Assembly (NCBI RefSeq): GCF_002198115.1
Contig: NZ_NGNR01000003.1
Span: 367,546 to 431,545 of the forward strand
Direction of reading: 5' to 3'
Length of the DNA stretch: 64,000 nt
DNA from: Robiginitalea sediminis
Lineage (GTDB): Bacteria; Bacteroidota; Bacteroidia; Flavobacteriales; Flavobacteriaceae
Part shown: positions 1 to 64,000 of the stretch, piece after piece
Layout of the letters: the number at the start of each line of letters is the position of its first letter
Position numbering within the stretch: the stretch's first letter is position 1
The notes under the pieces: model-generated
What the model saw: only the letters and a program-made list of their open reading frames with translations
What the model was told of the DNA's origin: nothing
Databases searched by the model: none
Program-made: the position numbers and the translations under genes

Positions 1-498
1 GCGGAGTTCCGCGACCCCGATACCTCACCCCTGCCTAACGAGGAGCGGGGAGCGTTTAAAGGACTGGCTTTTTTTGAGGCAGATACCTCCTACCAGGTTT
101 GGGCGCGTCTGGTCCGCACCCCGGAAGCCCTTCCGTTCGATATGCCTACCACCACAGAGCGCATGACACGGGAACGGCAGTACGGGACCCTGTATTTTGA
201 GCTTAAGGGCCAGCCTTTTAGCCTGCAGGTCTACCAGAATGTGGACCTGATGCAACAGGAGGGGCTCGAGGACTACCTGTTCCTTCCTTTTACAGATGAA
301 ACAAACGGAAAGGAGACCTATTCCGGTGGCAGGTACATAGACCTGGTCATCCCGCAGTCGGATTCCATCCTTCTTGATTTTAATACGGCCTACAACCCTT
401 CTTGTGCATATAACGCCAAGTATTCCTGCCCCATCGTCCCCGAGGTCAACCACCTGGATGCCGAAATCCGGGCCGGGGTCATGAAATACGCGAAATAG
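1..498 (+). CDS. DUF1684 domain protein, 5' end missing
   Basis: The frame is open from base 1 to the stop at 496-498, so the gene begins upstream of the window. About 165 residues are visible. The text EFRDPDTSPL near the edge, then GTLYFELKG, LPFTDETNGKETY, GGRYIDL and a YNPSCAYN...KYSCPIVP ending are typical of the DUF1684 family, which Bacteroidota usually carry as about 200-residue secreted or lipoprotein forms. The signal peptide would lie off the edge. Family members have no proven activity that I can name. A GC-rich hairpin follows within five bases of the stop. Identification of the family is firm; function is unknown. Confidence 0.85.
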   Translation, partial: AEFRDPDTSPLPNEERGAFKGLAFFEADTSYQVWARLVRTPEALPFDMPTTTERMTRERQYGTLYFELKGQPFSLQVYQNVDLMQQEGLEDYLFLPFTDETNGKETYSGGRYIDLVIPQSDSILLDFNTAYNPSCAYNAKYSCPIVPEVNHLDAEIRAGVMKYAK

Positions 499-502
499 AA
501 AA

Positions 503-522
503 CCCCCGGGTGTTCCCGGGGG
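503..522. terminator. Hairpin terminator between convergent genes
   Basis: Perfect 8-bp stem CCCCCGGG/CCCGGGGG with loop TGTT. On the minus strand it is followed by TTTTC, giving a U-run for the porin gene; on the plus strand it lies directly after the DUF1684 stop but its U-tract is weak. It probably serves both converging transcripts. Confidence 0.75.
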
Positions 523-568
523 CCTTCTCCATTAACCAAACTAAACAAATGGGCGGCTTTCCGCTCTT

Positions 569-1612
569 TTAAAAGGAATATACTGCGGCAACCAGGAAGG
601 AAGCCAGGCTCTTGGTCGGATCCAGGTCGTTGTTGATAAAAGCATCGTCCGAAGCGTTGTCGAGGCGCAGTTCCGGCTTGATCATCAGGTCGCCGATAGT
701 CGCGCTTCCGGTGAGGGTCACCGCCAGGACGCTGGAGTCTTCCACCCCGCTTCCTATAGCGCCAAAGTCCCCGGTTTCAGCAAAATACTCTGCCCGAAGG
801 CCGATGGCAAAATTTTCGGAGGTGCTGTATTGGGGGTAGAGGGCAACCCCTGCAAAGCCCAGGTCATCGTTATCGAAATAGGCGGCATTGATGCCCAGGT
901 AAAAATCCTCAGTAACATCGAAGCCACCGGTATAGTCCAATTCATACCCACCCTGGCTGTACACAAAATTCAGGTACTGCCCGGAATACCCGAGCTGGGC
1001 CCCTACAGCGTAATCTCCGGTAGGATTGAACTCCGTAAGGTCTGTGGGGTTCATGACCGCCACCATGGCAGACCAGTCGTTGCCCAGGTCAAAATCTGCC
1101 TTGAGCCCCGTGTGGGAGAACGGGCCATACGAAAACAGGTAGGAGGTGCTGTAGTTAAAGTTCGCCGCCGGGGAAATTACTTCGTACCCCAGGAAGGTAT
1201 TCCAGTTTCCGAAGGTGAGGGTCACGCTTTCGGAAACGTTCCAGTACACATAGAGTTGGTTCAGGATGTTGCCGGTCAGGGAATACATGGGGGAGGCGAA
1301 AACGGCATCCGTTCCGCGCGGACCAAAGACCAGGTCGGCCACAAAGCCCACCTTATCCCCTTCGTAGGAGGCGATAACGTTGGCCATACCAAGGGAAAAC
1401 CCGGGAAGGTTAGCAAAAGAGGACCCGGGGGCAATGGCATCCTCGTCGTTGGGGGCGGTCAGGTTTGCCCGGAAATAGGCGTCTACCGTCCCGCTGATGG
1501 TGAATTTTTTGGCTTCGGCCTCTTCCTCCTGGGCTGCCAGGGGAAGGGAAAGCAGAAAACTAAAGGCAATAAGCAGAACTTTTGCGAAATTTGTAAAGGT
1601 GATCGATTTCAT
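569..1612 (-). CDS. Outer-membrane beta-barrel porin
   Basis: The 347-residue product starts with a clear signal peptide (MKSITFTNFAKVLLIAFSFL, cleavage after LPLAAQ). The rest alternates polar and aromatic residues in strand-like segments (for example FGNWNTFLGYEVI, YLFSYGPFSHTGLKADFDLG) and ends VAAVYSF, with the C-terminal Phe expected of a barrel. It resembles the putative beta-barrel porin-2 (OmpL-like) group. It is the last gene behind glnB and amt on the same strand, 113 bases after amt, so it is probably the outer-membrane entry route made together with the ammonium transporter. That link is inferred from position. A hairpin lies between it and amt and may lower its expression. Confidence 0.8.
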   Translation of the reverse strand: MKSITFTNFAKVLLIAFSFLLSLPLAAQEEEAEAKKFTISGTVDAYFRANLTAPNDEDAIAPGSSFANLPGFSLGMANVIASYEGDKVGFVADLVFGPRGTDAVFASPMYSLTGNILNQLYVYWNVSESVTLTFGNWNTFLGYEVISPAANFNYSTSYLFSYGPFSHTGLKADFDLGNDWSAMVAVMNPTDLTEFNPTGDYAVGAQLGYSGQYLNFVYSQGGYELDYTGGFDVTEDFYLGINAAYFDNDDLGFAGVALYPQYSTSENFAIGLRAEYFAETGDFGAIGSGVEDSSVLAVTLTGSATIGDLMIKPELRLDNASDDAFINNDLDPTKSLASFLVAAVYSF

Positions 1613-1680
1613 TGTACTTGAGTTTTGCTCCCATTGCGGGAGTGATTGTCTTTAAAGGAGTCAGTGATCGGTTGCTTTTA

Positions 1681-1708
1681 GACGGAGCGTTTGGCAGAAC
1701 GCTCCGTC
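1681..1708. terminator. Strong hairpin between amt and porin gene
   Basis: Perfect 11-bp stem GACGGAGCGTT/AACGCTCCGTC with loop TGGCAG. The T-run (1709-1717) lies on the plus-strand side, whereas both neighbouring genes are read on the minus strand, where the T-run becomes a leading A-run. For the operon it is therefore more likely a partial terminator, processing site or mRNA-stabilising hairpin after amt than a full stop. Confidence 0.55.
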
Positions 1709-1725
1709 GTTTTTTTAAAGCGTCA

Positions 1726-2970
1726 TTAATGCTGGTTCATCCGGAAATCGGCGTAGGCGTCCATTCCGTGCTCGTGCAGGTCCAGACCGTCGAGCTCTTC
1801 TTCCTTGTCCACGCGGATCCCGATAGTTTTCTTAAGGGTGAAAATGATGATGAAGGCGGTCAGGATACAGAATACCCCTGCGGCGCCAACCCCTGCCAGC
1901 TGGTATAGGAATTGGTCTACCCCGGCTTTGTCGCCGAAGATGCCAACCGCCAGGGTTCCCCAGATCCCGCAGATCAGGTGGACCGTTACGGCACCTACGG
2001 GGTCATCCAGGCGAATGCGGTCTATCAGGGCAACACCACCTACAATAATGGCGCCAGCCAGAAGACCGATAACTACGGCTTCGTTGGGGGACATCAAATC
2101 TGCCCCGGCAGTAATGCCCACAAGGCCACCAAGGATTCCGTTGAGGAACATGGTGAGGTCGTAGTTTTTATAGGCCAGGGTGGAAACCACAAAGGCGCTT
2201 ACACCCCCTGCGGCGGCCGCAAGGCTGGTGGTGGTCAGTACCAGGGAGGTCAGGGCCGGGTCTGCCGAAAGCACAGAGCCCCCGTTAAAACCGAACCAAC
2301 CCAGCCAGAGGATCAGGACCCCGGCTGTAGCCAGGGGGATATTATGCCCGGGGATCGCCTGGGGCTTCCCTTCGTCGCTGAATTTCCCGATCCGCGAACC
2401 GAGCAGCCAGATGGCAACCAGGGCGCCCCAGCCCCCTACGGAGTGTACCAGGGTAGAACCTGCGAAATCGTAGAAGCCGGCATCATCCCCACCCAGGGTG
2501 GAAAGGAACCCGCCTCCCCACTGCCAGGATCCGACGATGGGGTAAATAAGGCCTACATAGATCACGGTGAAGACCATGAAGGGCCCCAGCTTGATGCGCT
2601 CGGCAACAGCCCCGGACACGATGGTGGCCGCAGTAGCTGCAAACATCCCCTGGAAGAGGAAGTCGGTCCAGTAGGTGTAGCCGCCATCGGCATATTCCGG
2701 GGTGAGACCGGCGGCGTCGGTGCCCAGCCCAAACCCGGAGAACCCGAGGAAGCCGTTAAAATCCCCGGGGTACATCAGGTTGAATCCGCCAATGTAGTAC
2801 ATCAGCAGCCCCACGGTAATAATGAAAATGTTCTTGAAAAGGATATTGATGGTATTCTTCTGGCGGGTAAGCCCGATTTCCAGGAAGGCAAAACCCAGGT
2901 GCATGAAAAACACCAGGGCGGTGCACACCATCATCCATACGTTATTGGCAGTAAATAATCCAGTATCCAT
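1726..2970 (-). CDS. amt: Ammonium transporter, Amt family
   Basis: The 414-residue inner-membrane protein has about eleven hydrophobic segments. Family landmarks include FAFLEIGLTRQKNT, the pore-region text FAGSTLVHSVGGWGALV, WLGWFGFNGGS, and HLICGIWGTLAVGIFGD near the C-terminal half. It conducts ammonium or ammonia into the cytoplasm. It starts directly at the first membrane span without a cleavable signal. The gene follows glnB by 27 bases, the classic glnK-amtB arrangement in which the PII trimer plugs the channel when nitrogen is plentiful. Expression probably starts at the promoter in front of glnB. A porin gene follows. Confidence 0.96.
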   Translation of the reverse strand: MDTGLFTANNVWMMVCTALVFFMHLGFAFLEIGLTRQKNTINILFKNIFIITVGLLMYYIGGFNLMYPGDFNGFLGFSGFGLGTDAAGLTPEYADGGYTYWTDFLFQGMFAATAATIVSGAVAERIKLGPFMVFTVIYVGLIYPIVGSWQWGGGFLSTLGGDDAGFYDFAGSTLVHSVGGWGALVAIWLLGSRIGKFSDEGKPQAIPGHNIPLATAGVLILWLGWFGFNGGSVLSADPALTSLVLTTTSLAAAAGGVSAFVVSTLAYKNYDLTMFLNGILGGLVGITAGADLMSPNEAVVIGLLAGAIIVGGVALIDRIRLDDPVGAVTVHLICGIWGTLAVGIFGDKAGVDQFLYQLAGVGAAGVFCILTAFIIIFTLKKTIGIRVDKEEELDGLDLHEHGMDAYADFRMNQH

Positions 2971-2997
2971 AACTTATAGTGCTTTTGAGTCGGTTAG

Positions 2998-3336
2998 TTA
3001 GTTGATTCCGGCGTGGCCGCTTTCCTTGGTTCTGATCCGGTAGGCTTCAATGACATCGGAGACGAAGATCTTCCCATCTCCAACATTGCCTGTGTAGGCG
3101 GTTTCCAGCAGGGTGTTGATGGTCCGCTCCAGAAACCCGTCCGATACCACAATGACCAGGTACCGGCGCTGGATATCTGAGGTACTGTAGGAGATCCCCC
3201 TGTAGACATGTCCTTGTTTTTCATTTCCAACCCCGGTTACATCCCAGTAGCTGAAAAAATTCACCTCGATCTGATGAAGTGCTTTTTTCACCTCATCGAA
3301 CTTGGATTTTCTAATAATGGCTTCCACTTTCTTCAT
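2998..3336 (-). CDS. glnB: P-II family nitrogen regulator
   Basis: The product has 112 residues, the normal PII length. It starts MKKVEAIIRKSKFDEVKKAL and contains the C-terminal signature TGNVGDGKIFVSDVIEAYRIRT. PII trimers sense ATP/ADP and 2-oxoglutarate and block Amt channels. The T-loop reads GHVYRGISYSTSD: Tyr50 lines up with the uridylylated Tyr51 of E. coli GlnB, but the stretch between GH and YRG is two residues shorter than in E. coli (GHTELYRG). Whether this Tyr is modified here cannot be read from sequence. First gene of the glnB-amt-porin operon, with a good TTTG-N20-TATATTTG promoter upstream. Confidence 0.95.
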   Translation of the reverse strand: MKKVEAIIRKSKFDEVKKALHQIEVNFFSYWDVTGVGNEKQGHVYRGISYSTSDIQRRYLVIVVSDGFLERTINTLLETAYTGNVGDGKIFVSDVIEAYRIRTKESGHAGIN

Positions 3337-3362
3337 GAGTAGTAGTTTTTGTTGATCGAGGC

Positions 3363-3394
3363 CAAATATAGATTAATTCATAAACCCCCTCAAA
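3363..3394 (-). promoter_or_regulatory. glnB-amt operon promoter
   Basis: On the minus strand TTTG (complement of 3391-3394) is followed after 20 bases by TATATTTG (complement of 3363-3370), matching the Bacteroidota sigma-A pattern TTTG-N19..21-TAnnTTTG. Transcription would begin near 3357, about 20 bases before the glnB start codon. Confidence 0.75.
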
Positions 3395-3457
3395 AAAGGA
3401 GGGGTAACTCACTTATTTTTATAATACTGGTAAAATGACCCCCTATAAAATGAGGGT
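3384..3457. promoter_or_regulatory. Paired candidate operators upstream of glnB
   Basis: Two similar imperfect inverted repeats share the pattern ACCCCCT, a short A-rich centre, then GAGGG(G)T: one at 3384-3405 with a perfect core CCCCTC-N7-GAGGGG, the other at 3438-3457. Their centres are about 53 bp apart, close to five helical turns. The first overlaps the -33 element of the glnB promoter. A nitrogen-responsive regulator binding here is inference. The rest of 3337-3615 is AT-rich and holds no gene that I can support. Confidence 0.45.
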
Positions 3458-3615
3458 ATGGGTAATTAAAATGATAATTATTGAGAGATTGATGAAAGAA
3501 AGGGAGAGGAAGAGGTTAAAATTTGAATAAAAGCGGGTAAAACCCTACAAAACCTTGAAGGATTGTTAACAAATAACCAAAAACGTTGATAAAAGTTAGA
3601 AAAATACGCAGGCGA

Positions 3616-3987
3616 TCAGAAGAATCGCGTGAGCCAGAACCCCAGGGCCACGGCTGCAATCCCCACTGCCAGACTGCCCAGGCTATAGGTGAGAAAAGGG
3701 AGGAAGCTTCCCTGCCGAAGCAACAGGAACTGCTCCAGGCCAAAGGTGGAAAAGGTGGTGAACCCCCCGCAGAAGCCTGTTACCAATAAAGCCGATTGGG
3801 TGGGGTTGGAGACCCCGCTGCGCAGAGCGGCCCCGAGCAGGAGCCCGATGAGCAGGCACCCCAGGATATTGACCAGGAAGGTGCCCAGGTAGAAATTTGA
3901 AAAGACGGGGTTGAGATATTGGCCAATGAGGTACCGCAGACCACTCCCTATGCCCCCGCCAAGGATAACTAAAAGCAATTGCTTCAT
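3616..3987 (-). CDS. crcB: Fluoride ion channel CrcB/Fluc
   Basis: The 123-residue product has four hydrophobic segments and the family motifs GGGIGSGLRYLIGQY near the N-terminus, LVNILGCLLIGLLLG in helix 2, and GFCGGFTTFSTFGLE in helix 3, which includes the central Na-site and fluoride-track region. Fluc channels are dual-topology dimers that leak fluoride out of the cytoplasm. The length is normal. A hairpin plus T-run ends only about 12 bases before its start codon, so expression depends on read-through or an internal promoter. I could not recognise a fluoride riboswitch consensus upstream. Confidence 0.95.
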   Translation of the reverse strand: MKQLLLVILGGGIGSGLRYLIGQYLNPVFSNFYLGTFLVNILGCLLIGLLLGAALRSGVSNPTQSALLVTGFCGGFTTFSTFGLEQFLLLRQGSFLPFLTYSLGSLAVGIAAVALGFWLTRFF

Positions 3988-3998
3988 TGCGGGAAATG

Positions 3999-4024
3999 CA
4001 AAAAATGGCGCACCTGCGCGCCAT
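3999..4024 (-). terminator. Hairpin with U-run just upstream of crcB
   Basis: On the minus strand a perfect 7-bp stem ATGGCGC/GCGCCAT with a 6-base loop is followed directly by a T-run (complement of 4000-4004). It stops transcripts of the small membrane-protein gene that ends at 4052. Because crcB starts 12 bases later it may act as an attenuator for crcB. Confidence 0.7.
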
Positions 4025-4051
4025 CAGGGATAAATCTAAGGAAAAAATGGA

Positions 4052-4225
4052 TTAAACCGCTTTGCGGTACTCCGTGTCGAGCGACTTGATTCGAAAATCC
4101 TCCAGCCTGAGGGAAACTGAGGTGCGGGCCTTCTCCTTGCGTTGGGCGCGAACCGAGGTACTGAAGATCAATAGGAATGCATTAAGGGCTACAACCGCTG
4201 CAAAAATCGTAAAAAAGAGCTCCAT
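4052..4225 (-). CDS. 57-residue single-span membrane protein
   Basis: A short reading frame from ATG (complement of 4223-4225) to TAA (complement of 4052-4054) encodes 57 residues. It begins MELFFTIFAAVVALNAFLLI, a strong membrane span, followed by FSTSVRAQRKEKARTSVSLR, a basic segment, and ends LDTEYRKAV. The basic stretch after the span suggests an N-out/C-in orientation. It has a TACTTTTG -7 box (complement of 4253-4260) and its own terminator, so it looks like an independent gene. The opposite-strand frame at 4062-4250 lacks such signals. I do not recognise the family; function unknown. Confidence 0.65.
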   Translation of the reverse strand: MELFFTIFAAVVALNAFLLIFSTSVRAQRKEKARTSVSLRLEDFRIKSLDTEYRKAV

Positions 4226-4252
4226 TGATCGAGGTTATTTAGCAGTATAACG

Positions 4253-4285
4253 CAAAAGTACGTCTTTTCTTATGTAATACGTACT
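4253..4285 (-). promoter_or_regulatory. Promoter with overlapping inverted repeat for the 57-aa gene
   Basis: TACTTTTG on the minus strand (complement of 4253-4260) matches TAnnTTTG. It overlaps one arm of a perfect inverted repeat AGTACGT-N15-ACGTACT (4257-4263 and 4279-4285), a possible operator. No convincing -33 TTTG is present. Confidence 0.45.
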
Positions 4286-4345
4286 GAATACCTCATTTGG
4301 TTGTAAAAGCCTCAATTTTTGTTGTAAACTCAAATTGCCAGCATA

Positions 4346-4576
4346 TTACCTGAGTATATACTTAAGGAAGAAGAGAATAATTACGAAACTCACAAAGGCG
4401 AGTAATATCCATTGAACGCCCTTGTATTCCTTTTTTAGCCAGCCGCTGTCCTTCCGGTACATCAGGACCACGGCGATGGTAAACCCAATGATGAAAAGCA
4501 GTGCGAAGATCGCTTGCCCGGTGCTGAACATCTGATTACTTTTAACCGCCCCGACGGGGGCATTTTCCTCTTGCAA
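4346..4576 (-). CDS. Small two-span membrane protein, unknown function
   Basis: The frame encodes 76 residues if read from 4576, or 61 residues from the internal Met at 4531 (MFSTGQAIFALLFIIGFTIA). I think the internal start is at least as likely, because the first 15 residues are polar and lie in the spacer shared with the divergent gene at 4606. Two hydrophobic helices (about residues 20-40 and 55-74 of the long form) are joined by a basic loop MYRKDSGWLKKEYKG. Small proteins of this layout are common in Flavobacteriia. No function can be assigned. Confidence 0.7.
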   Translation of the reverse strand: MQEENAPVGAVKSNQMFSTGQAIFALLFIIGFTIAVVLMYRKDSGWLKKEYKGVQWILLAFVSFVIILFFLKYILR

Positions 4577-4605
4577 AACTAACCTAAATTCCTACCATTA
4601 GCCCT

Positions 4606-4992
4606 ATGAAAGACAAAATAGAAGCCGTAGCAACCTTCCACCGTGCCTTTGGCCTGGGTATTTCCGAAACCCCGGACGCCCACCTGGGCCTTGAAAAAAG
4701 CCTCTTGAGATATAAACTCATGCGGGAGGAGAACGAAGAATACCTGGATGCTGCCTCCCGCGGAGATTTGGTGGAGGTGGCAGATGCCCTTGGGGATATG
4801 CTCTACATTTTGTGCGGTACCCTGCTGGAGCATGGCCTGCAGGATAAAATAGAAGCTGTCTTCGAAGAGATACAGCGGAGCAACATGAGCAAACTGGGCG
4901 CAGACGGAAAACCGATCTACCGTGAGGACGGCAAGGTGCTGAAAGGGCCGGATTACTTCCAGCCGGATATTGCTAAAATCCTGAAGGCTTAA
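4606..4992 (+). CDS. MazG-like / PRA-PH-like nucleotide pyrophosphohydrolase
   Basis: The 128-residue all-alpha protein carries the metal-binding pattern of the MazG/HisE superfamily: REENEEYLDAASRGDLVEVADALGDMLYIL provides the EExxE and later ExxD acidic sets. The C-terminal part, ADGKPIYREDGKVLKGPDYF, is typical of the stand-alone phosphoribosyl-ATP pyrophosphohydrolase-like group. Such enzymes hydrolyse (d)NTPs or related nucleotides to monophosphate plus pyrophosphate. There are no histidine biosynthesis genes nearby, so a house-cleaning or nucleotide-pool role is more likely than HisE. The substrate cannot be told from sequence. Confidence 0.85.
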   Translation: MKDKIEAVATFHRAFGLGISETPDAHLGLEKSLLRYKLMREENEEYLDAASRGDLVEVADALGDMLYILCGTLLEHGLQDKIEAVFEEIQRSNMSKLGADGKPIYREDGKVLKGPDYFQPDIAKILKA

Positions 4993-5008
4993 ATCTGGCT
5001 GCCGAGCT

Positions 5009-6079
5009 CTAGTTACCTACCGGGTAGCGCCAGCCAAAAGGATCTTCGGCCCGGTTGTACTGAATGTCGGTGATCCGCTCTTTAATATAAGCGGCATAGG
5101 ATTTCTCGGGTTTGGGCAAGGTATATACCTGGTCCCGGTACCCAAAGCTGCTGATGGGGGAAACCACTGCCGCCGTCCCGGCGCCGAACATTTCCAGAAG
5201 GGTGCCCTGCCGGGATGCTTCGACCAGCTCGGAAACCTTTATTTTCCGAACTTCCGTGGGGATGCCCTCGGCCTCGGCCAGGGTCAGGATGCTTTTCCGC
5301 GTGATGCCATCCAGGATACGGTCGCTGGTTGGGCTGGTCAGCAGGGTGTCCCCGATGCGGATGAAGATGTTCATCGCACCCGCCTCCTCGATATACTCAT
5401 GGGTGTGGTCGTCTGTCCAGACCACTTGCTGGAACCCTGCCTCCTGGGCCAGTTTGGTGGGGTAGAATTGCCCCGCGTAATTCCCTCCGGCCTTGGCATA
5501 TCCCACACCCCCGTTGGCGGCACGGGAATATGTCTCCTCAATGCGGACACTGACCTCTCCTGAGAAATAGGCCCCGGAAGGAGCACAAGCGATAATAAAG
5601 GTATAGGCATCCGAAGGGGATGCATGGAACCCGGTGCCCGAGGCAAAGATGAACGGGCGGATGTACAGGGAGCTCCCGGCCTGGGTGGGGATCCAATCCG
5701 AATCGACCTGCAGGAGGGTTTTAAGCCCTTCCATAAAAATGGCCTCGGGAACTTCGGGGATCGCGAGCCGGGCCGCAGATCGGTTCAGCCTCCGCTGATT
5801 CTCCAGGGGGCGGAACAACCAGATCTTGCCCTCGGCATCCTTGTAGGCTTTCATGCCTTCAAAAACTTCCTGCCCATAATGGAAAACCTTGGCGGCCGGT
5901 TCCAGGGAAAGCGGACCATAAGGGATTACCCTGGCGTCCTGCCAGGCGCCGTTCTTATACTCACAGATAAACATGTGGTCGGTGAAGACCCCTCCGAAAC
6001 TGAGGTTGTTGAAATCTACCTGGGCCAGGCGGGAGGCACTGGTCTTTTCTACCGGGATGGTTTTGGTTGTAAACTCCAT
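5009..6079 (-). CDS. ilvE: Branched-chain amino acid aminotransferase
   Basis: The 356-residue product is a fold-type IV PLP enzyme of the longer BCAT class II type. The catalytic lysine is Lys196 in GYAKAGGNYAGQFYPTKL. Other landmarks are FHYGQEVFEGMKAYK near residue 70, RPFIFASGTG near 141, the phosphate-binding ILDGITRKSILTLAEAEG and EMFGAGTAAVVSPI. It transfers the amino group between glutamate and the keto acids of Leu, Ile and Val, the last step of their synthesis or first of their breakdown. It stands alone here, divergent from the DUF4920 gene; an HMG-CoA lyase for leucine breakdown lies 33 kb away. Confidence 0.96.
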   Translation of the reverse strand: MEFTTKTIPVEKTSASRLAQVDFNNLSFGGVFTDHMFICEYKNGAWQDARVIPYGPLSLEPAAKVFHYGQEVFEGMKAYKDAEGKIWLFRPLENQRRLNRSAARLAIPEVPEAIFMEGLKTLLQVDSDWIPTQAGSSLYIRPFIFASGTGFHASPSDAYTFIIACAPSGAYFSGEVSVRIEETYSRAANGGVGYAKAGGNYAGQFYPTKLAQEAGFQQVVWTDDHTHEYIEEAGAMNIFIRIGDTLLTSPTSDRILDGITRKSILTLAEAEGIPTEVRKIKVSELVEASRQGTLLEMFGAGTAAVVSPISSFGYRDQVYTLPKPEKSYAAYIKERITDIQYNRAEDPFGWRYPVGN

Positions 6080-6186
6080 GTACAGGCCATTTTGCGGACT
6101 AAAATTACATAATAAATTTGAGCAAGTCCTTTAAAAAGCCGCTTAAAATCCGGACTTTTACAGGGTAGATCAATCTGTTGTCCATC

Positions 6187-6705
6187 ATGAAACATTTTAA
6201 CATTTTCCTTGTGTTTTTCGCATTGCTTCTGAGTTGTAAAGAACAAAAGGACCCTGCTTCCGCTGGCGGAGATGCCGTGACGGAAGACCAGGCAGTGGTT
6301 GAAACCTTCACTGCCGTGGGCGACCCCATGTCGGACAGGGAAGTAACCGGGCCATCGGATATGGTGGCCCTCTACGAAGGGATGCAGGCACAGGATACTG
6401 TTCAGACGGCCTTTCGGGGCGAAGTACTGGAGGTCTGCCAGGCCAAGGGGTGCTGGATGCGGGTGGCCCTTCCGGATGACCGCACCGTAATGGTACGCTT
6501 TAAGGACTATGGCTTCTTTGTGCCCAAGGATATTGCGGGCGCCCAGGTAACTGTGGAAGGCAAGGCATTCGTATCTGTAGTGGAGGAGGAAGAACGCCGC
6601 CACCTGGCCGAAGACGGTGGGGCTGCCCCGGAAGCCATTGAGGCACTGGTGGGCCCCGTAAGCGAACCGGGCTTTGAGGCCTCCGGAGTGCGGATCTGGC
6701 AATAG
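6187..6705 (+). CDS. DUF4920 lipoprotein
   Basis: I place the start at the ATG at 6187, giving 172 residues; the longer frame uses a TTG three codons upstream. The N-terminus MKHFNIFLVFFALLLSC is a lipoprotein signal with Cys17 as the lipid anchor. The body has the DUF4920 pattern: a segment requiring GEVLEVCQAKGCWMRVAL, then VMVRFKDYGFFVPKDIAG and an OB-fold-like VEGKAFVSVVEEEERRHLAED. The CxxxGCW motif with two Cys is conserved in this family and could bind metal or take part in redox chemistry; that is inference. It ends one base before mnmD starts, so the two are likely co-transcribed. Confidence 0.85.
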   Translation: MKHFNIFLVFFALLLSCKEQKDPASAGGDAVTEDQAVVETFTAVGDPMSDREVTGPSDMVALYEGMQAQDTVQTAFRGEVLEVCQAKGCWMRVALPDDRTVMVRFKDYGFFVPKDIAGAQVTVEGKAFVSVVEEEERRHLAEDGGAAPEAIEALVGPVSEPGFEASGVRIWQ

Positions 6706-6706
6706 C

Positions 6707-7366
6707 ATGGAGCGCAAGCTCATCCGTACCGCCGACGGCTCGCCCACACTCCGGGTACCCGAATGGAACGAGCAGTACCACTCCACACACGGAGCGGTTC
6801 AGGAAGCCTACCATGTTTTTATTCGTGCCGGGCTGCAGGCTATGCCTACCGGCCCCTTGCGCATCCTGGAGATGGGCTTCGGAACCGGGTTGAATGCCCT
6901 GATTACGCTTTTGGAGGCTAAAGAGGACTACACGCCTATACATTATACAGCCCTGGAGGCTTTTCCCCTGGGGCCTGAACTATGGCCTACCCTGGATTAC
7001 GGGAAATACCTGGGCCATACGGAAGCCCCCGGCCTCTATAAACGGTTGCACGAAACGCCCTGGGAGTCCTTTGAGCCCATTACCCCTGGGTTTCAGTTAC
7101 GCAAACTGCAAATGGATTTCCTCTCCTTTCGCGAAACCGATATGGCAGACCTGGTCTATTTCGATGCCTTTGGCGCCCGGGTACAGCCCGAACTCTGGAC
7201 GGAGCCCGTTTTCCAGGCGATGTACCAGGCGCTTTCCCCCGGGGGTAAACTGGTAACCTATGCGGCAAAAGGAAGTGTCCGGCGCGCCATGCAGGCAGCG
7301 GGGTTCTCCGTAGAACGCCTCCCCGGCCCACCCGGAAAGCGCGAAATGCTCCGCGCCTCCAAGTAG
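6707..7366 (+). CDS. mnmD: tRNA U34 methyltransferase MnmD-type
   Basis: The start is set at the ATG at 6707 (MERKLIRTADGS), directly behind the DUF4920 stop; 219 residues. It has the SAM-binding motif ILEMGFGTGLNALITLLEA and the DUF752 signature DLVYFDAFGARVQPELW, followed by LSPGGKLVTYAAKGSVRRAM and a C-terminal PGPPGKREMLRA. It corresponds to the methyltransferase half of E. coli MnmC, which makes the last methylation of 5-methylaminomethyl-2-thiouridine in tRNA wobble position 34. The FAD oxidase half of MnmC is absent, as in other stand-alone MnmD enzymes. Confidence 0.9.
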   Translation: MERKLIRTADGSPTLRVPEWNEQYHSTHGAVQEAYHVFIRAGLQAMPTGPLRILEMGFGTGLNALITLLEAKEDYTPIHYTALEAFPLGPELWPTLDYGKYLGHTEAPGLYKRLHETPWESFEPITPGFQLRKLQMDFLSFRETDMADLVYFDAFGARVQPELWTEPVFQAMYQALSPGGKLVTYAAKGSVRRAMQAAGFSVERLPGPPGKREMLRASK

Positions 7367-7411
7367 TGTTAAATCGCCTTTAAACCAGCCCGGCCTTACA
7401 GCAGTAAGCCG

Positions 7412-7419
7412 TATTTTTG
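7412..7419 (+). promoter_or_regulatory. -7 box of the epimerase gene
   Basis: TATTTTTG matches TAnnTTTG. It contains the TTG at 7417 that could be mistaken for a start codon, so the real start must lie downstream, at 7435. No clear -33 TTTG is seen. Confidence 0.5.
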
Positions 7420-7434
7420 CGCAAAATCAGAACG

Positions 7435-8346
7435 TTGAGCATTCTTATTACGGGAGCAACAGGTTTGGTGGGAATTGCCCTTACGGCACGTTTCAGGGAG
7501 GCTGGTATTGCTGTGAAATATCTTACCCGAAGCACCACTGGCCTCAGGAATTCGGAAGATTTTCAGGGGTATACCTGGGACCCTGCTGCCGGGACCATGG
7601 ACCTGGAAGCCCTTAAAGGGGTCAGGGCAATAGTGAACCTGGCCGGTGCCCCCATAGCCAAGAGGTGGACCCCCAAATACCAAAAAGCGATCCTGGAGAG
7701 CCGGACCCAAAGCCTGAGGACCCTCAGGGAGGGGCTTCGCGCAGTGGGGAACCACCAGGTGGAATACCTGGTTTCCGCTTCGGCTATCGGGATATACCCC
7801 GACTCTGAGACGGCCTATTATTCCGAGGCGGATGACCAGCAAGTCTCCGGGTTCCTCAGTGAGACGGTGGCCGCCTGGGAAGCGGAAGCGCGGGCTTTCT
7901 CGCAGGAGGGAATCCCGGTAGGGATTCTGCGTATTGGTCTGGTACTGGCCAAAGATGGCGGTGCCCTGCCGCAGATGGCCCGACCCGTCCGCTATTACGC
8001 CGGAGCTCCCCTGGGTAATGGCAAACAATGGCAGTCCTGGATCCACCTCACCGATTTGGTCTCCATGTTTCAAAGGGCTGCGGAAGACAAATGGGATGGG
8101 GTTTACAACGCCGTAGCCCCCAATCCGGTTACCCATGAGAAGCTCATCTCACAAGTGGCCGAAGTCCTGGACCGCCCCCTCTGGCTTCCTAAGGTTCCGG
8201 CATGGTTTCTGAAACTGGTGCTGGGTCAGATGGCCTCCGTGGTCCTGATAAGCCAGCGGGTGAGTTCGGAAAAGGCCCAGATGGAAGGCTTTTCGTTTCA
8301 ATTCTGCAACCTGCGTCCGGCTCTGGAAGACCTCCTGGGGTCCTGA
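7435..8346 (+). CDS. TIGR01777-type SDR epimerase
   Basis: With the TTG start at 7435 the product has 303 residues and begins MSILITGATGLVGIALTARF, placing the NAD(P)-binding TGxxGxxG motif where this family has it. The family pattern continues with NLAGAPIAKRWTPKYQKAILESR, YYSEADD, a WEAEA segment, SWIHLTDLVSMF, and YNAVAPNPVTHEKL, with a DUF1731-like C-terminus. These extended short-chain dehydrogenases (YfcH-like, related to plant SulA/GC1) have no firmly known substrate. The longer frame from the TTG at 7417 is rejected because that codon sits inside the promoter -7 box. The gene has its own promoter and stands before grpE. Confidence 0.88.
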   Translation: MSILITGATGLVGIALTARFREAGIAVKYLTRSTTGLRNSEDFQGYTWDPAAGTMDLEALKGVRAIVNLAGAPIAKRWTPKYQKAILESRTQSLRTLREGLRAVGNHQVEYLVSASAIGIYPDSETAYYSEADDQQVSGFLSETVAAWEAEARAFSQEGIPVGILRIGLVLAKDGGALPQMARPVRYYAGAPLGNGKQWQSWIHLTDLVSMFQRAAEDKWDGVYNAVAPNPVTHEKLISQVAEVLDRPLWLPKVPAWFLKLVLGQMASVVLISQRVSSEKAQMEGFSFQFCNLRPALEDLLGS

Positions 8347-8406
8347 AGGTATTTACGGGTCCATTTTTGTCAACCCACCGCATATACCCCTTATTTTTAG
8401 TGACAT

Positions 8407-8439
8407 TTTGACATTTTTCGAGGAATGGCAGTACTTTTG
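8407..8439 (+). promoter_or_regulatory. grpE-dnaJ promoter
   Basis: TTTG at 8407-8410 followed after 21 bases by TACTTTTG at 8432-8439 gives a good Bacteroidota housekeeping promoter. The predicted start near 8446 leaves a leader of about 30 bases before grpE. I saw no CIRCE-type repeat. Confidence 0.7.
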
Positions 8440-8477
8440 CCGCCATGTATGCTGTTAAACTGAGGAATTAAACGCCG

Positions 8478-9026
8478 ATGAGCACAGATAAAGAGAGTAA
8501 AGCGCAACAGGAGGCCGGGGCAGAAGCCGCCGCAACTGAGGAGCAGCAGGCTGCTGCAGATCCCACTTCGGAAGTATCCGAGGCCGATGGCCTCCGTGAG
8601 GAACTTGCCGCCGAAAAGGATAAATTTTTGCGCTTGTTCGCAGAATTCGAGAATTATAAAAAGCGCACCTCCCGGGAGCGGATGGAACTTTTCAAAACGG
8701 CCGGGCAGGAGGTCATTACAGCCATGCTGCCGGTTTTGGACGATTTCGACCGGGCCCTTCGCGAATTGGAACGTTCCGAGGATGAGGAACTCTTCAAGGG
8801 GGTGAAGCTGATCCACAATAAATTCAAGGAAGCCCTCAAGAATAAGGGTCTTGAAGAGATCACCGTGAAACAGGGGGATGCTTTCGACGCTGAAGTGCAC
8901 GAGGCCGTAACTCAGATTCCCGCGCCCAAAAAGAGCCTGAAGGGAAAGATCGTAGATGTAATTGAGAAGGGGTTTACCCTGGGGGAACGCATCATCCGCC
9001 ACCCGAAAGTAGTGGTGGGAAACTAA
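8478..9026 (+). CDS. grpE: Nucleotide exchange factor GrpE
   Basis: The 182-residue product has an acidic, disordered N-terminus ([19 protein letters not shown]) followed by the long dimerisation helix ([30 protein letters not shown]) and the beta-wing domain ending [40 protein letters not shown]. GrpE releases ADP from the cytoplasmic chaperone DnaK and so resets the folding cycle. The start ATG at 8478 follows a housekeeping promoter. dnaJ starts four bases after its stop, forming a two-gene chaperone operon; dnaK itself is not in this window. Confidence 0.97.
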
Positions 9027-9030
9027 GGTC

Positions 9031-10143
9031 ATGAAAGAAGATTACTACGACATACTGGGCATTTCCAAAGGGGCAAGCGCCGCAGAAATCAAGAAGGCTT
9101 ACCGCAAGAAGGCCATTGAATACCATCCGGATAAAAACCCCGGCGACGCCAAGGCCGAAGAGCTGTTCAAAAAAGCAGCCGAGGCCTATGAGGTATTGAG
9201 TGACCCGGATAAGCGGGCCCGATACGACCAATATGGCCATGCCGCGTTCGAAGGTGGTGGCTTTGGCGGCGGCGGTATGAATATGGAAGATATCTTCAGC
9301 CAGTTCGGGGATATCTTCGGAAGTGCCTTTGGCGGCGGGTTCGGTGGTTTCGGAGGCTTCGGCGGCGGACAACGCCGGGTAAAAGGAAGCAACCTGCGCA
9401 TCCGGGTAACCCTCGATCTGGAAGAGGTAGCCAATGGGGTGGAGAAAAAGGTAAAAGTCAAGCGTAAAATCCAGGCGCCTGGCGTTACCTACAAAACCTG
9501 CGGGACCTGCGGGGGGAGTGGCCAGATTACCAAAATCACCAACACCATCCTGGGTCGGATGCAGACGGCTACAGCCTGTACCTCCTGTGGTGGTGGCGGC
9601 CAGGTCATAGATCACAAACCAGCCGATGCAGATGCCCACGGGCTTAAACTCACAGAAGAAACGGTTTCCATTAAAATCCCGGCCGGGGTAGAGTCCGGGA
9701 TGCAGCTCAAGGTTTCCGGGAAAGGCAACGAGGCTCCCGGGAACGGTATAGCCGGGGACTTGCTGGTAGCGATCGAAACCCGGGAACACCCCACCCTGAA
9801 GCGGGAGGGGGACAACCTGCATTACGACCTGTACATCAGCATGCCCGATGCCGTGCTGGGTACCTCTAAGGAAATTGATACCGTGGGAGGAAAGGTCCGG
9901 ATTAAGCTGGAGCCCGGCATCCAATCCGGGAAAATTCTCCGCCTCCGCAATAAGGGGGTAACGAGCCTGAATGGCTATGGTACCGGAGACTTGCTTGTCC
10001 ATGTAAACGTATGGACTCCCAAAGAGTTAAACCGGGAACAGCGGGCATTTTTCGAACGGATGCAGGAGGACGACCACTTTAGCCCGAAACCAGAAAAATC
10101 CGACAAATCCTTTTTTGAGAAGGTCAAGGATATGTTCTCTTAG
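9031..10143 (+). CDS. dnaJ: Chaperone DnaJ with single zinc centre
   Basis: The 370-residue DnaJ has a J-domain at 1-68 with HPD at residues 32-34, a Gly/Phe-rich linker ([20 protein letters not shown] onward), then the substrate-binding C-terminal domains. It stimulates the DnaK ATPase and delivers substrates. Odd point: the zinc region keeps only two CxxCxGxG motifs (CGTCGGSG and CTSCGGGG) instead of four, so it can hold one zinc ion rather than two. From memory other flavobacterial DnaJ proteins share this, so it looks like a lineage trait and not damage. C-terminus [11 protein letters not shown] is also typical. Co-transcribed with grpE. Confidence 0.96.
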
Positions 10144-10188
10144 CGAATATTTCCGGGACCTTTCAAAAAAAAATGTATATTTGACTTG

Positions 10189-10268
10189 ATATTGGGACTC
10201 CAATATTAATTTTCTTTTTCATAGCAATTTTTTTCCCATCCCTGGTTGCTGACCAGGGATGGGTTTTT
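10189..10268 (+). terminator. Two hairpins after dnaJ
   Basis: A 7-bp stem ATATTGG/CCAATAT (10189-10206) is followed by a strong 12-bp stem CCCATCCCTGGT/ACCAGGGATGGG (10235-10263) with a T-rich tail. The second is a good intrinsic terminator for grpE-dnaJ. The remainder of the 240-base gap before the next gene holds only the likely promoter TATCTTTA-type box near 10355 and no further gene. Confidence 0.8.
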
Positions 10269-10383
10269 GTTTTAGGGGATTCCCGTCCTCCCGGTCGCTG
10301 CGGTATGCCGAGGGATTTCATCGGGCCTGCCCCTGGAATGGAATGGAATCCGCTATCTTTACGCTCGAAAAAATTCACCCTGC

Positions 10384-11319
10384 ATGCAAGCAGTTCTTTC
10401 GGTACGGGAAGTAACCAAACAATTCGGCACTTATAAGGCCCTCGACGGGATTACCCTGGATATACCCAAGGGGTCTATTTTCGGCCTCCTGGGGCCAAAC
10501 GGAGCGGGTAAAACCACCCTGATCCGTATCATCAACCAGATTACCTTCCCGGATTCCGGCAGTGTCCTCTTTGACGGGGAACCCCTCAAGCCGGAACACA
10601 TTGCCCGGATCGGGTACCTGCCCGAGGAAAGGGGACTCTATAAAAGCATGAAGGTGGGGGAGCAGGCCCTCTACCTGGCCCAATTAAAAGGACTCAGCAG
10701 GCAGGAGGCTAAAGCCCAATTGCGGTTCTGGTTTGAAAGGTTCGAAATCGGCGATTGGTGGAACCGCAAAGTGCAGGAGCTCTCCAAAGGGATGGCTCAG
10801 AAAATACAGTTTATCGTTACCGTCCTGCACCGGCCCAAATTGCTGATCTTCGACGAGCCCTTCAGCGGGTTCGACCCCATCAATGCCGCCCTCATAAAGG
10901 ACCAGATTCTGGAATTGGGCCAACAGGGGGCGTCCATTATCTTTTCCACTCACCGGATGGAATCGGTAGAGGAACTATGTGAGTACATCGGGCTCATCCA
11001 CCGCTCCAGGCTCATCCTCAGCGGCAAATTATCCGACATTAAAAAGGCCAACCGAACCGGGCGCTACAAGGTGGAATGGAGCCCCCGGGAAGGCGGCCGG
11101 GGCCTGGAACATCTCCAGGAGCAACTCCGGATTTCCGAACCTGTCTTCCACCCGGAAGAAGGATCGTACACCTTTACAGTACAGCTGGACGACCCGCAGA
11201 AGGCAGCAGCCCTGCAATTACTGGCAGGGCAGGGGGACCTGAGCCATTTCAGCGAATGGATTCCTTCGGCCAATGATATTTTTATCCAAACCGTTCAAAA
11301 ACAGGAAAGCCATGGGTAA
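10384..11319 (+). CDS. ABC exporter ATP-binding protein
   Basis: The 311-residue cytoplasmic ATPase has Walker A GPNGAGKTT near residue 42, a variant signature LSKGMAQK, Walker B LLIFDEPFSGFDP and a switch His in FSTHRME. The C-terminal about 90 residues form the DUF4162-type extension found in Nat/Abc-2 exporters. It powers the permease encoded next, whose start codon overlaps its stop (ATGGGTAA), a sign of translational coupling. The substrate is unknown; NatA-type systems export sodium, peptides or drugs. Together with the permease and the MscS gene it forms a three-gene unit. Confidence 0.9.
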   Translation: MQAVLSVREVTKQFGTYKALDGITLDIPKGSIFGLLGPNGAGKTTLIRIINQITFPDSGSVLFDGEPLKPEHIARIGYLPEERGLYKSMKVGEQALYLAQLKGLSRQEAKAQLRFWFERFEIGDWWNRKVQELSKGMAQKIQFIVTVLHRPKLLIFDEPFSGFDPINAALIKDQILELGQQGASIIFSTHRMESVEELCEYIGLIHRSRLILSGKLSDIKKANRTGRYKVEWSPREGGRGLEHLQEQLRISEPVFHPEEGSYTFTVQLDDPQKAAALQLLAGQGDLSHFSEWIPSANDIFIQTVQKQESHG

Positions 11320-12649
11320 GCTTGGATTGATTATCAGGCGGGAGTATCTGGCCAAGGTTCGCAACAAATCCTTCGTGATCATGACCTTTCTCAGCCCGAT
11401 ATTGCTGGTGGGCATGATTGTGCTGATTGCCTATCTCACCAAGGTCAACGACAATGAAACGCGGGTAGTGGCCGTGCTCAATGAGAGTGCCTATTTCGGG
11501 GATTCCTTTTTTACGGAAGACGGGGTTTCCTTTGTGCAGTTGAGGGGAATGGGGTTACCGGCCGCCAAGGACAGTACCATCGCAATGGGCCATTACGGCT
11601 TGCTGCACCTACCCAACCTCGCGGGGCCCGATCAGGTGGCGCAGGGGGCTTATTTCTACACCCGAGAGGTGCCCAGCACTGCGGTCCTGCAAACAGTAGA
11701 ATCGGTACTGGAGGACGATCTGAGAGCCTATCGCCTGGAAAGCCTGGGGGTTAGCCAGGAGCAGTACGCAAGCGTTCGACAGGGATACGACCTGAATACG
11801 GAGACCTTCAGTGGGGAACGAAGCCACAAGGGTATTAATGAATTCAAGGCGATAGTAGGAGGCAGTTTCGGATACCTGATCATGATGTTTATCATTATCT
11901 ACGGCGGATTTGTGATGCGGTCCGTCATTGAGGAAAAGACCAGCCGGATCATTGAAGTGATCATTTCCTCGGTAAAACCCTTCGAACTGATGATGGGGAA
12001 GATTATCGGGACTTCCCTGGCAGGGGTAACGCAATTTCTGATCTGGATCCTATCGGCCGGGATGCTGCTGTTTGTGGTCTTGCTCTTTATGGACATAGAT
12101 CCGGCCATTCTGATGCAGCGCCCGGGAATGCCCGGCCTGGACCAGGGTCTGGCGGATAGCGCGCTGGCCCAGGATCAGACCGCCCGCCTGGTTATTGAGG
12201 AATTCATACAGTTGCCCATGGGGATGCTCATCCTGTTTTTTCTGGTCTATTTCGTGTTGGGATACCTCATTTACAGTTCCATCTATGCGGCCATCGGTGC
12301 AGCGGTAGACAACGAAACCGATACCCAGCAGTTTATCTTTCCGGTAATCCTGCCCCTGATGCTCGCCATTTATGTGGGCTTTTTCTCGGTTTTCAGCAAC
12401 CCGCATGGGCCTATTGCCGTGGCCTTTTCCCTTTTTCCCCTTACGTCCCCCATCGTTATGCTCATGCGGCTGCCCGGGGGCATTGGGGAGGGTGGGGTGC
12501 CCCTCTGGCAATTACTCGCCTCCCTTCTCTTTCTGTTGATTACCTTTATAGGGATTGTATGGCTGGCTGCCAAAATCTACAGGGTCGGGATCCTGATGTA
12601 TGGCAAGAAGCCGACCTATAAGGAGTTGTATAAGTGGCTGAAATACTAG
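11312..12649 (+). CDS. ABC-2 type permease (NatB-like)
   Basis: The start is the ATG at 11312 (MGKLGLIIRREYLAKVRNKS), inside the stop of the ATPase gene; the frame extends further upstream but only into that gene. The 445-residue protein has one N-terminal span (FVIMTFLSPILLVGMIVLIAYL), a large outside domain of about 150 residues, then a block of five spans beginning FGYLIMMFIIIYGGFVMRSVIEEKTSRIIEVIISS. That last text is the ABC-2 signature of NatB/YhaP-like permeases. It forms the channel of the exporter with the preceding ATPase. Substrate unknown. Confidence 0.9.
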   Translation: MGKLGLIIRREYLAKVRNKSFVIMTFLSPILLVGMIVLIAYLTKVNDNETRVVAVLNESAYFGDSFFTEDGVSFVQLRGMGLPAAKDSTIAMGHYGLLHLPNLAGPDQVAQGAYFYTREVPSTAVLQTVESVLEDDLRAYRLESLGVSQEQYASVRQGYDLNTETFSGERSHKGINEFKAIVGGSFGYLIMMFIIIYGGFVMRSVIEEKTSRIIEVIISSVKPFELMMGKIIGTSLAGVTQFLIWILSAGMLLFVVLLFMDIDPAILMQRPGMPGLDQGLADSALAQDQTARLVIEEFIQLPMGMLILFFLVYFVLGYLIYSSIYAAIGAAVDNETDTQQFIFPVILPLMLAIYVGFFSVFSNPHGPIAVAFSLFPLTSPIVMLMRLPGGIGEGGVPLWQLLASLLFLLITFIGIVWLAAKIYRVGILMYGKKPTYKELYKWLKY

Positions 12650-12650
12650 C

Positions 12651-13565
12651 ATGGCACAGGATAAAATCCAACCGGTAAAGGAGTTCATCGAGAAAGACCT
12701 GTGGGCTGAAGTACGCGAAGTCCTCAACATGGGTCTGCATCTGGGGGAAGGGGAAAACGCCATCCATGTTACCCTCGGGCTTCTGCTGGTCCTTACCCTG
12801 GCCCTGGTGGGCACAGCCCTGCTGTTGCGATGGCTCCGCAGGCTGCTTACCCGGAAGATGGTCCAGGAAGACAAGCTGAAGTTTGTTACCATCTTCAAGT
12901 ATATCAAATATGTGATCTATGTGGCGGTGGTGCTGCTCACCATGAGTGCTGCCGGGATCGACATCACCCTGCTTATAACGGCATCGGCCGCCCTTTTTGT
13001 AGGGGTGGGGCTGGCCTTGCAGGAGTTGTTCCAGGACATTATTGCAGGCATCCTTATCCTTGTGGATAAATCCCTCCGGGTTGGGGATATTGTTGAGGTG
13101 GATGGGAAGGTAGGCAAGGTATTTGAAATCAAACTCCGCAGTACCCGGGCACTCACCCGCGACGATAAAGTCCTGGTGATCCCCAACCATAAATTCCTGA
13201 GCGAGGTCATTTACAACTACACCCAGAACCGTCGTACCACGCGGGAAGCCGTACGGGTAGGGGTGGCCTACGGGAGCGATGTGGATCTGGTGACCCGGTT
13301 GCTTCTGGCTTCAGTAGAAGACCAGAAAGGGGTATTGAAAAACCCCAAACCGTTTGTGCTCTTCGACGATTTTGGCGATTCTGCCCTACTTTTCTCGGTG
13401 CATTTCCACATCAGTGATTCCTTTACCGACCCCAGGACCAAAAGTGAAATCCGGTACCGTATAGACCGCCTCTTCCGGGAGCACAAAGTCACCATCCCAT
13501 TCCCGCAACGGGATGTGCATTTCTACGGGCATACTCCCCTGGAGGTGCGCCGGCAGGGGGATTAA
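12651..13565 (+). CDS. MscS-family mechanosensitive ion channel
   Basis: The 304-residue product starts one base after the permease stop. Residues about 40-130 contain three spans, the last (ITLLITASAALFVGVGLALQELFQDIIAGILIL) being the Gly/Ala-rich pore helix of MscS channels. The cytoplasmic beta domain follows with VGDIVEVDGKVGKVFEIKLRSTRALTRDDKVLVIPNHKFL. Such channels open under membrane tension during osmotic downshock and release solutes. Position behind an exporter suggests shared transcription but not necessarily shared function. No terminator is visible before the convergent modC gene. Confidence 0.92.
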   Translation: MAQDKIQPVKEFIEKDLWAEVREVLNMGLHLGEGENAIHVTLGLLLVLTLALVGTALLLRWLRRLLTRKMVQEDKLKFVTIFKYIKYVIYVAVVLLTMSAAGIDITLLITASAALFVGVGLALQELFQDIIAGILILVDKSLRVGDIVEVDGKVGKVFEIKLRSTRALTRDDKVLVIPNHKFLSEVIYNYTQNRRTTREAVRVGVAYGSDVDLVTRLLLASVEDQKGVLKNPKPFVLFDDFGDSALLFSVHFHISDSFTDPRTKSEIRYRIDRLFREHKVTIPFPQRDVHFYGHTPLEVRRQGD

Positions 13566-13649
13566 AGGGGGTATGCGCTTTCATTCCTTTTTGCAAGGCA
13601 GGTGCAGGGAGTTCCGGTAGTTTTGAAGTGGGGGGCGGGGCCCCAGCGG

Positions 13650-14720
13650 TCAGGCTTCCCTGACCAACTGCACGGCTACCGATTTTATCAGGCACCAGAC
13701 GGGCATCCCTTCCCTGAGCTGAAGGGCTTGCATCCCCTCCCGTGTCAGGCAGACCACCATCGGCTGTCCAGCATCCACAAGGGCTACGATTTGCCCGTCC
13801 ACCTCCCGTATGCTATTGAGGGTTCCACGGACCTGGTTGCGGATTGAGATTCCTTCTACTTTCCCGGTTGCCAACGCGATATCTGTCGCGGCAATCCCCA
13901 CCCGAACCCGGTCCCCGGCTTTTAGGCCAGCACCATCGGACTGGCTGGTAAGTTCCAACCCCTTTCCTGTAAGAAGGATTTTTCCCGGTTCTGACCTCCG
14001 GACTTCCATCTCCAGGCCGTTGAGCAAAGGCCCGTGGCCCAGCAAAGACAAAGCACTCTCCTGTTCCAGCAGCTCATGGTAGTTCCCGTGTCCCTGGCAA
14101 ACCCCATCTTTCAGCAGCAACAGGCGGTTGGTTAGGCGAAGCAGGTCCGGCAAGTCATGACTAACCACCCAAACCGGGATATTCGCTTCCCGATGGACCC
14201 CAAGGATAAACGGGATTATGGCGCTGCGCAGCTGTTGGTCCAGGGCTGTAAAAGGCTCATCCAACAGGAGCATCCGGGGGTTGGAAAGCAGAGCCCTCCC
14301 CAGGGCCGTACGCTGTTTTTCACCCCCTGAAATGGAAGAGGGCTTGCGGTGGAGCAGTGGTTCCAGTTGCAACAGGTCAACTGCCTGGTCAAAACCAACA
14401 GGACCCGGTCCGGATTGCGGAATGCCATACCGCAGGTTTTCCGCAACACTCATATGCGGAAAGAGCCGCCCTTCCTGGAAGACGTACCCGATATTTCGTT
14501 TTTTTACCGGTTCACTGAATCGGGTTGCGGCATCGAAAAGGGTGCGGCCCTGATGCGAAATCTGTCCTTGCTGTGGCATTACCAGGCCAGCCATGGCCTG
14601 CAACAATGAGGTTTTGCCCGCCCCGCTCGGCCCGTAAATGCCGGTAATACCCCCGGAGAAGGTTTCGTTAACCCGGATGGTAAACCCGTCGCGGCGGATG
14701 TGAATATCAACCTCTGTCAT
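13650..14720 (-). CDS. modC: Molybdate ABC transporter ATP-binding protein
   Basis: The 356-residue ATPase has Walker A GPSGAGKTS at about 30-38, signature ISGGEKQR, Walker B MLLLDEPFTALD, and a C-terminal TOBE/Mop-like domain (VRGTLNSIREVDGQIVALVDAGQPMVVCL) that binds oxyanion as in ModC. It energises molybdate or tungstate import with ModB and ModA. Its start overlaps the modB end by 14 bases. Order on the minus strand is modA-modB-modC with tight overlaps, a standard operon. No molybdenum-cofactor genes are in this window. Confidence 0.93.
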   Translation of the reverse strand: MTEVDIHIRRDGFTIRVNETFSGGITGIYGPSGAGKTSLLQAMAGLVMPQQGQISHQGRTLFDAATRFSEPVKKRNIGYVFQEGRLFPHMSVAENLRYGIPQSGPGPVGFDQAVDLLQLEPLLHRKPSSISGGEKQRTALGRALLSNPRMLLLDEPFTALDQQLRSAIIPFILGVHREANIPVWVVSHDLPDLLRLTNRLLLLKDGVCQGHGNYHELLEQESALSLLGHGPLLNGLEMEVRRSEPGKILLTGKGLELTSQSDGAGLKAGDRVRVGIAATDIALATGKVEGISIRNQVRGTLNSIREVDGQIVALVDAGQPMVVCLTREGMQALQLREGMPVWCLIKSVAVQLVREA

Positions 14721-15405
14721 GCTTCATCTTTTGTAGATACCACTCGGAAAGCAACATCGCAGCCAGGGAAATCACCACCGAGACCAGGACCAGTCTTAAG
14801 GTGGCTTCCTCCTTGCCGGGGACCTGCATCAGGGCATAGATGGCAAGGGGGAGGGTCTGGGTTTCTCCGGCAATATTCCCTGCGAAGGTTATGGTCGCCC
14901 CGAATTCCCCAAGGGAACGGGCAAAGGACAGGATGGCCCCGGAAAGGATTCCGGGCAGGGCCAGGGGTATGGTGATCCGGAAGAAGGTTTTCAGGCGGCT
15001 TGCGCCAAGCAGGCGTGAGGCTTCTTCCAACCCGGGGTCCACCATTTCCATTGCCGTGCGGACAGCCCTTACAGCCAGGGGGAAGGAGACTACTGCAGCT
15101 GCGATTACGGCAGCCGCATAGCTAAAGGCAATCCGGATCCCGAAAACGGATTCCAGCCATTCACCCAAAGGGCTGCGCGACCCCAGAAGGAGCAACAAGA
15201 GGAACCCCGTTGTGACCGGGGGCATGACCAGCGGCAGGTGGAAGAGGCTTTCTACCACAGACTTGCCCCAGAACCGGCGGCGCGCCAGCAGGTATCCGGC
15301 GGCAATGGCGAGGGGTACGGTAACCAGGGTACAGGCCAGGGCTACCTTTACCGAAAGGCCTATCGCCTGCCATTCTGCCGAAGTAAAACCTATCCAGGTC
15401 TCCAT
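14707..15405 (-). CDS. modB: Molybdate ABC transporter permease
   Basis: The 232-residue inner-membrane protein has about five spans. The coupling-helix EAA motif reads EEASRLLGASRLKTFFRITIPLALPGI, typical of ModB/CysT permeases, and the segment SFARSLGEFGATITFAGN is a ModB landmark. It forms the translocation pathway of the importer. The start codon lies one base beyond the modA stop and the end overlaps modC, so all three are translated together. Confidence 0.94.
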   Translation of the reverse strand: METWIGFTSAEWQAIGLSVKVALACTLVTVPLAIAAGYLLARRRFWGKSVVESLFHLPLVMPPVTTGFLLLLLLGSRSPLGEWLESVFGIRIAFSYAAAVIAAAVVSFPLAVRAVRTAMEMVDPGLEEASRLLGASRLKTFFRITIPLALPGILSGAILSFARSLGEFGATITFAGNIAGETQTLPLAIYALMQVPGKEEATLRLVLVSVVISLAAMLLSEWYLQKMKHDRG

Positions 15406-15406
15406 G

Positions 15407-16210
15407 CTATGGTACCGTTTTTAATCCGTGTTTCCTCCAAATTTTTCCGGCTTCTGCGGATGTTAGAAATCGAAGCAAAGCCCGTGCCCCCTTCCTATCG
15501 GAACAAATTCCCCCGGTATACCGGATCTGGGAATATAACGAATCCGGCAGTTCCAGCAGCACCCGTACTTTTTCCGAGCGCCTGGCATCACTGGCGTAAA
15601 CCACCCCCAGGGGGGCTTCGCCCATTTCAACGACCATCAGGGCCGCGCGAACGTCCATGGCCGGGAGGGTTTTGCCGTGAAACCCCAACGCCTCAAGGGC
15701 CTGGGCGGCGTATTTTCCTGCGGGGACGTGTGCCGGATCTCCCATGGAGAGCATTCCATCGGACAACCACGCCTCCCAGGGGATGGAGTCACCTGTCCTT
15801 TCCGGTTGCAGGTTCCTATCGGAAGGGGTTACCAGAACAAGGGTATTGCCCGCAAAATAAGTCAGACCCGGGGGGCGGATCAGGCCCAGGCTGTCCAGGT
15901 ATTCAGACCAGGCCGGGTGGGCACTAATAAAGAGGTCAGCCCGGGCGCCATGGGCAATTTGTCTGGCGAGGGTTCCGCTGGAAGCCAGATTCAACCGGAC
16001 TTCCCTACCCGTTTGGTCCTGAAATTCGCGGCTTATTTCGCCCAGGACGTCGGTAAGGCTGGAGGCGGCAAAGACCCGGACAGCCTCGGGTTGTCTATTT
16101 CGGTTTGCGTCCCGGTTTTCCGACCGGCATCCGGCCCACACCATAGTAACCAGGGTGGCAATGGCCAGGTATAAGGAGAATCGGAAGGGCTTTAGGGGGT
16201 GCCTTTTCAT
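15407..16210 (-). CDS. modA: Molybdate-binding lipoprotein
   Basis: I start at the ATG at 16210 (MKRHPLKPFRFSLYLAIATL), giving 267 residues; the frame is open further upstream but only through the promoter. The N-terminus is a lipoprotein signal with the anchor Cys in WAGCRSEN. The ModA pattern follows: VRVFAASSLTDVLGEISREF, NLASSGTLARQIAHGARADLFISA, LVLVTPSD and GVVYASDARRS near the end. It captures molybdate or tungstate outside the inner membrane and hands it to ModB. Its promoter shares a symmetrical inverted repeat with that of the divergent response-regulator gene. Confidence 0.93.
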   Translation of the reverse strand: MKRHPLKPFRFSLYLAIATLVTMVWAGCRSENRDANRNRQPEAVRVFAASSLTDVLGEISREFQDQTGREVRLNLASSGTLARQIAHGARADLFISAHPAWSEYLDSLGLIRPPGLTYFAGNTLVLVTPSDRNLQPERTGDSIPWEAWLSDGMLSMGDPAHVPAGKYAAQALEALGFHGKTLPAMDVRAALMVVEMGEAPLGVVYASDARRSEKVRVLLELPDSLYSQIRYTGGICSDRKGARALLRFLTSAEAGKIWRKHGLKTVP

Positions 16211-16232
16211 GGGGTTGGGTCGCGCGCTTGTG

Positions 16233-16264
16233 TAAATGTAAGAAGCTTTGCCCGATCTTAACAA
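16233..16264 (-). promoter_or_regulatory. modABC promoter
   Basis: On the minus strand TTG (complement of 16262-16264) is followed after 21 bases by TACATTTA (complement of 16233-16240), close to the TTTG-N-TAnnTTTG pattern. The TTG is inside the left arm of the inverted repeat at 16261-16270. Confidence 0.6.
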
Positions 16265-16320
16265 CCCCGGCTAAGCCGGATATCCAAAAGGGTTTGGCCC
16301 GGTTATTGAACCGGGGTTGT
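16261..16320. promoter_or_regulatory. Perfect inverted repeat joining two divergent promoters
   Basis: ACAACCCCGG at 16261-16270 is perfectly repeated in reverse as CCGGGGTTGT at 16311-16320, 40 bases apart. Each arm holds the -33 TTG of one of the divergent promoters, both with 21-base spacers to their -7 boxes. Inside lies a second palindrome CCCGGTT-ATTG-AACCGGG (16298-16315). Candidate shared operator for modABC and the response regulator; the binding protein is unknown. Confidence 0.55.
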
Positions 16321-16348
16321 GTAGTTTTCCCGGAACCCCCTACCTTTG
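16317..16348 (+). promoter_or_regulatory. Response-regulator promoter
   Basis: TTG at 16317-16319, a 21-base spacer, then TACCTTTG at 16341-16348. The -7 box covers the ATG at 16346, which argues that translation starts at 16382 instead. Confidence 0.65.
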
Positions 16349-16381
16349 GAAGGGAGCCCTGAAACCCATAAAATCCATTGT

Positions 16382-17545
16382 ATGTCCAAAATACTTGTCA
16401 TAGAAGATGAAGCCGCTATCCGCAGGGTATTGGTAAAGATCCTTGCCGAAGAAAATGACGCCTACCAGGTGGAAGAAGCCGAAAACGGCCTGGAGGGGTT
16501 GGAGAAATTGAAGAAAACCGAGTACGACCTGGTATTATGCGACATCAAAATGCCCAAGATGGACGGGGTGGAGGTGCTGGAAGCTGCCGGGAAGGCGAGG
16601 CCTGAGGTGCCCTTCATCATGATTTCCGGCCACGGGGACCTGGATACCGCGGTGCAGACCATGCGGATGGGTGCTTTCGACTACATTTCCAAACCGCCGG
16701 ACCTGAACCGGTTGCTTACTACGGTCCGTAATGCCCTGGACCGGAAGGAGCTGGTTGCCGAGAACCGCATCCTCAAAAAGAAGGTGAGCAAGAATTTCGA
16801 GATGATCGGCGAAAGCAGTGAAATCCGGCAGATCAAGGAGATGATAGACAAGGTGGCAGCCACCGATGCCCGGGTACTGATTACCGGTCCCAACGGGACG
16901 GGCAAGGAATTAGTGGCCCATTGGCTGCACCAGAAAAGTGCGCGCAGCGGGGGACCCTTTGTGGAGGTCAATTGTGCCGCCATCCCTTCCGAGCTTATTG
17001 AGAGTGAACTGTTCGGCCACGTTAAGGGTGCCTTTACCTCTGCCGTGAAGGACAGGGCGGGGAAATTTGAAGCGGCCAACAAAGGCACCATCTTCCTGGA
17101 TGAAATCGGGGACATGAGCCTTTCCGCCCAGGCCAAGGTCCTGAGGGCCTTGCAGGAAAGCAAAGTGTCCCGCGTGGGCTCAGACAAGGATATCAAGGTA
17201 GACGTCCGCGTGGTAGCAGCCACCAATAAAAACCTGAAGCAGGAAATTGAGGACGGGAAGTTCCGGGAAGACCTTTACCACCGCCTTGCCGTAATCCTTA
17301 TCCAGGTACCCGCTCTGAACCAGCGGAGGGACGATATCCCCATGCTCATCGAACATTTTTCTGAAAAAATCAGCCAGGAACAGGGCGTACCCACCAAACG
17401 CTTTTCCAAGGGGGCAGTGGCTAAATTGCAAAAATATGACTGGACAGGGAACGTCCGGGAGCTGCGCAACGTGGTGGAGCGCCTTATTATATTAGGAGGG
17501 AGTGAGGTCAGCGAAAGCGACGTGGACCTGTTCGCCAGCAAATAA
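16382..17545 (+). CDS. NtrC-type sigma-54 response regulator lacking HTH
   Basis: The 387-residue product has a receiver domain at 1-120 (acid pocket Glu8-Asp9, phospho-acceptor Asp54, Lys104) and an AAA+ sigma-54 activator domain at about 140-365 with Walker A GPNGTGKE (169-176), GAFTSA (216-221) that touches sigma-54, and Walker B TIFLDEIGD (236-244). It ends SEVSESDVDLFASK right after the sensor-II region, so the Fis-type DNA-binding domain usual in this family is missing. It may act from solution or through a partner. No sensor kinase gene lies next to it. It is divergent from modA and shares a regulatory repeat with it. Confidence 0.92.
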   Translation: MSKILVIEDEAAIRRVLVKILAEENDAYQVEEAENGLEGLEKLKKTEYDLVLCDIKMPKMDGVEVLEAAGKARPEVPFIMISGHGDLDTAVQTMRMGAFDYISKPPDLNRLLTTVRNALDRKELVAENRILKKKVSKNFEMIGESSEIRQIKEMIDKVAATDARVLITGPNGTGKELVAHWLHQKSARSGGPFVEVNCAAIPSELIESELFGHVKGAFTSAVKDRAGKFEAANKGTIFLDEIGDMSLSAQAKVLRALQESKVSRVGSDKDIKVDVRVVAATNKNLKQEIEDGKFREDLYHRLAVILIQVPALNQRRDDIPMLIEHFSEKISQEQGVPTKRFSKGAVAKLQKYDWTGNVRELRNVVERLIILGGSEVSESDVDLFASK

Positions 17546-17553
17546 CCGAACCG

Positions 17554-18237
17554 TTATTCCGGGCAGCCTCCGAGGGCTTCCAGGGCATCCTCCGTAATCT
17601 CCTTGGTCCTGATATTGTAATAGCGCTTGGCCGGGCTCAGGTCTTCCCGCAGCAATTGTTTTTCGCAATGGGCGTAAATACGTTCCACAAACTCCAGGGC
17701 CTCCGGACAGGGTACATCCCGGACGACGTCCTCCAGGGAGTTGCGGTAGTTTTCCAGGGCCAAGTCTATCTTGGCCTCTATCTGGCTGCTGGTCAAAGGC
17801 TTTTTCTGCCGGGCGTCACTGGCTGTGGCAGTATTCAGCGCTAATTTCCCGCTCCCGTACTGACTTTCGTGCTGTTCGTGTTCGTCAATGGCTTCTTTAC
17901 TCGACCGGGCGTGTTCCAGGGCCTTTTGCAGCAGGATGCGGGCTCCTTCAAGGGAGCTTACACGGGTGGCCAGTTTCAGGCTCTGAAGGCTTTCCTCAAT
18001 GTTCTGGTTGGCGTGGTCGCAACCGCAATCTTCAAACTGCGATTTGGATTTTTCTATTGTGTTGAGGGCTTTATAGGCGTGGTACCGGCTGAGGTTCAGG
18101 TCGGAAGCCTCCAGGGCCTGGCGTACGTGGTTGTTCACAAAGCCTACCATGGAACCTGCGCTGATGCAGGATCTTTCCGGGGCGGCAGAGAGCAGCAGCA
18201 GGGCGCTGCCGGCAACGAGCACAAGTAGGGATTTCAT
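17554..18237 (-). CDS. Secreted helical Cys-containing protein, unknown
   Basis: The 227-residue protein has an N-terminal signal (MKSLLVLVAGSALLLLSAA) and then predicted helices throughout. Six cysteines remain after the signal: in RSCIS, DCGCDH (two), DVPCPE, AHCEKQ and GGCPE, which suggests disulfides or metal binding outside the cytoplasm. The stretch YKALNTIEKSKSQFEDCGCDHANQNIEESLQSLK resembles helical-bundle repeats. I do not recognise a family. It converges on the response-regulator gene with only eight bases between stops. A TACTTTTA box (complement of 18286-18293) is a possible promoter. Confidence 0.75.
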   Translation of the reverse strand: MKSLLVLVAGSALLLLSAAPERSCISAGSMVGFVNNHVRQALEASDLNLSRYHAYKALNTIEKSKSQFEDCGCDHANQNIEESLQSLKLATRVSSLEGARILLQKALEHARSSKEAIDEHEQHESQYGSGKLALNTATASDARQKKPLTSSQIEAKIDLALENYRNSLEDVVRDVPCPEALEFVERIYAHCEKQLLREDLSPAKRYYNIRTKEITEDALEALGGCPE

Positions 18238-18427
18238 TCGGTTTTGTTTTAAGCCCTTGCGGGTAGGGTACTGATTTGGGTAATGTAAAAGTACCTCTTA
18301 ATCCCGGGAGGCTCCATTTTTTTCGTCCTCTGTGCCCAAACCACCGACCTGTGGTCAGGGTCATAGACGAAGTGTCCTTTTTTGGCGGGGAATGGTGCAC
18401 CCGGCGAAAATATTTTATCTTCAGGGC

Positions 18428-19306
18428 ATGGATTCAATTAAGGCAAAGGATTTCAGGGCATATCCCAAAACCGACCTCTCAGCCCTTCCCACCTACGAGG
18501 ATTTCGGGCTTTCGGAAAAGGCGCTCAAGAAGCGACTCGAACATGTGCGCAAACGTCTGGGCAAGTTTCAGGATACCTTGTATGCCCATGGGAAATATGC
18601 CGTTCTGGTATGTATTCAGGGGATGGATACGGCCGGGAAAGACAGCCTTATCCGGGAGGTCTTCAAGGACTTCAATGCCCGGGGGGTCGTAGTGCATAGT
18701 TTTAAGGTTCCCACAGAGTTGGAGCGCAAACACGATTACCTTTGGCGGCATTACATTGCCCTGCCTGCCCGCGGGAAATTCGGGGTTTTTAACCGGACGC
18801 ATTACGAGAATGTGCTGGTTACCCGGGTGCACCCGGAATATATCCTGGGGGAGTACCTCCCGGATGTCCGGCAGGTTTCCGATATAGACCAGGCGTTCTG
18901 GGACCGCCGTTTTGACCAGATCAATGCCTTTGAAAAGACCCTGGCCGAGAACGGCACCCTGATTTTTAAATTTTTCCTGAATATTTCCAAAGAAGAACAA
19001 CGGCAACGGTTGCTTAGGCGGTTGGAAAAAAAGGAGAAGAACTGGAAGTTTTCCCCGGGCGATCTGGATGAGCGGGAACTCTGGGACCAATACCAGGCCT
19101 GCTACCAGGAAGCTATTTCCAAAACAACCTTCGGGCATGCCCCCTGGTATGTTATTCCCTCGGATAGCAAGCCGGCCGCGCGCTACCTTTTCGCCTCCAT
19201 TCTTTATGAGGAGCTCACCCGGTACACCGATATTGAGGAACCGGTGCTGTCTGAGGACTTGCAGGCCCGTATTTCCGAATTCAAAGCCCGCCTGGAGGCG
19301 GAGTAG
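18428..19306 (+). CDS. ppk2: Polyphosphate kinase 2 family protein
   Basis: Starting at the ATG at 18428 (MDSIKAKDFRAY), the product has 292 residues, the normal PPK2 class length; the frame upstream of this Met lacks family similarity. The Walker A-like CIQGMDTAGKDSLIREVF, the lid region SFKVPTELERKHDYLWRHY, and WKFSPGDLDERELWDQYQACYQEAI are PPK2 hallmarks. These cytoplasmic enzymes phosphorylate nucleoside mono- or diphosphates from polyphosphate, or the reverse. The usual DRSxYE stretch appears as NRTHYEN. Class and nucleotide preference cannot be settled from sequence. An M28 peptidase gene follows after 20 bases. Confidence 0.93.
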   Translation: MDSIKAKDFRAYPKTDLSALPTYEDFGLSEKALKKRLEHVRKRLGKFQDTLYAHGKYAVLVCIQGMDTAGKDSLIREVFKDFNARGVVVHSFKVPTELERKHDYLWRHYIALPARGKFGVFNRTHYENVLVTRVHPEYILGEYLPDVRQVSDIDQAFWDRRFDQINAFEKTLAENGTLIFKFFLNISKEEQRQRLLRRLEKKEKNWKFSPGDLDERELWDQYQACYQEAISKTTFGHAPWYVIPSDSKPAARYLFASILYEELTRYTDIEEPVLSEDLQARISEFKARLEAE

Positions 19307-19326
19307 TTAACATAAAACACGTAGAA

Positions 19327-20769
19327 ATGCATTTAAACCCTCTGTTTGGTATACGCTCAAAGGCAGGGACTTGGGCCCTGGCAGGCATATTTTTCCTGCT
19401 ATTGGGATATATGGCCCAGGCCCAGCAATCCGATTCACTGCTGATCCGTAGGCTCTATTCAGCAGCTTTAACTGAAGGGAAGGCTTATGGTTGGCTGGAT
19501 TACCTTTCCAACCAGATAGGGGGCAGGCTTTCCGGATCGGTACAGGCAGAACAGGCCGTGGAATATACCCGGAAAGAGCTGGAGTCCCTGGGGCTGGACC
19601 GGGTGTGGCTCCAACCGGTTATGGTCCCGAAATGGGTAAGGGGTACTACGGAATTCGCCTATATCGAAAGTGACCCGGGCAATACCAACAATGTACCCAT
19701 TTGTGCCCTTGGGGGGTCGGTGGCCACTCCGCCAGGGGGGCTCAAGGCCCAGGTGGTGGAAGTAGATGGTATAGCGGCCCTGGATTCCCTGGGCCGGGAG
19801 GCTATTGAGGGAAAAATCGTTTTTTTCAACCGCCCCATGGACCCCACCCAGATCCACACCTTCCAGGCCTATTCGGGTTGTGTGGACCAGCGGTATTCCG
19901 GTGCGGCGGAGGCTGCGCGCTATGGGGCGGCCGGGGTTATTGTGCGTTCCATGAACCTCCGCCTGGACGACTATCCCCACACCGGGTCCATGAGCTATGG
20001 CGAGCTTTCGCTGGAGGAACGAATCCCTGCAGCCGCTATCAGTACAAACGGCGCGGAGCTTCTGAGCACTACCCTGAAGCTCAACCCGGATATCCGCTTC
20101 TTTTTCCGCCAGAGTTGCCGCCAGCTGGAGGATGTGCCCTCCCACAACGTCATTGGAGAGGTCCGGGGTACGGAATTTCCTGAGAAGGTCATGGTAGTAG
20201 GCGGCCACCTGGATTCCTGGGACCTGGGCGACGGGTCCCACGACGACGGGGCAGGATGCGTACAGAGTATGGAAGCCCTGAGGTTGTTGCTAAGCCAGGG
20301 TTACCGCCCCAGGCATACCATCCGCGTGGTCCTGTTTATGAATGAGGAAAACGGACTCAGGGGAGGCAGGGCGTATGCGGCCGAGGCCCAGAGGAAAGGG
20401 GAGGAGCATATTTTTGCTCTCGAGAGCGATGCCGGTGGTTTTACCCCCAGGGGGTTTTCCTTTGATTGTTCCGATGCGGCCTTCGAGCATATCCAGTCCT
20501 GGAAACCGCTGTTTGAGCCTTACCTGGTGCACCAGTTCACCAGGGGCGGGGGCGGTGCCGATATTGGCCCGCTTAAACCCCAGGGCCCTATTCTGGCCGG
20601 TCTGCGACCGGATTCCCAGCGGTATTTCGATTACCACCATGCCGAAAACGATACCTTCTCGGCCGTTAATAAGCGGGAGTTGGAGCTGGGTGCGGCCACG
20701 ATGGCGGCCCTGCTCTACCTGGTCGATTCCCAGGTCGGGGCATTGACAGACCGGGAGGAGGGTCGCTAG
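19327..20769 (+). CDS. Secreted M28-family zinc aminopeptidase
   Basis: The 480-residue protein has a signal peptide ending near [11 protein letters not shown]-type insert lies around residues 110-240 ([15 protein letters not shown]). The M28 metal ligands follow: [20 protein letters not shown] (His, Asp), FMNEENG (Glu general base and ligand), LESDAGG (Asp) and DYHHAEND (His). It should release N-terminal amino acids from peptides in the periplasm or outside the cell, close to the carboxypeptidase Q group. It follows ppk2 closely and probably shares its transcript. Confidence 0.93.
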
Positions 20770-20790
20770 GCCCGGTCGTTATATATTCCG

Positions 20791-20798
20791 TATCTTTG
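20791..20798 (+). promoter_or_regulatory. -7 box of the immunophilin gene
   Basis: TATCTTTG fits TAnnTTTG. It overlaps the ATG at 20796, which supports the downstream start at 20817. No clear -33 element. Confidence 0.5.
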
Positions 20799-20816
20799 GC
20801 GCCTAAAACCAAGCAG

Positions 20817-21743
20817 ATGCAAGAAGGGATTTACGCCAAATTCAACACCAGCAGGGGAGAGATCCTCGTAAAACTCACTCACGATAAAACCCCGGGAACC
20901 GTGGGGAATTTTGTAGGCCTTGCCGAGGGCGGCCTGCCCAAGGGCAAAGCGGGTACCCCGTACTACAACGGCCTGAAGTTCCACCGTGTCATCCCCGATT
21001 TTATGATCCAGGGCGGATGCCCCCTGGGGACCGGTACGGGAGACCCGGGATATAAGTTCGACGACGAGTTCCATCCGGACCTCCGCCACAATGAACCGGG
21101 GGTTCTCTCCATGGCCAATGCAGGGCCCGGTACTAACGGGAGCCAGTTCTTTATTACCCATGTACCCACCCCCTGGCTCGATGGGAAGCATACCGTTTTC
21201 GGACATGTGGCCCAGGGTCAGGAAGTAGTAGATGCCATCGCCCAGGGCGATGCCATTGAATCCGTGGAGATCGTGCGGGTAGGTGCCGAGGCCGAGGCCT
21301 GGGATGCCGTTCGGGCCTTCGAGGACTTCGTTTCCTCCGGGGATGCCCGCAAGGAAAAGGCCAAGGCAGACATGCTGGCCCAAATGGAAGAAAAAGCCAA
21401 GGGCTTTGAAAAGACCCCCAGCGGGCTGCGCTATAAAATCCTCGAATCCGGGAACGGGGCCAAACCCAAACGCGGCGACCGGGTGGCAGTGCATTACGAA
21501 GGGGCCCTTTTGGATGGCACCTTATTCGATAGTTCGGTGCAGCGCGGGCAACCTATTGAGTTCCTTCTGGGAGAGGGGCAGGTTATCCCAGGTTGGGATG
21601 AAGGCATTGCCCTGCTTTCGGTAGGGGACAAAGCCCGTTTGCTGATCCCATCGGACCTCGCATACGGGTCTCGCGGAGCCGGCGGTGTGATTCCCCCGGA
21701 TGCCCCGTTACTCTTCGATGTCTCCCTGGAAGGGATATCCTAA
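20817..21743 (+). CDS. Cyclophilin-FKBP fusion peptidyl-prolyl isomerase
   Basis: A single 308-residue chain joins two unrelated prolyl isomerases. Residues 1-155 are a cyclophilin ([13 protein letters not shown] with catalytic Arg57; [16 protein letters not shown]). A charged helical linker (about 158-197) leads to an FKBP domain at 198-308 ([44 protein letters not shown]). No signal peptide is seen, so it acts in the cytoplasm. This matches the dual-family immunophilins (CFBP order) reported in Flavobacterium and relatives. The start at 20817 is chosen because the upstream ATG lies in the promoter. It ends at a strong terminator. Confidence 0.93.
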
Positions 21744-21747
21744 AACA

Positions 21748-21777
21748 AAAAACCCCCGGCGCCTGCCGGGGGTTTTT
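21748..21777. terminator. Bidirectional terminator
   Basis: Thirteen-bp stem (AAAAACCCCCGGC with its complement) and loop GCCT, with T-runs on both strands. It separates the immunophilin gene from the convergent cold-shock gene. Confidence 0.9.
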
Positions 21778-21795
21778 ATTTAGAAAGGGAAGGGT

Positions 21796-21990
21796 CTATT
21801 CAACGACACGTACCTCCACGGCATTCATGCCTTTCTTTCCGCGTTGCAGCTCAAATTCTACAACATCACCTTCGCGGATCTCATCGATTAGGCCGGAGAC
21901 GTGTACAAAATGGTCTTTGTCTGAACCGTCTTCTGTAATGAAACCGTATCCTTTGGATTCATTAAAGAATTTTACTGTTCCTGAACTCAT
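21796..21990 (-). CDS. Cold shock domain protein
   Basis: The 64-residue protein is a single cold-shock OB fold. RNP1 reads KGYGFITED and RNP2 HFVHVSGL. Such proteins bind single-stranded RNA and DNA and melt RNA structure. The RNP2 His-Phe-Val-His is the usual form. The 90-base region upstream is AT-rich; TACCTTCG near 22022-22029 (complement) is a weak -7 candidate, giving a leader of only about 25 bases, much shorter than the thermosensing leader of E. coli cspA. Confidence 0.95.
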   Translation of the reverse strand: MSSGTVKFFNESKGYGFITEDGSDKDHFVHVSGLIDEIREGDVVEFELQRGKKGMNAVEVRVVE

Positions 21991-22080
21991 AAAATAAAAG
22001 ATATAAAATTAAAGTGCGAAGGTATGGGGAATAAATGGAGTAGACACTATTCTTTTCGAAAACTTTTGAAAATAAGTGGT

Positions 22081-22719
22081 TTAGGCCGTAGGGTCCGGGG
22101 TTAGACGGAGGTATGGCCGGAGTTCTTCCACCTGGTCGCCGAAGAGGGTTCGGGCCTCCGGGGTAGGGATAGACGGGCTAACCACCACTTTCTGCCCCTG
22201 CTCCCAGTTGGCGGGGGTGGCTACCTTGTGGTAGGCCGTGAGCTGCAGGGAATCGATCACCCGCAGAAGCTCGTAGAAATTACGCCCGGTGGAGGCAGGG
22301 TAGGTCAGGATCAGTTTTATTTTCCGGTCCGGCCCAATGATAAAGACTGAGCGCACCGTAAGGGTGTCGTTGGCATTGGGGTGAATCATATCATACAGGT
22401 CCGAAACCTGGCGGTCCGCATCGGCAATGATGGGAAAGTTTACCTCCACCTTCTGGGTATCTGCGATATCCTTCAACCACTCCTGGTGCGAATCCAGTGG
22501 GTCTACACTCAGGGCAATCATCCGCACCTTGCGCCTGTCAAACTCCTGCTTAAACTTGGCTGCCGTCCCAAGTTCTGTGGTGCATACGGGCGTAAAATCG
22601 GCGGGATGCGAAAAAAGGATGCCCCAGTGGTCCCCCAGGTAGTCATAGAGCGTAAGGGTGCCCTGGGTGGTTGCTGCCGTAAAATTGGGAGCCGTATCCC
22701 CCAGTCTTAGATGTGCCAT
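22081..22719 (-). CDS. Peroxiredoxin, Prx6 (1-Cys) type
   Basis: The 212-residue cytoplasmic enzyme has the peroxidatic cysteine Cys46 in SHPADFTPVCTTELG. The C-terminal region beyond about residue 150 (STGRNFYELLRVIDSLQLT and the GQKVVVSPSIPTPEARTLFG arm) is the Prx6-specific extension. No second conserved cysteine is visible, so it is a 1-Cys enzyme that reduces hydrogen peroxide and organic peroxides with an external thiol. TACTTTTA (complement of 22745-22752) may be its -7 box. It is divergent from a DinB-family gene. Confidence 0.95.
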   Translation of the reverse strand: MAHLRLGDTAPNFTAATTQGTLTLYDYLGDHWGILFSHPADFTPVCTTELGTAAKFKQEFDRRKVRMIALSVDPLDSHQEWLKDIADTQKVEVNFPIIADADRQVSDLYDMIHPNANDTLTVRSVFIIGPDRKIKLILTYPASTGRNFYELLRVIDSLQLTAYHKVATPANWEQGQKVVVSPSIPTPEARTLFGDQVEELRPYLRLTPDPTA

Positions 22720-22821
22720 AGGAATAAATATTATAGTTAGCCTATAAAAGTAGTAGAATAATAATTTAATCCCTTTGGTGCCGGGTTAAAATTCTATTAA
22801 TTTTACAGGAAAGCCCTTCCC

Positions 22822-23364
22822 ATGAACGATGCATCTTCAGAGCGCCTCCGCTACCCCATAGGCCATTTCCATAAACCCGAATCCATATCCGACAGGAAAC
22901 TCCAGGACTGGATTGCGGAGTTGGAAGCCCTACCCACCCGCCTGCGTGACCTGGCCGCCCAACTGAGCGAATCCCAGCTGGATACGCCATACCGCCCTGG
23001 GGGCTGGACCGTTCGCCAGGTCATCCACCATCTCTCGGATAGCCACCACCATAGTTATACCCGTTTTAAATGGGCTTTAACCGAAGATCAACCTGTAATC
23101 AAGGCGTACCTGCAGGACGGCTGGGCAGACCTTTTCGATGCCCGCACGGCCCCTGTGTCGCTTTCCCTGGACCACTTACAGGCCGTACATGCCAAATTGG
23201 TGTATCTCCTTCGGGGGCTATCCCGGGCCGAATTAAAGCGGGCCTTTGTCCATCCGGAGACGGGGAGCGTTACCACTCTGGAGGAGAATGTAGGCCGCTA
23301 TGCCTGGCACAGCAACCACCACCTTGCCCATATTTCGGGCCTATTGGAGCGGATGGGCTGGTAG
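22822..23364 (+). CDS. DinB/YfiT-family metal-dependent protein
   Basis: The 180-residue four-helix protein follows the YfiT/BstA layout: YPIGHFHKPE at the start, GGWTVRQVIHHLSDSHHHSYTRFKWAL with metal-type histidines at 69-77, and AWHSNHHLAHISGLLERMGW at the end supplying further His ligands. In Bacillus this group includes bacillithiol S-transferases; in Bacteroidota, annotation as putative metal-dependent hydrolase is common. The thiol used here cannot be told from the window. AGGA about 15 bases before the ATG is a weak ribosome site. The last 24 bases overlap the end of the opposite GNAT gene. Confidence 0.87.
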   Translation: MNDASSERLRYPIGHFHKPESISDRKLQDWIAELEALPTRLRDLAAQLSESQLDTPYRPGGWTVRQVIHHLSDSHHHSYTRFKWALTEDQPVIKAYLQDGWADLFDARTAPVSLSLDHLQAVHAKLVYLLRGLSRAELKRAFVHPETGSVTTLEENVGRYAWHSNHHLAHISGLLERMGW

Positions 23365-23931
23365 GGTTACCGGCCTTGCCAGTACCCACATGCCTTTTTC
23401 CCCGGGCAACACCTCGGGGTAGGGGACCTGGGTTTCACCCAGGATTCGGAACCCCCACTTCTGGTAGAAGGACAGGGCCGGGCCCTTTTTCATCGCCTCC
23501 AGCCAAAGGCAATCTGCCCCGGTCTCCCGGGCATATGCCAGGATACCCCGCATCAGCGCACTGCCCAGGCCCTTGCCTGTGTGGGCTTTCCTGAAGTATA
23601 TTTTTTCTATAAACAGCGGGTTCTGGCCCGGAAGGCCTTTACGCGTTTTACTCAGGACCCATTTGCAGATGCCCGTGGGGGTACCCTCTGAGAGCAGCAG
23701 GTACAGGCGGGTGTCCCCCTGCTCCAGGTCATGGCGCAGTACTTCTGAATTGAAATTCCGGGAGATGTAAGGGGCAGGGTCTCCCCCGGGCCACAGGTGG
23801 CAATAGTGGTCCCGGTAAGCCTGCTGCCCGGTTAAGAGGTAGTCATTGCCCTTCTCGCGGGTAACCGGGACCCATTCCAGGGGTTGGGGCTCCAGGCTCT
23901 GGCCGGTATCGATCAGCTTCCCGGTTTCCAT
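23341..23931 (-). CDS. GNAT-family N-acetyltransferase
   Basis: The 196-residue product has the GNAT core: a beta strand pair DTRLYLLLSEGTPTGICKWVL, then the acetyl-CoA-binding motif A IYFRKAHTGKGLGSALMRGILAYARE (R/Q-x-x-G-x-G/A) and motif B CLWLEAMKKGPALSFYQKWGFRILGE. The acceptor is unknown. Its start lies 19 bases inside the end of the redoxin gene upstream on the same strand, suggesting coupling, and its end overlaps the DinB gene tail on the other strand. Confidence 0.88.
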   Translation of the reverse strand: METGKLIDTGQSLEPQPLEWVPVTREKGNDYLLTGQQAYRDHYCHLWPGGDPAPYISRNFNSEVLRHDLEQGDTRLYLLLSEGTPTGICKWVLSKTRKGLPGQNPLFIEKIYFRKAHTGKGLGSALMRGILAYARETGADCLWLEAMKKGPALSFYQKWGFRILGETQVPYPEVLPGEKGMWVLARPVTLPAHPLQ

Positions 23932-24476
23932 TTGATGTTGCAGCCAATACTGGGCTTCTGGTCCGGAGAAACGTTTAAGTCATTGAGCGTGGCCTCGATG
24001 GCGGCTCGGAGGTCGGCTCCCGTAAGGGGTTTGTCATTCCCGGGGCGGGAGTCGTCCAGCTGGCCCCGGTAAACGAGTTTCAGGCCCGGGTCGAAGAGGT
24101 AGAAATCCGGCGTGCATGCCGCATCGTAGTCCTTCGCCGTCTGCTGGGTTTCGTCGTAAAGGTAGGGGAATGGGTACCCTTCTGCCACAGCGGTACGGGT
24201 CATCTCCCCCGGGGCATCTTCGGGGTAATTTTCTACGTCGTTGCTGGAAATGGCCACAAAACCAATGCCCAGGGGTTGATAGTCCCGGGCGAGCCTTACC
24301 AGCTCGGCATTTACGTGTTTCACAAAAGGGCAGTGGTTGCAAATGAACATAACCACGGTTCCCTTGGTGCCTTTTACTGAGTCCAGGTCCAGTGTTTTAC
24401 CACTAACGGTATCGGGCAGGCTGAAATCAGGGGCCGGGGTGCCCAGGGGGATCATATTGCTGGGGGTTCGAGCCAT
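23913..24476 (-). CDS. Thioredoxin-like redoxin (AhpC/TSA family)
   Basis: I start at the ATG at 24476 (MARTPSNMIPLGTPAPDF); nine more codons upstream are open but add nothing. The 187-residue protein has a thioredoxin fold with a CxxC-type site Cys46-Asn-His-Cys49-Pro in FICNHCPFVKH, followed by AISSNDVENYPED, DYDAACTPDFYLFD and YRGQLDDSRPG. This is the cytoplasmic redoxin group often called thioredoxin family protein, whose partner is unknown. It lies directly upstream of the GNAT gene and overlaps it by 19 bases. Confidence 0.9.
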   Translation of the reverse strand: MARTPSNMIPLGTPAPDFSLPDTVSGKTLDLDSVKGTKGTVVMFICNHCPFVKHVNAELVRLARDYQPLGIGFVAISSNDVENYPEDAPGEMTRTAVAEGYPFPYLYDETQQTAKDYDAACTPDFYLFDPGLKLVYRGQLDDSRPGNDKPLTGADLRAAIEATLNDLNVSPDQKPSIGCNIKWKPGS

Positions 24477-24698
24477 ATCGGGAAAGGGTTTTGCGGGTCC
24501 CAAAAATACTCAAAAGTTGGTTTATCCTCAGACTCTTCCTATCTTCTGACCCAACTAACCTTCCCTTTAAGGGGCCAACCAAACGCATTTGATTCCTACC
24601 CCTCTATGCTTTATCACGGCCACTGAGGCCTCCTATGAAAATGCCGGGAGGCGCTGTGCGGCTTCTACTTTCATTGTGCAACCTCATGATCTGGTGAC

Positions 24699-25616
24699 AT
24701 GGAATCGCAGATAGACCATTTGCAAATCCATTTCGATTCCCAGAGCCTGTGGATGCTGAATATAGCCCTGGCCCTGGTTATGTTCGGGATTGCCCTGGAC
24801 ATACGCCCTTCTGATTTCAGGCAGATATGGAAAGCCCCCAGAGCCATGCTTACCGGGGTGCTGTGCCAGTTTATCCTGCTGCCCCTTGCTACTTTCCTGT
24901 TGGTGGTCCTGATACGGCCCCAGCCGAGTTTTGCCCTGGGGATGATTTTGGTTGCCAGTTGCCCTGGGGGGAACGTTTCCAATTTTATGTCGCACCTGGC
25001 TCGTGGCAATACGGCACTGTCAGTCTCCCTGACCGCCTTAGCAACCCTGGCAGCTGTCCTGATGACCCCCCTGAATTTACAGTTATGGGGTGGGCTGTAT
25101 GCCCCTTCGGCTGAAATCCTGAAAACAGTCCGCATTGATCTGCTGGAAATGATCCGCCTGGTAGGGCTGCTGCTGGCCGTCCCCCTGGTTTGCGGTATGG
25201 CCCTGCGCCATTACCGGCCTGCCCTCGCGCTGCGCCTTACCCGTTATTTCAAGGGGGGGTCGCTGTTGTTCTTTTTCGGGCTAATCGGCCTGGCCCTGTG
25301 GAAGGACCGGGATGTATTTGCAGCCTATGTAGGGGCAGTGTTCGGGATTGTGCTCCTGCATAATCTCATTGCCCTGGGAACAGGGTTTGGTACGGCCCGC
25401 CTGCTGCGGCTCAGCCGAAAGGACGTCCGTACCATTACCCTGGAGACGGGCATCCAGAATTCGGGCCTTGGGCTTTTAATTATATTTACTTTTTTTGACG
25501 GTCTTGGGGGAATGGCCCTGGTAGCCGCCTTCTGGGGCATCTGGCATCTGGTTACCGGCCTTTTGGTTGCCGGGATCTGGAGCCGTTACCTGTTGCGAAA
25601 AGAACCTGTGCTTTGA
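24699..25616 (+). CDS. BASS-family transporter (bile acid:sodium symporter-like)
   Basis: The 305-residue inner-membrane protein has about nine or ten spans. Family marks are the LALVMFGIALDI start, LVASCPGGNVSNFMSHLARGN (Na-site region) and LETGIQNSGLGLLIIFTFF. BASS proteins import organic anions with sodium; bacterial members include pantothenate precursor carriers, but the substrate here is open. An internal Met at 24753 is an alternative start. The 220-base gap before the gene holds no gene or convincing riboswitch. The acyltransferase gene overlaps its stop as TTGA. Confidence 0.88.
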   Translation: MESQIDHLQIHFDSQSLWMLNIALALVMFGIALDIRPSDFRQIWKAPRAMLTGVLCQFILLPLATFLLVVLIRPQPSFALGMILVASCPGGNVSNFMSHLARGNTALSVSLTALATLAAVLMTPLNLQLWGGLYAPSAEILKTVRIDLLEMIRLVGLLLAVPLVCGMALRHYRPALALRLTRYFKGGSLLFFFGLIGLALWKDRDVFAAYVGAVFGIVLLHNLIALGTGFGTARLLRLSRKDVRTITLETGIQNSGLGLLIIFTFFDGLGGMALVAAFWGIWHLVTGLLVAGIWSRYLLRKEPVL

Positions 25617-26653
25617 AAAAAGTCATATATGCGATCCTCAAACCGGTAATCCGGACAGCGTTCCAGTGTTATTACCAGCGCATTTCCTTCAAGGGGATGG
25701 GAGGGATCCCGGCCGATAAACCGGTAGTGCTCCTGCCCAACCACCAGAATGCCCTTCTTGACCCCTTGTTGTACGCGGCTTTCGCCAGAGCCAGAAAACC
25801 GTATTTCCTGACCCGTTCCGATGTTTTTCAGGGCGGGCTGCTGGAAGCCTTTTTCGATGCCATGCGGATGATCCCCATCTATCGCTGGCGCGATGGGCGG
25901 CACACCCTCAGGAGGAATGATGCCGTTTTCGACCGGTGTGCGGAGTTGCTTTCCCAAGGGGAGCACCTGCTTCTGTTTCCCGAGGCCAACCACAACCTCA
26001 GACGGCAAGTACGCCCGCTCAGTAAAGGATTTACCCGTATTGTAGCCCGGGCCATGGAGTGCTATCCGGACCTGGATTTACAACTGGTGCCCGTTGGGAT
26101 CAACTACCAGGATGCGGCCGGTTTCCCGGACCGTGTTACCTACGTATTCGGTACGCCTATTGCTGCAAGGGAACTGTGGGAAGGCCTGGATGAAGCCCAG
26201 GCGGCAGCGGTAGTGAAGCAACGTATCTTCGAGGCCCTGACCACCCTCACCACCCATGCCGACCCAGACAGGGAGTACGAGGCGCAAATCCTACCCCTGG
26301 AAGAACAGGGAGCCGATTTTAACCATCCGGAAGAAGTCAACGCCTACCTGAAGGGCGCTACCCGGGATTTTCCAAGGCGCTCAAAGGGCACTGGTCTCCT
26401 GCACAGGTTGTGGGATGGGTTATTCCGCCTGCTCAATGCCCCGGTGGTGCTGCCATGGGGCTGGGTGGCCCGCAATAAGGTTTGGGAGCCGGAATTCATG
26501 AGTACCTTCCGGTTTGGCTTTGCTTTTCTGGTGTATCCGCTGTACTACCTCGCCTTGCTGCTCCTGTTGGGTTGGCTGGCAGGATGGGCCACAGCTGGGG
26601 TAGCCGTGGCCTTCCTGATTGCTTTTAACCTGCTTTACGTCAAGGGCCGGTAG
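25613..26653 (+). CDS. PlsC-like glycerophospholipid acyltransferase with C-terminal spans
   Basis: The product of 346 residues starts at a TTG (25613) overlapping the TGA of the transporter gene, so translation is probably coupled. The acyltransferase domain has LPNHQNALLDPLLYA as block I; this is His44-x5-Asp50, one residue longer than the usual HX4D. Block III-like FPEANHNLRRQVRPLSKGF and VPVGINYQD follow. Two or more spans lie near residues 300-340 (FAFLVYPLYYLALLLLLGWL). It probably acylates lysophosphatidate or a related lipid at the inner membrane. The exact acceptor is not shown. Confidence 0.85.
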   Translation: MKKVIYAILKPVIRTAFQCYYQRISFKGMGGIPADKPVVLLPNHQNALLDPLLYAAFARARKPYFLTRSDVFQGGLLEAFFDAMRMIPIYRWRDGRHTLRRNDAVFDRCAELLSQGEHLLLFPEANHNLRRQVRPLSKGFTRIVARAMECYPDLDLQLVPVGINYQDAAGFPDRVTYVFGTPIAARELWEGLDEAQAAAVVKQRIFEALTTLTTHADPDREYEAQILPLEEQGADFNHPEEVNAYLKGATRDFPRRSKGTGLLHRLWDGLFRLLNAPVVLPWGWVARNKVWEPEFMSTFRFGFAFLVYPLYYLALLLLLGWLAGWATAGVAVAFLIAFNLLYVKGR

Positions 26654-26659
26654 GCTTCC

Positions 26660-29188
26660 TTACATGATATGCCCGAAGAAAATGGCATTCATCAGCAATT
26701 TGTTGGTGCCGTACCAGAATGCCCTGAAATTGGTATTATCCGTAAAAAGGATAACCCTTCCACCGCCCATGCGCGATACTTTGAAGGGGACGCTGCCCGA
26801 AATCAGGCGGGCGTTTTCTTCAGAAATATAGCCGCTCAGAAGGGGGTTTTCCGTGTATTGGATGGGGTTGTCAAAACTGTTTTTCTCAGGTTCCAGGTAG
26901 ATGTTGGAATTGCGGAACAGCGCCAGACGGTCGTTTTTATAGCCCCAGTTTACCGGGTGGGAACGGTCCAGGCGTGCTTCAAAAATAGCTCCGCCGGTTA
27001 CCTGAGCGCCATAGAATTCCTCTTTCTGGTCGAAGCGCAGGTTTTTGGCCTGAAGGGTACTGTCCCGGACCATCTTCAGGTCCATAAGTTCGTGGCGCTC
27101 GAGCCAGCTGGCCGCGCTGCGGTAGGCGATGAGAGTACCTCCTTGTGAAACCCATTCCTTGAGTTTGGAGGCAGCGCTTTCCGACAGGCCGCCGGAGCCC
27201 CAGGAACTTGGGAGGATGATGTCGGTGTACCGGTCCAGGTCCGCACGGGAAAGCTGGTCGGTGTCCAGTTTGGTGAGTGGGATGCCGTAGCGCGTATCGA
27301 AGAGGTGCCAGATTTCCCCGGCATCGTAGGAGCGGATGCCATCCCCCACGATAAGAGCCACTTTAGGGGCCTTCACCCGTTCAAATTCCCGGCTGCCTAA
27401 ATCTATACCCTGGGTAACCCCGGTATCGACTCCTGTCAGGCTAACCCCGGTACCGGAGGCGATTTCCTGCAAGGTGGCATACAGGGTGTCGGGATCCAGG
27501 TCCTGGCCCTGGACGGGTACCATGATGGTCCCGTAGTCGTAGCTGCGCCCTCCCATCCGGAAAGGCTCCCGCCCCACTTTGGCGCGCAGCCCTTTTTGGA
27601 GCAGGGCGTTCAGGACCTTGGGGGTATAGTATTCGTGCCACTCGAACAAATAGGCGTACTGGCTTTTGCGGTCTACGCCTCCGCCCAGGGATGGGAGTTC
27701 CTGCAGGGCATTGCCGGTTTCCGGAAGGCTATTGACCTCGGAGTAGTCCAGGTTAAACGCCAGGGGGAAGGTCCAGGCCGAGATGTCGTAAAAGAGGCTG
27801 TCGGTAAAGGTGGTGCGCTTTTCAAACATGGCGCGGATGAGCCTCGGGTTTTTCTGGTTGAGTGGTACCACATAGCTGTTCCCCCCTGTAAAGGTTTTTC
27901 CGCCGATAGTCTTTTCTCCCTGAAGGGGATAAACCGTAAGGCGGTGGCGGAGCAGGATTTCGGCCAGGTGCGCGGCCTTTGCTCCATCTTTGGAATCCCC
28001 AAAGACGTAGCCCCTGGTACCCCGGGCTTCGCTGCGGAGCTGGGCGTAGTAATCCCTGCGGAAATCCAGAAGTTTTGTCCGCATATTATGGGCCGCCTCG
28101 ATGGTGGAAAGCGCCGTTACAAACTGGTTGCGGATGGTAAAGGGGAAGGTGAGCACCCCGTTGTCGCTCTCCTGCATGTGGCCCCGGGAACTTGCCTGTT
28201 CAAAAAGGATCCCGATACTGCCCATGACATCAGGAAAGGTAGATCCCTTTCCGTAGTAATAATCGTCGTAGTCTTCTTCCGAATAATACAGGGAGCCGAT
28301 CTTATTGAGGGCCTTGGCGTGGTAGGTTCCTATTTCGGCGGTGAGCTCCTTGTTGCGCTCCGGGGTAAGGGGGTGGATGCGCGAAGGTTCCCCGGGCTGG
28401 AAGAAGAAGGTGGAATTCGTGCCCATTTCGTGGTGGTCGGTAAGCACGTTGGGCAGCCAGTCGTGGAAGGTGTTGATGCGGGCGCGGCTCTCCGGGAGCT
28501 GCACGGGCAGCCAGTCCCGGTTCAGGTCAAACCAGTAGTGGTTGGTGCGCCCTCCGGGCCAGACCTCATTGTATTCCCGGTCATTGGGGTCCGGGGTCAT
28601 GGTAATGGCCTTATGGGTGTTGGCCCAGTGGGCAAACCGCTGCAACCCGTCCGGGTTAAAGGAGGGATCCATCAGGATGACCATATTGCGAAGCATTTCC
28701 TCTATTTCCGGCCCCTGGGCGGCGGCCAGGTAATAGGCATAGGCCAGTCCGGCGTTGGCACCGCTGGGTTCATTCCCATGGATGGAAAACCCCTGGTAAA
28801 CGACCACGGGCATACCAGACAGGTCCATGCTCCCGGCCCCGGATTCTGTCAGGGCGAGGTGGTTTTGACGGATTTGCTCCAGGCGTCCGTGGTTTTCAGG
28901 GGAGGTGACTTTCAGCAGCAGCAACGGCCGGCCTTCGAAAGTGGTGCCCCTGTTTTCCAGGACCATCCTGTCGCTGGCTGCAGCCAGGGTGGTGATATAC
29001 TGCACCAGTTTATCGTGGGTAACGTGCCATTGGCCCACCTGGTGGCCAATGACCGATTCCGGGGTGGGGATTTCCGGGTTATAGCTGATTTGCTGGGGCA
29101 GGAAGTAATCCAGTCCTGGTGTTTCCTGCGCCATTAAAGTGCCGAATGCGGTTAACAGCACACAGAGGGAAAGAAGCGTTTTTTTCAT
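26660..29188 (-). CDS. Secreted M14-family zinc carboxypeptidase
   Basis: The 842-residue protein begins with a signal peptide (MKKTLLSLCVLLTAFGTLMA). The catalytic domain has zinc ligands in GFSIHGNEPSGANAG (His, Glu) and in VLTDHHEMGTNSTFFFQPGE (His). Beyond about residue 620 comes a glutamine-amidotransferase-like fold (KVALIVGDGIRSYDAGEIWH, ILPSSWGSGGLSE, GGTLIAYRSAASWL) and a beta-rich tail. This long layout is common for secreted M14 peptidases of Bacteroidota. It trims C-terminal residues from peptides, perhaps including cell-wall peptides. No T9SS sorting domain is seen. It converges with the acyltransferase gene, six bases between stops. Confidence 0.93.
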   Translation of the reverse strand: MKKTLLSLCVLLTAFGTLMAQETPGLDYFLPQQISYNPEIPTPESVIGHQVGQWHVTHDKLVQYITTLAAASDRMVLENRGTTFEGRPLLLLKVTSPENHGRLEQIRQNHLALTESGAGSMDLSGMPVVVYQGFSIHGNEPSGANAGLAYAYYLAAAQGPEIEEMLRNMVILMDPSFNPDGLQRFAHWANTHKAITMTPDPNDREYNEVWPGGRTNHYWFDLNRDWLPVQLPESRARINTFHDWLPNVLTDHHEMGTNSTFFFQPGEPSRIHPLTPERNKELTAEIGTYHAKALNKIGSLYYSEEDYDDYYYGKGSTFPDVMGSIGILFEQASSRGHMQESDNGVLTFPFTIRNQFVTALSTIEAAHNMRTKLLDFRRDYYAQLRSEARGTRGYVFGDSKDGAKAAHLAEILLRHRLTVYPLQGEKTIGGKTFTGGNSYVVPLNQKNPRLIRAMFEKRTTFTDSLFYDISAWTFPLAFNLDYSEVNSLPETGNALQELPSLGGGVDRKSQYAYLFEWHEYYTPKVLNALLQKGLRAKVGREPFRMGGRSYDYGTIMVPVQGQDLDPDTLYATLQEIASGTGVSLTGVDTGVTQGIDLGSREFERVKAPKVALIVGDGIRSYDAGEIWHLFDTRYGIPLTKLDTDQLSRADLDRYTDIILPSSWGSGGLSESAASKLKEWVSQGGTLIAYRSAASWLERHELMDLKMVRDSTLQAKNLRFDQKEEFYGAQVTGGAIFEARLDRSHPVNWGYKNDRLALFRNSNIYLEPEKNSFDNPIQYTENPLLSGYISEENARLISGSVPFKVSRMGGGRVILFTDNTNFRAFWYGTNKLLMNAIFFGHIM

Positions 29189-29240
29189 TGTAGTGGTTCT
29201 GTTTTCACGGGGCCGTTACTTTCGGGGGGTCCCTAATGTG

Positions 29241-29272
29241 TAAAGATAACACCTGCGGGTTGCAGCGCCAAA
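29241..29272 (-). promoter_or_regulatory. M14 peptidase promoter
   Basis: TTTG (complement of 29269-29272), 20-base spacer, then TATCTTTA (complement of 29241-29248). One mismatch from the TAnnTTTG consensus. The leader would be about 45 bases. Confidence 0.55.
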
Positions 29273-29285
29273 AAGACCTAGCCAT

Positions 29286-29311
29286 AAAAAAAGGCCTCCG
29301 TGGGAGGCCTT
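29286..29311 (-). terminator. Terminator of the DUF3276 gene
   Basis: Nine-bp stem AAGGCCTCC/GGAGGCCTT with loop GTG, followed on the minus strand by a run of seven T (complement of 29286-29292). Confidence 0.88.
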
Positions 29312-29332
29312 AATATATGATTGTAAGGAGTA

Positions 29333-29701
29333 TCAGATGTCGTCGAAATCCACATCCACAAAGCTGCCGCTGCTGGGCATGCCGTTCTCAGAAGGTTCGT
29401 TTTTTCGGAAATCCTTCTGGTGGCGCTCGGAGATGACCTCCTCGCCTTTGGAATCAATAATATATTCTGTGGTTTCTTCCAGGATGTCCCGGAAGGCCTC
29501 AAAGTCCTCCTTGTACAGGTAGATCTTATGCTTTTTGTAATGGAAGGACCCGTCGTCGTGGGTGAATTTCTTGCTTTCGGTAATGGTGAGGTAGTAATCC
29601 CCGGCCCTGGTGCTGCGGACATCGAAGAAATACGTCCGGCGGCCAGCCCGGAGCACTTTGGAAAAAATCTCCTCCTGCTCCGTCAAGTCTTTCTCGCTCA
29701 T
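29333..29701 (-). CDS. PUR-family (DUF3276) nucleic-acid-binding protein
   Basis: The 122-residue protein matches the DUF3276 family, bacterial PUR-alpha-like proteins of Bacteroidota and spirochaetes. The pattern includes FSKVLRAGRRTYFFDVRSTRAGDYYLTITESKK, then KHKIYLYKEDFEAFRDILEETTEYI, which forms the PUR beta-beta-beta-beta-alpha unit. The tail is acidic and ends FVDVDFDDI. PUR folds bind single-stranded DNA or RNA; the role in Bacteroidota is not established. It has its own strong terminator and lies downstream of an ABC exporter gene on the same strand. Confidence 0.92.
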   Translation of the reverse strand: MSEKDLTEQEEIFSKVLRAGRRTYFFDVRSTRAGDYYLTITESKKFTHDDGSFHYKKHKIYLYKEDFEAFRDILEETTEYIIDSKGEEVISERHQKDFRKNEPSENGMPSSGSFVDVDFDDI

Positions 29702-29774
29702 CGTATCGGAATCTAGTTAGCTTGGGTATAAGGTTCCCAAAAATGTGAAAAAAATGCTAAAACAGCAACTTTTT

Positions 29775-31529
29775 TTAGTTTTCCTTACCCGATAGCTGGT
29801 TGATATAAAGCTCCTTGTAATACCCGGGGGCAGCGAGTAATTCCTCGTGGGTGCCGGATTGGATGATGCGGCCGTCTTCCAGGACCAGGATCTTGTCGGC
29901 ATGGATGGCCGAGGAGACCCGGTGGCTTACGATGATGGTGGTTTTGTCGCGGGAGGCTTTCTTAAGGTTGGACAGGATGGCTTCCTCGGTTTCCGTGTCT
30001 ACGGCCGAGAGACAATCGTCGAAGAGGTAAATGACCGGGTCCTTGATCAGGGCCCTGGCTATGGAAACGCGCTGTTTCTGCCCGCCGCTAAGGGTAATGC
30101 CGCGCTCCCCGAGGATGGTTTGGTAGCCTTTGGCAAACCCCTGGATGTTGTCGTGCACAACCGCCATGCGGGCCGCGGTTTCAATTTCCTGCTGGGTAGC
30201 ATCGGCCTTTCCGAAGCGGATGTTATTTTCAATGGTGTCGGAAAACAGGAAAGCGTCCTGGGGCACGGCCCCGATGGCCTGGCGGAGGGAATCCAGGTGA
30301 ACTTCCCCGATGGGGACACCATCGATAAGGATTTCGCCGGATTCCACATCGTAGAGGCGTGCGATCAGTTCCAGGATGGTCGATTTCCCGGAACCGGTTT
30401 TTCCCAGAATGGTGAGGGTCTGCCCCGGATCTATGGTAAAGGAAAGGTTTTTTATGGCCTTGATACCGGTATCGGGATAGGTAAAATGGACATTCCGGAA
30501 TTCAATTTTCCCCGAAATAGGGGTAGGCGCTTCTGCAGAATTGACGATTTCAGGTTCCTGTTCCAGGAACTCGTTGATGCGTCGCTGGGAGGCCTCGGCC
30601 CGTTGCACGATGGAAGTCAGCCACCCTACAATGGCCACCGGCCAGGTGAGCATGTTCACATAGATGATAAACTCCAGGATGGTCCCCAGGGTATCGATCT
30701 CACCCCTGAAATACTGCACCCCTCCCACATAGATCACAAAGATATTGCTGACCCCGATAAGCAGGATCATCAGCGGGAAAAACCAGGCATTGACTTTGGC
30801 CAGGTCCATACTTTTTTCCTTACCCTCCAGGGCCAGGGCCTCGGCTTCGCTACTGATTCGGGGTTCAATGGCATAGGCCTTGATCACCGAGATGCCCGAG
30901 AACGATTCCTGGGCGAAAGTCGAAAGGGTAGAGAGGAAGACCTGCACCCGGGTGGAGCGTTGGTGGATAACCCGGCTGATCCAGTAAATCAGCACGGATA
31001 ATACCGGAAGGGGAACCAGAGCGTAAAAGGCGATGGTGGGCGCTTTGATAAACATCAGGGGGATGAGGCAGACAAAGAGCGTCAGGGTCTGTATCCCATA
31101 CATGATGGCCGGTCCGGCATACATGCGTACCTGGCTGACATCCTCGCTGATGCGGTTCATCAGATCCCCGGTGCGGTTGTTCTTGTAGAAATTGAGACTC
31201 AGTAGCTGGTAGTGGTCAAAGACCTCGTTTTTCAGGTCGTATTCGATGTAGCGGGAAACATTGATGATGGTTTGCCGCATCAGGAAGGTAAAAAACCCCG
31301 ATAGCAGTGCCGCCCCGATAATGATGGCGATATATTCCAACAGCTGGGCACGCGCCTCCGGAAGGGCAAGGGCCCCGGCACCGTACTGCTCCACCACCTC
31401 TACGATGTTCTTCACATAGGAAGGCATTACCAGTTGGAAAACCCTTGCTATGATGGTAATTATAATGCCCACCAGGAGCTTGAACCAGTATTTCCGGAAG
31501 TACTTGTTGAGGTGTCTGAGTGCTTTCAT
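29775..31529 (-). CDS. ABC exporter, fused permease and ATPase
   Basis: I start at the ATG at 31529 (MKALRHLNKYFRKYWFKLLV); the open frame upstream runs through the promoter of the divergent nusB gene. The 584-residue half-transporter has six spans at about 15-300 and an ATPase domain with Walker A GKTGSGKST, signature LSGGQKQR, Walker B VIYLFDDCLSAVD and switch His in IIVSHR. It would work as a homodimer in the inner membrane, like MsbA, LmrA and Sav1866. The substrate may be a lipid, drug or peptide. No specific signature settles it. Confidence 0.93.
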   Translation of the reverse strand: MKALRHLNKYFRKYWFKLLVGIIITIIARVFQLVMPSYVKNIVEVVEQYGAGALALPEARAQLLEYIAIIIGAALLSGFFTFLMRQTIINVSRYIEYDLKNEVFDHYQLLSLNFYKNNRTGDLMNRISEDVSQVRMYAGPAIMYGIQTLTLFVCLIPLMFIKAPTIAFYALVPLPVLSVLIYWISRVIHQRSTRVQVFLSTLSTFAQESFSGISVIKAYAIEPRISSEAEALALEGKEKSMDLAKVNAWFFPLMILLIGVSNIFVIYVGGVQYFRGEIDTLGTILEFIIYVNMLTWPVAIVGWLTSIVQRAEASQRRINEFLEQEPEIVNSAEAPTPISGKIEFRNVHFTYPDTGIKAIKNLSFTIDPGQTLTILGKTGSGKSTILELIARLYDVESGEILIDGVPIGEVHLDSLRQAIGAVPQDAFLFSDTIENNIRFGKADATQQEIETAARMAVVHDNIQGFAKGYQTILGERGITLSGGQKQRVSIARALIKDPVIYLFDDCLSAVDTETEEAILSNLKKASRDKTTIIVSHRVSSAIHADKILVLEDGRIIQSGTHEELLAAPGYYKELYINQLSGKEN

Positions 31530-31652
31530 TGGCCCGGGGGCATGGGATGGTGCTGCAGGGATCACAGCCGGACAAAGATAGCCCTTTGGCGCGAAAGCGG
31601 CGTTAGAGATTTCATAAACCCCCGGGGTATGCCGGAATTCGGAATCTATTGC

Positions 31653-31660
31653 TATTTTTG
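31653..31660 (+). promoter_or_regulatory. -7 box of nusB
   Basis: TATTTTTG fits TAnnTTTG, 29 bases before the ATG at 31689. It shows that the open frame further upstream (from 31434) is not translated as part of NusB. No good -33 element. Confidence 0.55.
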
Positions 31661-31688
31661 CCCCGTTCATTCCAGCAAAGTTCTTTAC

Positions 31689-32630
31689 ATGCTAACCAGA
31701 CGGCACATCCGGGTCAAAGTAATGCAGAGCATTTATGCCCTGAGCCTTTCCAAAGCCGGTGACCTGGAATCCTCGGAGAAGTTCCTGCGCAGAAGTATAG
31801 GCCAGACCTATACCCTCTACCTGCTGGTTCTCGGGTTGTTCCGGGAACTCCACCTCTATGCGGTTTCCCAGAAGGAAAAAGGGGCCAAACGCTACCTGAA
31901 AGAAGCCCCCATGGGCCCGGACCCTGCCAGGCTCGCCGGGAATGTCTTTCTCTCGGCCATTGCCTCGGACAGTTCCCTGGAGGCCGAGTTGGGAAAACGG
32001 AAACTGCGGCAGTGGTACCTCAATGAGGAGTATGTCAAAATCCTGTATTCCCAGATCCTTCAAAGCCCGGAATTCGAAGCGTACAGCGCTTCGGAAGGGG
32101 GGTGGGACCAGGACCGGGCCTTCATCCTTTCGATTTTCCGGGAGATTATCGCCCCTAACGACAAAGTATACGATTTCCTTGAAGATGAGGGGATTACCTG
32201 GGTAGACGACCTTCCATTGGTCAATACCTTTATTATGAAACGCCTCGGGAAAATGAAAGCTACTTCTGCCGAAGGGTTTCTGCTGCCGGCTTTGTTGAAA
32301 GGACCGGAGGATATGGAGTTTGCCCTGGAGTTGCTGCGCAAGACGGTCCTCAGGGACGGGGAACTCGAAAAGGAAATCGAGGGCAAAACACCCAATTGGG
32401 ATAAGGACCGCATTGCTGAGATCGATGCCATCCTCCTGAAGATGGGGATTGCGGAATTGCTGTATTTCCCCTCCATCCCGGAGCGGGTCACCATCAATGA
32501 ATACCTGGAAATCGCCAAGGAATACTCCACGCCCAAGAGCAGTGTGTTTATCAATGGAATCCTGGATAAACTCATCCGCGAATACAAGGCTTCGGGCCGC
32601 CTTAAAAAAACGGGCCGCGGCCTCTTATAA
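31689..32630 (+). CDS. nusB: Transcription antitermination protein NusB, long form
   Basis: From the ATG at 31689 (MLTRRHIRVKVMQSIYAL) the product has 313 residues, about twice the length of E. coli NusB. The first 40 residues carry the usual RRHIRVKVMQSIYA start, then there is a long helical insert, and the NusB RNA-binding core lies at the C-terminal end (DRIAEIDAILLKMGIAELLYF, PERVTINEYLEIAKEYSTPKSSVFINGILDKL). Bacteroidota NusB proteins usually have this layout. With NusE it binds boxA RNA for rRNA antitermination. A DUF1573 gene and yajC follow. Confidence 0.94.
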   Translation: MLTRRHIRVKVMQSIYALSLSKAGDLESSEKFLRRSIGQTYTLYLLVLGLFRELHLYAVSQKEKGAKRYLKEAPMGPDPARLAGNVFLSAIASDSSLEAELGKRKLRQWYLNEEYVKILYSQILQSPEFEAYSASEGGWDQDRAFILSIFREIIAPNDKVYDFLEDEGITWVDDLPLVNTFIMKRLGKMKATSAEGFLLPALLKGPEDMEFALELLRKTVLRDGELEKEIEGKTPNWDKDRIAEIDAILLKMGIAELLYFPSIPERVTINEYLEIAKEYSTPKSSVFINGILDKLIREYKASGRLKKTGRGLL

Positions 32631-32642
32631 GGAATTAATGCT

Positions 32643-32650
32643 TATTTTTG
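32643..32650 (+). promoter_or_regulatory. -7 box of the DUF1573 gene
   Basis: TATTTTTG matches TAnnTTTG. A start near 32657 leaves about 22 bases to the ATG at 32679 and only 10 to the ATG at 32667, so I favour 32679. Confidence 0.5.
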
Positions 32651-32678
32651 ACCGAACTGAAATTAAATGCACACCATC

Positions 32679-33164
32679 ATGAGAAAAGCAACTGTCATTC
32701 TGAGTGTTCTGGCCCTGACGGCCTTTACTTCATGCAAGGACAAGGCTTCTGAGAAAATAGATGCCGCCAACCTGGAAGTGGCCGCACAGCGGGACGAGGC
32801 TTCCAAGAACGTAGCTGTCATGACATTTGACCGCTCCGAACACGATTTTGGAACCATCGAGCAGGGTGCTGCCCAGGAAACCGTTTTCGGGTTTACCAAT
32901 ACCGGTAACGCCCCCCTGATCATTACCAGTACTTCCGCCAGCTGCGGCTGTACCGTACCGGATGCCCCGGTAAACCAGCCCATCGCCCCAGGGGAAACGG
33001 GAGAGATCAAGGTGAAATTCAACGGCTCCGGAAGTGGCCAGGTAACCAAAACGGTAACCATCCGCGCCAATACCTCCAAAGGTGCCGAGATGTTGCGGAT
33101 CAAGGCGTTTGTCAATGCCCGCACCGGAACGGCTCCCGCCACTATGGGCCCGGTTTCCCAATAA
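32679..33164 (+). CDS. DUF1573 lipoprotein
   Basis: From the ATG at 32679 (MRKATVILSVLALTAFTSCK) the product has 161 residues; an ATG four codons upstream at 32667 is possible. Lipobox FTSC gives the anchor Cys. The mature part is one Ig-like DUF1573 domain: DRSEHDFGTIEQGAAQETVFGFTNTGNAPLIITSTSASCGCT...PIAPGETGEIKVKFN. The conserved SCGCT motif is present. Such domains are very common at the Bacteroidota cell surface or periplasm; no enzyme activity is known. yajC follows after 29 bases. Confidence 0.9.
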   Translation: MRKATVILSVLALTAFTSCKDKASEKIDAANLEVAAQRDEASKNVAVMTFDRSEHDFGTIEQGAAQETVFGFTNTGNAPLIITSTSASCGCTVPDAPVNQPIAPGETGEIKVKFNGSGSGQVTKTVTIRANTSKGAEMLRIKAFVNARTGTAPATMGPVSQ

Positions 33165-33193
33165 GATAATTGCGTAACAAATAACTATTAGAT

Positions 33194-33481
33194 ATGGAGG
33201 GCTTCCAGCAGTTTCTCCCGATGATCCTCATATTTGCCGTGGCGTATTTTTTTATGATCCGCCCGCAGATCAAGAGGCAAAAGGACGAAAAGAAATTTAC
33301 CCAAAACCTCAAGCGGGGGGATAAAATCGTTACCAAAAGCGGCCTTCATGGCAAGGTCGTGGACCTGAACGACAGCGATTTTTCCTGCATCATTGAGACC
33401 ATGGCCGGGCGCCTTAAGTTCGACCGGTCTGCCATTTCCATGGAGATGAGCAAAAAACTCAATACCCCTCAGCAGAAGTAA
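33194..33481 (+). CDS. yajC: Preprotein translocase subunit YajC
   Basis: The 95-residue protein has a single N-terminal span (FLPMILIFAVAYFFMIRPQ) followed by the YajC cytoplasmic domain: QKDEKKFTQNLKRGDKIVTKSGLHGKVVDLNDSDF. It accompanies SecDF in the Sec translocase complex and affects protein export and membrane insertion. secDF is not in the window. The gene ends at a clear terminator. Confidence 0.95.
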   Translation: MEGFQQFLPMILIFAVAYFFMIRPQIKRQKDEKKFTQNLKRGDKIVTKSGLHGKVVDLNDSDFSCIIETMAGRLKFDRSAISMEMSKKLNTPQQK

Positions 33482-33507
33482 ACGGACAGCTCCCATTGTT
33501 CCGAAAG

Positions 33508-33538
33508 AAAAGCACCGGTAACCCCGGTGCTTTTTTTT
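33508..33538 (+). terminator. Terminator after yajC
   Basis: Stem AAAAGCACCGG/CCGGTGCTTTT with loop TAACC followed by a T-run. Closes the nusB-DUF1573-yajC stretch. Confidence 0.9.
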
Positions 33539-33576
33539 ACAAAAATCCCTACCTTTTACAGGATAAACCTTCCGAT

Positions 33577-34920
33577 ATGTATTCAAGACGATCCTTCCTT
33601 AAAACAGGGACCCTGGGGGTCTCTGCCACTGCAGCCAGCCTCGTGGTGCCGGCCTCCCTCTGGGCAACACCCAAACGTATTCTGGGGGCCAACAACAGAC
33701 TCAGACTTGGCCTGATAGGGTGTAACGGGATGGGCTTTTCCAACCTCACTTCCTTTATGCGGCAGCAGGATGTAGAGGTGGTGGCCCTCTGCGATGTGGA
33801 CCGGAATGTGCTGGAACGCCGGCAGGCCGATGTGGCTGGAGGGGGAAGGAAAAAACCCGAAGGCTATACCGATTATCGGAAACTGCTGGAGCGCAAAGAC
33901 ATCGATGCGGTCATCATCGGGACCCCTGACCACTGGCATTGCCTGCAGATGGTCCATGCTCTGGACGCCGGCAAGGATGTGTATTGCGAAAAGCCTATAG
34001 CCAATTCCATAGAAGAGGCAGACCGGATGCTTGGGGCCGTGCAGCAAAGCGGGAGGATGGTGCAGATAGGGCAGTGGCAGCGGAGTCAGCCCCATTTTGT
34101 GGACGCCATCCAATATGTGCATTCCGGGGTGTTGGGCCCTATCCGCCTGGTGAAGGCCTGGGCCTACCAGGGTTGGATGATGCCCGTTCCGTTGAAACCA
34201 GACACCCAGGCTCCTGAAGGTGTCGATTACGATATGTGGCTGGGCCCAGCCCCTAAAAGGGCTTTTAACCCCAACCGGTTCCATTTCAATTTCCGGTGGT
34301 TCTGGGATTATGCCGGAGGGCTGATGACGGATTGGGGGGTGCACCTGATTGATTATGCCCTTTACGGGATGCAGGCGACCCAGCCGAAATCGGTTATGGC
34401 TTCAGGGGGTAAATTTGCCTATGCAGACGATGCTTCCGAAACCCCGGATACCCTGCAGACCGTGTACGAATTTGACGGTTTCAACCTGCTGTGGGAGCAT
34501 GCCACCGGCATCGATGGGGGCAATTACGGCCGCAACCATGGGATCGCCTTTATCGGGAACAACGGTACCCTTGTACTGGACCGGGGTGGCTGGGAAGTAA
34601 TCCCCGAGGTGGAACACGAAAGTTGGAGGCAACTCAGAGACCAGCCGAAGATCGAAGCGGTTCCCACCCGCTCTGCCGAGGGCAGTGGTCTGGACCTGCA
34701 CACCCTGAATTTTGCCGAAGCGGTCAGAAGCAGGGATGCGGGAATCCTTAAAGCACCCATAGAAGTCGGGTACCATGCGGCGCGGGTGTCGCATATGGGG
34801 AATATTGCCTTTAAATCCGGCAAACGGCTCTTCTGGGATTCGGGACAGGCAGCCTTCACCGACGCCGGGGCCAATGCCCTGATGCAGGCCGAATACCACA
34901 ATGGCTGGTCCTTGAAGTAG
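33577..34920 (+). CDS. Tat-exported Gfo/Idh/MocA-family oxidoreductase
   Basis: The start is the ATG at 33577, which places a twin-arginine signal at the N-terminus (MYSRRSFLKTGTLG); the product has 447 residues. The Rossmann motif reads RLGLIGCNGMG, followed by VVALCDVDRNVLE, the family hallmark VYCEKPIANSIEEADRM, and the C-terminal domain with WFWDYAGGLMTDWGVHLIDYAL. The Lys-Pro of CEKP is the usual cofactor and catalytic contact. It should oxidise or reduce a sugar-like substrate with NAD(P), probably bound before Tat export to the periplasm. No sugar operon surrounds it, so the substrate is open. Confidence 0.92.
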   Translation: MYSRRSFLKTGTLGVSATAASLVVPASLWATPKRILGANNRLRLGLIGCNGMGFSNLTSFMRQQDVEVVALCDVDRNVLERRQADVAGGGRKKPEGYTDYRKLLERKDIDAVIIGTPDHWHCLQMVHALDAGKDVYCEKPIANSIEEADRMLGAVQQSGRMVQIGQWQRSQPHFVDAIQYVHSGVLGPIRLVKAWAYQGWMMPVPLKPDTQAPEGVDYDMWLGPAPKRAFNPNRFHFNFRWFWDYAGGLMTDWGVHLIDYALYGMQATQPKSVMASGGKFAYADDASETPDTLQTVYEFDGFNLLWEHATGIDGGNYGRNHGIAFIGNNGTLVLDRGGWEVIPEVEHESWRQLRDQPKIEAVPTRSAEGSGLDLHTLNFAEAVRSRDAGILKAPIEVGYHAARVSHMGNIAFKSGKRLFWDSGQAAFTDAGANALMQAEYHNGWSLK

Positions 34921-34938
34921 TCCGGGAAAGGGCCGTCC

Positions 34939-35535
34939 TTAGCACTTGCGATACTTGTCGTTTAACCCGATGCCTTCCCGGATCATGGGCAGGATTTTTG
35001 CCATCCGCTGTTCCCGGGTAGCCTCCCGTTTTGCTGTCCCGATATATTCAGCGAAGTCCTTTTGCTTGTATGGAGCCAGAGCCTGGAAGGCCTTTTCGAG
35101 GGTTGGGTTGGCTTTTAGTGCTGTCTTCAGCGCTTCGGGTATGACCAGGGATTTTCGGGGGGAAGGTTCCAATTTCAACCCCTTCCGGGCATTCTCAACA
35201 GCTTCGGCTACATAGGCCTGAACAGCCCTGGGGTCGATCTCGGCGGCCGAGGTGAATTTCCAATGGCGCATGGCCTTTGTTTTGCCTTCCTGGACGTTTT
35301 CCAGCACCCCCAACGGGTCCGATAGGAAAACCCCGTTAAAGAACCACAATCCAAAGTGCTGTTTGAAGGCCATAACACCCAGTACATTCTGGTTGTTGTG
35401 CGTATATACGGGCGAGCCCCATTTGAGGGTTTCCTCCACTTCGGCCTTCAAGACGATTTCCCTTAACAAGGCCAGTCCTTCCCGGAAAGGGCCATCCTTT
35501 TCGAAATACGCCTCTATTTTTGCTGCTTTGTCCAT
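34939..35535 (-). CDS. YdeI/DUF1801-like protein
   Basis: From the ATG at 35535 ([15 protein letters not shown]) the product has 198 residues. The first 120 form a DUF1801-like fold ([34 protein letters not shown]), and the C-terminal part has [33 protein letters not shown], the YdeI/OmpD-associated pattern with helical end. The role is unknown; some relatives are linked to bacteriocin tolerance. Its start overlaps the pepT end by 22 bases, so it is probably translated from the pepT transcript. Confidence 0.85.
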
Positions 35536-36767
35536 GTTTCCGGCGGTTTGGAAGCAGTAAGTTCGCAAATTTTTACGATTACGGCTACAGCCTTCTCCAT
35601 ACTCTGGACCGGGACGAATTCGAACTTCCCGTGGAAATTATGCCCGCCCGCAAAGATGTTCGGGCAAGGGAGCCCCATGAAGCTGAGCTGGGAGCCGTCC
35701 GTGCCCCCCCGGATGGGCTTAACATTAGGGCTAATTCCAATGGTCTCCATGGCTTCCCGGGCGACTTCCACGATGGGGAATACGGGCATGATTTTTTCCT
35801 TCATATTGTAGTACTGGTCGGCCATATCCAGGTCCACCGGGGTGTTATGGCGCTGGGAGGCTTCCCGTACCCGTTGCTCGAGCAGCGCCTTTCTCGCCTG
35901 AAAGGCCTCACGGCTGTGGTCGCGGATAATCAGGGAGGCCGTAGCCTCCTCCACGTGGCCGGAAAGGTCGTGGATATGAAAAAAACCTTCCCTTCCCTCG
36001 GTGCGCTCCGGGACCTCTTCCCGGGGGAGTTGGTCCAGGATTTCCCGTAGCACGGTGATGGCGTTGATCATCCGGTCTTTGGCATACCCCGGGTGTACGC
36101 TGCGCCCATGTGCCCGGATGGTAGCCTTGGCCGCATTGAAATTTTCGTATTCCAGTTCGCCGATCTGGCTCCCGTCTACTGTATAAGCCCATTGGGCGCC
36201 AAAAGCGGCAACATCGAAATGGTGGGCCCCACGCCCGATTTCCTCATCCGGGGTAAACCCGACCCGGATGGTTCCATGGGGGATTTCCGGATGGGCGATC
36301 AGGTATTCCATAGCAGTGAGGATCTCGGCAATCCCGGCCTTGTCGTCCGCGCCCAGGAGGGTGGTTCCGTCGGTAACGACCAGGTCCTGCCCGGTATAGG
36401 CCCGGAGCTCCGGGAATTGGTCCGGGGATAGCACGATGTTTTTTTCGGCGTGCAGGACGATGTTCCCCCCGTCGTACTCCTCCACAATCCGGGGCTTCAC
36501 GTTAGTTCCGCTGAAATCGGGGCTGGTGTCGTAATGGGCTATAAACCCGATTACGGGTACCTCCCAGGAGGTGTTTGAGGGCAGGGTAGCCATGATATAT
36601 CCTTTTTCGTCCAGCGTCACCGCTTCCATACCCATCTCGCTCAGTTCCCGGAAGAGCCTCCGGGCCAGGACCCATTGTTTATCCGTACTGGGGGTGGTGT
36701 CGGAACCCGGGTCGCTTTGGGTGTCGGTCTGTACATAGCCCAGGAATCGTTTCAACAGGTTTTCCAT
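35514..36767 (-). CDS. pepT: Tripeptidase T
   Basis: The 417-residue M20B peptidase has the two-zinc site: [14 protein letters not shown] (His and following Asp), [20 protein letters not shown] (bridging Asp), [16 protein letters not shown] (Glu-Glu base and ligand), [15 protein letters not shown] and a late His in [15 protein letters not shown]. It cleaves the N-terminal residue from tripeptides in the cytoplasm. The length is normal. It begins the two-gene unit with the YdeI-like gene and is divergent from the small secreted protein gene at 36839. Confidence 0.95.
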
Positions 36768-36838
36768 ATACTTTTTAGGGGGTTTCGGAGTTAATAGCTT
36801 TAGGGTAAAGGTACTTTAGGCCCGGAAAAATACGAAGA

Positions 36839-37255
36839 ATGAAGCAACACTCTTTTAGTCTGCTACTTGCCCTTTTCCTGGGCAGTTTCCTGGTACAGGC
36901 CCAGGATTGCACCCTTGGGATAGGGGGTAGGGACACCGACATGATCATCGCCGTTTTCGAGCTCGATTCCGTACAGCAATCCCGTCTGTCCCAGTGGACG
37001 AAGGAACTGGAAGCTGTTAACACTCCCCTGGAGGAGAAAGCCCGGATCCTGTTGGATACCCACCCCCAGAAGTCCGATGAGGACCTTGCAGCCCTGGGCC
37101 AGAAATTCGATGTGCTCAAGCAGGAAATGATAGCCAACGCCACCCGGTTTGACCGACTGCTGCTGGGGACGTTTAATGAAGCGCAATACGAGCGGTATGC
37201 TCAGCTTTGCAGGGAGGTTTACCGTGCTCCCATGGCTCCCCTGAGGCAGGAGTGA
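36839..37255 (+). CDS. Small secreted helical protein, unknown
   Basis: The 138-residue protein has a signal peptide (MKQHSFSLLLALFLGSFLVQAQ). The mature part is mostly helical and charged (QQSRLSQWTKELEAVNTPLEEKARILLD, LGQKFDVLKQEMIANATRFDRLL, FNEAQYERYAQLCREVY), with two cysteines, one near each end, that could pair. The layout resembles Spy/CpxP-like periplasmic helical proteins, but the LTxxQ motifs are not clear. Function unknown. It lies between pepT and pyrD. Confidence 0.75.
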   Translation: MKQHSFSLLLALFLGSFLVQAQDCTLGIGGRDTDMIIAVFELDSVQQSRLSQWTKELEAVNTPLEEKARILLDTHPQKSDEDLAALGQKFDVLKQEMIANATRFDRLLLGTFNEAQYERYAQLCREVYRAPMAPLRQE

Positions 37256-37318
37256 TACCCTGTTGATCTTATGGGATAAGTTTCCTTTTTCCTTCTGGCG
37301 GTAACACGTGGAAGTTTG

Positions 37319-37326
37319 TACTTTTG
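37319..37326 (+). promoter_or_regulatory. -7 box of pyrD
   Basis: TACTTTTG matches TAnnTTTG, 20 bases before the pyrD ATG; the predicted leader is very short (about 12 bases). No strong -33 element. Confidence 0.5.
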
Positions 37327-37345
37327 ACCAAATTCCACCGCCCCC

Positions 37346-38386
37346 ATGTACAAAACCCTATTGCGCCCCCTGTTTTTCCTGTTCGATCCGGAACGGGTGC
37401 ACCACTGGTCGTTTGCAGCCATCCGTTGGGTGCATACACTAGGTTTGGGAGGCCTCATTCGCCGGCTTTACACCCTGGAGGACCCCCGCCTGGAGCGGGA
37501 GGTTTTTGGCCTCAGGTTCCCCAACCCTGTGGGGCTGGCCGCCGGATTCGACAAAGACGCCCGTCTGTACAACCAGCTGTCGAATTTTGGTTTCGGATTT
37601 ATCGAAATCGGCACCCTGACCCCCAAGCCCCAGGACGGCAACCCCAAAAAAAGGCTTTTCAGGCTACGCGCAGACAAGGCCATCATTAACCGGATGGGGT
37701 TTAACAACAAGGGGGTATTTGCAGCCGTGGAGCAACTGAAAAAGGAACATAAGGTGCTCATTGGGGGCAATATCGGGAAGAACAAGATTACGCCTAACCG
37801 GCAGGCCGTAAAGGATTATATGATTTGCTTCGAGGCCCTATTTCCCCACGTGGATTATTTTGTGGTAAATGTTTCCTCCCCCAATACGCCAGGGCTTCGG
37901 GAACTCCAGGATAAGGAGCCCCTTACCGAACTGCTCCAGATGATGAAGCGGGAAAACAGGCAATGTGCCCAGATAACCGGATCTGCCGAAAAGCCCATCC
38001 TGCTGAAGATTGCGCCCGACCTCACCGATTCCCAACTACTGGATATCATCGAAATTGTTAGGGCTTCTGGCATTGACGGGGTTATTGCGACCAATACAAC
38101 CATCGCCCGCGAAAACCTGCGTTCGGACCTGTACCTGCAGGAGGAGACAGGAGGACTTAGCGGGCAGCCCCTCAGAGAGCGCGCTACCGAGGTCATCCGT
38201 TTTTTACATGAGAAGAGTTCCGGTTCCTTTCCCATTATTGGCGTGGGTGGCATCCACTCGGCAGAAGATGCCCTTGAAAAATTGGATGCAGGTGCCAGCC
38301 TGGTGCAGTTGTGGACCGGATTTATTTACGAGGGCCCCGCGTTGGTGCGTCGGATCAACAAGGCGTTGCTGCAGCGGGCCACTTGA
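37346..38386 (+). CDS. pyrD: Dihydroorotate dehydrogenase (quinone), class 2
   Basis: The 346-residue product has the class 2 N-terminal helix pair that docks to the membrane ([20 protein letters not shown]), [20 protein letters not shown], the FMN-binding NRMGFNNKG, and catalytic Ser in [14 protein letters not shown]. The C-terminal [33 protein letters not shown] binds the FMN phosphate. It oxidises dihydroorotate to orotate in pyrimidine synthesis and passes electrons to menaquinone at the inner membrane. It stands as its own unit with a promoter; the next gene converges with no space between stops. Confidence 0.96.
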
Positions 38387-38788
38387 TTACTTTGGTCCGC
38401 CCGTCCAGTAGTCTACTACTAAAACATCTTCTATATGCGGCCCTGCCAGTTCTGTGAAGGCAATGTGGTCCGGGTTTGGCAGGTAGGCATCCCGGTCCGC
38501 TTCGGAGGTGAAGGTGAGCATAAAACAGTGCGTCAGCTCCTTATTCAAGCCTTCGGGACTATTGTTCAGGCCCCATTCCATATCATGGATTCCAGGTATT
38601 TTGGACGGGAGTGCGAGGAAGGCTTCCCGGATAGCATCCAGGGTATCCCCGGTGGTTTCCGCTTTGAACTTAAAAAGGACCACGTGTCGTAGCAGTCGTT
38701 CGTTGGGCTCTTGGGTTTGCTGGGCCCCGGAGGAGGTGATGGATCCTACCAGGACACAGATAAGGATGGCTTGGGTTAGGGGTCGCAT
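38387..38788 (-). CDS. Secreted Dabb-domain protein
   Basis: The 133-residue product has a signal peptide (MRPLTQAILICVLVGSITSS) and a stress-responsive alpha/beta-barrel (Dabb) domain: LLRHVVLFKFKAETTGDTLDAIREAFLALPSKI, then DMEWGLNNSPEGLNKELTHCFMLTFTSEADRDAYLPNPDHIAFTE. Dabb domains form small ferredoxin-like dimers, some acting on polyketide-like substrates in other organisms. The natural role here is unknown. Its stop directly abuts the pyrD stop. Confidence 0.88.
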   Translation of the reverse strand: MRPLTQAILICVLVGSITSSGAQQTQEPNERLLRHVVLFKFKAETTGDTLDAIREAFLALPSKIPGIHDMEWGLNNSPEGLNKELTHCFMLTFTSEADRDAYLPNPDHIAFTELAGPHIEDVLVVDYWTGGPK

Positions 38789-38993
38789 GGGCGGCGTTTT
38801 ATTGGGGAAAGATAAGCAAAGAAAGGTTATGGGTCCGAGGCGTGTTTTTTATGCAGGGGGGGACCCCCCACCCGCCCACCCAATTCCAACTTAACCCAAC
38901 TCCCTGCACCCTGCCAGCAGTCACAAGCCCAAAACCAATCCCCGGGCCCGGGAAGCACTATTTATAGTACTTTTATACCCCAGAGAACAAACC

Positions 38994-39860
38994 ATGCCGG
39001 AGCAGGTAAAAATTGTGGAATGCCCCCGGGATGCCATGCAGGGCATCCGGGACTTTATCCCAACAGAGGCTAAGGTTCGCTACTTGCAAGCCTTGCTGGG
39101 GTGTGGCTTCCATACGCTGGATTTCGGTAGTTTTGTCTCGCCCAGGGCCATCCCCCAGATGGCCGATACCGTCCAGGTATTGGAGGGCCTGGACCTTAGC
39201 CGTACCCGTACCCGGTTGCTGGCTATAGTGGCCAACAGAATGGGCGCCGAGGAAGCGTGCCGTTATCCGCAGATCGAGTATCTGGGGTACCCCTTCAGCA
39301 TCTCGGAGAATTTCCAGATGCGCAACACCCATAAAACCATCGCGGAATCCATCGGGATACTGGAGGATATCCTGGAACTTGCCGCCCTGAACGGTAAGCA
39401 GGTGGTGGTTTATATCTCAATGGGGTTTGGCAATCCGTACGGGGATCCGTGGAGTCCTGAAATCGTATCGGAGTGGACCGAGCGCCTTGCAGCCATGGGG
39501 GTTTCCATCCTCTCCCTTTCCGATACGGTGGGGAGCTCTACCCCCGATGTTATCGGGTTGCTTTTTTCCGAACTGATCCCGCGCCACCCGAAGGTGGAGT
39601 TCGGCGCCCATCTCCATACCCATCCCACCACCTGGCACGAGAAAGTGGATGCAGCCTTCCGGGCCGGATGCCGACGCTTTGACGGGGCGGTACAGGGTTT
39701 TGGCGGCTGTCCCATGGCCTTGGATGAACTCACTGGCAATATGCCCACTGAAAAGATGCTTTCCTACTTTACTTCCCAAAAGGTGGAAACCGGCGTCAAG
39801 TGGATGGCCTTTGAGGCAGCATTCAACAAGGCCACTGAACTCTTTTCTGCCTACCACTAA
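38994..39860 (+). CDS. Hydroxymethylglutaryl-CoA lyase
   Basis: The 288-residue TIM-barrel enzyme shows the HMG-CoA lyase pattern: VKIVECPRDAMQGIRDFIPTEAKVRYLQALL (catalytic Arg-Asp pair), FHTLDFGSFVSPRAIPQMADT, EFGAHLHTHPTTWHEKVDAAF (metal His pair) and RFDGAVQGFGGCPMALDELTGNMPTE with the active Cys in GGCP. It splits HMG-CoA to acetyl-CoA and acetoacetate, the last step of leucine breakdown. The other genes of that pathway are not adjacent. The 205-base gap before it contains only a G-run/C-run palindrome and a TACTTTTA-like box. Confidence 0.93.
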   Translation: MPEQVKIVECPRDAMQGIRDFIPTEAKVRYLQALLGCGFHTLDFGSFVSPRAIPQMADTVQVLEGLDLSRTRTRLLAIVANRMGAEEACRYPQIEYLGYPFSISENFQMRNTHKTIAESIGILEDILELAALNGKQVVVYISMGFGNPYGDPWSPEIVSEWTERLAAMGVSILSLSDTVGSSTPDVIGLLFSELIPRHPKVEFGAHLHTHPTTWHEKVDAAFRAGCRRFDGAVQGFGGCPMALDELTGNMPTEKMLSYFTSQKVETGVKWMAFEAAFNKATELFSAYH

Positions 39861-39861
39861 T

Positions 39862-39891
39862 AAAAAACCCCGGCCGTTTCCGGTCCGGGGT
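39862..39891 (-). terminator. Terminator of the TonB-receptor gene
   Basis: GC-rich stem CCCCGG(CC)/(GG)CCGGGG with one bulged base; the minus strand is followed by a T-run (complement of 39862-39867). Serves the receptor gene that ends at 39911. Confidence 0.75.
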
Positions 39892-39910
39892 AAGTGCAAA
39901 CAAACACATA

Positions 39911-42130
39911 TCAATATTGCAGGATAATCCCCGCATACACGCCAAAGGGATGCCCCGGCCGCAGGCCCGCAGGTACCCGGGCCACGGCGTAGGTTTCATC
40001 CAGCAGGTTCAGGATATTCCCCGTAAAGGTCACATGTTCGTTGAGGTGGTATTTCCCGCCAAAATCCAGAACAAAGTTGGAATCCACCCGTTGGTTTGCC
40101 GGGATATCCCCTCTGCCGGCCTGGGTCCGGAAGGCCCCTGCATACCGCGCATTGAAATTCAGTTCATAAGCGCTGTGCTCCAGACTTACGGAAGCGTTCC
40201 ACTGGTTGCGGGAAATATAAGGCATCTCATCCCCGGCCGTTACCGTCCCCCAGAGTTCATCCTCGCTGCCGAAACTGTTCAGAAATTCGGTGTCTGTAAA
40301 GGTGTAGCCAAAGGTCACAGGCAGGGAAAACCGCTCGTTGTTCTGCATCAGGTTGTAATTCAGCAGGAGTTCCAGGCCGCTAACGCGGACCTCTCCGGCA
40401 TTGAACTGGTCCAGGGATCCGGTACCTCCGGTGGCTGCCAGGTCACTGCCCAGCAGGTTGCTGTAATCGTTGTAAAACCCGAGAACTTCCCCGGTAAATC
40501 CGGCATAGCTGAAGCGCGTACCCAATTCGTAGTTGATGCTTTCTTCCGGTTGCTGGCCTTCCTCATTTCCGGGAGGGGAGAAGCCCTTGTGGATCCCGCC
40601 AAAGACAGAAATGTTCGGGAAGTTGTAGTTAAAGCCCATCCCTGGGATCCAGACATCCACCCGGTTTTCGCGGGTGCTCAGGTCGGTTCCAATCCGGTCC
40701 GGGTCTGCAGTGCCGAAGTTTTCGCGGCCCAGGCGCATGTTTTCATAACGGAGGCCGGGGGTGAGGGTCAGGTTGCCCACCTTGAACTTGTACATGGCGA
40801 ACCCGGCAAAGGCAGTGGCATCGCTTATGCGGTTGGCGTCCGTGCCGGGAACCCCTGAGGTGGTCAGGGCCATATCCCCGTTCAGGATGGCATACCGGTC
40901 TACCCACTGGAAGCGGTCTTCTTCATCGTAGTGGTACCGCAGCCCTACTTCCACGTCGTGGAAGGTTTCTTCGCCACGCCAGTGGATATCGATTTTGGTC
41001 TGTACCCCGGTGGAGAGATAGTCCCTGTTGTTGGCCTTCACGGCCAGGGCGTCTGAGGGACTGTCCGATACTCCCCTCACCACATCGTAGTAACTGCCAA
41101 AGTTGGATGGGTCTTCCATAATGTCTGCAATGCCTACCCGCTCCCCACCCAGGGTAAGGTCGTTTAGTTTATACCAGTTGCGCTGGAATTGGTTGCGGTA
41201 CCCCACAGTGGTAATCCTGAAATTCGGGTTGATATCCAGAACGTGGGTGAGCATGAACTGGGTGTGCTCGGTAGCCATATTGTCTTCGGCAGAGGCCACA
41301 TAGCGCCGGAAAGGGTCCGCGTCAAAATCGGCCTGGGTAAGCCCCAGATAAGTCTCGTCTGAGTCTTCGTCCGAGTATTGAAACTTGAGTTCCAGGGCTT
41401 GTTTTACTTCTCCTTCCGGGTTGAGGTTTACCCGGAACTTGGCTACCAGGTCATTGCGGTCAAAACCGGTATCCCCACCGCCGTCCAGGTTTTTAAAGCC
41501 ATTGGAATTGTAGTTGAGGTATTCCACCGAGTACCCGAAGTATTTACGGCTGTCGCCCAGCTGGGCGTGCAGTTGTGCGCTCTGGAAGCTGCCGTAGCTG
41601 CTGCGGACATAGGCCTTGAATTTTTCTGGGACCTCCGTGCTGATCATGTTGATGGCACCTCCTGTGGTATAGGGCCCGAACTGGACCTGGCTGCTGCCTT
41701 TGAGGACTTCCACCGCCTGCATCCGCGCGATGGTTGGGAAATAATAGGCTGCGGGGGCGCTGTAGGGGGCAGGGGCGATCAGGACGCCGTCTTCCATAAG
41801 GGTGATTTTGGAGCTGCGTTCCGGGGAAGTGCCGCGCAAACTGATGTTCGGGCGGAGCCCAAACCCGTCCTCCTCATAGATATTGACCCCGGGGACGGCC
41901 CGGAGCGTACGGTTGACGTCTGTGAAATTAAACTTGGCGATTTCCTGGGGGGAAATATAATAGGATGAACCCGTGCGGTTGCGGGCTTCGAATTTACTCC
42001 CGAAAATAACCTTCGCCTGAAGGACTACTTCGCTGAGGTTAACGGTAGGGAAAGGGGGCAGGCTATCGTTCTGTTGGGCTGTGGTCAGTAGCCCGGATAA
42101 CAGGAGCAGGAGGGAGGTTAATCGTTTCAT
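39911..42130 (-). CDS. TonB-dependent receptor, FecA-like
   Basis: From the ATG at 42130 (MKRLTSLLLLLSGLLTTAQQ) the product has 739 residues and a signal peptide. It lacks the N-terminal carboxypeptidase-regulatory domain seen in SusC-type receptors and goes straight to the plug: KFNFTDVNRTLRAVPGVNIYEEDGFGLRPNISLRGTSPERSSKITLMEDG, then FGPYTTGGAINMISTEV. A 22-strand barrel follows and ends GHPFGVYAGIILQY with aromatic C-terminus. This type usually imports ferric siderophores or ferric citrate. The promoter is bracketed by a long direct repeat, a likely iron- or metal-responsive control region (inference). Confidence 0.92.
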   Translation of the reverse strand: MKRLTSLLLLLSGLLTTAQQNDSLPPFPTVNLSEVVLQAKVIFGSKFEARNRTGSSYYISPQEIAKFNFTDVNRTLRAVPGVNIYEEDGFGLRPNISLRGTSPERSSKITLMEDGVLIAPAPYSAPAAYYFPTIARMQAVEVLKGSSQVQFGPYTTGGAINMISTEVPEKFKAYVRSSYGSFQSAQLHAQLGDSRKYFGYSVEYLNYNSNGFKNLDGGGDTGFDRNDLVAKFRVNLNPEGEVKQALELKFQYSDEDSDETYLGLTQADFDADPFRRYVASAEDNMATEHTQFMLTHVLDINPNFRITTVGYRNQFQRNWYKLNDLTLGGERVGIADIMEDPSNFGSYYDVVRGVSDSPSDALAVKANNRDYLSTGVQTKIDIHWRGEETFHDVEVGLRYHYDEEDRFQWVDRYAILNGDMALTTSGVPGTDANRISDATAFAGFAMYKFKVGNLTLTPGLRYENMRLGRENFGTADPDRIGTDLSTRENRVDVWIPGMGFNYNFPNISVFGGIHKGFSPPGNEEGQQPEESINYELGTRFSYAGFTGEVLGFYNDYSNLLGSDLAATGGTGSLDQFNAGEVRVSGLELLLNYNLMQNNERFSLPVTFGYTFTDTEFLNSFGSEDELWGTVTAGDEMPYISRNQWNASVSLEHSAYELNFNARYAGAFRTQAGRGDIPANQRVDSNFVLDFGGKYHLNEHVTFTGNILNLLDETYAVARVPAGLRPGHPFGVYAGIILQY

Positions 42131-42132
42131 CT

Positions 42133-42217
42133 GTTTATTTAGACTGGTTAAAAATATATCGCAAATGTAGAAGCTCATATTTGAATGACCAAAGTTTATT
42201 TAGAATAATTAAAAATA
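42133..42217. repeat. Direct repeat bracketing the TonB-receptor promoter
   Basis: Two 24-bp copies, 42133-42156 and 42194-42217, share GTTTATTTAGA, four variable bases, then TTAAAAATA: 20 of 24 positions identical, 61 bp start to start. One covers the predicted transcript start and leader, the other abuts the -33 element. Candidate repressor sites. Confidence 0.6.
42162..42193 (-). promoter_or_regulatory. TonB-receptor promoter
   Basis: On the minus strand TTTG (complement of 42190-42193), 20-base spacer, TACATTTG (complement of 42162-42169). Full match to the Bacteroidota pattern. Confidence 0.75.
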
Positions 42218-42219
42218 AT

Positions 42220-42233
42220 ATGACAAACGTCAT
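42220..42233. promoter_or_regulatory. ATGAC-N4-GTCAT palindrome
   Basis: Perfect 5-bp arms in the spacer between the divergent TonB-receptor and guaB genes. Possible regulator site; could be chance. Confidence 0.3.
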
Positions 42234-42297
42234 GTCGGGTTTCCTGTCCTGTTCCCGGCCCGGATGGACCAACTGCGCAACTGCGGAGAAATTGTAG

Positions 42298-42305
42298 TAT
42301 ATTTG
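42298..42305 (+). promoter_or_regulatory. -7 box of guaB
   Basis: TATATTTG matches TAnnTTTG, 24 bases before the guaB ATG. The -33 position has only a CTG. Confidence 0.5.
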
Positions 42306-42316
42306 CACGCAATTAA

Positions 42317-43801
<1,485 letters not shown>

Positions 43802-43823
43802 CGGAATTCCTTCAGAAAAGCAA

Positions 43824-43847
43824 AAACCCGGCCGCCAGGCCGGGTTT
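43824..43847. terminator. Bidirectional terminator after guaB
   Basis: Ten-bp stem AAACCCGGCC/GGCCGGGTTT with loop GCCA and T-rich tails on both strands; shared with the convergent thioredoxin gene. Confidence 0.88.
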
Positions 43848-43866
43848 CTGTTTTATTGCGGTATCC

Positions 43867-44385
43867 TTAGCGACTGCTGCCGCTATAGGTCTGCCAATCT
43901 TTGTCTTTGTAGATGTTATCCCCGAAATACCGGGCAATTTTCATAAAGGCCTCCGGTTGCTGGTACCCCGGGACAGGGGACAGCATGTTGAGGTTTTCAT
44001 CCAGGAAAACTACCGTGGGGTAGCTCAGCCGGCCCTGGAGGAGGGCAGCCGCCAGTTCGTGATAACCGCGCCGCCCCTGGGGGACAAAGGAAAAGGTCTT
44101 GCCCTTATAGACAATGGGCGCCTGTTGCTCGGCATCGAGTTTTACCATCAGGAAATTCTCCCGCATATAGGCGGCTACCTCCGGGTTCTGGAAGGTATCC
44201 TTGTCCATGCGCTTGCACCAGCCACACCAATCGGTGTAGACATCCACAAATATTTTTTTGGATTGTTGCCCGGACTCGGCCAGGGCTACGGCCTCTTCCC
44301 AACTCATCCATTCCACCTGTTGGGCACTTACCGACCCGGAGGCCAGCAGTACCACGAGAAAGAGGTTTAGTACGTGTTTTTTCAT
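43867..44385 (-). CDS. Secreted thioredoxin-fold protein, CGWC site
   Basis: The 172-residue product has a signal peptide (MKKHVLNLFLVVLLASGSVSAQ). The active site CGWC (Cys54, Cys57) lies in FVDVYTDWCGWCKRMDKDTFQNPEVAAYMRENF, the thioredoxin_7/DUF255-like layout, and the cis-Pro is in RLSYPTVVFLDEN. It probably works as a periplasmic thiol reductase or oxidase. Partners are unknown. A guaB terminator follows it and lysA lies upstream on the same strand. Confidence 0.9.
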   Translation of the reverse strand: MKKHVLNLFLVVLLASGSVSAQQVEWMSWEEAVALAESGQQSKKIFVDVYTDWCGWCKRMDKDTFQNPEVAAYMRENFLMVKLDAEQQAPIVYKGKTFSFVPQGRRGYHELAAALLQGRLSYPTVVFLDENLNMLSPVPGYQQPEAFMKIARYFGDNIYKDKDWQTYSGSSR

Positions 44386-44451
44386 ATCGGGTATCTGGGG
44401 TTGCTATTTGGGTCGCAACCCTTTATAAAACCTAACGCTCCGGGATGGGAT

Positions 44452-45693
44452 TTATTTCACCTCCCGATGGGTCATTTCCGACGCTGGGCTCAGGTCCGCT
44501 TCCACCTGGTTGCGGATCAGGTCCTCGAAGGTTTCCCGCTTGCGGATGAGCTGTGCCCGGCCGTCCTTCCACAGCACCTCTGCCGGGCGGTACCGGGAAT
44601 TGTAATTGCTGGCCATGGTAAAGCAGTAGGCCCCTGCATTGCGGAAACACAGGATATCCCCTTCGGCAATCTCACCGATGCGCCGGTTACTGGCAAAGGT
44701 ATCGGTTTCGCAGATATATCCCACTACGGAGTAGTAACGCTCCTTGCCTTCCGGGTTGGAAAGGTTGATGATTTCGTGGCTGGAACCGTAGAGCATGGGC
44801 CGGATCAGGTGGTTAAACCCGGAGTCTACCCCGGCAAATACGGTGGAGGTGGTCTGTTTTACGACATTTACCCGGGTCAGGAAGTAACCGGCCTCGGAAA
44901 CCAGGAATTTCCCGGGCTCGAAGGCGAGTTCCAGCTCCTGTCCATAGGCTTTACAGAAGGCGTTGAAACGCCCCCCTAGTTTTTCGCCCAGCTCCTCTAC
45001 ATTGGTCTGGATATCCCCTTCCTTGTAGGGTACCTTAAAGCCGCTGCCGAAATCGATGAAATTCAGGTCTTTGAAATGCATTGCGGTTTCAAATAGGATT
45101 TCGGAGGCATAGAGGAAGACATCGATATCCAGGATATCACTGCCTGTATGCATGTGGATCCCGTTGATTTTCATCCGGGTGAGTTCCACAATCCGGAGCA
45201 GGTGGGGGATTTGGTGGATGCTGATCCCGAACTTCGAATCGATATGGCCAACGGAAATCTTGCTGTTGCCCCCTGCCATGACATGGGGGTTGATGCGGAT
45301 GCAAACCGGGATGTCCGGGTGCTTGCTGCCGAATTGCTCCAGGATGGAGAGGTTGTCGATGTTGATCCGGACCCCCATGGCGGCCGCCTGTTCGATCTCT
45401 TCGAGGGAGACCCCGTTTGGGGTGTAGATGATATCTTCCGGTCGGAACCCGGCCATCAGGCCCAATTGTACCTCCTGGATGGAAACCGTATCGAGCCCGC
45501 TGCCCAGCTGGTTCATCAGCCGCAGGATGGACAGGTTGGAGAGGGCTTTGGCCGCATAGTTCAGTTTCAGACGTCCCACGCTGCTGAAGGCAGCTGTAAG
45601 GCGGTTGAACTGGCTCTGGATTTTACCGGCATCATATACGTATACCGGGGCCCCGTAAGTCTCTGCAATTTGCAGTAAATCCTGTCTTTGCAT
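44452..45693 (-). CDS. lysA: Diaminopimelate decarboxylase
   Basis: The 413-residue fold-type III PLP enzyme binds PLP by Lys49 in RLKLNYAAKALSNLSIL. Other marks are NGVSLEEIEQAAAMGVRINIDN, GHIDSKFGISIHQIP, MHTGSDILD (active-site region), FIDFGSGFKVPY, and GYICETDTFASNRRIGE with the substrate-contacting Cys. It turns meso-diaminopimelate into lysine, the last step of lysine synthesis. Expression starts from TTTG-N21-TAGATTTG directly upstream. Confidence 0.96.
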   Translation of the reverse strand: MQRQDLLQIAETYGAPVYVYDAGKIQSQFNRLTAAFSSVGRLKLNYAAKALSNLSILRLMNQLGSGLDTVSIQEVQLGLMAGFRPEDIIYTPNGVSLEEIEQAAAMGVRINIDNLSILEQFGSKHPDIPVCIRINPHVMAGGNSKISVGHIDSKFGISIHQIPHLLRIVELTRMKINGIHMHTGSDILDIDVFLYASEILFETAMHFKDLNFIDFGSGFKVPYKEGDIQTNVEELGEKLGGRFNAFCKAYGQELELAFEPGKFLVSEAGYFLTRVNVVKQTTSTVFAGVDSGFNHLIRPMLYGSSHEIINLSNPEGKERYYSVVGYICETDTFASNRRIGEIAEGDILCFRNAGAYCFTMASNYNSRYRPAEVLWKDGRAQLIRKRETFEDLIRNQVEADLSPASEMTHREVK

Positions 45694-45710
45694 CTCTCAT
45701 GCGATTTGCG

Positions 45711-45743
45711 CAAATCTAATTTATTTGGCCGGTGTGGGCCAAA
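45711..45743 (-). promoter_or_regulatory. lysA promoter
   Basis: TTTG (complement of 45740-45743), 21-base spacer, TAGATTTG (complement of 45711-45718). Leader of about 11 bases. Confidence 0.65.
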
Positions 45744-45846
45744 AAAAAGAAAGTGAATCTATAAAATCAAACAAAATGTTATAAATAAAACTTTCAATTT
45801 TTGAATCATCTTGAATATTAGGTTGCCGCGTCGTAGCTTTAGGGAT

Positions 45847-46485
45847 ATGATATTGCCCCTTTTTCCACTACAATCCGTCTTCTTTCCGGGGGAGACCGTG
45901 CCCCTCCATATTTTTGAGGAGCGTTACAAGTCCCTGATTTCCGATTGCCGGCAGCACGCCCGTACCTTCGGAATCCCGGTATATCTCAATGAGACCATTT
46001 CACATGGGACGGAAGTACAACTAAAAGAAATTGTAAATACCTATGCCGATCGGTCTATGGATGTGGTGTGCGTGGCCAGGCAGGTATTCCGGGTGCTGAG
46101 TTTCCAGCCGAGGATGGAGGGGAAGCTATACCCCGGTGGAGAAGTGCAATTCCTGGACACGTTAAACGATGCGGATGCATCGCTGACGGAGGCGGTAATC
46201 CAGGCCTGCGGGGTTTTGTACGGCCTTATGGACCTGCCTTTCGGACCTGTTCGGCGGGAGGTTTTCAACAGTTTTTCCCTGGCCCATAAAATGGGATTAT
46301 CCCTGCAACAGGAATTCGAGTTGCTCTGCATGCCGGGGGAGCGCGAACGCCTGGAGTTCCTGCTGGCTCACCTGAAGCAAACGGCGACCGTGATGGAGCA
46401 GCTTAACCGCACCCGGGAGCGCATCGGGATGAACGGGCATTTCCGGAATTTTGACCCGCTGGACTTCGAGGGTTTGACGCTATAG
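45847..46485 (+). CDS. LON-type substrate-binding domain protein
   Basis: From the ATG at 45847 (MILPLFPLQSVFFPGETVPL) the product has 212 residues. It is the N-terminal domain of Lon protease as a free protein: FPGETVPLHIFEERYKSLISDC is the hallmark, with no AAA+ or protease part. Such proteins may present substrates or act in unknown ways. The frame also extends to a TTG at 45811, but the ATG matches the family start. The 150 bases upstream are AT-rich without a clear promoter; TAGCTTTA at 45834-45841 would leave almost no leader. Confidence 0.88.
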   Translation: MILPLFPLQSVFFPGETVPLHIFEERYKSLISDCRQHARTFGIPVYLNETISHGTEVQLKEIVNTYADRSMDVVCVARQVFRVLSFQPRMEGKLYPGGEVQFLDTLNDADASLTEAVIQACGVLYGLMDLPFGPVRREVFNSFSLAHKMGLSLQQEFELLCMPGERERLEFLLAHLKQTATVMEQLNRTRERIGMNGHFRNFDPLDFEGLTL

Positions 46486-46549
46486 GGATTGGGAGCCCGG
46501 TGGTGCCGCTGGTGCGTATTCAGGTCATCTGCAAACCGTCTATAACGGA

Positions 46550-46584
46550 AAAAGCCCAAACGTGCAGCGCACGTTTGGGCTTTT
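46550..46584. terminator. Strong bidirectional terminator
   Basis: A 16-bp stem (AAAAGCCCAAACGTGC with its full complement) around a 3-base loop AGC, with T-runs on both strands; lies between the convergent LON-domain and poly-Gly lipoprotein genes. Confidence 0.92.
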
Positions 46585-46602
46585 ATCGCTTTTTTTGAGG
46601 CA

Positions 46603-47847
46603 TCAATCGCCGTGGCCGCCACCGCCGCCACCGCCGTCGTTGTGGCCGCCGCCACCGCCGCCGCCGTTGTGGCCGCCACCGCCACCGCCGCCGCCACCGC
46701 CGCCGCCGCCTTCTTTAATGCGGATATCCATGTAGGTGAGGTTGTTTTCAAAGTCAATAACACCACTTCCGCCTCGTCCACCTTCCGCGTCCTCGGATTC
46801 TTCAGAAACTTCTTCCTCTTCCGCAATCAGGATTTCCGTCATTTCGTCAAAGAAGGTATTCAGGGCTGCCGGACCTCCTTCTTCGTCGAAGCTGAAGGTA
46901 ATCCGATAGGTACCTGCGCCTTCATTCAGATGCCGCAGGTTCCAGGTATATCCATAAATTATTTTGCCTTTCACGTTAACCTCGGCATTGTAATACCCGG
47001 GCCCGTCTGCCGCTTCATATACGGCCATGTTTAACAGGGGTGAGTTAATGAGGGTGGTATCCTGCTGGGCGCTTACCCATCCTTCCTTCGGAATCCAGGT
47101 AAGGCTGCCTTCCGGGATGGAATCCCGGTCCACATTCAGTTTTTGAATGGTAAGCCGGGCGTTGTGAGAGTAAACGGTTGCCTGGGTTCCGGGACCGTAA
47201 ACAATGGCGCTGTCTAGGGTAGTTTGAAGACCGTGGACTTCGTCTTCGCCCCAGCCGCTGACATGCCGCATGGCGTATTCCAGGACAGGTTCAGCCAGAT
47301 TTTCATAAAGGACTACCTCGGTCCGTACCATGGAACGGATGTTCCAGTCTATGGATTCCAGGTTGTCGCCCCAGTCCACCAGGTCCACATTCACCGGTTC
47401 AGTTGCCGGGAAATTGGCAGCCTGCCAAACGTTGGAAGCAACCTTTTGAATGTACGCCTTATAGATGTCGCTTCCGTCCGCGCCTGGCTCGCTGGCATCG
47501 GCACACAGGTAGGGAATGATGCTATTGGGCTGGCAACTGTAAACCGGGAAACTGGGATCGATGGGGTCTTCGCCCCAGACATACCACCATTCCCCTTCGA
47601 GTCGTGCTTCGCCTTCTATTGGCGGTTCGCGAAGGGTTTTTTCAAACCCATCCGACCAAATGACAGGAAATGAGAGGTTGTTGCCTTCGGTGGGTTCCTC
47701 CGATACGGCAATCTGGACGTTTTCAATGAAGTCCTCGAGGCTGCAACTGCCCTCTTCTACGATGACTTCCTCCGTTGTACAACTTGAGGCAAAGAATATT
47801 AGAATGATACTCTGAACCCCGCCTGAAATCAATCTGAAAATTTTCAT
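46603..47847 (-). CDS. Lipoprotein with poly-Gly/His C-terminal tail
   Basis: The 414-residue protein starts MKIFRLISGGVQSIILIFFA and has lipobox ASSC; the acidic CTTEEV after the anchor Cys resembles lipoprotein surface-export signals of Bacteroidota (inference). The middle is a beta-rich region with no family I recognise. After an acidic stretch (EEEEVSEESEDAEGGRGGSG) and an FENNLTYMDIRIKE segment, the last about 40 residues are three Gly runs separated by HN, HND and HGD. At DNA level the tail (46606-46710) is a GCC/ACC trinucleotide-like repeat, so its length may vary between strains. Confidence 0.8.
   Translation of the reverse strand: MKIFRLISGGVQSIILIFFASSCTTEEVIVEEGSCSLEDFIENVQIAVSEEPTEGNNLSFPVIWSDGFEKTLREPPIEGEARLEGEWWYVWGEDPIDPSFPVYSCQPNSIIPYLCADASEPGADGSDIYKAYIQKVASNVWQAANFPATEPVNVDLVDWGDNLESIDWNIRSMVRTEVVLYENLAEPVLEYAMRHVSGWGEDEVHGLQTTLDSAIVYGPGTQATVYSHNARLTIQKLNVDRDSIPEGSLTWIPKEGWVSAQQDTTLINSPLLNMAVYEAADGPGYYNAEVNVKGKIIYGYTWNLRHLNEGAGTYRITFSFDEEGGPAALNTFFDEMTEILIAEEEEVSEESEDAEGGRGGSGVIDFENNLTYMDIRIKEGGGGGGGGGGGGGHNGGGGGGGHNDGGGGGGGHGD
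46606..46710. repeat. Gly-codon trinucleotide repeat tract
   Basis: Plus strand shows dense runs of gcc, acc and cgc triplets, encoding the Gly tail on the minus strand. Prone to in-frame slippage. Not a CRISPR array; there is no regular repeat-spacer pattern. Confidence 0.7.
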
Positions 47848-48171
47848 GACTTATTTTTTATTGGGTTACTATTTTCAATCCCATTTTCAGATTCCCTATG
47901 ATGTTTCAAGCCCTCAAATTCTATTTTCCATGCCAGAATACTTCCGGATTTTAATGCTGGTCGTTAAGGTACCTTTAACACCTGGCCTTTACAATGACCG
48001 CCATCATTTCCATCGACCCGGGTCTGCCATGACTCCGGTCATTTACAGCGGTGGGAAGGATCGCCGGTGGGGGCGCAGTGTTTTTGCCCGGGAGGAGATT
48101 CCCCTTGAAATCCATTAGGGGAAATGCCCTCCGTTTGCTATTTTTGCAACCAACTACCGAAAAAGACAGAC
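47848..48171. other. 324-base intergenic region
   Basis: Separates the poly-Gly lipoprotein gene (minus) from sucC (plus). It holds the -7 box of sucC at 48139-48146. An open frame at 47846-48118 on the plus strand has no recognisable protein character and I do not support it. I see no RNA gene or repeat. Confidence 0.6.
48139..48146 (+). promoter_or_regulatory. -7 box of sucC
   Basis: TATTTTTG matches TAnnTTTG. It lies downstream of the ATG at 48124, so translation must start at 48172. The -33 position has TTA instead of TTG. Confidence 0.55.
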
Positions 48172-49365
48172 ATGAACTTACACGAATATCAGGGGAAGGA
48201 AATCCTGGCGAGTTTTGGAGTACGGGTGCAACGCGGGATTGTGGCTCACAATGCCCAGGAAGCGGTAGACGCCGCCAAGCAGCTCACCCAGGATACCGGT
48301 ACCAGCTGGCATGTTATCAAAGCCCAGGTCCACGCAGGTGGCCGCGGCAAGGGCGGGGGCGTTAAACTCGCCAAAAACCTCAAGGAGGTGGAGGAGATTG
48401 CCGGGCAGATCATCGGGATGAACCTGGTAACCCCCCAGACTTCGGCCGAGGGCAAAAAGGTGCACCAGGTACTGGTGGCCGAGGATATGTACTATCCGGG
48501 CCCCGGGGAAACCAGCGAATACTATATGTCTGTATTGCTCAACCGGGCTACGGCCAAGGTCATGATTATGTACTCCCCGGAAGGAGGGATGGATATTGAG
48601 CAGGTAGCCGAAAAGACACCACACCTGATTTTTACCGAGGAGATAGACCCCGCAACGGGGATCCTGCCTTTTCAGGCGCGGCGGGTAGCCTTTAACCTGG
48701 GGTTGTCCGGGGCGGCTTTCAAGGAGATGGTCAAGTTTGTCATGGCCCTTTACAAAGCCTACGAGCAAAGCGATGCCAGCCTTTTTGAGATCAACCCGGT
48801 ACTGAAGACTTCCGACGACAAGATCGCGGCTGTAGACGCCAAGGTAACCCTCGATGACAATGCCCTCTACCGCCGTAAGGCGTACGCCGAGATGCGCGAC
48901 CTGCGGGAGGAGAACCCCATAGAGGTGGAAGCACGCGCCGTGGGCCTGAACTATGTGGACCTGGACGGAAACGTGGGCTGCATGGTAAACGGTGCCGGCC
49001 TGGCCATGGCCACCATGGACCTTATCAAGATGGCTGGCGGGGAGCCCGCCAACTTCCTCGATGTAGGGGGTACTGCAGATGCCAAAAGGGTGGAAGAAGC
49101 GTTCCGCATCATCCTCAAGGACCCCAATGTAAAGGCCATCCTGATCAATATTTTTGGAGGGATTGTCCGTTGCGACCGGGTAGCTCAGGGGGTGGTAGAT
49201 GCCTACAAGAACATGGGGGATGCCATTAAGGTGCCCATAATTGTCCGCCTGCAGGGTACCAATGCCGAGCTGGCAAAGGAAATCCTCGACAATTCCGGCC
49301 TAGCGGTCCATTCTGCCGTGCAGTTCCAGGAAGCTGCCGATAAGGTAAAGGAAGTACTGGCCTAA
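48172..49365 (+). CDS. sucC: Succinyl-CoA synthetase beta subunit
   Basis: From the ATG at 48172 ([20 protein letters not shown]) the product has 397 residues, normal for SucC. The ATP-grasp domain covers about the first 240 residues ([19 protein letters not shown]), and the CoA-ligase domain contains [33 protein letters not shown] and [18 protein letters not shown]. With SucD it makes succinate and ATP or GTP from succinyl-CoA in the TCA cycle. sucD is not adjacent; a terminator closes the gene directly, so the two subunits are encoded apart. Confidence 0.97.
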
Positions 49366-49389
49366 AGCCCTCATTCGGCTATAGCATAT

Positions 49390-49423
49390 AAAGGTTGCGA
49401 CAGGGTTTCGCAACCTTTTTTTT
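49390..49423 (+). terminator. Terminator after sucC
   Basis: Eleven-bp stem AAAGGTTGCGA/TCGCAACCTTT with a 7-base loop and a run of eight T. Confidence 0.92.
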
Positions 49424-49540
49424 ATGCCCGGGCACCCTGGTGTTACCCTGGGTTTATCATTGGGTGAAGTTCCGGTTTACCCCTTGCCCAGCCCATTTTC
49501 CCTTCCTTACTTTGGCCCTGTGAAAGGACGGTAGCAATGC

Positions 49541-49627
49541 CTAAAAGAGTGTTAATCCGCACGCTTTCCTGTAACAAGGCCATGGCCCGGGGCGTCCTTT
49601 CCATATACATTCATCAATCATCAATCA
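49541..49627 (+). promoter_or_regulatory. ECF-type promoter and leader, copy 1
   Basis: An upstream element CTAAAAGAGTGTTAA (49541-49555) is followed by TGTAAC (49570-49575), 17 bases, then CGTC (49593-49596), an ECF sigma pattern. A 23-nt leader element at 49605-49627 is identical to one in copy 2. Sigma factor identity is inferred. Confidence 0.55.
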
Positions 49628-49640
49628 AAATCGAAACATC

Positions 49641-49973
49641 ATGAAGAAAATGTTGATTACTGCCCTGTTGGGCGTGCTGTTGGCCGCTCCGGCCTTCGCA
49701 GCCCCTGAAAAAAGTGTTGAACCCCGTGCCCCCTTTGCCGGCCAGATCGAATTTCTGCTGAGTCAGAACGCATTCGAATCGGGGCAGGCAGACCTCACGG
49801 CCAAGATCCTTTTTACCTTCGATGCCTCCAACCGCATCCGGATACTGGAAGTGGAGAGCCAAAACCCTGGCCTGGAGTCTTTTGTAATGGAAAAGCTCGA
49901 AGGGCGTAAGGTCTATGTAGACCAATCCCTGGAAGGGAAACGGTTTGTACTCCCCATTCGCGTCGCATCGTAA
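49641..49973 (+). CDS. Small secreted protein, tandem paralogue 1
   Basis: The 110-residue product has a signal peptide (MKKMLITALLGVLLAAPAFA). The mature 90 residues follow a beta-alpha-beta plan: ADLTAKILFTFDASNRIRILEVES, a helix LESFVMEKLEGRKV, then GKRFVLPIRVAS at the end. The C-terminal text VPIRF-like and the helix before it recall the TonB C-terminal fold, but similarity is weak. It is clearly related to the next gene in size, order of elements and end sequence. No cysteines. It sits in the periplasm or outside; function unknown. Confidence 0.82.
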   Translation: MKKMLITALLGVLLAAPAFAAPEKSVEPRAPFAGQIEFLLSQNAFESGQADLTAKILFTFDASNRIRILEVESQNPGLESFVMEKLEGRKVYVDQSLEGKRFVLPIRVAS

Positions 49974-49980
49974 TGCACCT

Positions 49981-50012
49981 AAGGCCCTTCTCACCAAAGG
50001 GCCTTTTGTTTA
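49981..50012 (+). terminator. Terminator between the tandem paralogues
   Basis: Nine-bp stem AAGGCCCTT/AAGGGCCTT with a 7-base loop and a T-rich tail. Makes the two genes separate transcription units. Confidence 0.82.
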
Positions 50013-50062
50013 GGGAATCCGCTAGAAGGCTTAATAAAATTGCGGATTATCTAAAAAATGAA

Positions 50063-50147
50063 CTAAAAAAGTGTTAAAACCGAAATTACCTGTAACGGCG
50101 TCCGCATGACGTCGTCTTTTAGGCATACATTCATCAATCATCAATCA
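50063..50147 (+). promoter_or_regulatory. ECF-type promoter and leader, copy 2
   Basis: CTAAAAAAGTGTTAA (50063-50077; 14 of 15 identical to copy 1), TGTAAC (50091-50096), 16 bases, CGTC (50113-50116), then the identical 23-nt leader element at 50125-50147. Confidence 0.55.
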
Positions 50148-50163
50148 TCAAAACAAACAAGTC

Positions 50164-50508
50164 ATGAAAAAAGCAAGTGTATTCTTCGTAGCCGCAGCCC
50201 TGATGTTCTCCGCCAGCGTTTTTGCCACAGAAGGCAAGAATTCGGTTAAGGAGCCCGAAACCAAAATCGCCTCCGAAATCGGTCAAATGCTCAAAGACAA
50301 CAATATTGTCTTGAATGAGGACCAGGACCTGTCCGCCTATGTGCGCTTTACCGTAAACACTGAAGGGGAAATCGTCGTACTTTCCGTCAGGACCGAAGAC
50401 AGCAAGGTGGAATCCTTCCTGAAGGCCAAGCTCAATTACAAGGATGTAACCGGGGCAGGCCTGCAACAAGGCAAAACCTACGAAGTGCCGATCCGCTTTA
50501 CCAGCTAA
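50164..50508 (+). CDS. Small secreted protein, tandem paralogue 2
   Basis: The 114-residue product has a signal peptide (MKKASVFFVAAALMFSASVFA). The mature part repeats the plan of its neighbour: DLSAYVRFTVNTEGEIVVLSVRT, VESFLKAKLNYKDV, and GKTYEVPIRFTS. Both genes use nearly the same promoter and leader, which indicates a duplication that included the control region and selection to keep co-regulation. Likely a response protein under an ECF sigma factor (inference). Function unknown. Confidence 0.82.
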   Translation: MKKASVFFVAAALMFSASVFATEGKNSVKEPETKIASEIGQMLKDNNIVLNEDQDLSAYVRFTVNTEGEIVVLSVRTEDSKVESFLKAKLNYKDVTGAGLQQGKTYEVPIRFTS

Positions 50509-50528
50509 CCTCCCATGAGAGGTAATAG

Positions 50529-50556
50529 ACCCCGGCCCTTAGCGCCGGGGTTTTTT
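50529..50556 (+). terminator. Terminator after paralogue 2
   Basis: Eight-bp stem ACCCCGGC/GCCGGGGT with a 7-base loop and a run of T. Confidence 0.88.
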
Positions 50557-50641
50557 ATTTCCGGGATTTGCCTTCCGCGGGCGTTGTATACGAAAAAGGC
50601 GTCTTTGGAGTTTATAGTATACAGGAATCTCTAGGACAACT

Positions 50642-51043
50642 ATGGCGAACTACAGGGAAAAACTTGGCATCCTCTCGGAAATGATCACCTTTGCCCGTGC
50701 CGACAAGGCCATTGCAGAGCCGGAGTTCTATTTCCTGTTGGGGGTCTCCCGCCAATTGGGTATTACCCGTCAGGATTTCGATGCCTTGCTGGATGAAGGA
50801 GTCAACACCGTGATGCCCAAAAGCCAGATAGACCGGATTGTCCAGTTCCACCGTCTGGTCCTGCTGATGAATGTAGACCAGCAGCGGCAACCGGAAGAGG
50901 TCCGCAAACTCAAGGACATCGGCCTGCAGATGGGACTTCCTCCGTCGGCCATTGACCAGGTTCTGACCGTGATGCATCAGTATCCGGACAAGATTGTCCC
51001 CCCGGAGGTAATGATGGAGATCTTCAGGTCTCATTACAACTAG
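50642..51043 (+). CDS. TerB-like helical protein
   Basis: The 133-residue all-helical protein (YREKLGILSEMITFARADKAIAEPEFYFLLGVSRQLGIT...DFDALL) follows the TerB/tellurite-resistance domain plan: acidic residues at the start of helices after EPEF could bind metal. The C-terminus has GLPPSAIDQVLTVMHQYPDKIVPPEVMMEIFRSHYN. Similar flavobacterial proteins are sometimes labelled excinuclease subunit B in databases, which is wrong by content; the true uvrB lies close by at 51.7-53.7 kb. It has no signal peptide. Function unknown. Confidence 0.8.
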   Translation: MANYREKLGILSEMITFARADKAIAEPEFYFLLGVSRQLGITRQDFDALLDEGVNTVMPKSQIDRIVQFHRLVLLMNVDQQRQPEEVRKLKDIGLQMGLPPSAIDQVLTVMHQYPDKIVPPEVMMEIFRSHYN

Positions 51044-51059
51044 GAAAAAAGCTAAAACT

Positions 51060-51108
51060 GTCAATACGACAGTATTCCTGGTAAAACACAAGACAAAACG
51101 ACAGTTTG
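51060..51108. promoter_or_regulatory. Inverted repeat and half-site upstream of hsp20
   Basis: A perfect inverted repeat ACTGTC-AATAC-GACAGT (51060-51076) is followed by a third GACAGT at 51103-51108, 32 bases after the second arm. No T-run follows, so it is not a terminator. Candidate operator for the heat-shock gene at 51190. Confidence 0.45.
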
Positions 51109-51189
51109 TTAGCGACGGTATAGCATTTGCTTTACAGTGGGTGCAGGATAGACCTGCAGTACGATGTAAAACATAAAAATGACTATACC

Positions 51190-51615
51190 ATGAGTTTGAT
51201 TCGCAGAAATCCCGGCTTATTTCCCAGTATCTGGAACGATGTATTGACCCCGGACTGGTTTGGCGGCACAGACTTCCAGAACCATACCCTGCCGGCGGTT
51301 AACATCCGTGAGGCGGAAACCCATTTTACCCTGGAGCTGGCTGTTCCGGGCATGAAAAAGGAAGATTTCAACATTGAGATCGACGATGACGTGCTCACCA
51401 TTTCCATGGAGCGCGAAGCCGAAAAACAGGAAGAGGAGAACGGGTATACCCGCAGGGAATTCCGCTACAGCAGCTTCAAGCGGGCCTTTACCCTGCCGGA
51501 AACCGTAAATGAGGACGCTATTGAGGCGGAATATACGGACGGAATCCTTCGCTTTTCGCTCCCGAAGCGCGAAGAGGCCCTTCCCAAGCCGAAAAGGCTT
51601 ATTGAAATCGCATAA
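51190..51615 (+). CDS. Hsp20/alpha-crystallin small heat shock protein
   Basis: From the ATG at 51190 (MSLIRRNPGLFPSIWNDVLT) the product has 141 residues. The alpha-crystallin domain runs from about 35 to 130 (VNIREAETHFTLELAVPGMKKEDFNIEIDDDVLTISMERE), with the A-x-x-x-n-G-v-L-type motif near the end as ADGILRFSLPKRE-like TDGILRFSLPK. These chaperones form oligomers that hold unfolding proteins under stress. The open frame upstream of this Met lies in the control region. A strong terminator follows. Confidence 0.94.
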   Translation: MSLIRRNPGLFPSIWNDVLTPDWFGGTDFQNHTLPAVNIREAETHFTLELAVPGMKKEDFNIEIDDDVLTISMEREAEKQEEENGYTRREFRYSSFKRAFTLPETVNEDAIEAEYTDGILRFSLPKREEALPKPKRLIEIA

Positions 51616-51680
51616 CGATATTATGTCCGGCCCTCCTAACGGGCCGCATAATGGTTGGTTTGTTTAGTTGGTTAGTTAGG

Positions 51681-51711
51681 AAAGCGCCCCGGGAACCGGG
51701 GCGCTTTTTTT
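51681..51711 (+). terminator. Terminator after hsp20
   Basis: Twelve-bp stem AAAGCGCCCCGG/CCGGGGCGCTTT with loop GAA and a T-run on the plus strand. Confidence 0.9.
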
Positions 51712-53698
51712 ATTCCTGCTCCTGGAGCTGTCGGATTTGGTCGCGCAACTGGGCTGCGGTCATAAAATCGAGTTCCTTGGCGGCTTTTTCCATGGCTTTG
51801 CGCTTCTGGCGGATCAGGTCTTCCCGCTGCTGGGCAGTCATGTAAGCCGGATCAGGCTCCTTGGCTTCCTGTGCCTTTTTCTCGAAGTGGAAGGTGGAGA
51901 CGGAGTTTTTCGCCAGGGCATTGTCCAGGCTTTTCTCCAGGGCCTTTGGCGTGATCCCGTGTTTCTTGTTGTAGGCCAGCTGCTTTTCCCGACGGTATTG
52001 GGTCTCGTCTATGGTCTTCTGCATGCTGTCTGTAATAGTGTCCGCATACATGATGGCTTTACCGTTGAGGTGGCGTGCGGCCCGGCCCACGGTCTGGGTC
52101 AGGGAGCGGTTGCTTCGTAAGAACCCTTCCTTGTCTGCATCAATGATAGCTACCAGGGAGACTTCGGGCAGGTCGAGGCCTTCCCGCAGCAGGTTTACCC
52201 CCACCAGCACGTCGAAGATGCCCTTGCGCAGGTCCTGCATAATTTCAACCCGTTCCAGGGTATCCACGTCGCTGTGGATATACCGGCAGCGAATATCGAT
52301 CCGGGTCAGGTATTTGGTGAGTTCCTCGGCCATCCGTTTGGTCAGCGTAGTGACCAGGGTGCGTTCGTCCCGCTGTACGCGCTGCTGGATTTCCTCCACC
52401 AGGTCGTCTATCTGGTTTTCGCTGGGCCGCACCTCGATGACCGGGTCCAGCAAGCCGGTTGGGCGGATGACCTGCTCTACATAGACGCCTCCGCTCTTTT
52501 CCATTTCGTAATCGGCCGGGGTGGCACTTACATAGATCACCTGGCTCTGCAGGGCCTCGAATTCCTCGAATTTCAGGGGCCGGTTATCCAGGGCTGCCGG
52601 CAGGCGGAAGCCGTAGTCCACCAGGTTTTCCTTGCGCGACCGGTCCCCCCCGTACATGGCGTGCACCTGGGGGATGGTCACGTGGCTTTCATCGACCACC
52701 ATCAGGTAGTCGTCCGGGAAATAGTCCAGCAGGCAGAAGGGGCGTGTACCCGGTTCCCTCCCGTCAAGGTATCGGGAGTAGTTCTCAATGCCGGAGCAAT
52801 ACCCCAGCTCCCGGATCATTTCCAGGTCGAAGTTGGTGCGTTCCTCCAGGCGTTTGGCTTCCAACGGCTTCCCGATTTCCCGGAAGTAGTCGATCTGCCG
52901 TACCAGGTCGTCCTGGATCTGGCGGATGGCCTCCTGCAGGATGTCCGGGGAGGTCACAAACATGTTGGCGGGGTAAATGGTCAGGGTTTCGTAGGCCTCT
53001 ATGACCGTATTGTTATAGGGGTCGAAGGCTTCGATCTCCTCGATCTCATCCCCGAAAAAATGGATGCGGTAGGCGTGGTCCGCATAACTGGGGAAGACGT
53101 CCACCACATCGCCCTTTACCCGGAAATTCCCGTTTTTAAAGTCGGCAGTGGTCCTGCCGTACAGGCTCTGGACCAGCATTTGAAGCAATTTGGTCCGGGC
53201 CAGTACCTGGTCGCGCTCCAGGCGGATGACATTTTTCTTGAATTCCACCGGGTTCCCGATCCCGTAGAGGCAGGAAACGGAGGCCACCACCAGTACATCC
53301 CGCCTTCCGGAAAGCAGGGAGGACGTTGCGCTGAGGCGGAGTTTTTCAATCTCCTCGTTTATCGAGAGGTCTTTCTCGATGTAAAGGCCACTGCTGGGGA
53401 TATACGCCTCGGGTTGGTAATAGTCGTAATAGGAGACGAAGTATTCCACGGCGTTGTTCGGGAAGAACTGTTTGAATTCCGAATAGAGCTGTGCCGCCAG
53501 GGTTTTGTTGTGTGCCAGCACCAGAGTGGGCCGCTGTACTTCTGCCACCACGTTGGCCACGGTAAAGGTCTTCCCCGAACCCGTTACCCCGAGCAGGGTC
53601 TGGTAGCGGTCTCCCTCCCGGATACCCCCGGCCAGCTGGCGGATGGCTCCGGGCTGGTCTCCGGTGGGTTTAAAGGGCGAAACAACTTGGAACTTCAT
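51710..53698 (-). CDS. uvrB: Excinuclease ABC subunit B
   Basis: From the ATG at 53698 ([19 protein letters not shown]) the product has 662 residues, normal for UvrB. Helicase motif I is [16 protein letters not shown]; the damage-probing beta-hairpin region has [26 protein letters not shown]; motif II is [19 protein letters not shown]; motif VI is QTVGRAARH. The UVR coiled-coil domain closes the protein ([25 protein letters not shown]). UvrB receives damage from UvrA and loads UvrC in nucleotide excision repair. It is alone here; uvrA and uvrC are not in the window. Confidence 0.97.
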
Positions 53699-53736
53699 CT
53701 TGTAAAAATACAAAGGAGGCAGGGGGCTGGCAAGCC

Positions 53737-55164
53737 TTATCGTTTCAAGGCAAAGTAACCCCGGATGATCTGTTGCTGCCTTGAGATGGCCTCAAACCAA
53801 TACACGGTGGAAGGCAGGGGCCTCCCGTTTAGTTTCCCGTCCCACCCCTGGGTTTCCGGATCCAGCTGCAGGATCAGGTTGCCGTAGCGGTCGAAGATAT
53901 GGATGGAAGCCATTTGGGCGTCCTGAATGTCTTCCGGGGGCTCGTATTTCCACAGATCATTGTAGCCATCATTATTGGGGGTGAAAAAGGCCGGGAAATC
54001 TGCTGCGCTCAGGCGCCGGGTAAGGGTTTTTTCACTGACGAAACAGGCATCCCGGTCCCTTACGTAAACCGTATAGGTGTCTAACGGGAGACCTGTAAAT
54101 ACAGGAGAGGTCTGGAACCCGCCATCGGGGTCCAGGGCGTATTCGAAATCTCCCTCGCCGGCTACTTCCACCACGATGCGCAGGCCATCGGGCTCCCGGG
54201 TAATCGTGGCCCCGTTTATTTCCGGGGGACGGGCCTCCACCACTTCAAAATCCCTGAGGATATTGCACACGGTAAACTCGTTCAGGGAGCCCACCAGGTT
54301 GTAGACTTCAAGCCGGTAGGACCCGGTTTGGGTGGCTTCAAGGATGTTTTCCGTACCGATGAGGGTTTCCTGTCCGCCAGGGCCCAGGCGGTACCAATTG
54401 TATCCGTCCGCCAGACCGGGGGCCGATATCTCCCGGCTGGTCTCCCCGGGGCATAGGGAAAAGCGTTCGGGGAAGCCCGACACGGTGGGCTCATGGAAAG
54501 AGCAGTCTACCAGGGAAGCCCCGGTGGTAAAACGCTGGGTCGGGCAGGTTCCCGGGGCGGGACCCAGGCGGTTGTATGGCGTGATACTCACGTAGATGTC
54601 TGTTTCTGTGGGGAAATTACCCGGGGGGTTAAACGTCAGGCGGTTCCCAACGTCCCTGTTGTCCAGGATATCGGTGCCTCCGGGGGTGGTGCCCACACTG
54701 ATGCGGTACCCCGTGGCCAGGGGAGCATAGGCCCAGGTAAGGGCGTCGTTTACCGGGTATCCAGTGGCCCCTTCTGCAGGCTCCACCAACCGGGTACACC
54801 CCGGAGGCGAAGGAAAAGGTGCAGTGCGGAAACTCCAGCCGGGGCAACTCACCTGGGAGCCGTCCGAACGGATCAGGATAAAACTCAGGTATACCACCGT
54901 GTCCTCGGGCAGGCCCACTTCCGGGGTATAGGAAGTAATAGGGGAGGAGGTGCGGTTGGTGAGGATATCCACTCCTCCCGGGGTAGTACCTATGGAAACG
55001 ATAAAGCCAGTAGCTGTCCCGGGGGCGGTCCACGAAATGGCGGCATCCACGGGGACATTCTGTTGGCCGTCTGCCGGAAATACGGGCCTGGGGCAGCTCT
55101 GTCCCTTGGCAGAGAACCCCGCCAGCACCAGCGCAAAACACCATAAAACACCCTGGCACTTCAT
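53737..55164 (-). CDS. T9SS type-B secreted protein with FN3-like repeats
   Basis: The 475-residue protein has a signal peptide ([21 protein letters not shown]), two FN3-like repeats of about 90 residues (each with [17 protein letters not shown] and a [15 protein letters not shown]-like strand) and a central Ig-like part. The end carries the gliding-motility-associated type-B sorting domain: [55 protein letters not shown], and RGYFALKR. It is exported by the type IX system and kept at or released from the cell surface. Adhesion or matrix role is likely but not shown. It follows a longer paralogue with only four bases between. Confidence 0.9.
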
Positions 55165-55168
55165 TCCC

Positions 55169-56899
55169 TTACCGTTTTAAAACAAAATGTCCGTGGATCT
55201 CTCCTCCATTGCGGTCCACCGCCCTGAACCAGTAGTTATTAGGGGGGAGTGGCCGCCCGTTGACCGTTCCGTCCCACCCCGGGGAATCCGGTCCTATTTG
55301 GGCCAGCAGGGACCCGTACCGGTCAAAAATGAAAATTTCCCGAACTGGGTTGAGGCCGGATTCCGGAACGATGTACTGCCACCGGTCGTTGGTGCCGTCC
55401 CCGTTAGGGGTAAAGAACTTGGGAAAGCCCTCCACGGTCAGGTCCGGGGTTACCACTACCTGGTCTGAACCGCATCCGTTCTTATCTCTCACATGGATGG
55501 TATAGGTGTCCAAGGGTAAGTTCTCGAAGCGGTTACTGTCCTGGTAGGGCCCGGCAGGATCCTTCAGGGCAAATTCGTAGTCCCCGGAACCGGAGACCTC
55601 GGTGGTAATGCTGATTACGCCTACCCCCAGACGGACATCGGTATCTCTTATTTCCGGGGCTTCCGAGGCGGTAACCCGGAACTCTGCGGAGGACGCGCAC
55701 TCAAAGGCGCCGGAAGGGCCGGAATAGCTCCTGTAGGCCTCGTACCGGTACAATCCCTCTCCGGGCACTTCGAAATCCTCGGTCTCGGCCAGCAGGCGCT
55801 CCCTGCCCGGGCTGTCGATGATATACCAACGGTACCCGTCCGCATCTCCCGTGGCGCTCAGGGTGGTCACCGCATCCCCCAGGCAAATGCCCACAAGCTC
55901 CGGGAAGTCGATTTCAGGGCGGAGGTCTACCAGTTCCCCCGTGCCCGGGTCGAAATACGGACCGCACCCCAGGATGGTGGAGAAGGTCTCCTGCCCGCAG
56001 CCTATGGCTTCCCCGGCCGTATTGAAGGGGATTATCCGGATATAGTAAATCCGGTTGGGCTCAAAGTTGATCACATTGGTGAGGTTGGTAAAAAAGCGCA
56101 CATTGTCCAAAACGTCATTGTCAAAGGGGGAGGTGCCGATGGAAACGATATAGCCATCGGCCCCGGCAACGGCCTCCCACTCCAGCACAGGGGAAAGGGG
56201 GACATTGCTTTCCCCGTTTACCGGGCTGACCATTTGTGAACACAGCGGCAGGGTCGCCAGGGGCCCGGTGGTGAATTGCTCTTCCAGGCAGGCATCCGCA
56301 TCTCCGTTGTCGTTGTAGGGGACGATGCGCACGTATATAGTTGTTTCGGCCGGGAAATCCGCAGGCGGGTTATAGCTCAGGACATTCCCCACGTCGGTCA
56401 GGGGGAGGATTTCACTGCCGCCCGGGGAGGTACCGATCGCCAGGCGGTACCCGCTTGCCGTAGGGCTGTAGGACCAGTTCAGATTGGAGGCCACCGGGAT
56501 ATCCGTACTCCCGTTGACCGGGCTTCTCAGGGCTGTGCACGGCGGTGGGAGGGTTACATCCTCCGTAGTAAAGCTGAAGGGGGCACAGGCGATATCCGGC
56601 TGGTTCAGAAAGAGCAGGTAGAGACTGACGTACATCTGGGTATCGTCCGGCAGGCCGAAGGGAGGGGTAAAGGTCGTGGCCGCACCTACCGTGGTCAGGG
56701 GCAGGACCTCGTCTCCGCCCGGGGTGGTACCAATGGCGATGCGGTATCCTGTAACCCCTTCCACCGCTTCCCAGCTAATGCTGGCAGAAACGGATACACC
56801 TGTACTTCCCGGCAGGGGAGACAGGATGGCGGGGCATTGCTGGGCTGCCGTATGGAGCCCAAAAAGCAGCCCGGCGGTACATAGCAATTTTTTAAACAT
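55169..56899 (-). CDS. T9SS type-B secreted protein, longer paralogue
   Basis: From the ATG at 56899 (MFKKLLCTAGLLFGLHTAAQ) the product has 576 residues. Three FN3-like repeats follow the signal, each with the GYRIAIGTTPGGDEVLPLT-type strand, then a domain with conserved Cys and Trp, and a type-B CTD (FPKFFTPNGDGTNDRWQY, EIFIFDRYGSLLAQIGPDSPGWDGTVNGRPLPPNNYWFRA, GHFVLKR). The type IX translocon exports it. The repeat number differs from the neighbour (three against two), consistent with duplication and loss or gain of a repeat unit. Both are likely one transcript. Confidence 0.9.
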   Translation of the reverse strand: MFKKLLCTAGLLFGLHTAAQQCPAILSPLPGSTGVSVSASISWEAVEGVTGYRIAIGTTPGGDEVLPLTTVGAATTFTPPFGLPDDTQMYVSLYLLFLNQPDIACAPFSFTTEDVTLPPPCTALRSPVNGSTDIPVASNLNWSYSPTASGYRLAIGTSPGGSEILPLTDVGNVLSYNPPADFPAETTIYVRIVPYNDNGDADACLEEQFTTGPLATLPLCSQMVSPVNGESNVPLSPVLEWEAVAGADGYIVSIGTSPFDNDVLDNVRFFTNLTNVINFEPNRIYYIRIIPFNTAGEAIGCGQETFSTILGCGPYFDPGTGELVDLRPEIDFPELVGICLGDAVTTLSATGDADGYRWYIIDSPGRERLLAETEDFEVPGEGLYRYEAYRSYSGPSGAFECASSAEFRVTASEAPEIRDTDVRLGVGVISITTEVSGSGDYEFALKDPAGPYQDSNRFENLPLDTYTIHVRDKNGCGSDQVVVTPDLTVEGFPKFFTPNGDGTNDRWQYIVPESGLNPVREIFIFDRYGSLLAQIGPDSPGWDGTVNGRPLPPNNYWFRAVDRNGGEIHGHFVLKR

Positions 56900-57016
56900 T
56901 TCCTTCGGTCCAGGAGGGGTAAAGTACGAAATAATCCGTAAATCGGCCCCTGGGTACGACAAGTGGCAGGGCTTTGAAGGTGAACGGTTTACCCGATGGG
57001 GAAGGCCGGGTAAGCC

Positions 57017-57850
57017 CTACAAGTCGCGGCGGCGAAGCAAGGCGTAGGACCAGTACACAAAAAGGGCGGTCCAGGCCAGGGTGATCAGGAATTCGTAGGC
57101 GTGTACCTGGTAGTCCAGTTCGATGGTTTCTCCGATTTGCTCCGCTACGGATTGGACTGCGTTGAGACGGCTAACCGGTTCCTTGATGAGGTTGGCCATC
57201 GATTCCAGCGGGAAAAAATCCTTGATCTGCTGGGCGGTTTCCCAGCTGACGAACCTCCAGCCCAGCAGGCCGAAAAAAACCTGCTCCAGGATCGCCCAGA
57301 GTATCAGGAACCCCAGGGCAAAGGCAGAGCGCCTGACCAGGATGCCCAGAAAAAGGCAAAAGCTGAAGAAGCCCACCAGTTTGACGAAGAAGGCCAGCAG
57401 GAATTCCATGTCGGAGAAGATGATAGAAACTTCGTTGTAGTCCGAATAGATCAGGCCCAGGATCATGGAAACCACAAAGACAAAAACGGTGGAGACGCCT
57501 GCAAAACTGAGTACGGTCAGAAATTTGGAGCCGATAAACTCCTTTTTGGACAACCCGTCTATGAGGTTTTGTTTGATGGTTTTGTTGCTGTACTCGTTGG
57601 ACATCATGGAGACGATAACAATGGCCAGGAACAATTTGAAGAAGGCGGTAACAAAGGTGTTGAAATGCCAGATGTAAGGGAAGTTGAAAATTCCCTGTTC
57701 TGCCAGGTGAAACTCGATGGGCCCGATATCGAAGCGGATGGCTGCAATTAAGGCGATGGAGGTCAGCAGGATAAAGTACGAGAGGATCAATACCCGGCTG
57801 GAGCGGTTGTTCCAAAGCTTTATAAACTCGATTTGCAGGAGGCGTTTCAT
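57017..57850 (-). CDS. ABC-2 family permease
   Basis: The 277-residue inner-membrane protein has about six spans, starting MKRLLQIEFIKLWNNRSSRVLI, with the ABC-2 type amphipathic lead and EYSNKTIKQNLIDGLSKKEFIGSKF loop seen in bacitracin/lantibiotic-type permeases. It is the membrane partner of the ATPase encoded 15 bases upstream on the same strand. Substrate unknown; antimicrobial peptide or lipid export is a common role for this type, but nothing here proves it. Confidence 0.88.
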   Translation of the reverse strand: MKRLLQIEFIKLWNNRSSRVLILSYFILLTSIALIAAIRFDIGPIEFHLAEQGIFNFPYIWHFNTFVTAFFKLFLAIVIVSMMSNEYSNKTIKQNLIDGLSKKEFIGSKFLTVLSFAGVSTVFVFVVSMILGLIYSDYNEVSIIFSDMEFLLAFFVKLVGFFSFCLFLGILVRRSAFALGFLILWAILEQVFFGLLGWRFVSWETAQQIKDFFPLESMANLIKEPVSRLNAVQSVAEQIGETIELDYQVHAYEFLITLAWTALFVYWSYALLRRRDL

Positions 57851-57865
57851 CTGTTGGGGGTCGGT

Positions 57866-58777
57866 TTAGGAGGCCCGGGGGGCAGTATTGTTGGTTAGGG
57901 CCAGGAATTGCTGTTCCAGGCTCTCTTTGCGTTTCACCAGGTGGGAGAGGCGGATGCCGTTCTCAAAACACCGGGCATTGAGGGTTTCGGCTTCCATTGG
58001 GGTTTCCAGGTAGGCGGTAAGGATCCCGTTCTCCTCGCTGAAATTGGAAAAGGCACCCATGCTTTCCAGAAAACTACGCAACTGGCCGTTATCGGCAGCG
58101 CGCAATTCGAAGAAGCCGTGGGAGGCCAGCATGCCGTCTACCTTGCCCGTGTAGAGGTTTTCACCTTTGCGCAGGATCACCACATGGGTACACACTTTTT
58201 CCACCTCATCCAGCAGGTGGGAGGCCAGCAGGATGGTGGTGCCCTGTGCTGCAATTTGCTTGATCAGTTCCCGGATCTGGTGGATGCCCTGTGGGTCCAG
58301 GCCGTTGGTTGGTTCGTCGAGAATCAGGATCTCCGGGTTGTTCAGCAGGGCCGATGCAATGGCCAGGCGCTGTTTCATTCCCAGGGAGTAGGTTTTGAAT
58401 TTGCTGTCTTTCCGTTCCCAGAGCCCTACCAGTTCGAGCTTCTCCCGGATGCGGTCTTCAGGTACTTCCTTGATTTTGCATACCAGCCTGAGGTTCTGCA
58501 CCGCAGACATATACGGGTAGAAATTAGGTCTCTCAATGATGGCCCCGACCTTTTTCAGGGCCTGGTGGGTGGAAGCGGTGCCATTGAACCACTGGAAGCT
58601 GCCCGAGGTCCGGTTTACCACATTAAGGACAATGCCCAGGGTGGTGGATTTACCACTGCCATTGGGCCCCAGGATGCCGTAAACATTGCCTTTTTCTATG
58701 GAAAAGGACAGATCCTTCACGGCGGTGAGCAGCCCGAATTTCTTGGTGAGGTTGGTAACGGTTAGTATGGTGTCCAA
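57866..58777 (-). CDS. ABC exporter ATP-binding protein (BcrA-like)
   Basis: The 303-residue ATPase begins at a TTG (complement of 58775-58777; MDTILTVTNLTKKFG) because no ATG or GTG in frame precedes the domain. Walker A is GPNGSGKST, the signature is the variant YSLGMKQRL, Walker B is ILILDEPTNGLDP, and the switch His is in LLASHLLDE. The variant signature is usual in BcrA/NatA exporters. It pairs with the permease gene downstream. The pair is divergent from the kinase-like gene at 58879. Confidence 0.9.
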   Translation of the reverse strand: MDTILTVTNLTKKFGLLTAVKDLSFSIEKGNVYGILGPNGSGKSTTLGIVLNVVNRTSGSFQWFNGTASTHQALKKVGAIIERPNFYPYMSAVQNLRLVCKIKEVPEDRIREKLELVGLWERKDSKFKTYSLGMKQRLAIASALLNNPEILILDEPTNGLDPQGIHQIRELIKQIAAQGTTILLASHLLDEVEKVCTHVVILRKGENLYTGKVDGMLASHGFFELRAADNGQLRSFLESMGAFSNFSEENGILTAYLETPMEAETLNARCFENGIRLSHLVKRKESLEQQFLALTNNTAPRAS

Positions 58778-58878
58778 ACGGAAGGGTTTTAGGAGCTTCT
58801 TTCCTTAGTTGACGAAGAATTGCGTAATTTGTTACAGGTAACCACCTAAAGCGCCTCGTTGTGTCCGAAGAAAAACTC

Positions 58879-59943
58879 ATGTCCAAAAAGAAGCCGACTT
58901 TCCCGGTCTGCCCGGCCCTGGACGCGTATCTGGACCAATACAGCAGGAAGATTGAAATCCCGATTTTTTATGAAGACCTGCTGCGGTTTGCGGGTTCTGT
59001 GGTGGTTTATGACGACAGGGGGGAGGATACCCTCTGGATCCGGGTATATTACTCAGACACTGAACGGAGGGAGATCGATGAAAGTCTTAAAAAGGTGTAC
59101 TCTATCCTGCACTCGGACGGGAGCGACCACACTTTCCAATACCTCAATGTGGATGCCGTAGATTACTGCACGTTTGGGAATTCCAAGCCCTTCCGGATCA
59201 AAGTGCGGAACATCCTGAATGACAACTTCACGTATTTCTACGTAAAAAAGGCGGATGCCTCCCGAATCTATGGGTTGGAACTGGAGCACCTCTTATCGCC
59301 TTATAACCTGAACTTTCTGGTATACGGCAACACCCTTATTGAAGAGCATATCGCAGGTATCCCCGGCGATGTCTTCATCAAGGAAATGCTGCCGGATTGC
59401 AGTGCCTCGGAAAAGGCACAACTGGCCAAGGAATTCGTGAAATTCAACGAGAGGTGTATGATCCGCCTGCTGGGGGACATGCGTTCCTATAACTACGTGA
59501 TTGTCCCCATGCACGATTTCGACCATGTGGTGTACAAGATCCGGGCCATCGATTTTGACCAGCAGTGCTACGAGGGCAAGCTCAAGATTTACCGCCCGCA
59601 ATTCTTTAAGGAAAACAACCCCATGGTAGGTCTGGTGCGTGACCGCCTGCTCCGGGATTCGGTGGACCAGTACAAGGTGGAGGAGCGGTCCTTTGTGGCC
59701 AAGCGCATCCTGAGTTCCCAACGGCGGATTGGTAAATTGATCTCGATTGCCAAGTCAGATACCATCTCCACCCCCGAGAACGTGGAACAACTCAAGAGTG
59801 ATATCTACCAGCTCACGCACGATGTGCACTTTAAGAAATGCCGGTGTATGGGGGATATCCTGGAGGTAGCCCTCGATTTCGTGAAGCGGAATTACGAGGA
59901 CGTCAGCATGAAGCAGATTATTGAAAAGCGTATCCGGATATAG
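58879..59943 (+). CDS. Orphan kinase-fold-like cytoplasmic protein
   Basis: From the ATG at 58879 (MSKKKPTFPVCPALDAYLDQ) the product has 354 residues; a GTG at 58861 adds six. I do not know the family, but the order of marks suggests an aminoglycoside/choline-kinase-like fold: YVKKADASRIYGLELEHLL (Lys123/124 and Glu135 as beta3 Lys and helix C Glu), NTLIEEHIAGIPGD as the hinge, LLGDMRSYNYVI (Asp200 and Asn205) as the catalytic loop and IRAIDFDQQ (Asp225/Asp227) as the metal-binding DFx site. The N-terminal 110 residues are extra. No signal peptide. Function is inference only. Confidence 0.75.
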   Translation: MSKKKPTFPVCPALDAYLDQYSRKIEIPIFYEDLLRFAGSVVVYDDRGEDTLWIRVYYSDTERREIDESLKKVYSILHSDGSDHTFQYLNVDAVDYCTFGNSKPFRIKVRNILNDNFTYFYVKKADASRIYGLELEHLLSPYNLNFLVYGNTLIEEHIAGIPGDVFIKEMLPDCSASEKAQLAKEFVKFNERCMIRLLGDMRSYNYVIVPMHDFDHVVYKIRAIDFDQQCYEGKLKIYRPQFFKENNPMVGLVRDRLLRDSVDQYKVEERSFVAKRILSSQRRIGKLISIAKSDTISTPENVEQLKSDIYQLTHDVHFKKCRCMGDILEVALDFVKRNYEDVSMKQIIEKRIRI

Positions 59944-60001
59944 TTTCCCTTCCCCCGTTTTCCGGAATGCCCATTTGTTTCGTAACTAAAACCATCAACA
60001 T

Positions 60002-60520
60002 ATGAAGACCCTTTTTCGTTTGGGACTACTTGTCCTGTTCGTTGTTTCCTGTAACCCGAAACCCGCCCCGGAACCGGACCCCCAGGCCGAAGCTGCTGCC
60101 TGGCAGGAGGCTAGGGAGGCGGCCTTGGCTGAGGTAGAGGCCGCCAATGCCGCCATTACCTCCCTCAGCAGGGAAGGGCAGTTTGAGGCTGCCGGGGCCT
60201 ACTTCGCCCCGGATGTTATACAAATTATTACTGGCCAGCCGGAGATCCGGGGGCGGGAAGCCTGGATTGCTGCCCAGAGGGCCGCGGCCGAAATTGGGGA
60301 TTGGAGCCTGGAATTGGAAGTCCTCGACTTCGAATTTTTTGGTGACCATGCCGTGGAACGCGGCAGGGGTGTCCAGACTTTTGAAGCCAATGAGAACAGC
60401 CCCATCCCCTCCATGCAATTGACGGGGGACTACATGGTCTTGTGGCAGAAGACCGATGAAGGATGGCAGATCCGCTACGACTATGTGGTGGTGCAGCCGC
60501 CGGCCGGGGAGGAGGGATAG
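60002..60520 (+). CDS. NTF2-like (DUF4440/SnoaL) lipoprotein
   Basis: The 172-residue product has a lipoprotein signal (MKTLFRLGLLVLFVVSC; anchor Cys17) followed by a Pro/Ala-rich linker. The mature domain has the DUF4440 cone fold: EAREAALAEVEAANAAITSLSREGQFEAAGAYFAPDVIQIITGQPEIRGREAWIAAQ, then strands ending WQKTDEGWQIRYDYVVVQP. Many such proteins have a pocket but no defined activity. A strong terminator follows. Confidence 0.87.
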   Translation: MKTLFRLGLLVLFVVSCNPKPAPEPDPQAEAAAWQEAREAALAEVEAANAAITSLSREGQFEAAGAYFAPDVIQIITGQPEIRGREAWIAAQRAAAEIGDWSLELEVLDFEFFGDHAVERGRGVQTFEANENSPIPSMQLTGDYMVLWQKTDEGWQIRYDYVVVQPPAGEEG

Positions 60521-60550
60521 GCTTCCGGTACGGGGAGTAAAATGATTTCA

Positions 60551-60587
60551 AAGGGGGTGGGGCTTTTGCCCCGCCCCCTTCTTTTTT
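60551..60587 (+). terminator. Terminator after the NTF2-like gene
   Basis: Thirteen-bp stem AAGGGGGTGGGGC/GCCCCGCCCCCTT with loop TTTT (one G-U pair) and a T-run. The remaining bases to 60716 are GC-rich with no gene. Confidence 0.87.
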
Positions 60588-60716
60588 AATATGGGGGCTT
60601 ATACTGCAAGCGTCAATCGGGGGCTGGTCCCAGGCCGGGGTGCTTGCGGGTTGCAGGGTCCGGGAATACCTTGCTGGGTGGGGGGAGGGGGCCCTTAAAT
60701 CGCCCCCGAACCGCCC

Positions 60717-61775
60717 TCAGGTTTTTTGCTCCCGGTTAAAGTACACCAGGTAGTAATACATCTGCCGCTCCTCGTCCCAACCTTTTTCCACAAATTTCTC
60801 TGCAGACTCCGGGTTGATGAAGTTCAGCTTAATCTGGATATTGGTGTCCAGGTCGATTACATTTTTGATTTTTTTGCGCGTATCGCTTACCGCTTTGTTA
60901 GCGATGGCAAAATCCGAGACGTCCTCAATGCTGTATTTGGGCCCTTTTTCCACCTTGTAGTGTTTAAACTCCGGGATGAGTTCCGGGTTCTCCAGGACCT
61001 CATTTAAAAAGCGGCTTTCCTCGAAGGCGTCATTTTTGGCAAAGTGGTTTACCGCCCGGTTCATAAAGAGGACCTCCTGTTGCTTATCCTCAGCGGGCAG
61101 GACCACGTCGCGGGCAAACCCCTGGCAGAACTTCAGGTAATTTTTGGTGTAGAAGGTCTCATCTGTGAGGGGGGCAAGCCCCAGGAATTCCTCAACCCAG
61201 TACTTGGCGTCGTAGCGGTTGCTGTCCACCGAAAGGACTTTGTACCCCTCCTCGCGGGAACGGTTGAATATCAGGCAGCCTTTATCGAGTTTATGCAGGT
61301 TAACCCCTTGCTCAACCATCATGTCCAGATTGGAACCTTTTTCCCGGAATTGCAGGAAGTCCTGCTTTACTTCACTTTTAAAAATACCGACGGCATCTGT
61401 CCTCTCGTTGTCCAGCATCACATCGGTAAGGTAAGTCACGTAACACTCCCCACTCTTTATATGGGGGTGGTTGGATTGCCCATAAAGGTGGCGGGCGATT
61501 TCCCGGCTTACCTCGTGCAGGCGGGCAGGGTTGTCGAAAACGGCAGAGACCGCTTCGTATATGGGATGGAATTCCAGGGAGGCTTCGTGCCGGAAACAAA
61601 AATAATTCTCCTCTTTTTCCCGGAACGGCTTAAAAAAGTACTCCTTCAGCAGCCCGCTGATTTCATCGTTCAGGGCGTATGGGGTCTCCGACAGAAACAG
61701 GGGTTCAGCACGGTGTTTGTTGCCCACACGGTGCAGGGATACTGTCTCGATTTGGGTCGCATAAAGGTTTAGCAT
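60717..61775 (-). CDS. Nucleoid-associated protein (YejK/NdpA family)
   Basis: The 352-residue product matches the 37-kDa nucleoid-associated family: LSETPYALNDEISGLLKEYFFKPFREKEENYFCF, ARHLYGQSNHPHIKSGECYVTYLTDVMLDNERTDAVGIFKSEVKQDFLQ, and DKGCLIFNRSREEGYKVLSVDS. E. coli YejK binds DNA in the nucleoid and touches topoisomerases. The role in Bacteroidota is unproven. The N-terminal MLNLYATQIETVSLHRVGNK is the usual start. The pRiA4b ORF-3-like gene lies 21 bases upstream on the same strand. Confidence 0.88.
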   Translation of the reverse strand: MLNLYATQIETVSLHRVGNKHRAEPLFLSETPYALNDEISGLLKEYFFKPFREKEENYFCFRHEASLEFHPIYEAVSAVFDNPARLHEVSREIARHLYGQSNHPHIKSGECYVTYLTDVMLDNERTDAVGIFKSEVKQDFLQFREKGSNLDMMVEQGVNLHKLDKGCLIFNRSREEGYKVLSVDSNRYDAKYWVEEFLGLAPLTDETFYTKNYLKFCQGFARDVVLPAEDKQQEVLFMNRAVNHFAKNDAFEESRFLNEVLENPELIPEFKHYKVEKGPKYSIEDVSDFAIANKAVSDTRKKIKNVIDLDTNIQIKLNFINPESAEKFVEKGWDEERQMYYYLVYFNREQKT

Positions 61776-61796
61776 GGCCAGGCCGTAGAGATAAGG

Positions 61797-62300
61797 TTAA
61801 TTCCAGTTTTCGTCGAAATCCATGTCTTCGTAATTCCCGAAAGCGTCGTCAATGTCCTCCGCTTCTTCTTCGGGTTCGGCTTCAAACCGTTTCTCCGGAG
61901 GGGTATCGGGCACTTCTCCAAAGCTGAAGAGCAGGTTGGGGTAGCTGCGTCCGCTTTCATAAGGGGCCACATCGGCGAGTTCCACAAAGAAGGTCCACAT
62001 ATTCAGGAAGTCGTAGACGTAGAGCATCCTCGGGTTTTCCTCGCTAAGCACCTGGGAAATGGTGGTATTGCCCATGCGCATGCCTTCGTCCTCGGACTCC
62101 CGCATGTCGAAGAGGGGGATTTCCTCCTCCTGTTGCCAGTTCTCATCGCAGGTAAAGAAGGATGCCATTTCCTCACCCAAAAAACCGAACGACTGGGTAA
62201 TGGCCATATGAAGGTCTTCCAGGCTGCTTGTTGCCTCAATTTCCAGGTCCCTGAAAATATCTTCCTGGGCATCGAGGATAACGCGGATTTTGTAAATCAT
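61797..62300 (-). CDS. pRiA4b ORF-3-like protein
   Basis: The 167-residue protein matches the plasmid pRiA4b ORF-3 / IS1096 accessory family: IYKIRVILDAQEDIFRDLEIEATSSLEDLHMAITQSFGF, SFFTCDENWQQEEEIPLFD, and LYVYDFLNMWTFFVELADV. The tail is unusually acidic (PEEEAEDIDDAFGNYEDMDFDENW). The name comes from mobile elements but the family is common on chromosomes; no transposase is near, so I see no sign of an insertion here. Function unknown. It lies between the heme A synthase gene and the nucleoid-protein gene, all on the minus strand. Confidence 0.85.
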   Translation of the reverse strand: MIYKIRVILDAQEDIFRDLEIEATSSLEDLHMAITQSFGFLGEEMASFFTCDENWQQEEEIPLFDMRESEDEGMRMGNTTISQVLSEENPRMLYVYDFLNMWTFFVELADVAPYESGRSYPNLLFSFGEVPDTPPEKRFEAEPEEEAEDIDDAFGNYEDMDFDENWN

Positions 62301-62333
62301 GGAGTCTTCTTTGTAAAAAAGATTCCGGCAAAG

Positions 62334-63380
62334 TTACGAAGAAAACCGCGTTCGGTGGGTATGCCGCATCTGCAACCACAGGAAACCCTGCATTCCGAAG
62401 AGTACGGCTGCCATGACCAGGTGCAGGGGCTGGCTTCCCCAGGGGAAGGCCAGGTAATTCATAGCCACGCCGCTGACCAGGATGAGACCGATTACGATCA
62501 GGATAGGGGTCATGCCCCCATATCCCAGTTGCTTCTTGCCAATGCGCCAGGCTACCCACAGGTGCAGCAGTACGATCAGGATGGAAAAAGACCTGTGTAC
62601 CAGGAAAACGACCGAAGGATCTTGTAGCCAGAGGTCCCGGGTGCCTTCCCCGAGGGCCTCTGCCTGCTCGTCCACGAATTGCCTGACCTGTGTACCCATC
62701 AGAATCTGCAGCAGAGAGGCCAGGACAGTGGCGGTCCAGACCCGGAAGGTCAGGGGGTCTGCCCGGTGTCCGGGATTGGTCTTGGTTTCCCGGAATACAA
62801 TCCAGATAAGCATGCCCACGATGACCAGGGCCATAAACATATGCAGGGTAATCCGCACAGGTGCCAGTACGGAGTAGACCACGGTGGCTCCCAGCCAGGC
62901 CTGGAAGCCTATGGCGATTACCGTGAGCCAGGCAAAGGCCACCCGGCCTTTTTTCTCGGGCCACCAGGCCAGGGAACAGAGGGCCATGGCCAGGATGGCC
63001 AGGCCGGAGAGCGCGCCCAGCAACCGGTTGATGTATTCCACCCAGGTATGGGCAGCGTTGAAAACAGCGTAATCGTGGCGGGTGTAGGGTTCCCAGTGAG
63101 AGGCTTCGAAGGCTTCGGCCGCAGTGAAATCCTCCCTTGCCAGCAAGAGTTGTTCGTCGCGGATTATGACCTGGCCCTTTAAGTATTCCCTTCCCGGGGT
63201 CCAGATTAATTCGGATTCCTGGGTAGGGGGGATGTAGTACCCAAAGCACTTGGGCCAGTCCGGGCACCCCATGCCGCTGCCGGTCATGCGGACCACGGCC
63301 CCTGCGAGGATTACCAGGTAAACCAGGATCAGGGCGGTGCGGGCCATGCGGTAATAATACGTTCTGAGTCGTGTTCTCAC
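62334..63380 (-). CDS. ctaA: Heme A synthase (COX15/CtaA family)
   Basis: The product of 348 residues starts at a GTG (63378-63380 complement); the next Met at 63344 (MARTALILVYLVILAG) is possible, but the upstream basic segment fits the family. It has about eight spans and the paired His ligands of the heme sites (for example in AAHTWVEYINRLLGAL and HRSFSILIVLLHLWVAW). The start VRMTGSGMGCPDWPKCFG is the classic CtaA motif with two Cys outside. It oxidises heme O to heme A for cytochrome aa3-type oxidase. The other ctaB/cox genes are not in the window. Confidence 0.92.
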   Translation of the reverse strand: MRTRLRTYYYRMARTALILVYLVILAGAVVRMTGSGMGCPDWPKCFGYYIPPTQESELIWTPGREYLKGQVIIRDEQLLLAREDFTAAEAFEASHWEPYTRHDYAVFNAAHTWVEYINRLLGALSGLAILAMALCSLAWWPEKKGRVAFAWLTVIAIGFQAWLGATVVYSVLAPVRITLHMFMALVIVGMLIWIVFRETKTNPGHRADPLTFRVWTATVLASLLQILMGTQVRQFVDEQAEALGEGTRDLWLQDPSVVFLVHRSFSILIVLLHLWVAWRIGKKQLGYGGMTPILIVIGLILVSGVAMNYLAFPWGSQPLHLVMAAVLFGMQGFLWLQMRHTHRTRFSS

Positions 63381-63390
63381 AATGTGCCTG

Positions 63391-64000
63391 TTAGGGTTTG
63401 TTGGTATTGGGGCTCAGGCCCATGGCCCTGCCCTTTTCAAGCATAAAGTCCCTGGCGGGGCCGTGTTCGTTGGGGATTTCCCCCTCCAGGATGGCTTCCT
63501 TTATGGCTTCCTTGATCATGCCGATTTCCCACCCGGGTTTCAGGGAGAAGGCCTCCATGATTTCCTCCCCCGTAACCGGGGGTTGGAAGTTCCGGATCCG
63601 GTCCCGCTCCTCGACCTCGGTGATTTTTTCACGTACCAGTTGGAAATTTTTCAGGTAGCGTTTTTGTTTTTTCGGGTTTTTGGTGGTGATGTCCGCCTCG
63701 CACAGGGTCATCAGGTCTTCTACGTCATCCCCTGCATCGAATACCAGCCTTCTCACCGCAGAATCCGTCACATAATCGTTGGACAGGACTATGGGCCTGG
63801 AACTCATCATAACCAGTTTCTGGACGTATTTCATCCTGTCGTTCAGGGGCAGGCGCAACCTTTTAAAGAGTTTGTACACCATTTTGGATCCCACAAATTC
63901 ATGTCCGTGGAATGTCCAGCCCACCTTGGGGTCGAACCGTTTTGTGGGGGCCTTCCCGATATCGTGGAGCAAGGCGGCCCACCGCAGCCAAAGGTTATCG
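63391..64000 (-). CDS. HD-domain CCA-adding enzyme / tRNA nucleotidyltransferase, C-terminal part
   Basis: The frame is open to the window end, so the N-terminal nucleotidyltransferase part lies beyond 64000. The first visible residues read [22 protein letters not shown], the HD motif of the poly(A) polymerase/CCA-enzyme family. Next comes [21 protein letters not shown] and a helical end [25 protein letters not shown], then a ...[29 protein letters not shown] tail typical of bacterial CCA-adding HD proteins. About 202 residues are visible. It is likely the enzyme that repairs tRNA 3' ends; the missing catalytic half must be checked outside the window. Confidence 0.87.

Follow-up and report, generated by a model that had tools for sequence, protein, structure and literature searches.

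The described kinases most like the protein considered here are those of the PI3K/PI4K class (PF00454; VPS34, p110 and PI4KIIIbeta), which were its best structural matches among those listed. When the sequences are aligned by eye, the KHGDDLR of VPS34 falls on a K-x-x-D-x-x-R pattern that follows strand 3 in the family described here, and the GVGDRHLDN ... HIDFG of VPS34 falls on LLGDM[R/H]xxN ... IDFD; IDF[G/D] is thus common to both, although the family has DFD rather than DFG. The His of the HxD motif is absent from VPS34 (GVGDRH) and from the family alike. Eukaryotic-type Ser/Thr kinases, in contrast, have HRD, where our protein has Leu198-Gly199-Asp200, with Gly199 and Asp200 the same in 180 of 180 distinct sequences. 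APH and choline kinase have a kinase fold with the catalytic Asp and Asn and a second Asp in the same order as here, but the family differs from them in having Leu in place of the HxD His and in giving no Pfam match. HipA-like kinases (PF07804) have an Asp-x-His-x-x-Asn catalytic loop in common with part of the family. The DxH motif of this loop belongs to PIKK-type kinases, and it is also found in the dehydratase domain of the LanM protein CylM, a bacterial domain that has the fold of lipid kinases but is not clearly similar to them in sequence (available text of PMC4550811). Our protein resembles CylM in being bacterial, in its predicted lipid-kinase-type fold, in the lack of clear sequence similarity and, in some family members, in the DxH motif; it differs in having neither a cyclase part nor a lanthipeptide synthetase Pfam domain.

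A second system enters the comparison through gene order. The gene bshA encodes the first enzyme in the synthesis of bacillithiol, a protective thiol. As reviewed for Firmicutes, the pathway comprises BshA, BshB and BshC only, and the cysteine-adding activity of BshC had never been shown in vitro as of 2015 (available text of PMC4360819). The presence of the pathway genes has been reported for Bacteroidetes, and the production of N-methyl-bacillithiol for Polaribacter sp. MED152 (available text of PMC6282198).

The kinase-like gene lies in a stretch of 64,000 nucleotides from Robiginitalea sediminis, here called the window. The reading frame at 58879-59943 on the forward strand is intact and was judged a real ORF. 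On re-reading, the coordinates, the frame and the stretches EEHIAGIPGD, LLGDMRSYNY and IDFD given in the original prediction proved correct. At the codon matching position 58861, the 80 close relatives have ATG in 65 cases, GTG in one (the nearest, L031) and another codon in 14. Since 66 of the 80 have a start codon there, the gene probably begins at GTG 58861, six codons before ATG 58879. The protein of the closest named relative, R. aestuariiviva, is 89% identical.

The protein had been described as an orphan that matches no known family, and for the named families searched this holds. The best Pfam E value for the protein was 0.15, which is not significant; NCBIfam gave no match, and neither the protein nor the family profile found a match among PDB sequences. 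When 25 diverse members were scanned against Pfam, no family was named, the single match (LOH1CR12, 0.00064) being taken as chance. The PF00454 profile matched neither the protein, which differs from PI3K/PI4K in being a single-domain protein of 360 aa with no significant profile match, nor any of the 25 members; a search of the window's genome with it gave only one match elsewhere, on another contig (C1, E 0.09). LanM/LanC Pfam domains were likewise absent from the protein and the 25 members, and HipA_C (PF07804) from the protein, the 25 members and the window's genome; this and the lack of a profile match separate the family from the HipA-like kinases. Sequence searches found no relative of the kinase in plasmids, phages or viral contigs. 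Our search of the open PMC literature found no paper on the family: in the available text of PMC1887533, on Bacteroidetes signature proteins, the word kinase is absent and none of the listed accessions could be linked to the gene, and the available texts of PMC12817932 and PMC9586298 contain nothing on it.

As a statement about distribution, on the other hand, "orphan" does not hold, as homologs are widespread. Of the 299 Flavobacteriaceae genomes sampled, 234 carry the gene (200 of the 249 that are at least 90% complete), and 231 of these 234 gave a single match. The order sample yielded homologs in 49 of 196 genomes, and the profile search of Bacteroidota that had been proposed as a check yielded them in 99 of 395 genomes of a phylum sample, other classes included; one of the 99, G702, has fragments only. 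The gene is widely kept in Bacteroidota and is missing in some lineages. The protein would thus be a conserved enzyme, present in nearly 80% of sampled Flavobacteriaceae genomes, that is named by no curated family searched. G564 has two diverged copies (L199 on G564:C3 and L200 on G564:C31), both with Lys123, Glu134, Asp200, Asn205 and Asp225; in G702 the fragments (L201, on G702:C1) are two, short and interrupted by stops, apparently a decayed copy.

To score conservation, 185 rows were aligned: the sequence of the window with 80 from close loci, 78 from distant ones and 26 from the order sample. Five genes occur twice among them, so that 180 distinct sequences are represented. The catalytic residues singled out for such a check, Asp200, Asn205, Asp225 and Asp227, are the same in all 180, as is Lys123. 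The same is true of Asn101, Pro104, Asp126, Arg129 and Gly199 and of the residues so marked in Table 1. Two landmarks of the original prediction need correction. It had named Lys123/124; Lys123 is invariant, but Lys124 is found in only 115 of the 180. It had also named Glu135, and residue 135 is Leu: the acidic residues of helix C are Glu134 (Glu in 178 of 180, Asp in two) and Glu136 (Glu in 179, Asp in one). Residue 102, in the loop resembling a phosphate-binding loop, is Ser in 143 of the 185 rows and Thr in 42. Position 202, two after the catalytic Asp, corresponds to the His of DxH in PI3K/PI4K and is Arg in 147 of the 180, our protein included, and His in 33. The His set comprises all 27 loci from other classes and six from the window's class; because all other-class loci carry it, His is probably the older state as judged from the alignment. 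The family thus adds to the bacterial proteins with a predicted lipid-kinase-like fold one in which His and Arg differ naturally at the DxH position. Residues 232-246, which follow the DFD motif, are likely to form an acceptor-binding loop.

Table 1. Positions in the window of the kinase-like gene, its conserved segments and other genes mentioned in the text
Feature	Position	Strand	Remarks
Kinase-like gene, probable full extent	58861..59943	+	GTG start, 360 aa; residue numbers counted from ATG 58879
FGNSKPFR (99-106), resembling a phosphate-binding loop and joining strands 1 and 2	59173..59196	+	Conservation; strands 89-97 and 105-111 in the model
From Lys123 in strand 3 to the end of helix C (127-139), with Glu134/Glu136; K-x-x-D-x-x-R	59245..59295	+	Conservation and model
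Hinge EEHIAGIPGD, residues 155-164	59341..59370	+	E155, H157 and G160 in 180/180
Catalytic loop LLGDMRSYNY, residues 197-206 (Asp200, Asn205)	59467..59496	+	D200 and N205 in 180/180
Metal-binding IDFDQ, residues 224-228 (Asp225, Asp227)	59548..59562	+	D225, F226, D227 and Q228 in 180/180
Post-DFD segment EG..YRPQFFKEN, residues 232-246	59572..59616	+	Y238, P240 and N246 in 180/180; low model confidence
Small lipoprotein-like DUF4440/SnoaL protein	60002..60520	+	Just downstream of the kinase gene
NA37 nucleoid protein, pRiA4 ORF3-like protein and COX15/CtaA	60717..63380	-	Block present in 72-75 of the 80 close loci
Large secreted-looking protein with repeated domains	53737..55164	-	Related to the next, same cluster
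Large secreted-looking protein with repeated domains	55169..56962	-	Adjoins the preceding

Two AlphaFold models were examined. That of the protein itself, built with 49 close sequences, was weak (pLDDT 53). That of an 81%-identical relative, L043, which served as a consensus-like query for an alignment of 81 sequences, was better: it had a pLDDT of 76.4 and a pTM of 0.76, against 43-55 for the four others produced in the same run. Within this best model pLDDT fell below 50 in the catalytic loop (199-203) and after the DFD motif (226-244). In the model of L043, a strand at 89-97 leads through the FGNSKP loop to strands at 105-111 and 116-124 (with Lys123) and to a helix at 127-139 (with Glu134 and Glu136). 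There follow strands at 146-149 and 152-156, the hinge, helices at 163-173 and 176-196, the catalytic loop with Asp200 and Asn205, and strands at 205-213 and 216-224 that end in IDFD. This moderately confident model of a relative describes a two-lobed fold of kinase topology, strands 1-5 and helix C followed by a helical lobe. Lys123 lies in strand 3, Glu134 and Glu136 in helix C, Asp200 and Asn205 at the place of a catalytic loop, and Asp225 and Asp227 where strand 8 ends, as expected of a kinase.

Searches with the L043 model point in the same direction. The 50 Foldseek matches listed against the PDB are all kinases or pseudokinases, seven of them at E values of 0.001 or less, with low TM-scores (0.20-0.36 among the matches listed). 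When Foldseek's best 1000 PDB chains were aligned with VIA-align 2, the 50 entries listed were all PI3K/PI4K, at Z 8.3-11.3; some of the entry titles name inhibitors only, the chains being named PIK3C3. The best of those listed was VPS34 (7rsj; Z 11.3, rmsd 4.6, 273 residues aligned). The weak model of our own protein also placed VPS34 at the top in VIA-align 2, at Z 10.0, the matches listed being PI3K/PI4K and two PIKK entries. Middling Z values are common with VIA-align 2, according to the tool's own warning; we nevertheless hold the PI3K/PI4K likeness to be true because the list is uniform and the motifs agree. Matches in a library of viral folds were mostly protein kinases. The original prediction had proposed a comparison with APH, choline kinase and HipA; a kinase fold was indeed predicted, but none of these three appeared among the best 50 Foldseek matches or the best 50 of 1000 in VIA-align 2, where PI3K/PI4K were found instead; any of the three may still be close in fold. 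Profile-profile comparison by hhalign gave p 0.78 against PI3K and p 0.29 against HipA, both within the range of 37 control families with no relation to the kinase (p 0.025-0.95). The method has no power here, since PI3K and HipA likewise fail to find each other by it (p 0.61). Model topology, both structural searches and the invariant residues together support a kinase fold, in which, as a prediction, we have very high confidence; neither result that would have refuted the original prediction, a model without a kinase fold or a lack of conservation in the named residues, was obtained. The protein, as modeled, is PI3K-like in fold yet not a member of PF00454.

In classes other than that of the window (Bacteroidia), 27 kinase loci were examined from the 28 kinase-bearing genomes of these classes in the phylum sample (G699, of family f52, was left out). 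By tblastn, 19 of the 27 loci, from seven of nine families, have bshA directly upstream of the kinase gene in the same orientation, at a gap of 12-162 bp; in one of the tandem loci, L192, the called ORFs share 4 bases. Two of the tandem bshA copies were scanned against TIGR03999 and scored 552 and 577 bits (cut-off 273.7). The eight loci without the tandem belong to f33 (two) and f52 (six), and in one genome of each (G494 and G710) bshA was found on another contig. A gene for an MBL-fold hydrolase is convergent with the kinase gene in 21 of the 27 loci. When ten neighbor families were compared, bshA was adjacent in seven families and the convergent MBL hydrolase in four; the rest were adjacent in none. 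Two of the MBL hydrolases were scanned against NCBIfam (an example is L255:6166-6837, reverse strand), and their best likeness was to glyoxalase II, at 84.7 and 79.6 bits, far below the cut-off of 200.8.

The two genes also meet once in Flavobacteriaceae in another arrangement. In genome G143 bshA is directly downstream of the kinase gene on the same strand, with a gap of 531 bp that contains no ORF of at least 60 aa; the opposite gene order suggests that this adjacency arose separately. The upstream tandem is confined to one part of the phylum. In 52 kinase-bearing genomes, picked mostly for completeness, bshA is present in all 52; the place of the kinase gene was listed for 45 of these, and the two are side by side only in G143, G508 and G642. 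Another 157 loci, of which 26 were covered to 1.5 kb and the rest to about 5 kb on either side of the kinase gene, have no bshA in that range. The window's genome has both bshA and bshC, on another contig than the kinase gene.

Co-occurrence with bacillithiol genes gives a signal that agrees with a role in bacillithiol makers but is weak, because BshC is nearly universal: it is present in 289 of 299 genomes of the family sample and 384 of 395 of the phylum sample. Among family genomes at least 90% complete, BshC is missing in none of 200 with the kinase vs 4 of 49 without it (Fisher p 0.0014), and all 99 kinase genomes of the phylum sample have BshC (p 0.07), p-values that overstate the signal because the genomes are related. 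The three family genomes with the kinase and without BshC are 84, 66 and 88% complete. Conversely, 58 family genomes have BshC and no kinase gene; bacillithiol in general therefore does not depend on the kinase. The kinase is unlike bshA, bshB and bshC in Pfam and NCBIfam scans; its tie to them is the tandem with bshA in seven other-class families and G143.

The reading that we put forward, to which we give somewhat less than an even chance as a whole, is that the protein is an active PI3K-like kinase working in bacillithiol metabolism beside BshA. The link to bacillithiol is itself tentative. The protein would stand alone as a single-domain kinase, its catalytic fold like that of the PI3K/PI4K lipid kinases, and would hold ATP-Mg between a small lobe (the FGNSxPF loop and Lys123, itself held by Glu134/Glu136) and a large lobe (Asp200, Asn205 and Asp225). 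The gamma-phosphate would be passed to an acceptor hydroxyl, and candidate acceptors would be proteins of the pathway or its sugars (GlcNAc-malate, GlcN-malate or bacillithiol). More specifically, the kinase might phosphorylate such a sugar or protein so as to activate the BshC step, or its product might be a phosphorylated derivative of bacillithiol, a proposal that in this precise form we think improbable. To our knowledge, no kinase step of this kind has been described in low-molecular-weight thiol metabolism; such a reaction, if it occurs, would be the first. The bshA tandem gives a concrete lead into the pathway, the last enzyme of which had yet to be reconstituted in vitro at the time of the 2015 review (available text of PMC4360819).

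The same catalytic apparatus would also serve in a general housekeeping kinase that has no part in bacillithiol metabolism and acts on a protein, as PIKKs and HipA do, or on a small molecule, the bshA tandem then being an inherited gene order in one clade. We regard this as possible, if somewhat doubtful. In the window's class the kinase gene has changing and mostly unrelated neighbors, including genes for a TonB receptor, CorA, cation efflux, FtsW/RodA, a Mur ligase, DprA, an aldolase, a flavodoxin and DUF2130, and no common theme is seen among them. The kinase is also highly conserved (over 38 loci that have both genes its median is 78.7% and that of the ABC ATPase 76.9%, a comparison biased by the choice of loci for their kinase likeness), and other parts of the other-class gene order are partly kept as well, the MBL gene being adjacent in four of nine families. 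Against mere inheritance of gene order stand families f40, f56, f58 and f68, where bshA is adjacent across short gaps and the MBL neighbor is either not adjacent or not found, and the second bshA adjacency in G143.

Both readings take the kinase to be active. It might instead be a catalytically altered member of its class, either sensing ATP in the manner of a pseudokinase or transferring AMP or another group instead of phosphate. The original prediction, which had correctly noted that Leu-Gly-Asp replaces the HxD motif, had allowed for a pseudokinase-type regulator, and the missing HxD His and the Arg at the DxH position in most members, our protein among them, fit such a role. Leu-Gly-Asp in place of HxD is, however, normal in the PI3K class, where VPS34 likewise lacks the His, and is therefore no mark of a pseudokinase. 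The Lys, the catalytic Asp and Asn and the DFG-type Asp are kept throughout the family and the helix-C Glu residues nearly so, and 33 relatives retain DxH. Judging from these residues the kinase is in good likelihood catalytically active, and an altered member is unlikely. The small-molecule kinase role that was proposed as the other option is possible.

That the closest folds among the matches listed are PI3K/PI4K might suggest an inositol-lipid kinase. Of the 299 Flavobacteriaceae genomes, however, only two encode the inositol-phosphate synthase PF01658, and G234, one of the two, gave no match to the kinase; the synthase was not found in the window's genome either. Inositol lipids are unlikely as a general substrate because the synthase is so rare, and we consider a PI3K/PI4K-type lipid kinase very improbable.

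The remaining proposal concerns the ABC-2 exporter genes that had been reported as a pair divergent from the kinase gene. The pair is indeed there: in the close loci it points away from the kinase gene and the NA37 gene points towards it. With three loci that lack a kept anchor ORF (L193, L198 and L201) set aside, the exporter ATPase gene adjoins the kinase gene or is separated from it by a single gene in 61 of the 80 close loci and the permease gene in 59, but each is so placed in only 1 of 36 distant loci. The nearness of the exporter therefore reflects gene order and not function, which makes a regulator of the exporter scarcely credible. The NA37 gene is near the kinase gene in 75 of 80 close loci and none of 36 distant loci.

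Other genes near the kinase may be mentioned. The DUF4440/SnoaL gene just downstream is present at the kinase in 3 of 117 anchored loci, the window included, and so may be a late insertion. In three loci of the window's class (L240, L249 and L252) the protein encoded directly upstream of the kinase, at a gap of -8 to 10 bp, belongs to one cluster; the two that were scanned, in L240 and L249, are DUF2130 proteins. The two large secreted-looking proteins listed in Table 1 share a similar C-terminal end, FFTPNxDGxND..., which we take to be a T9SS sorting-domain motif.
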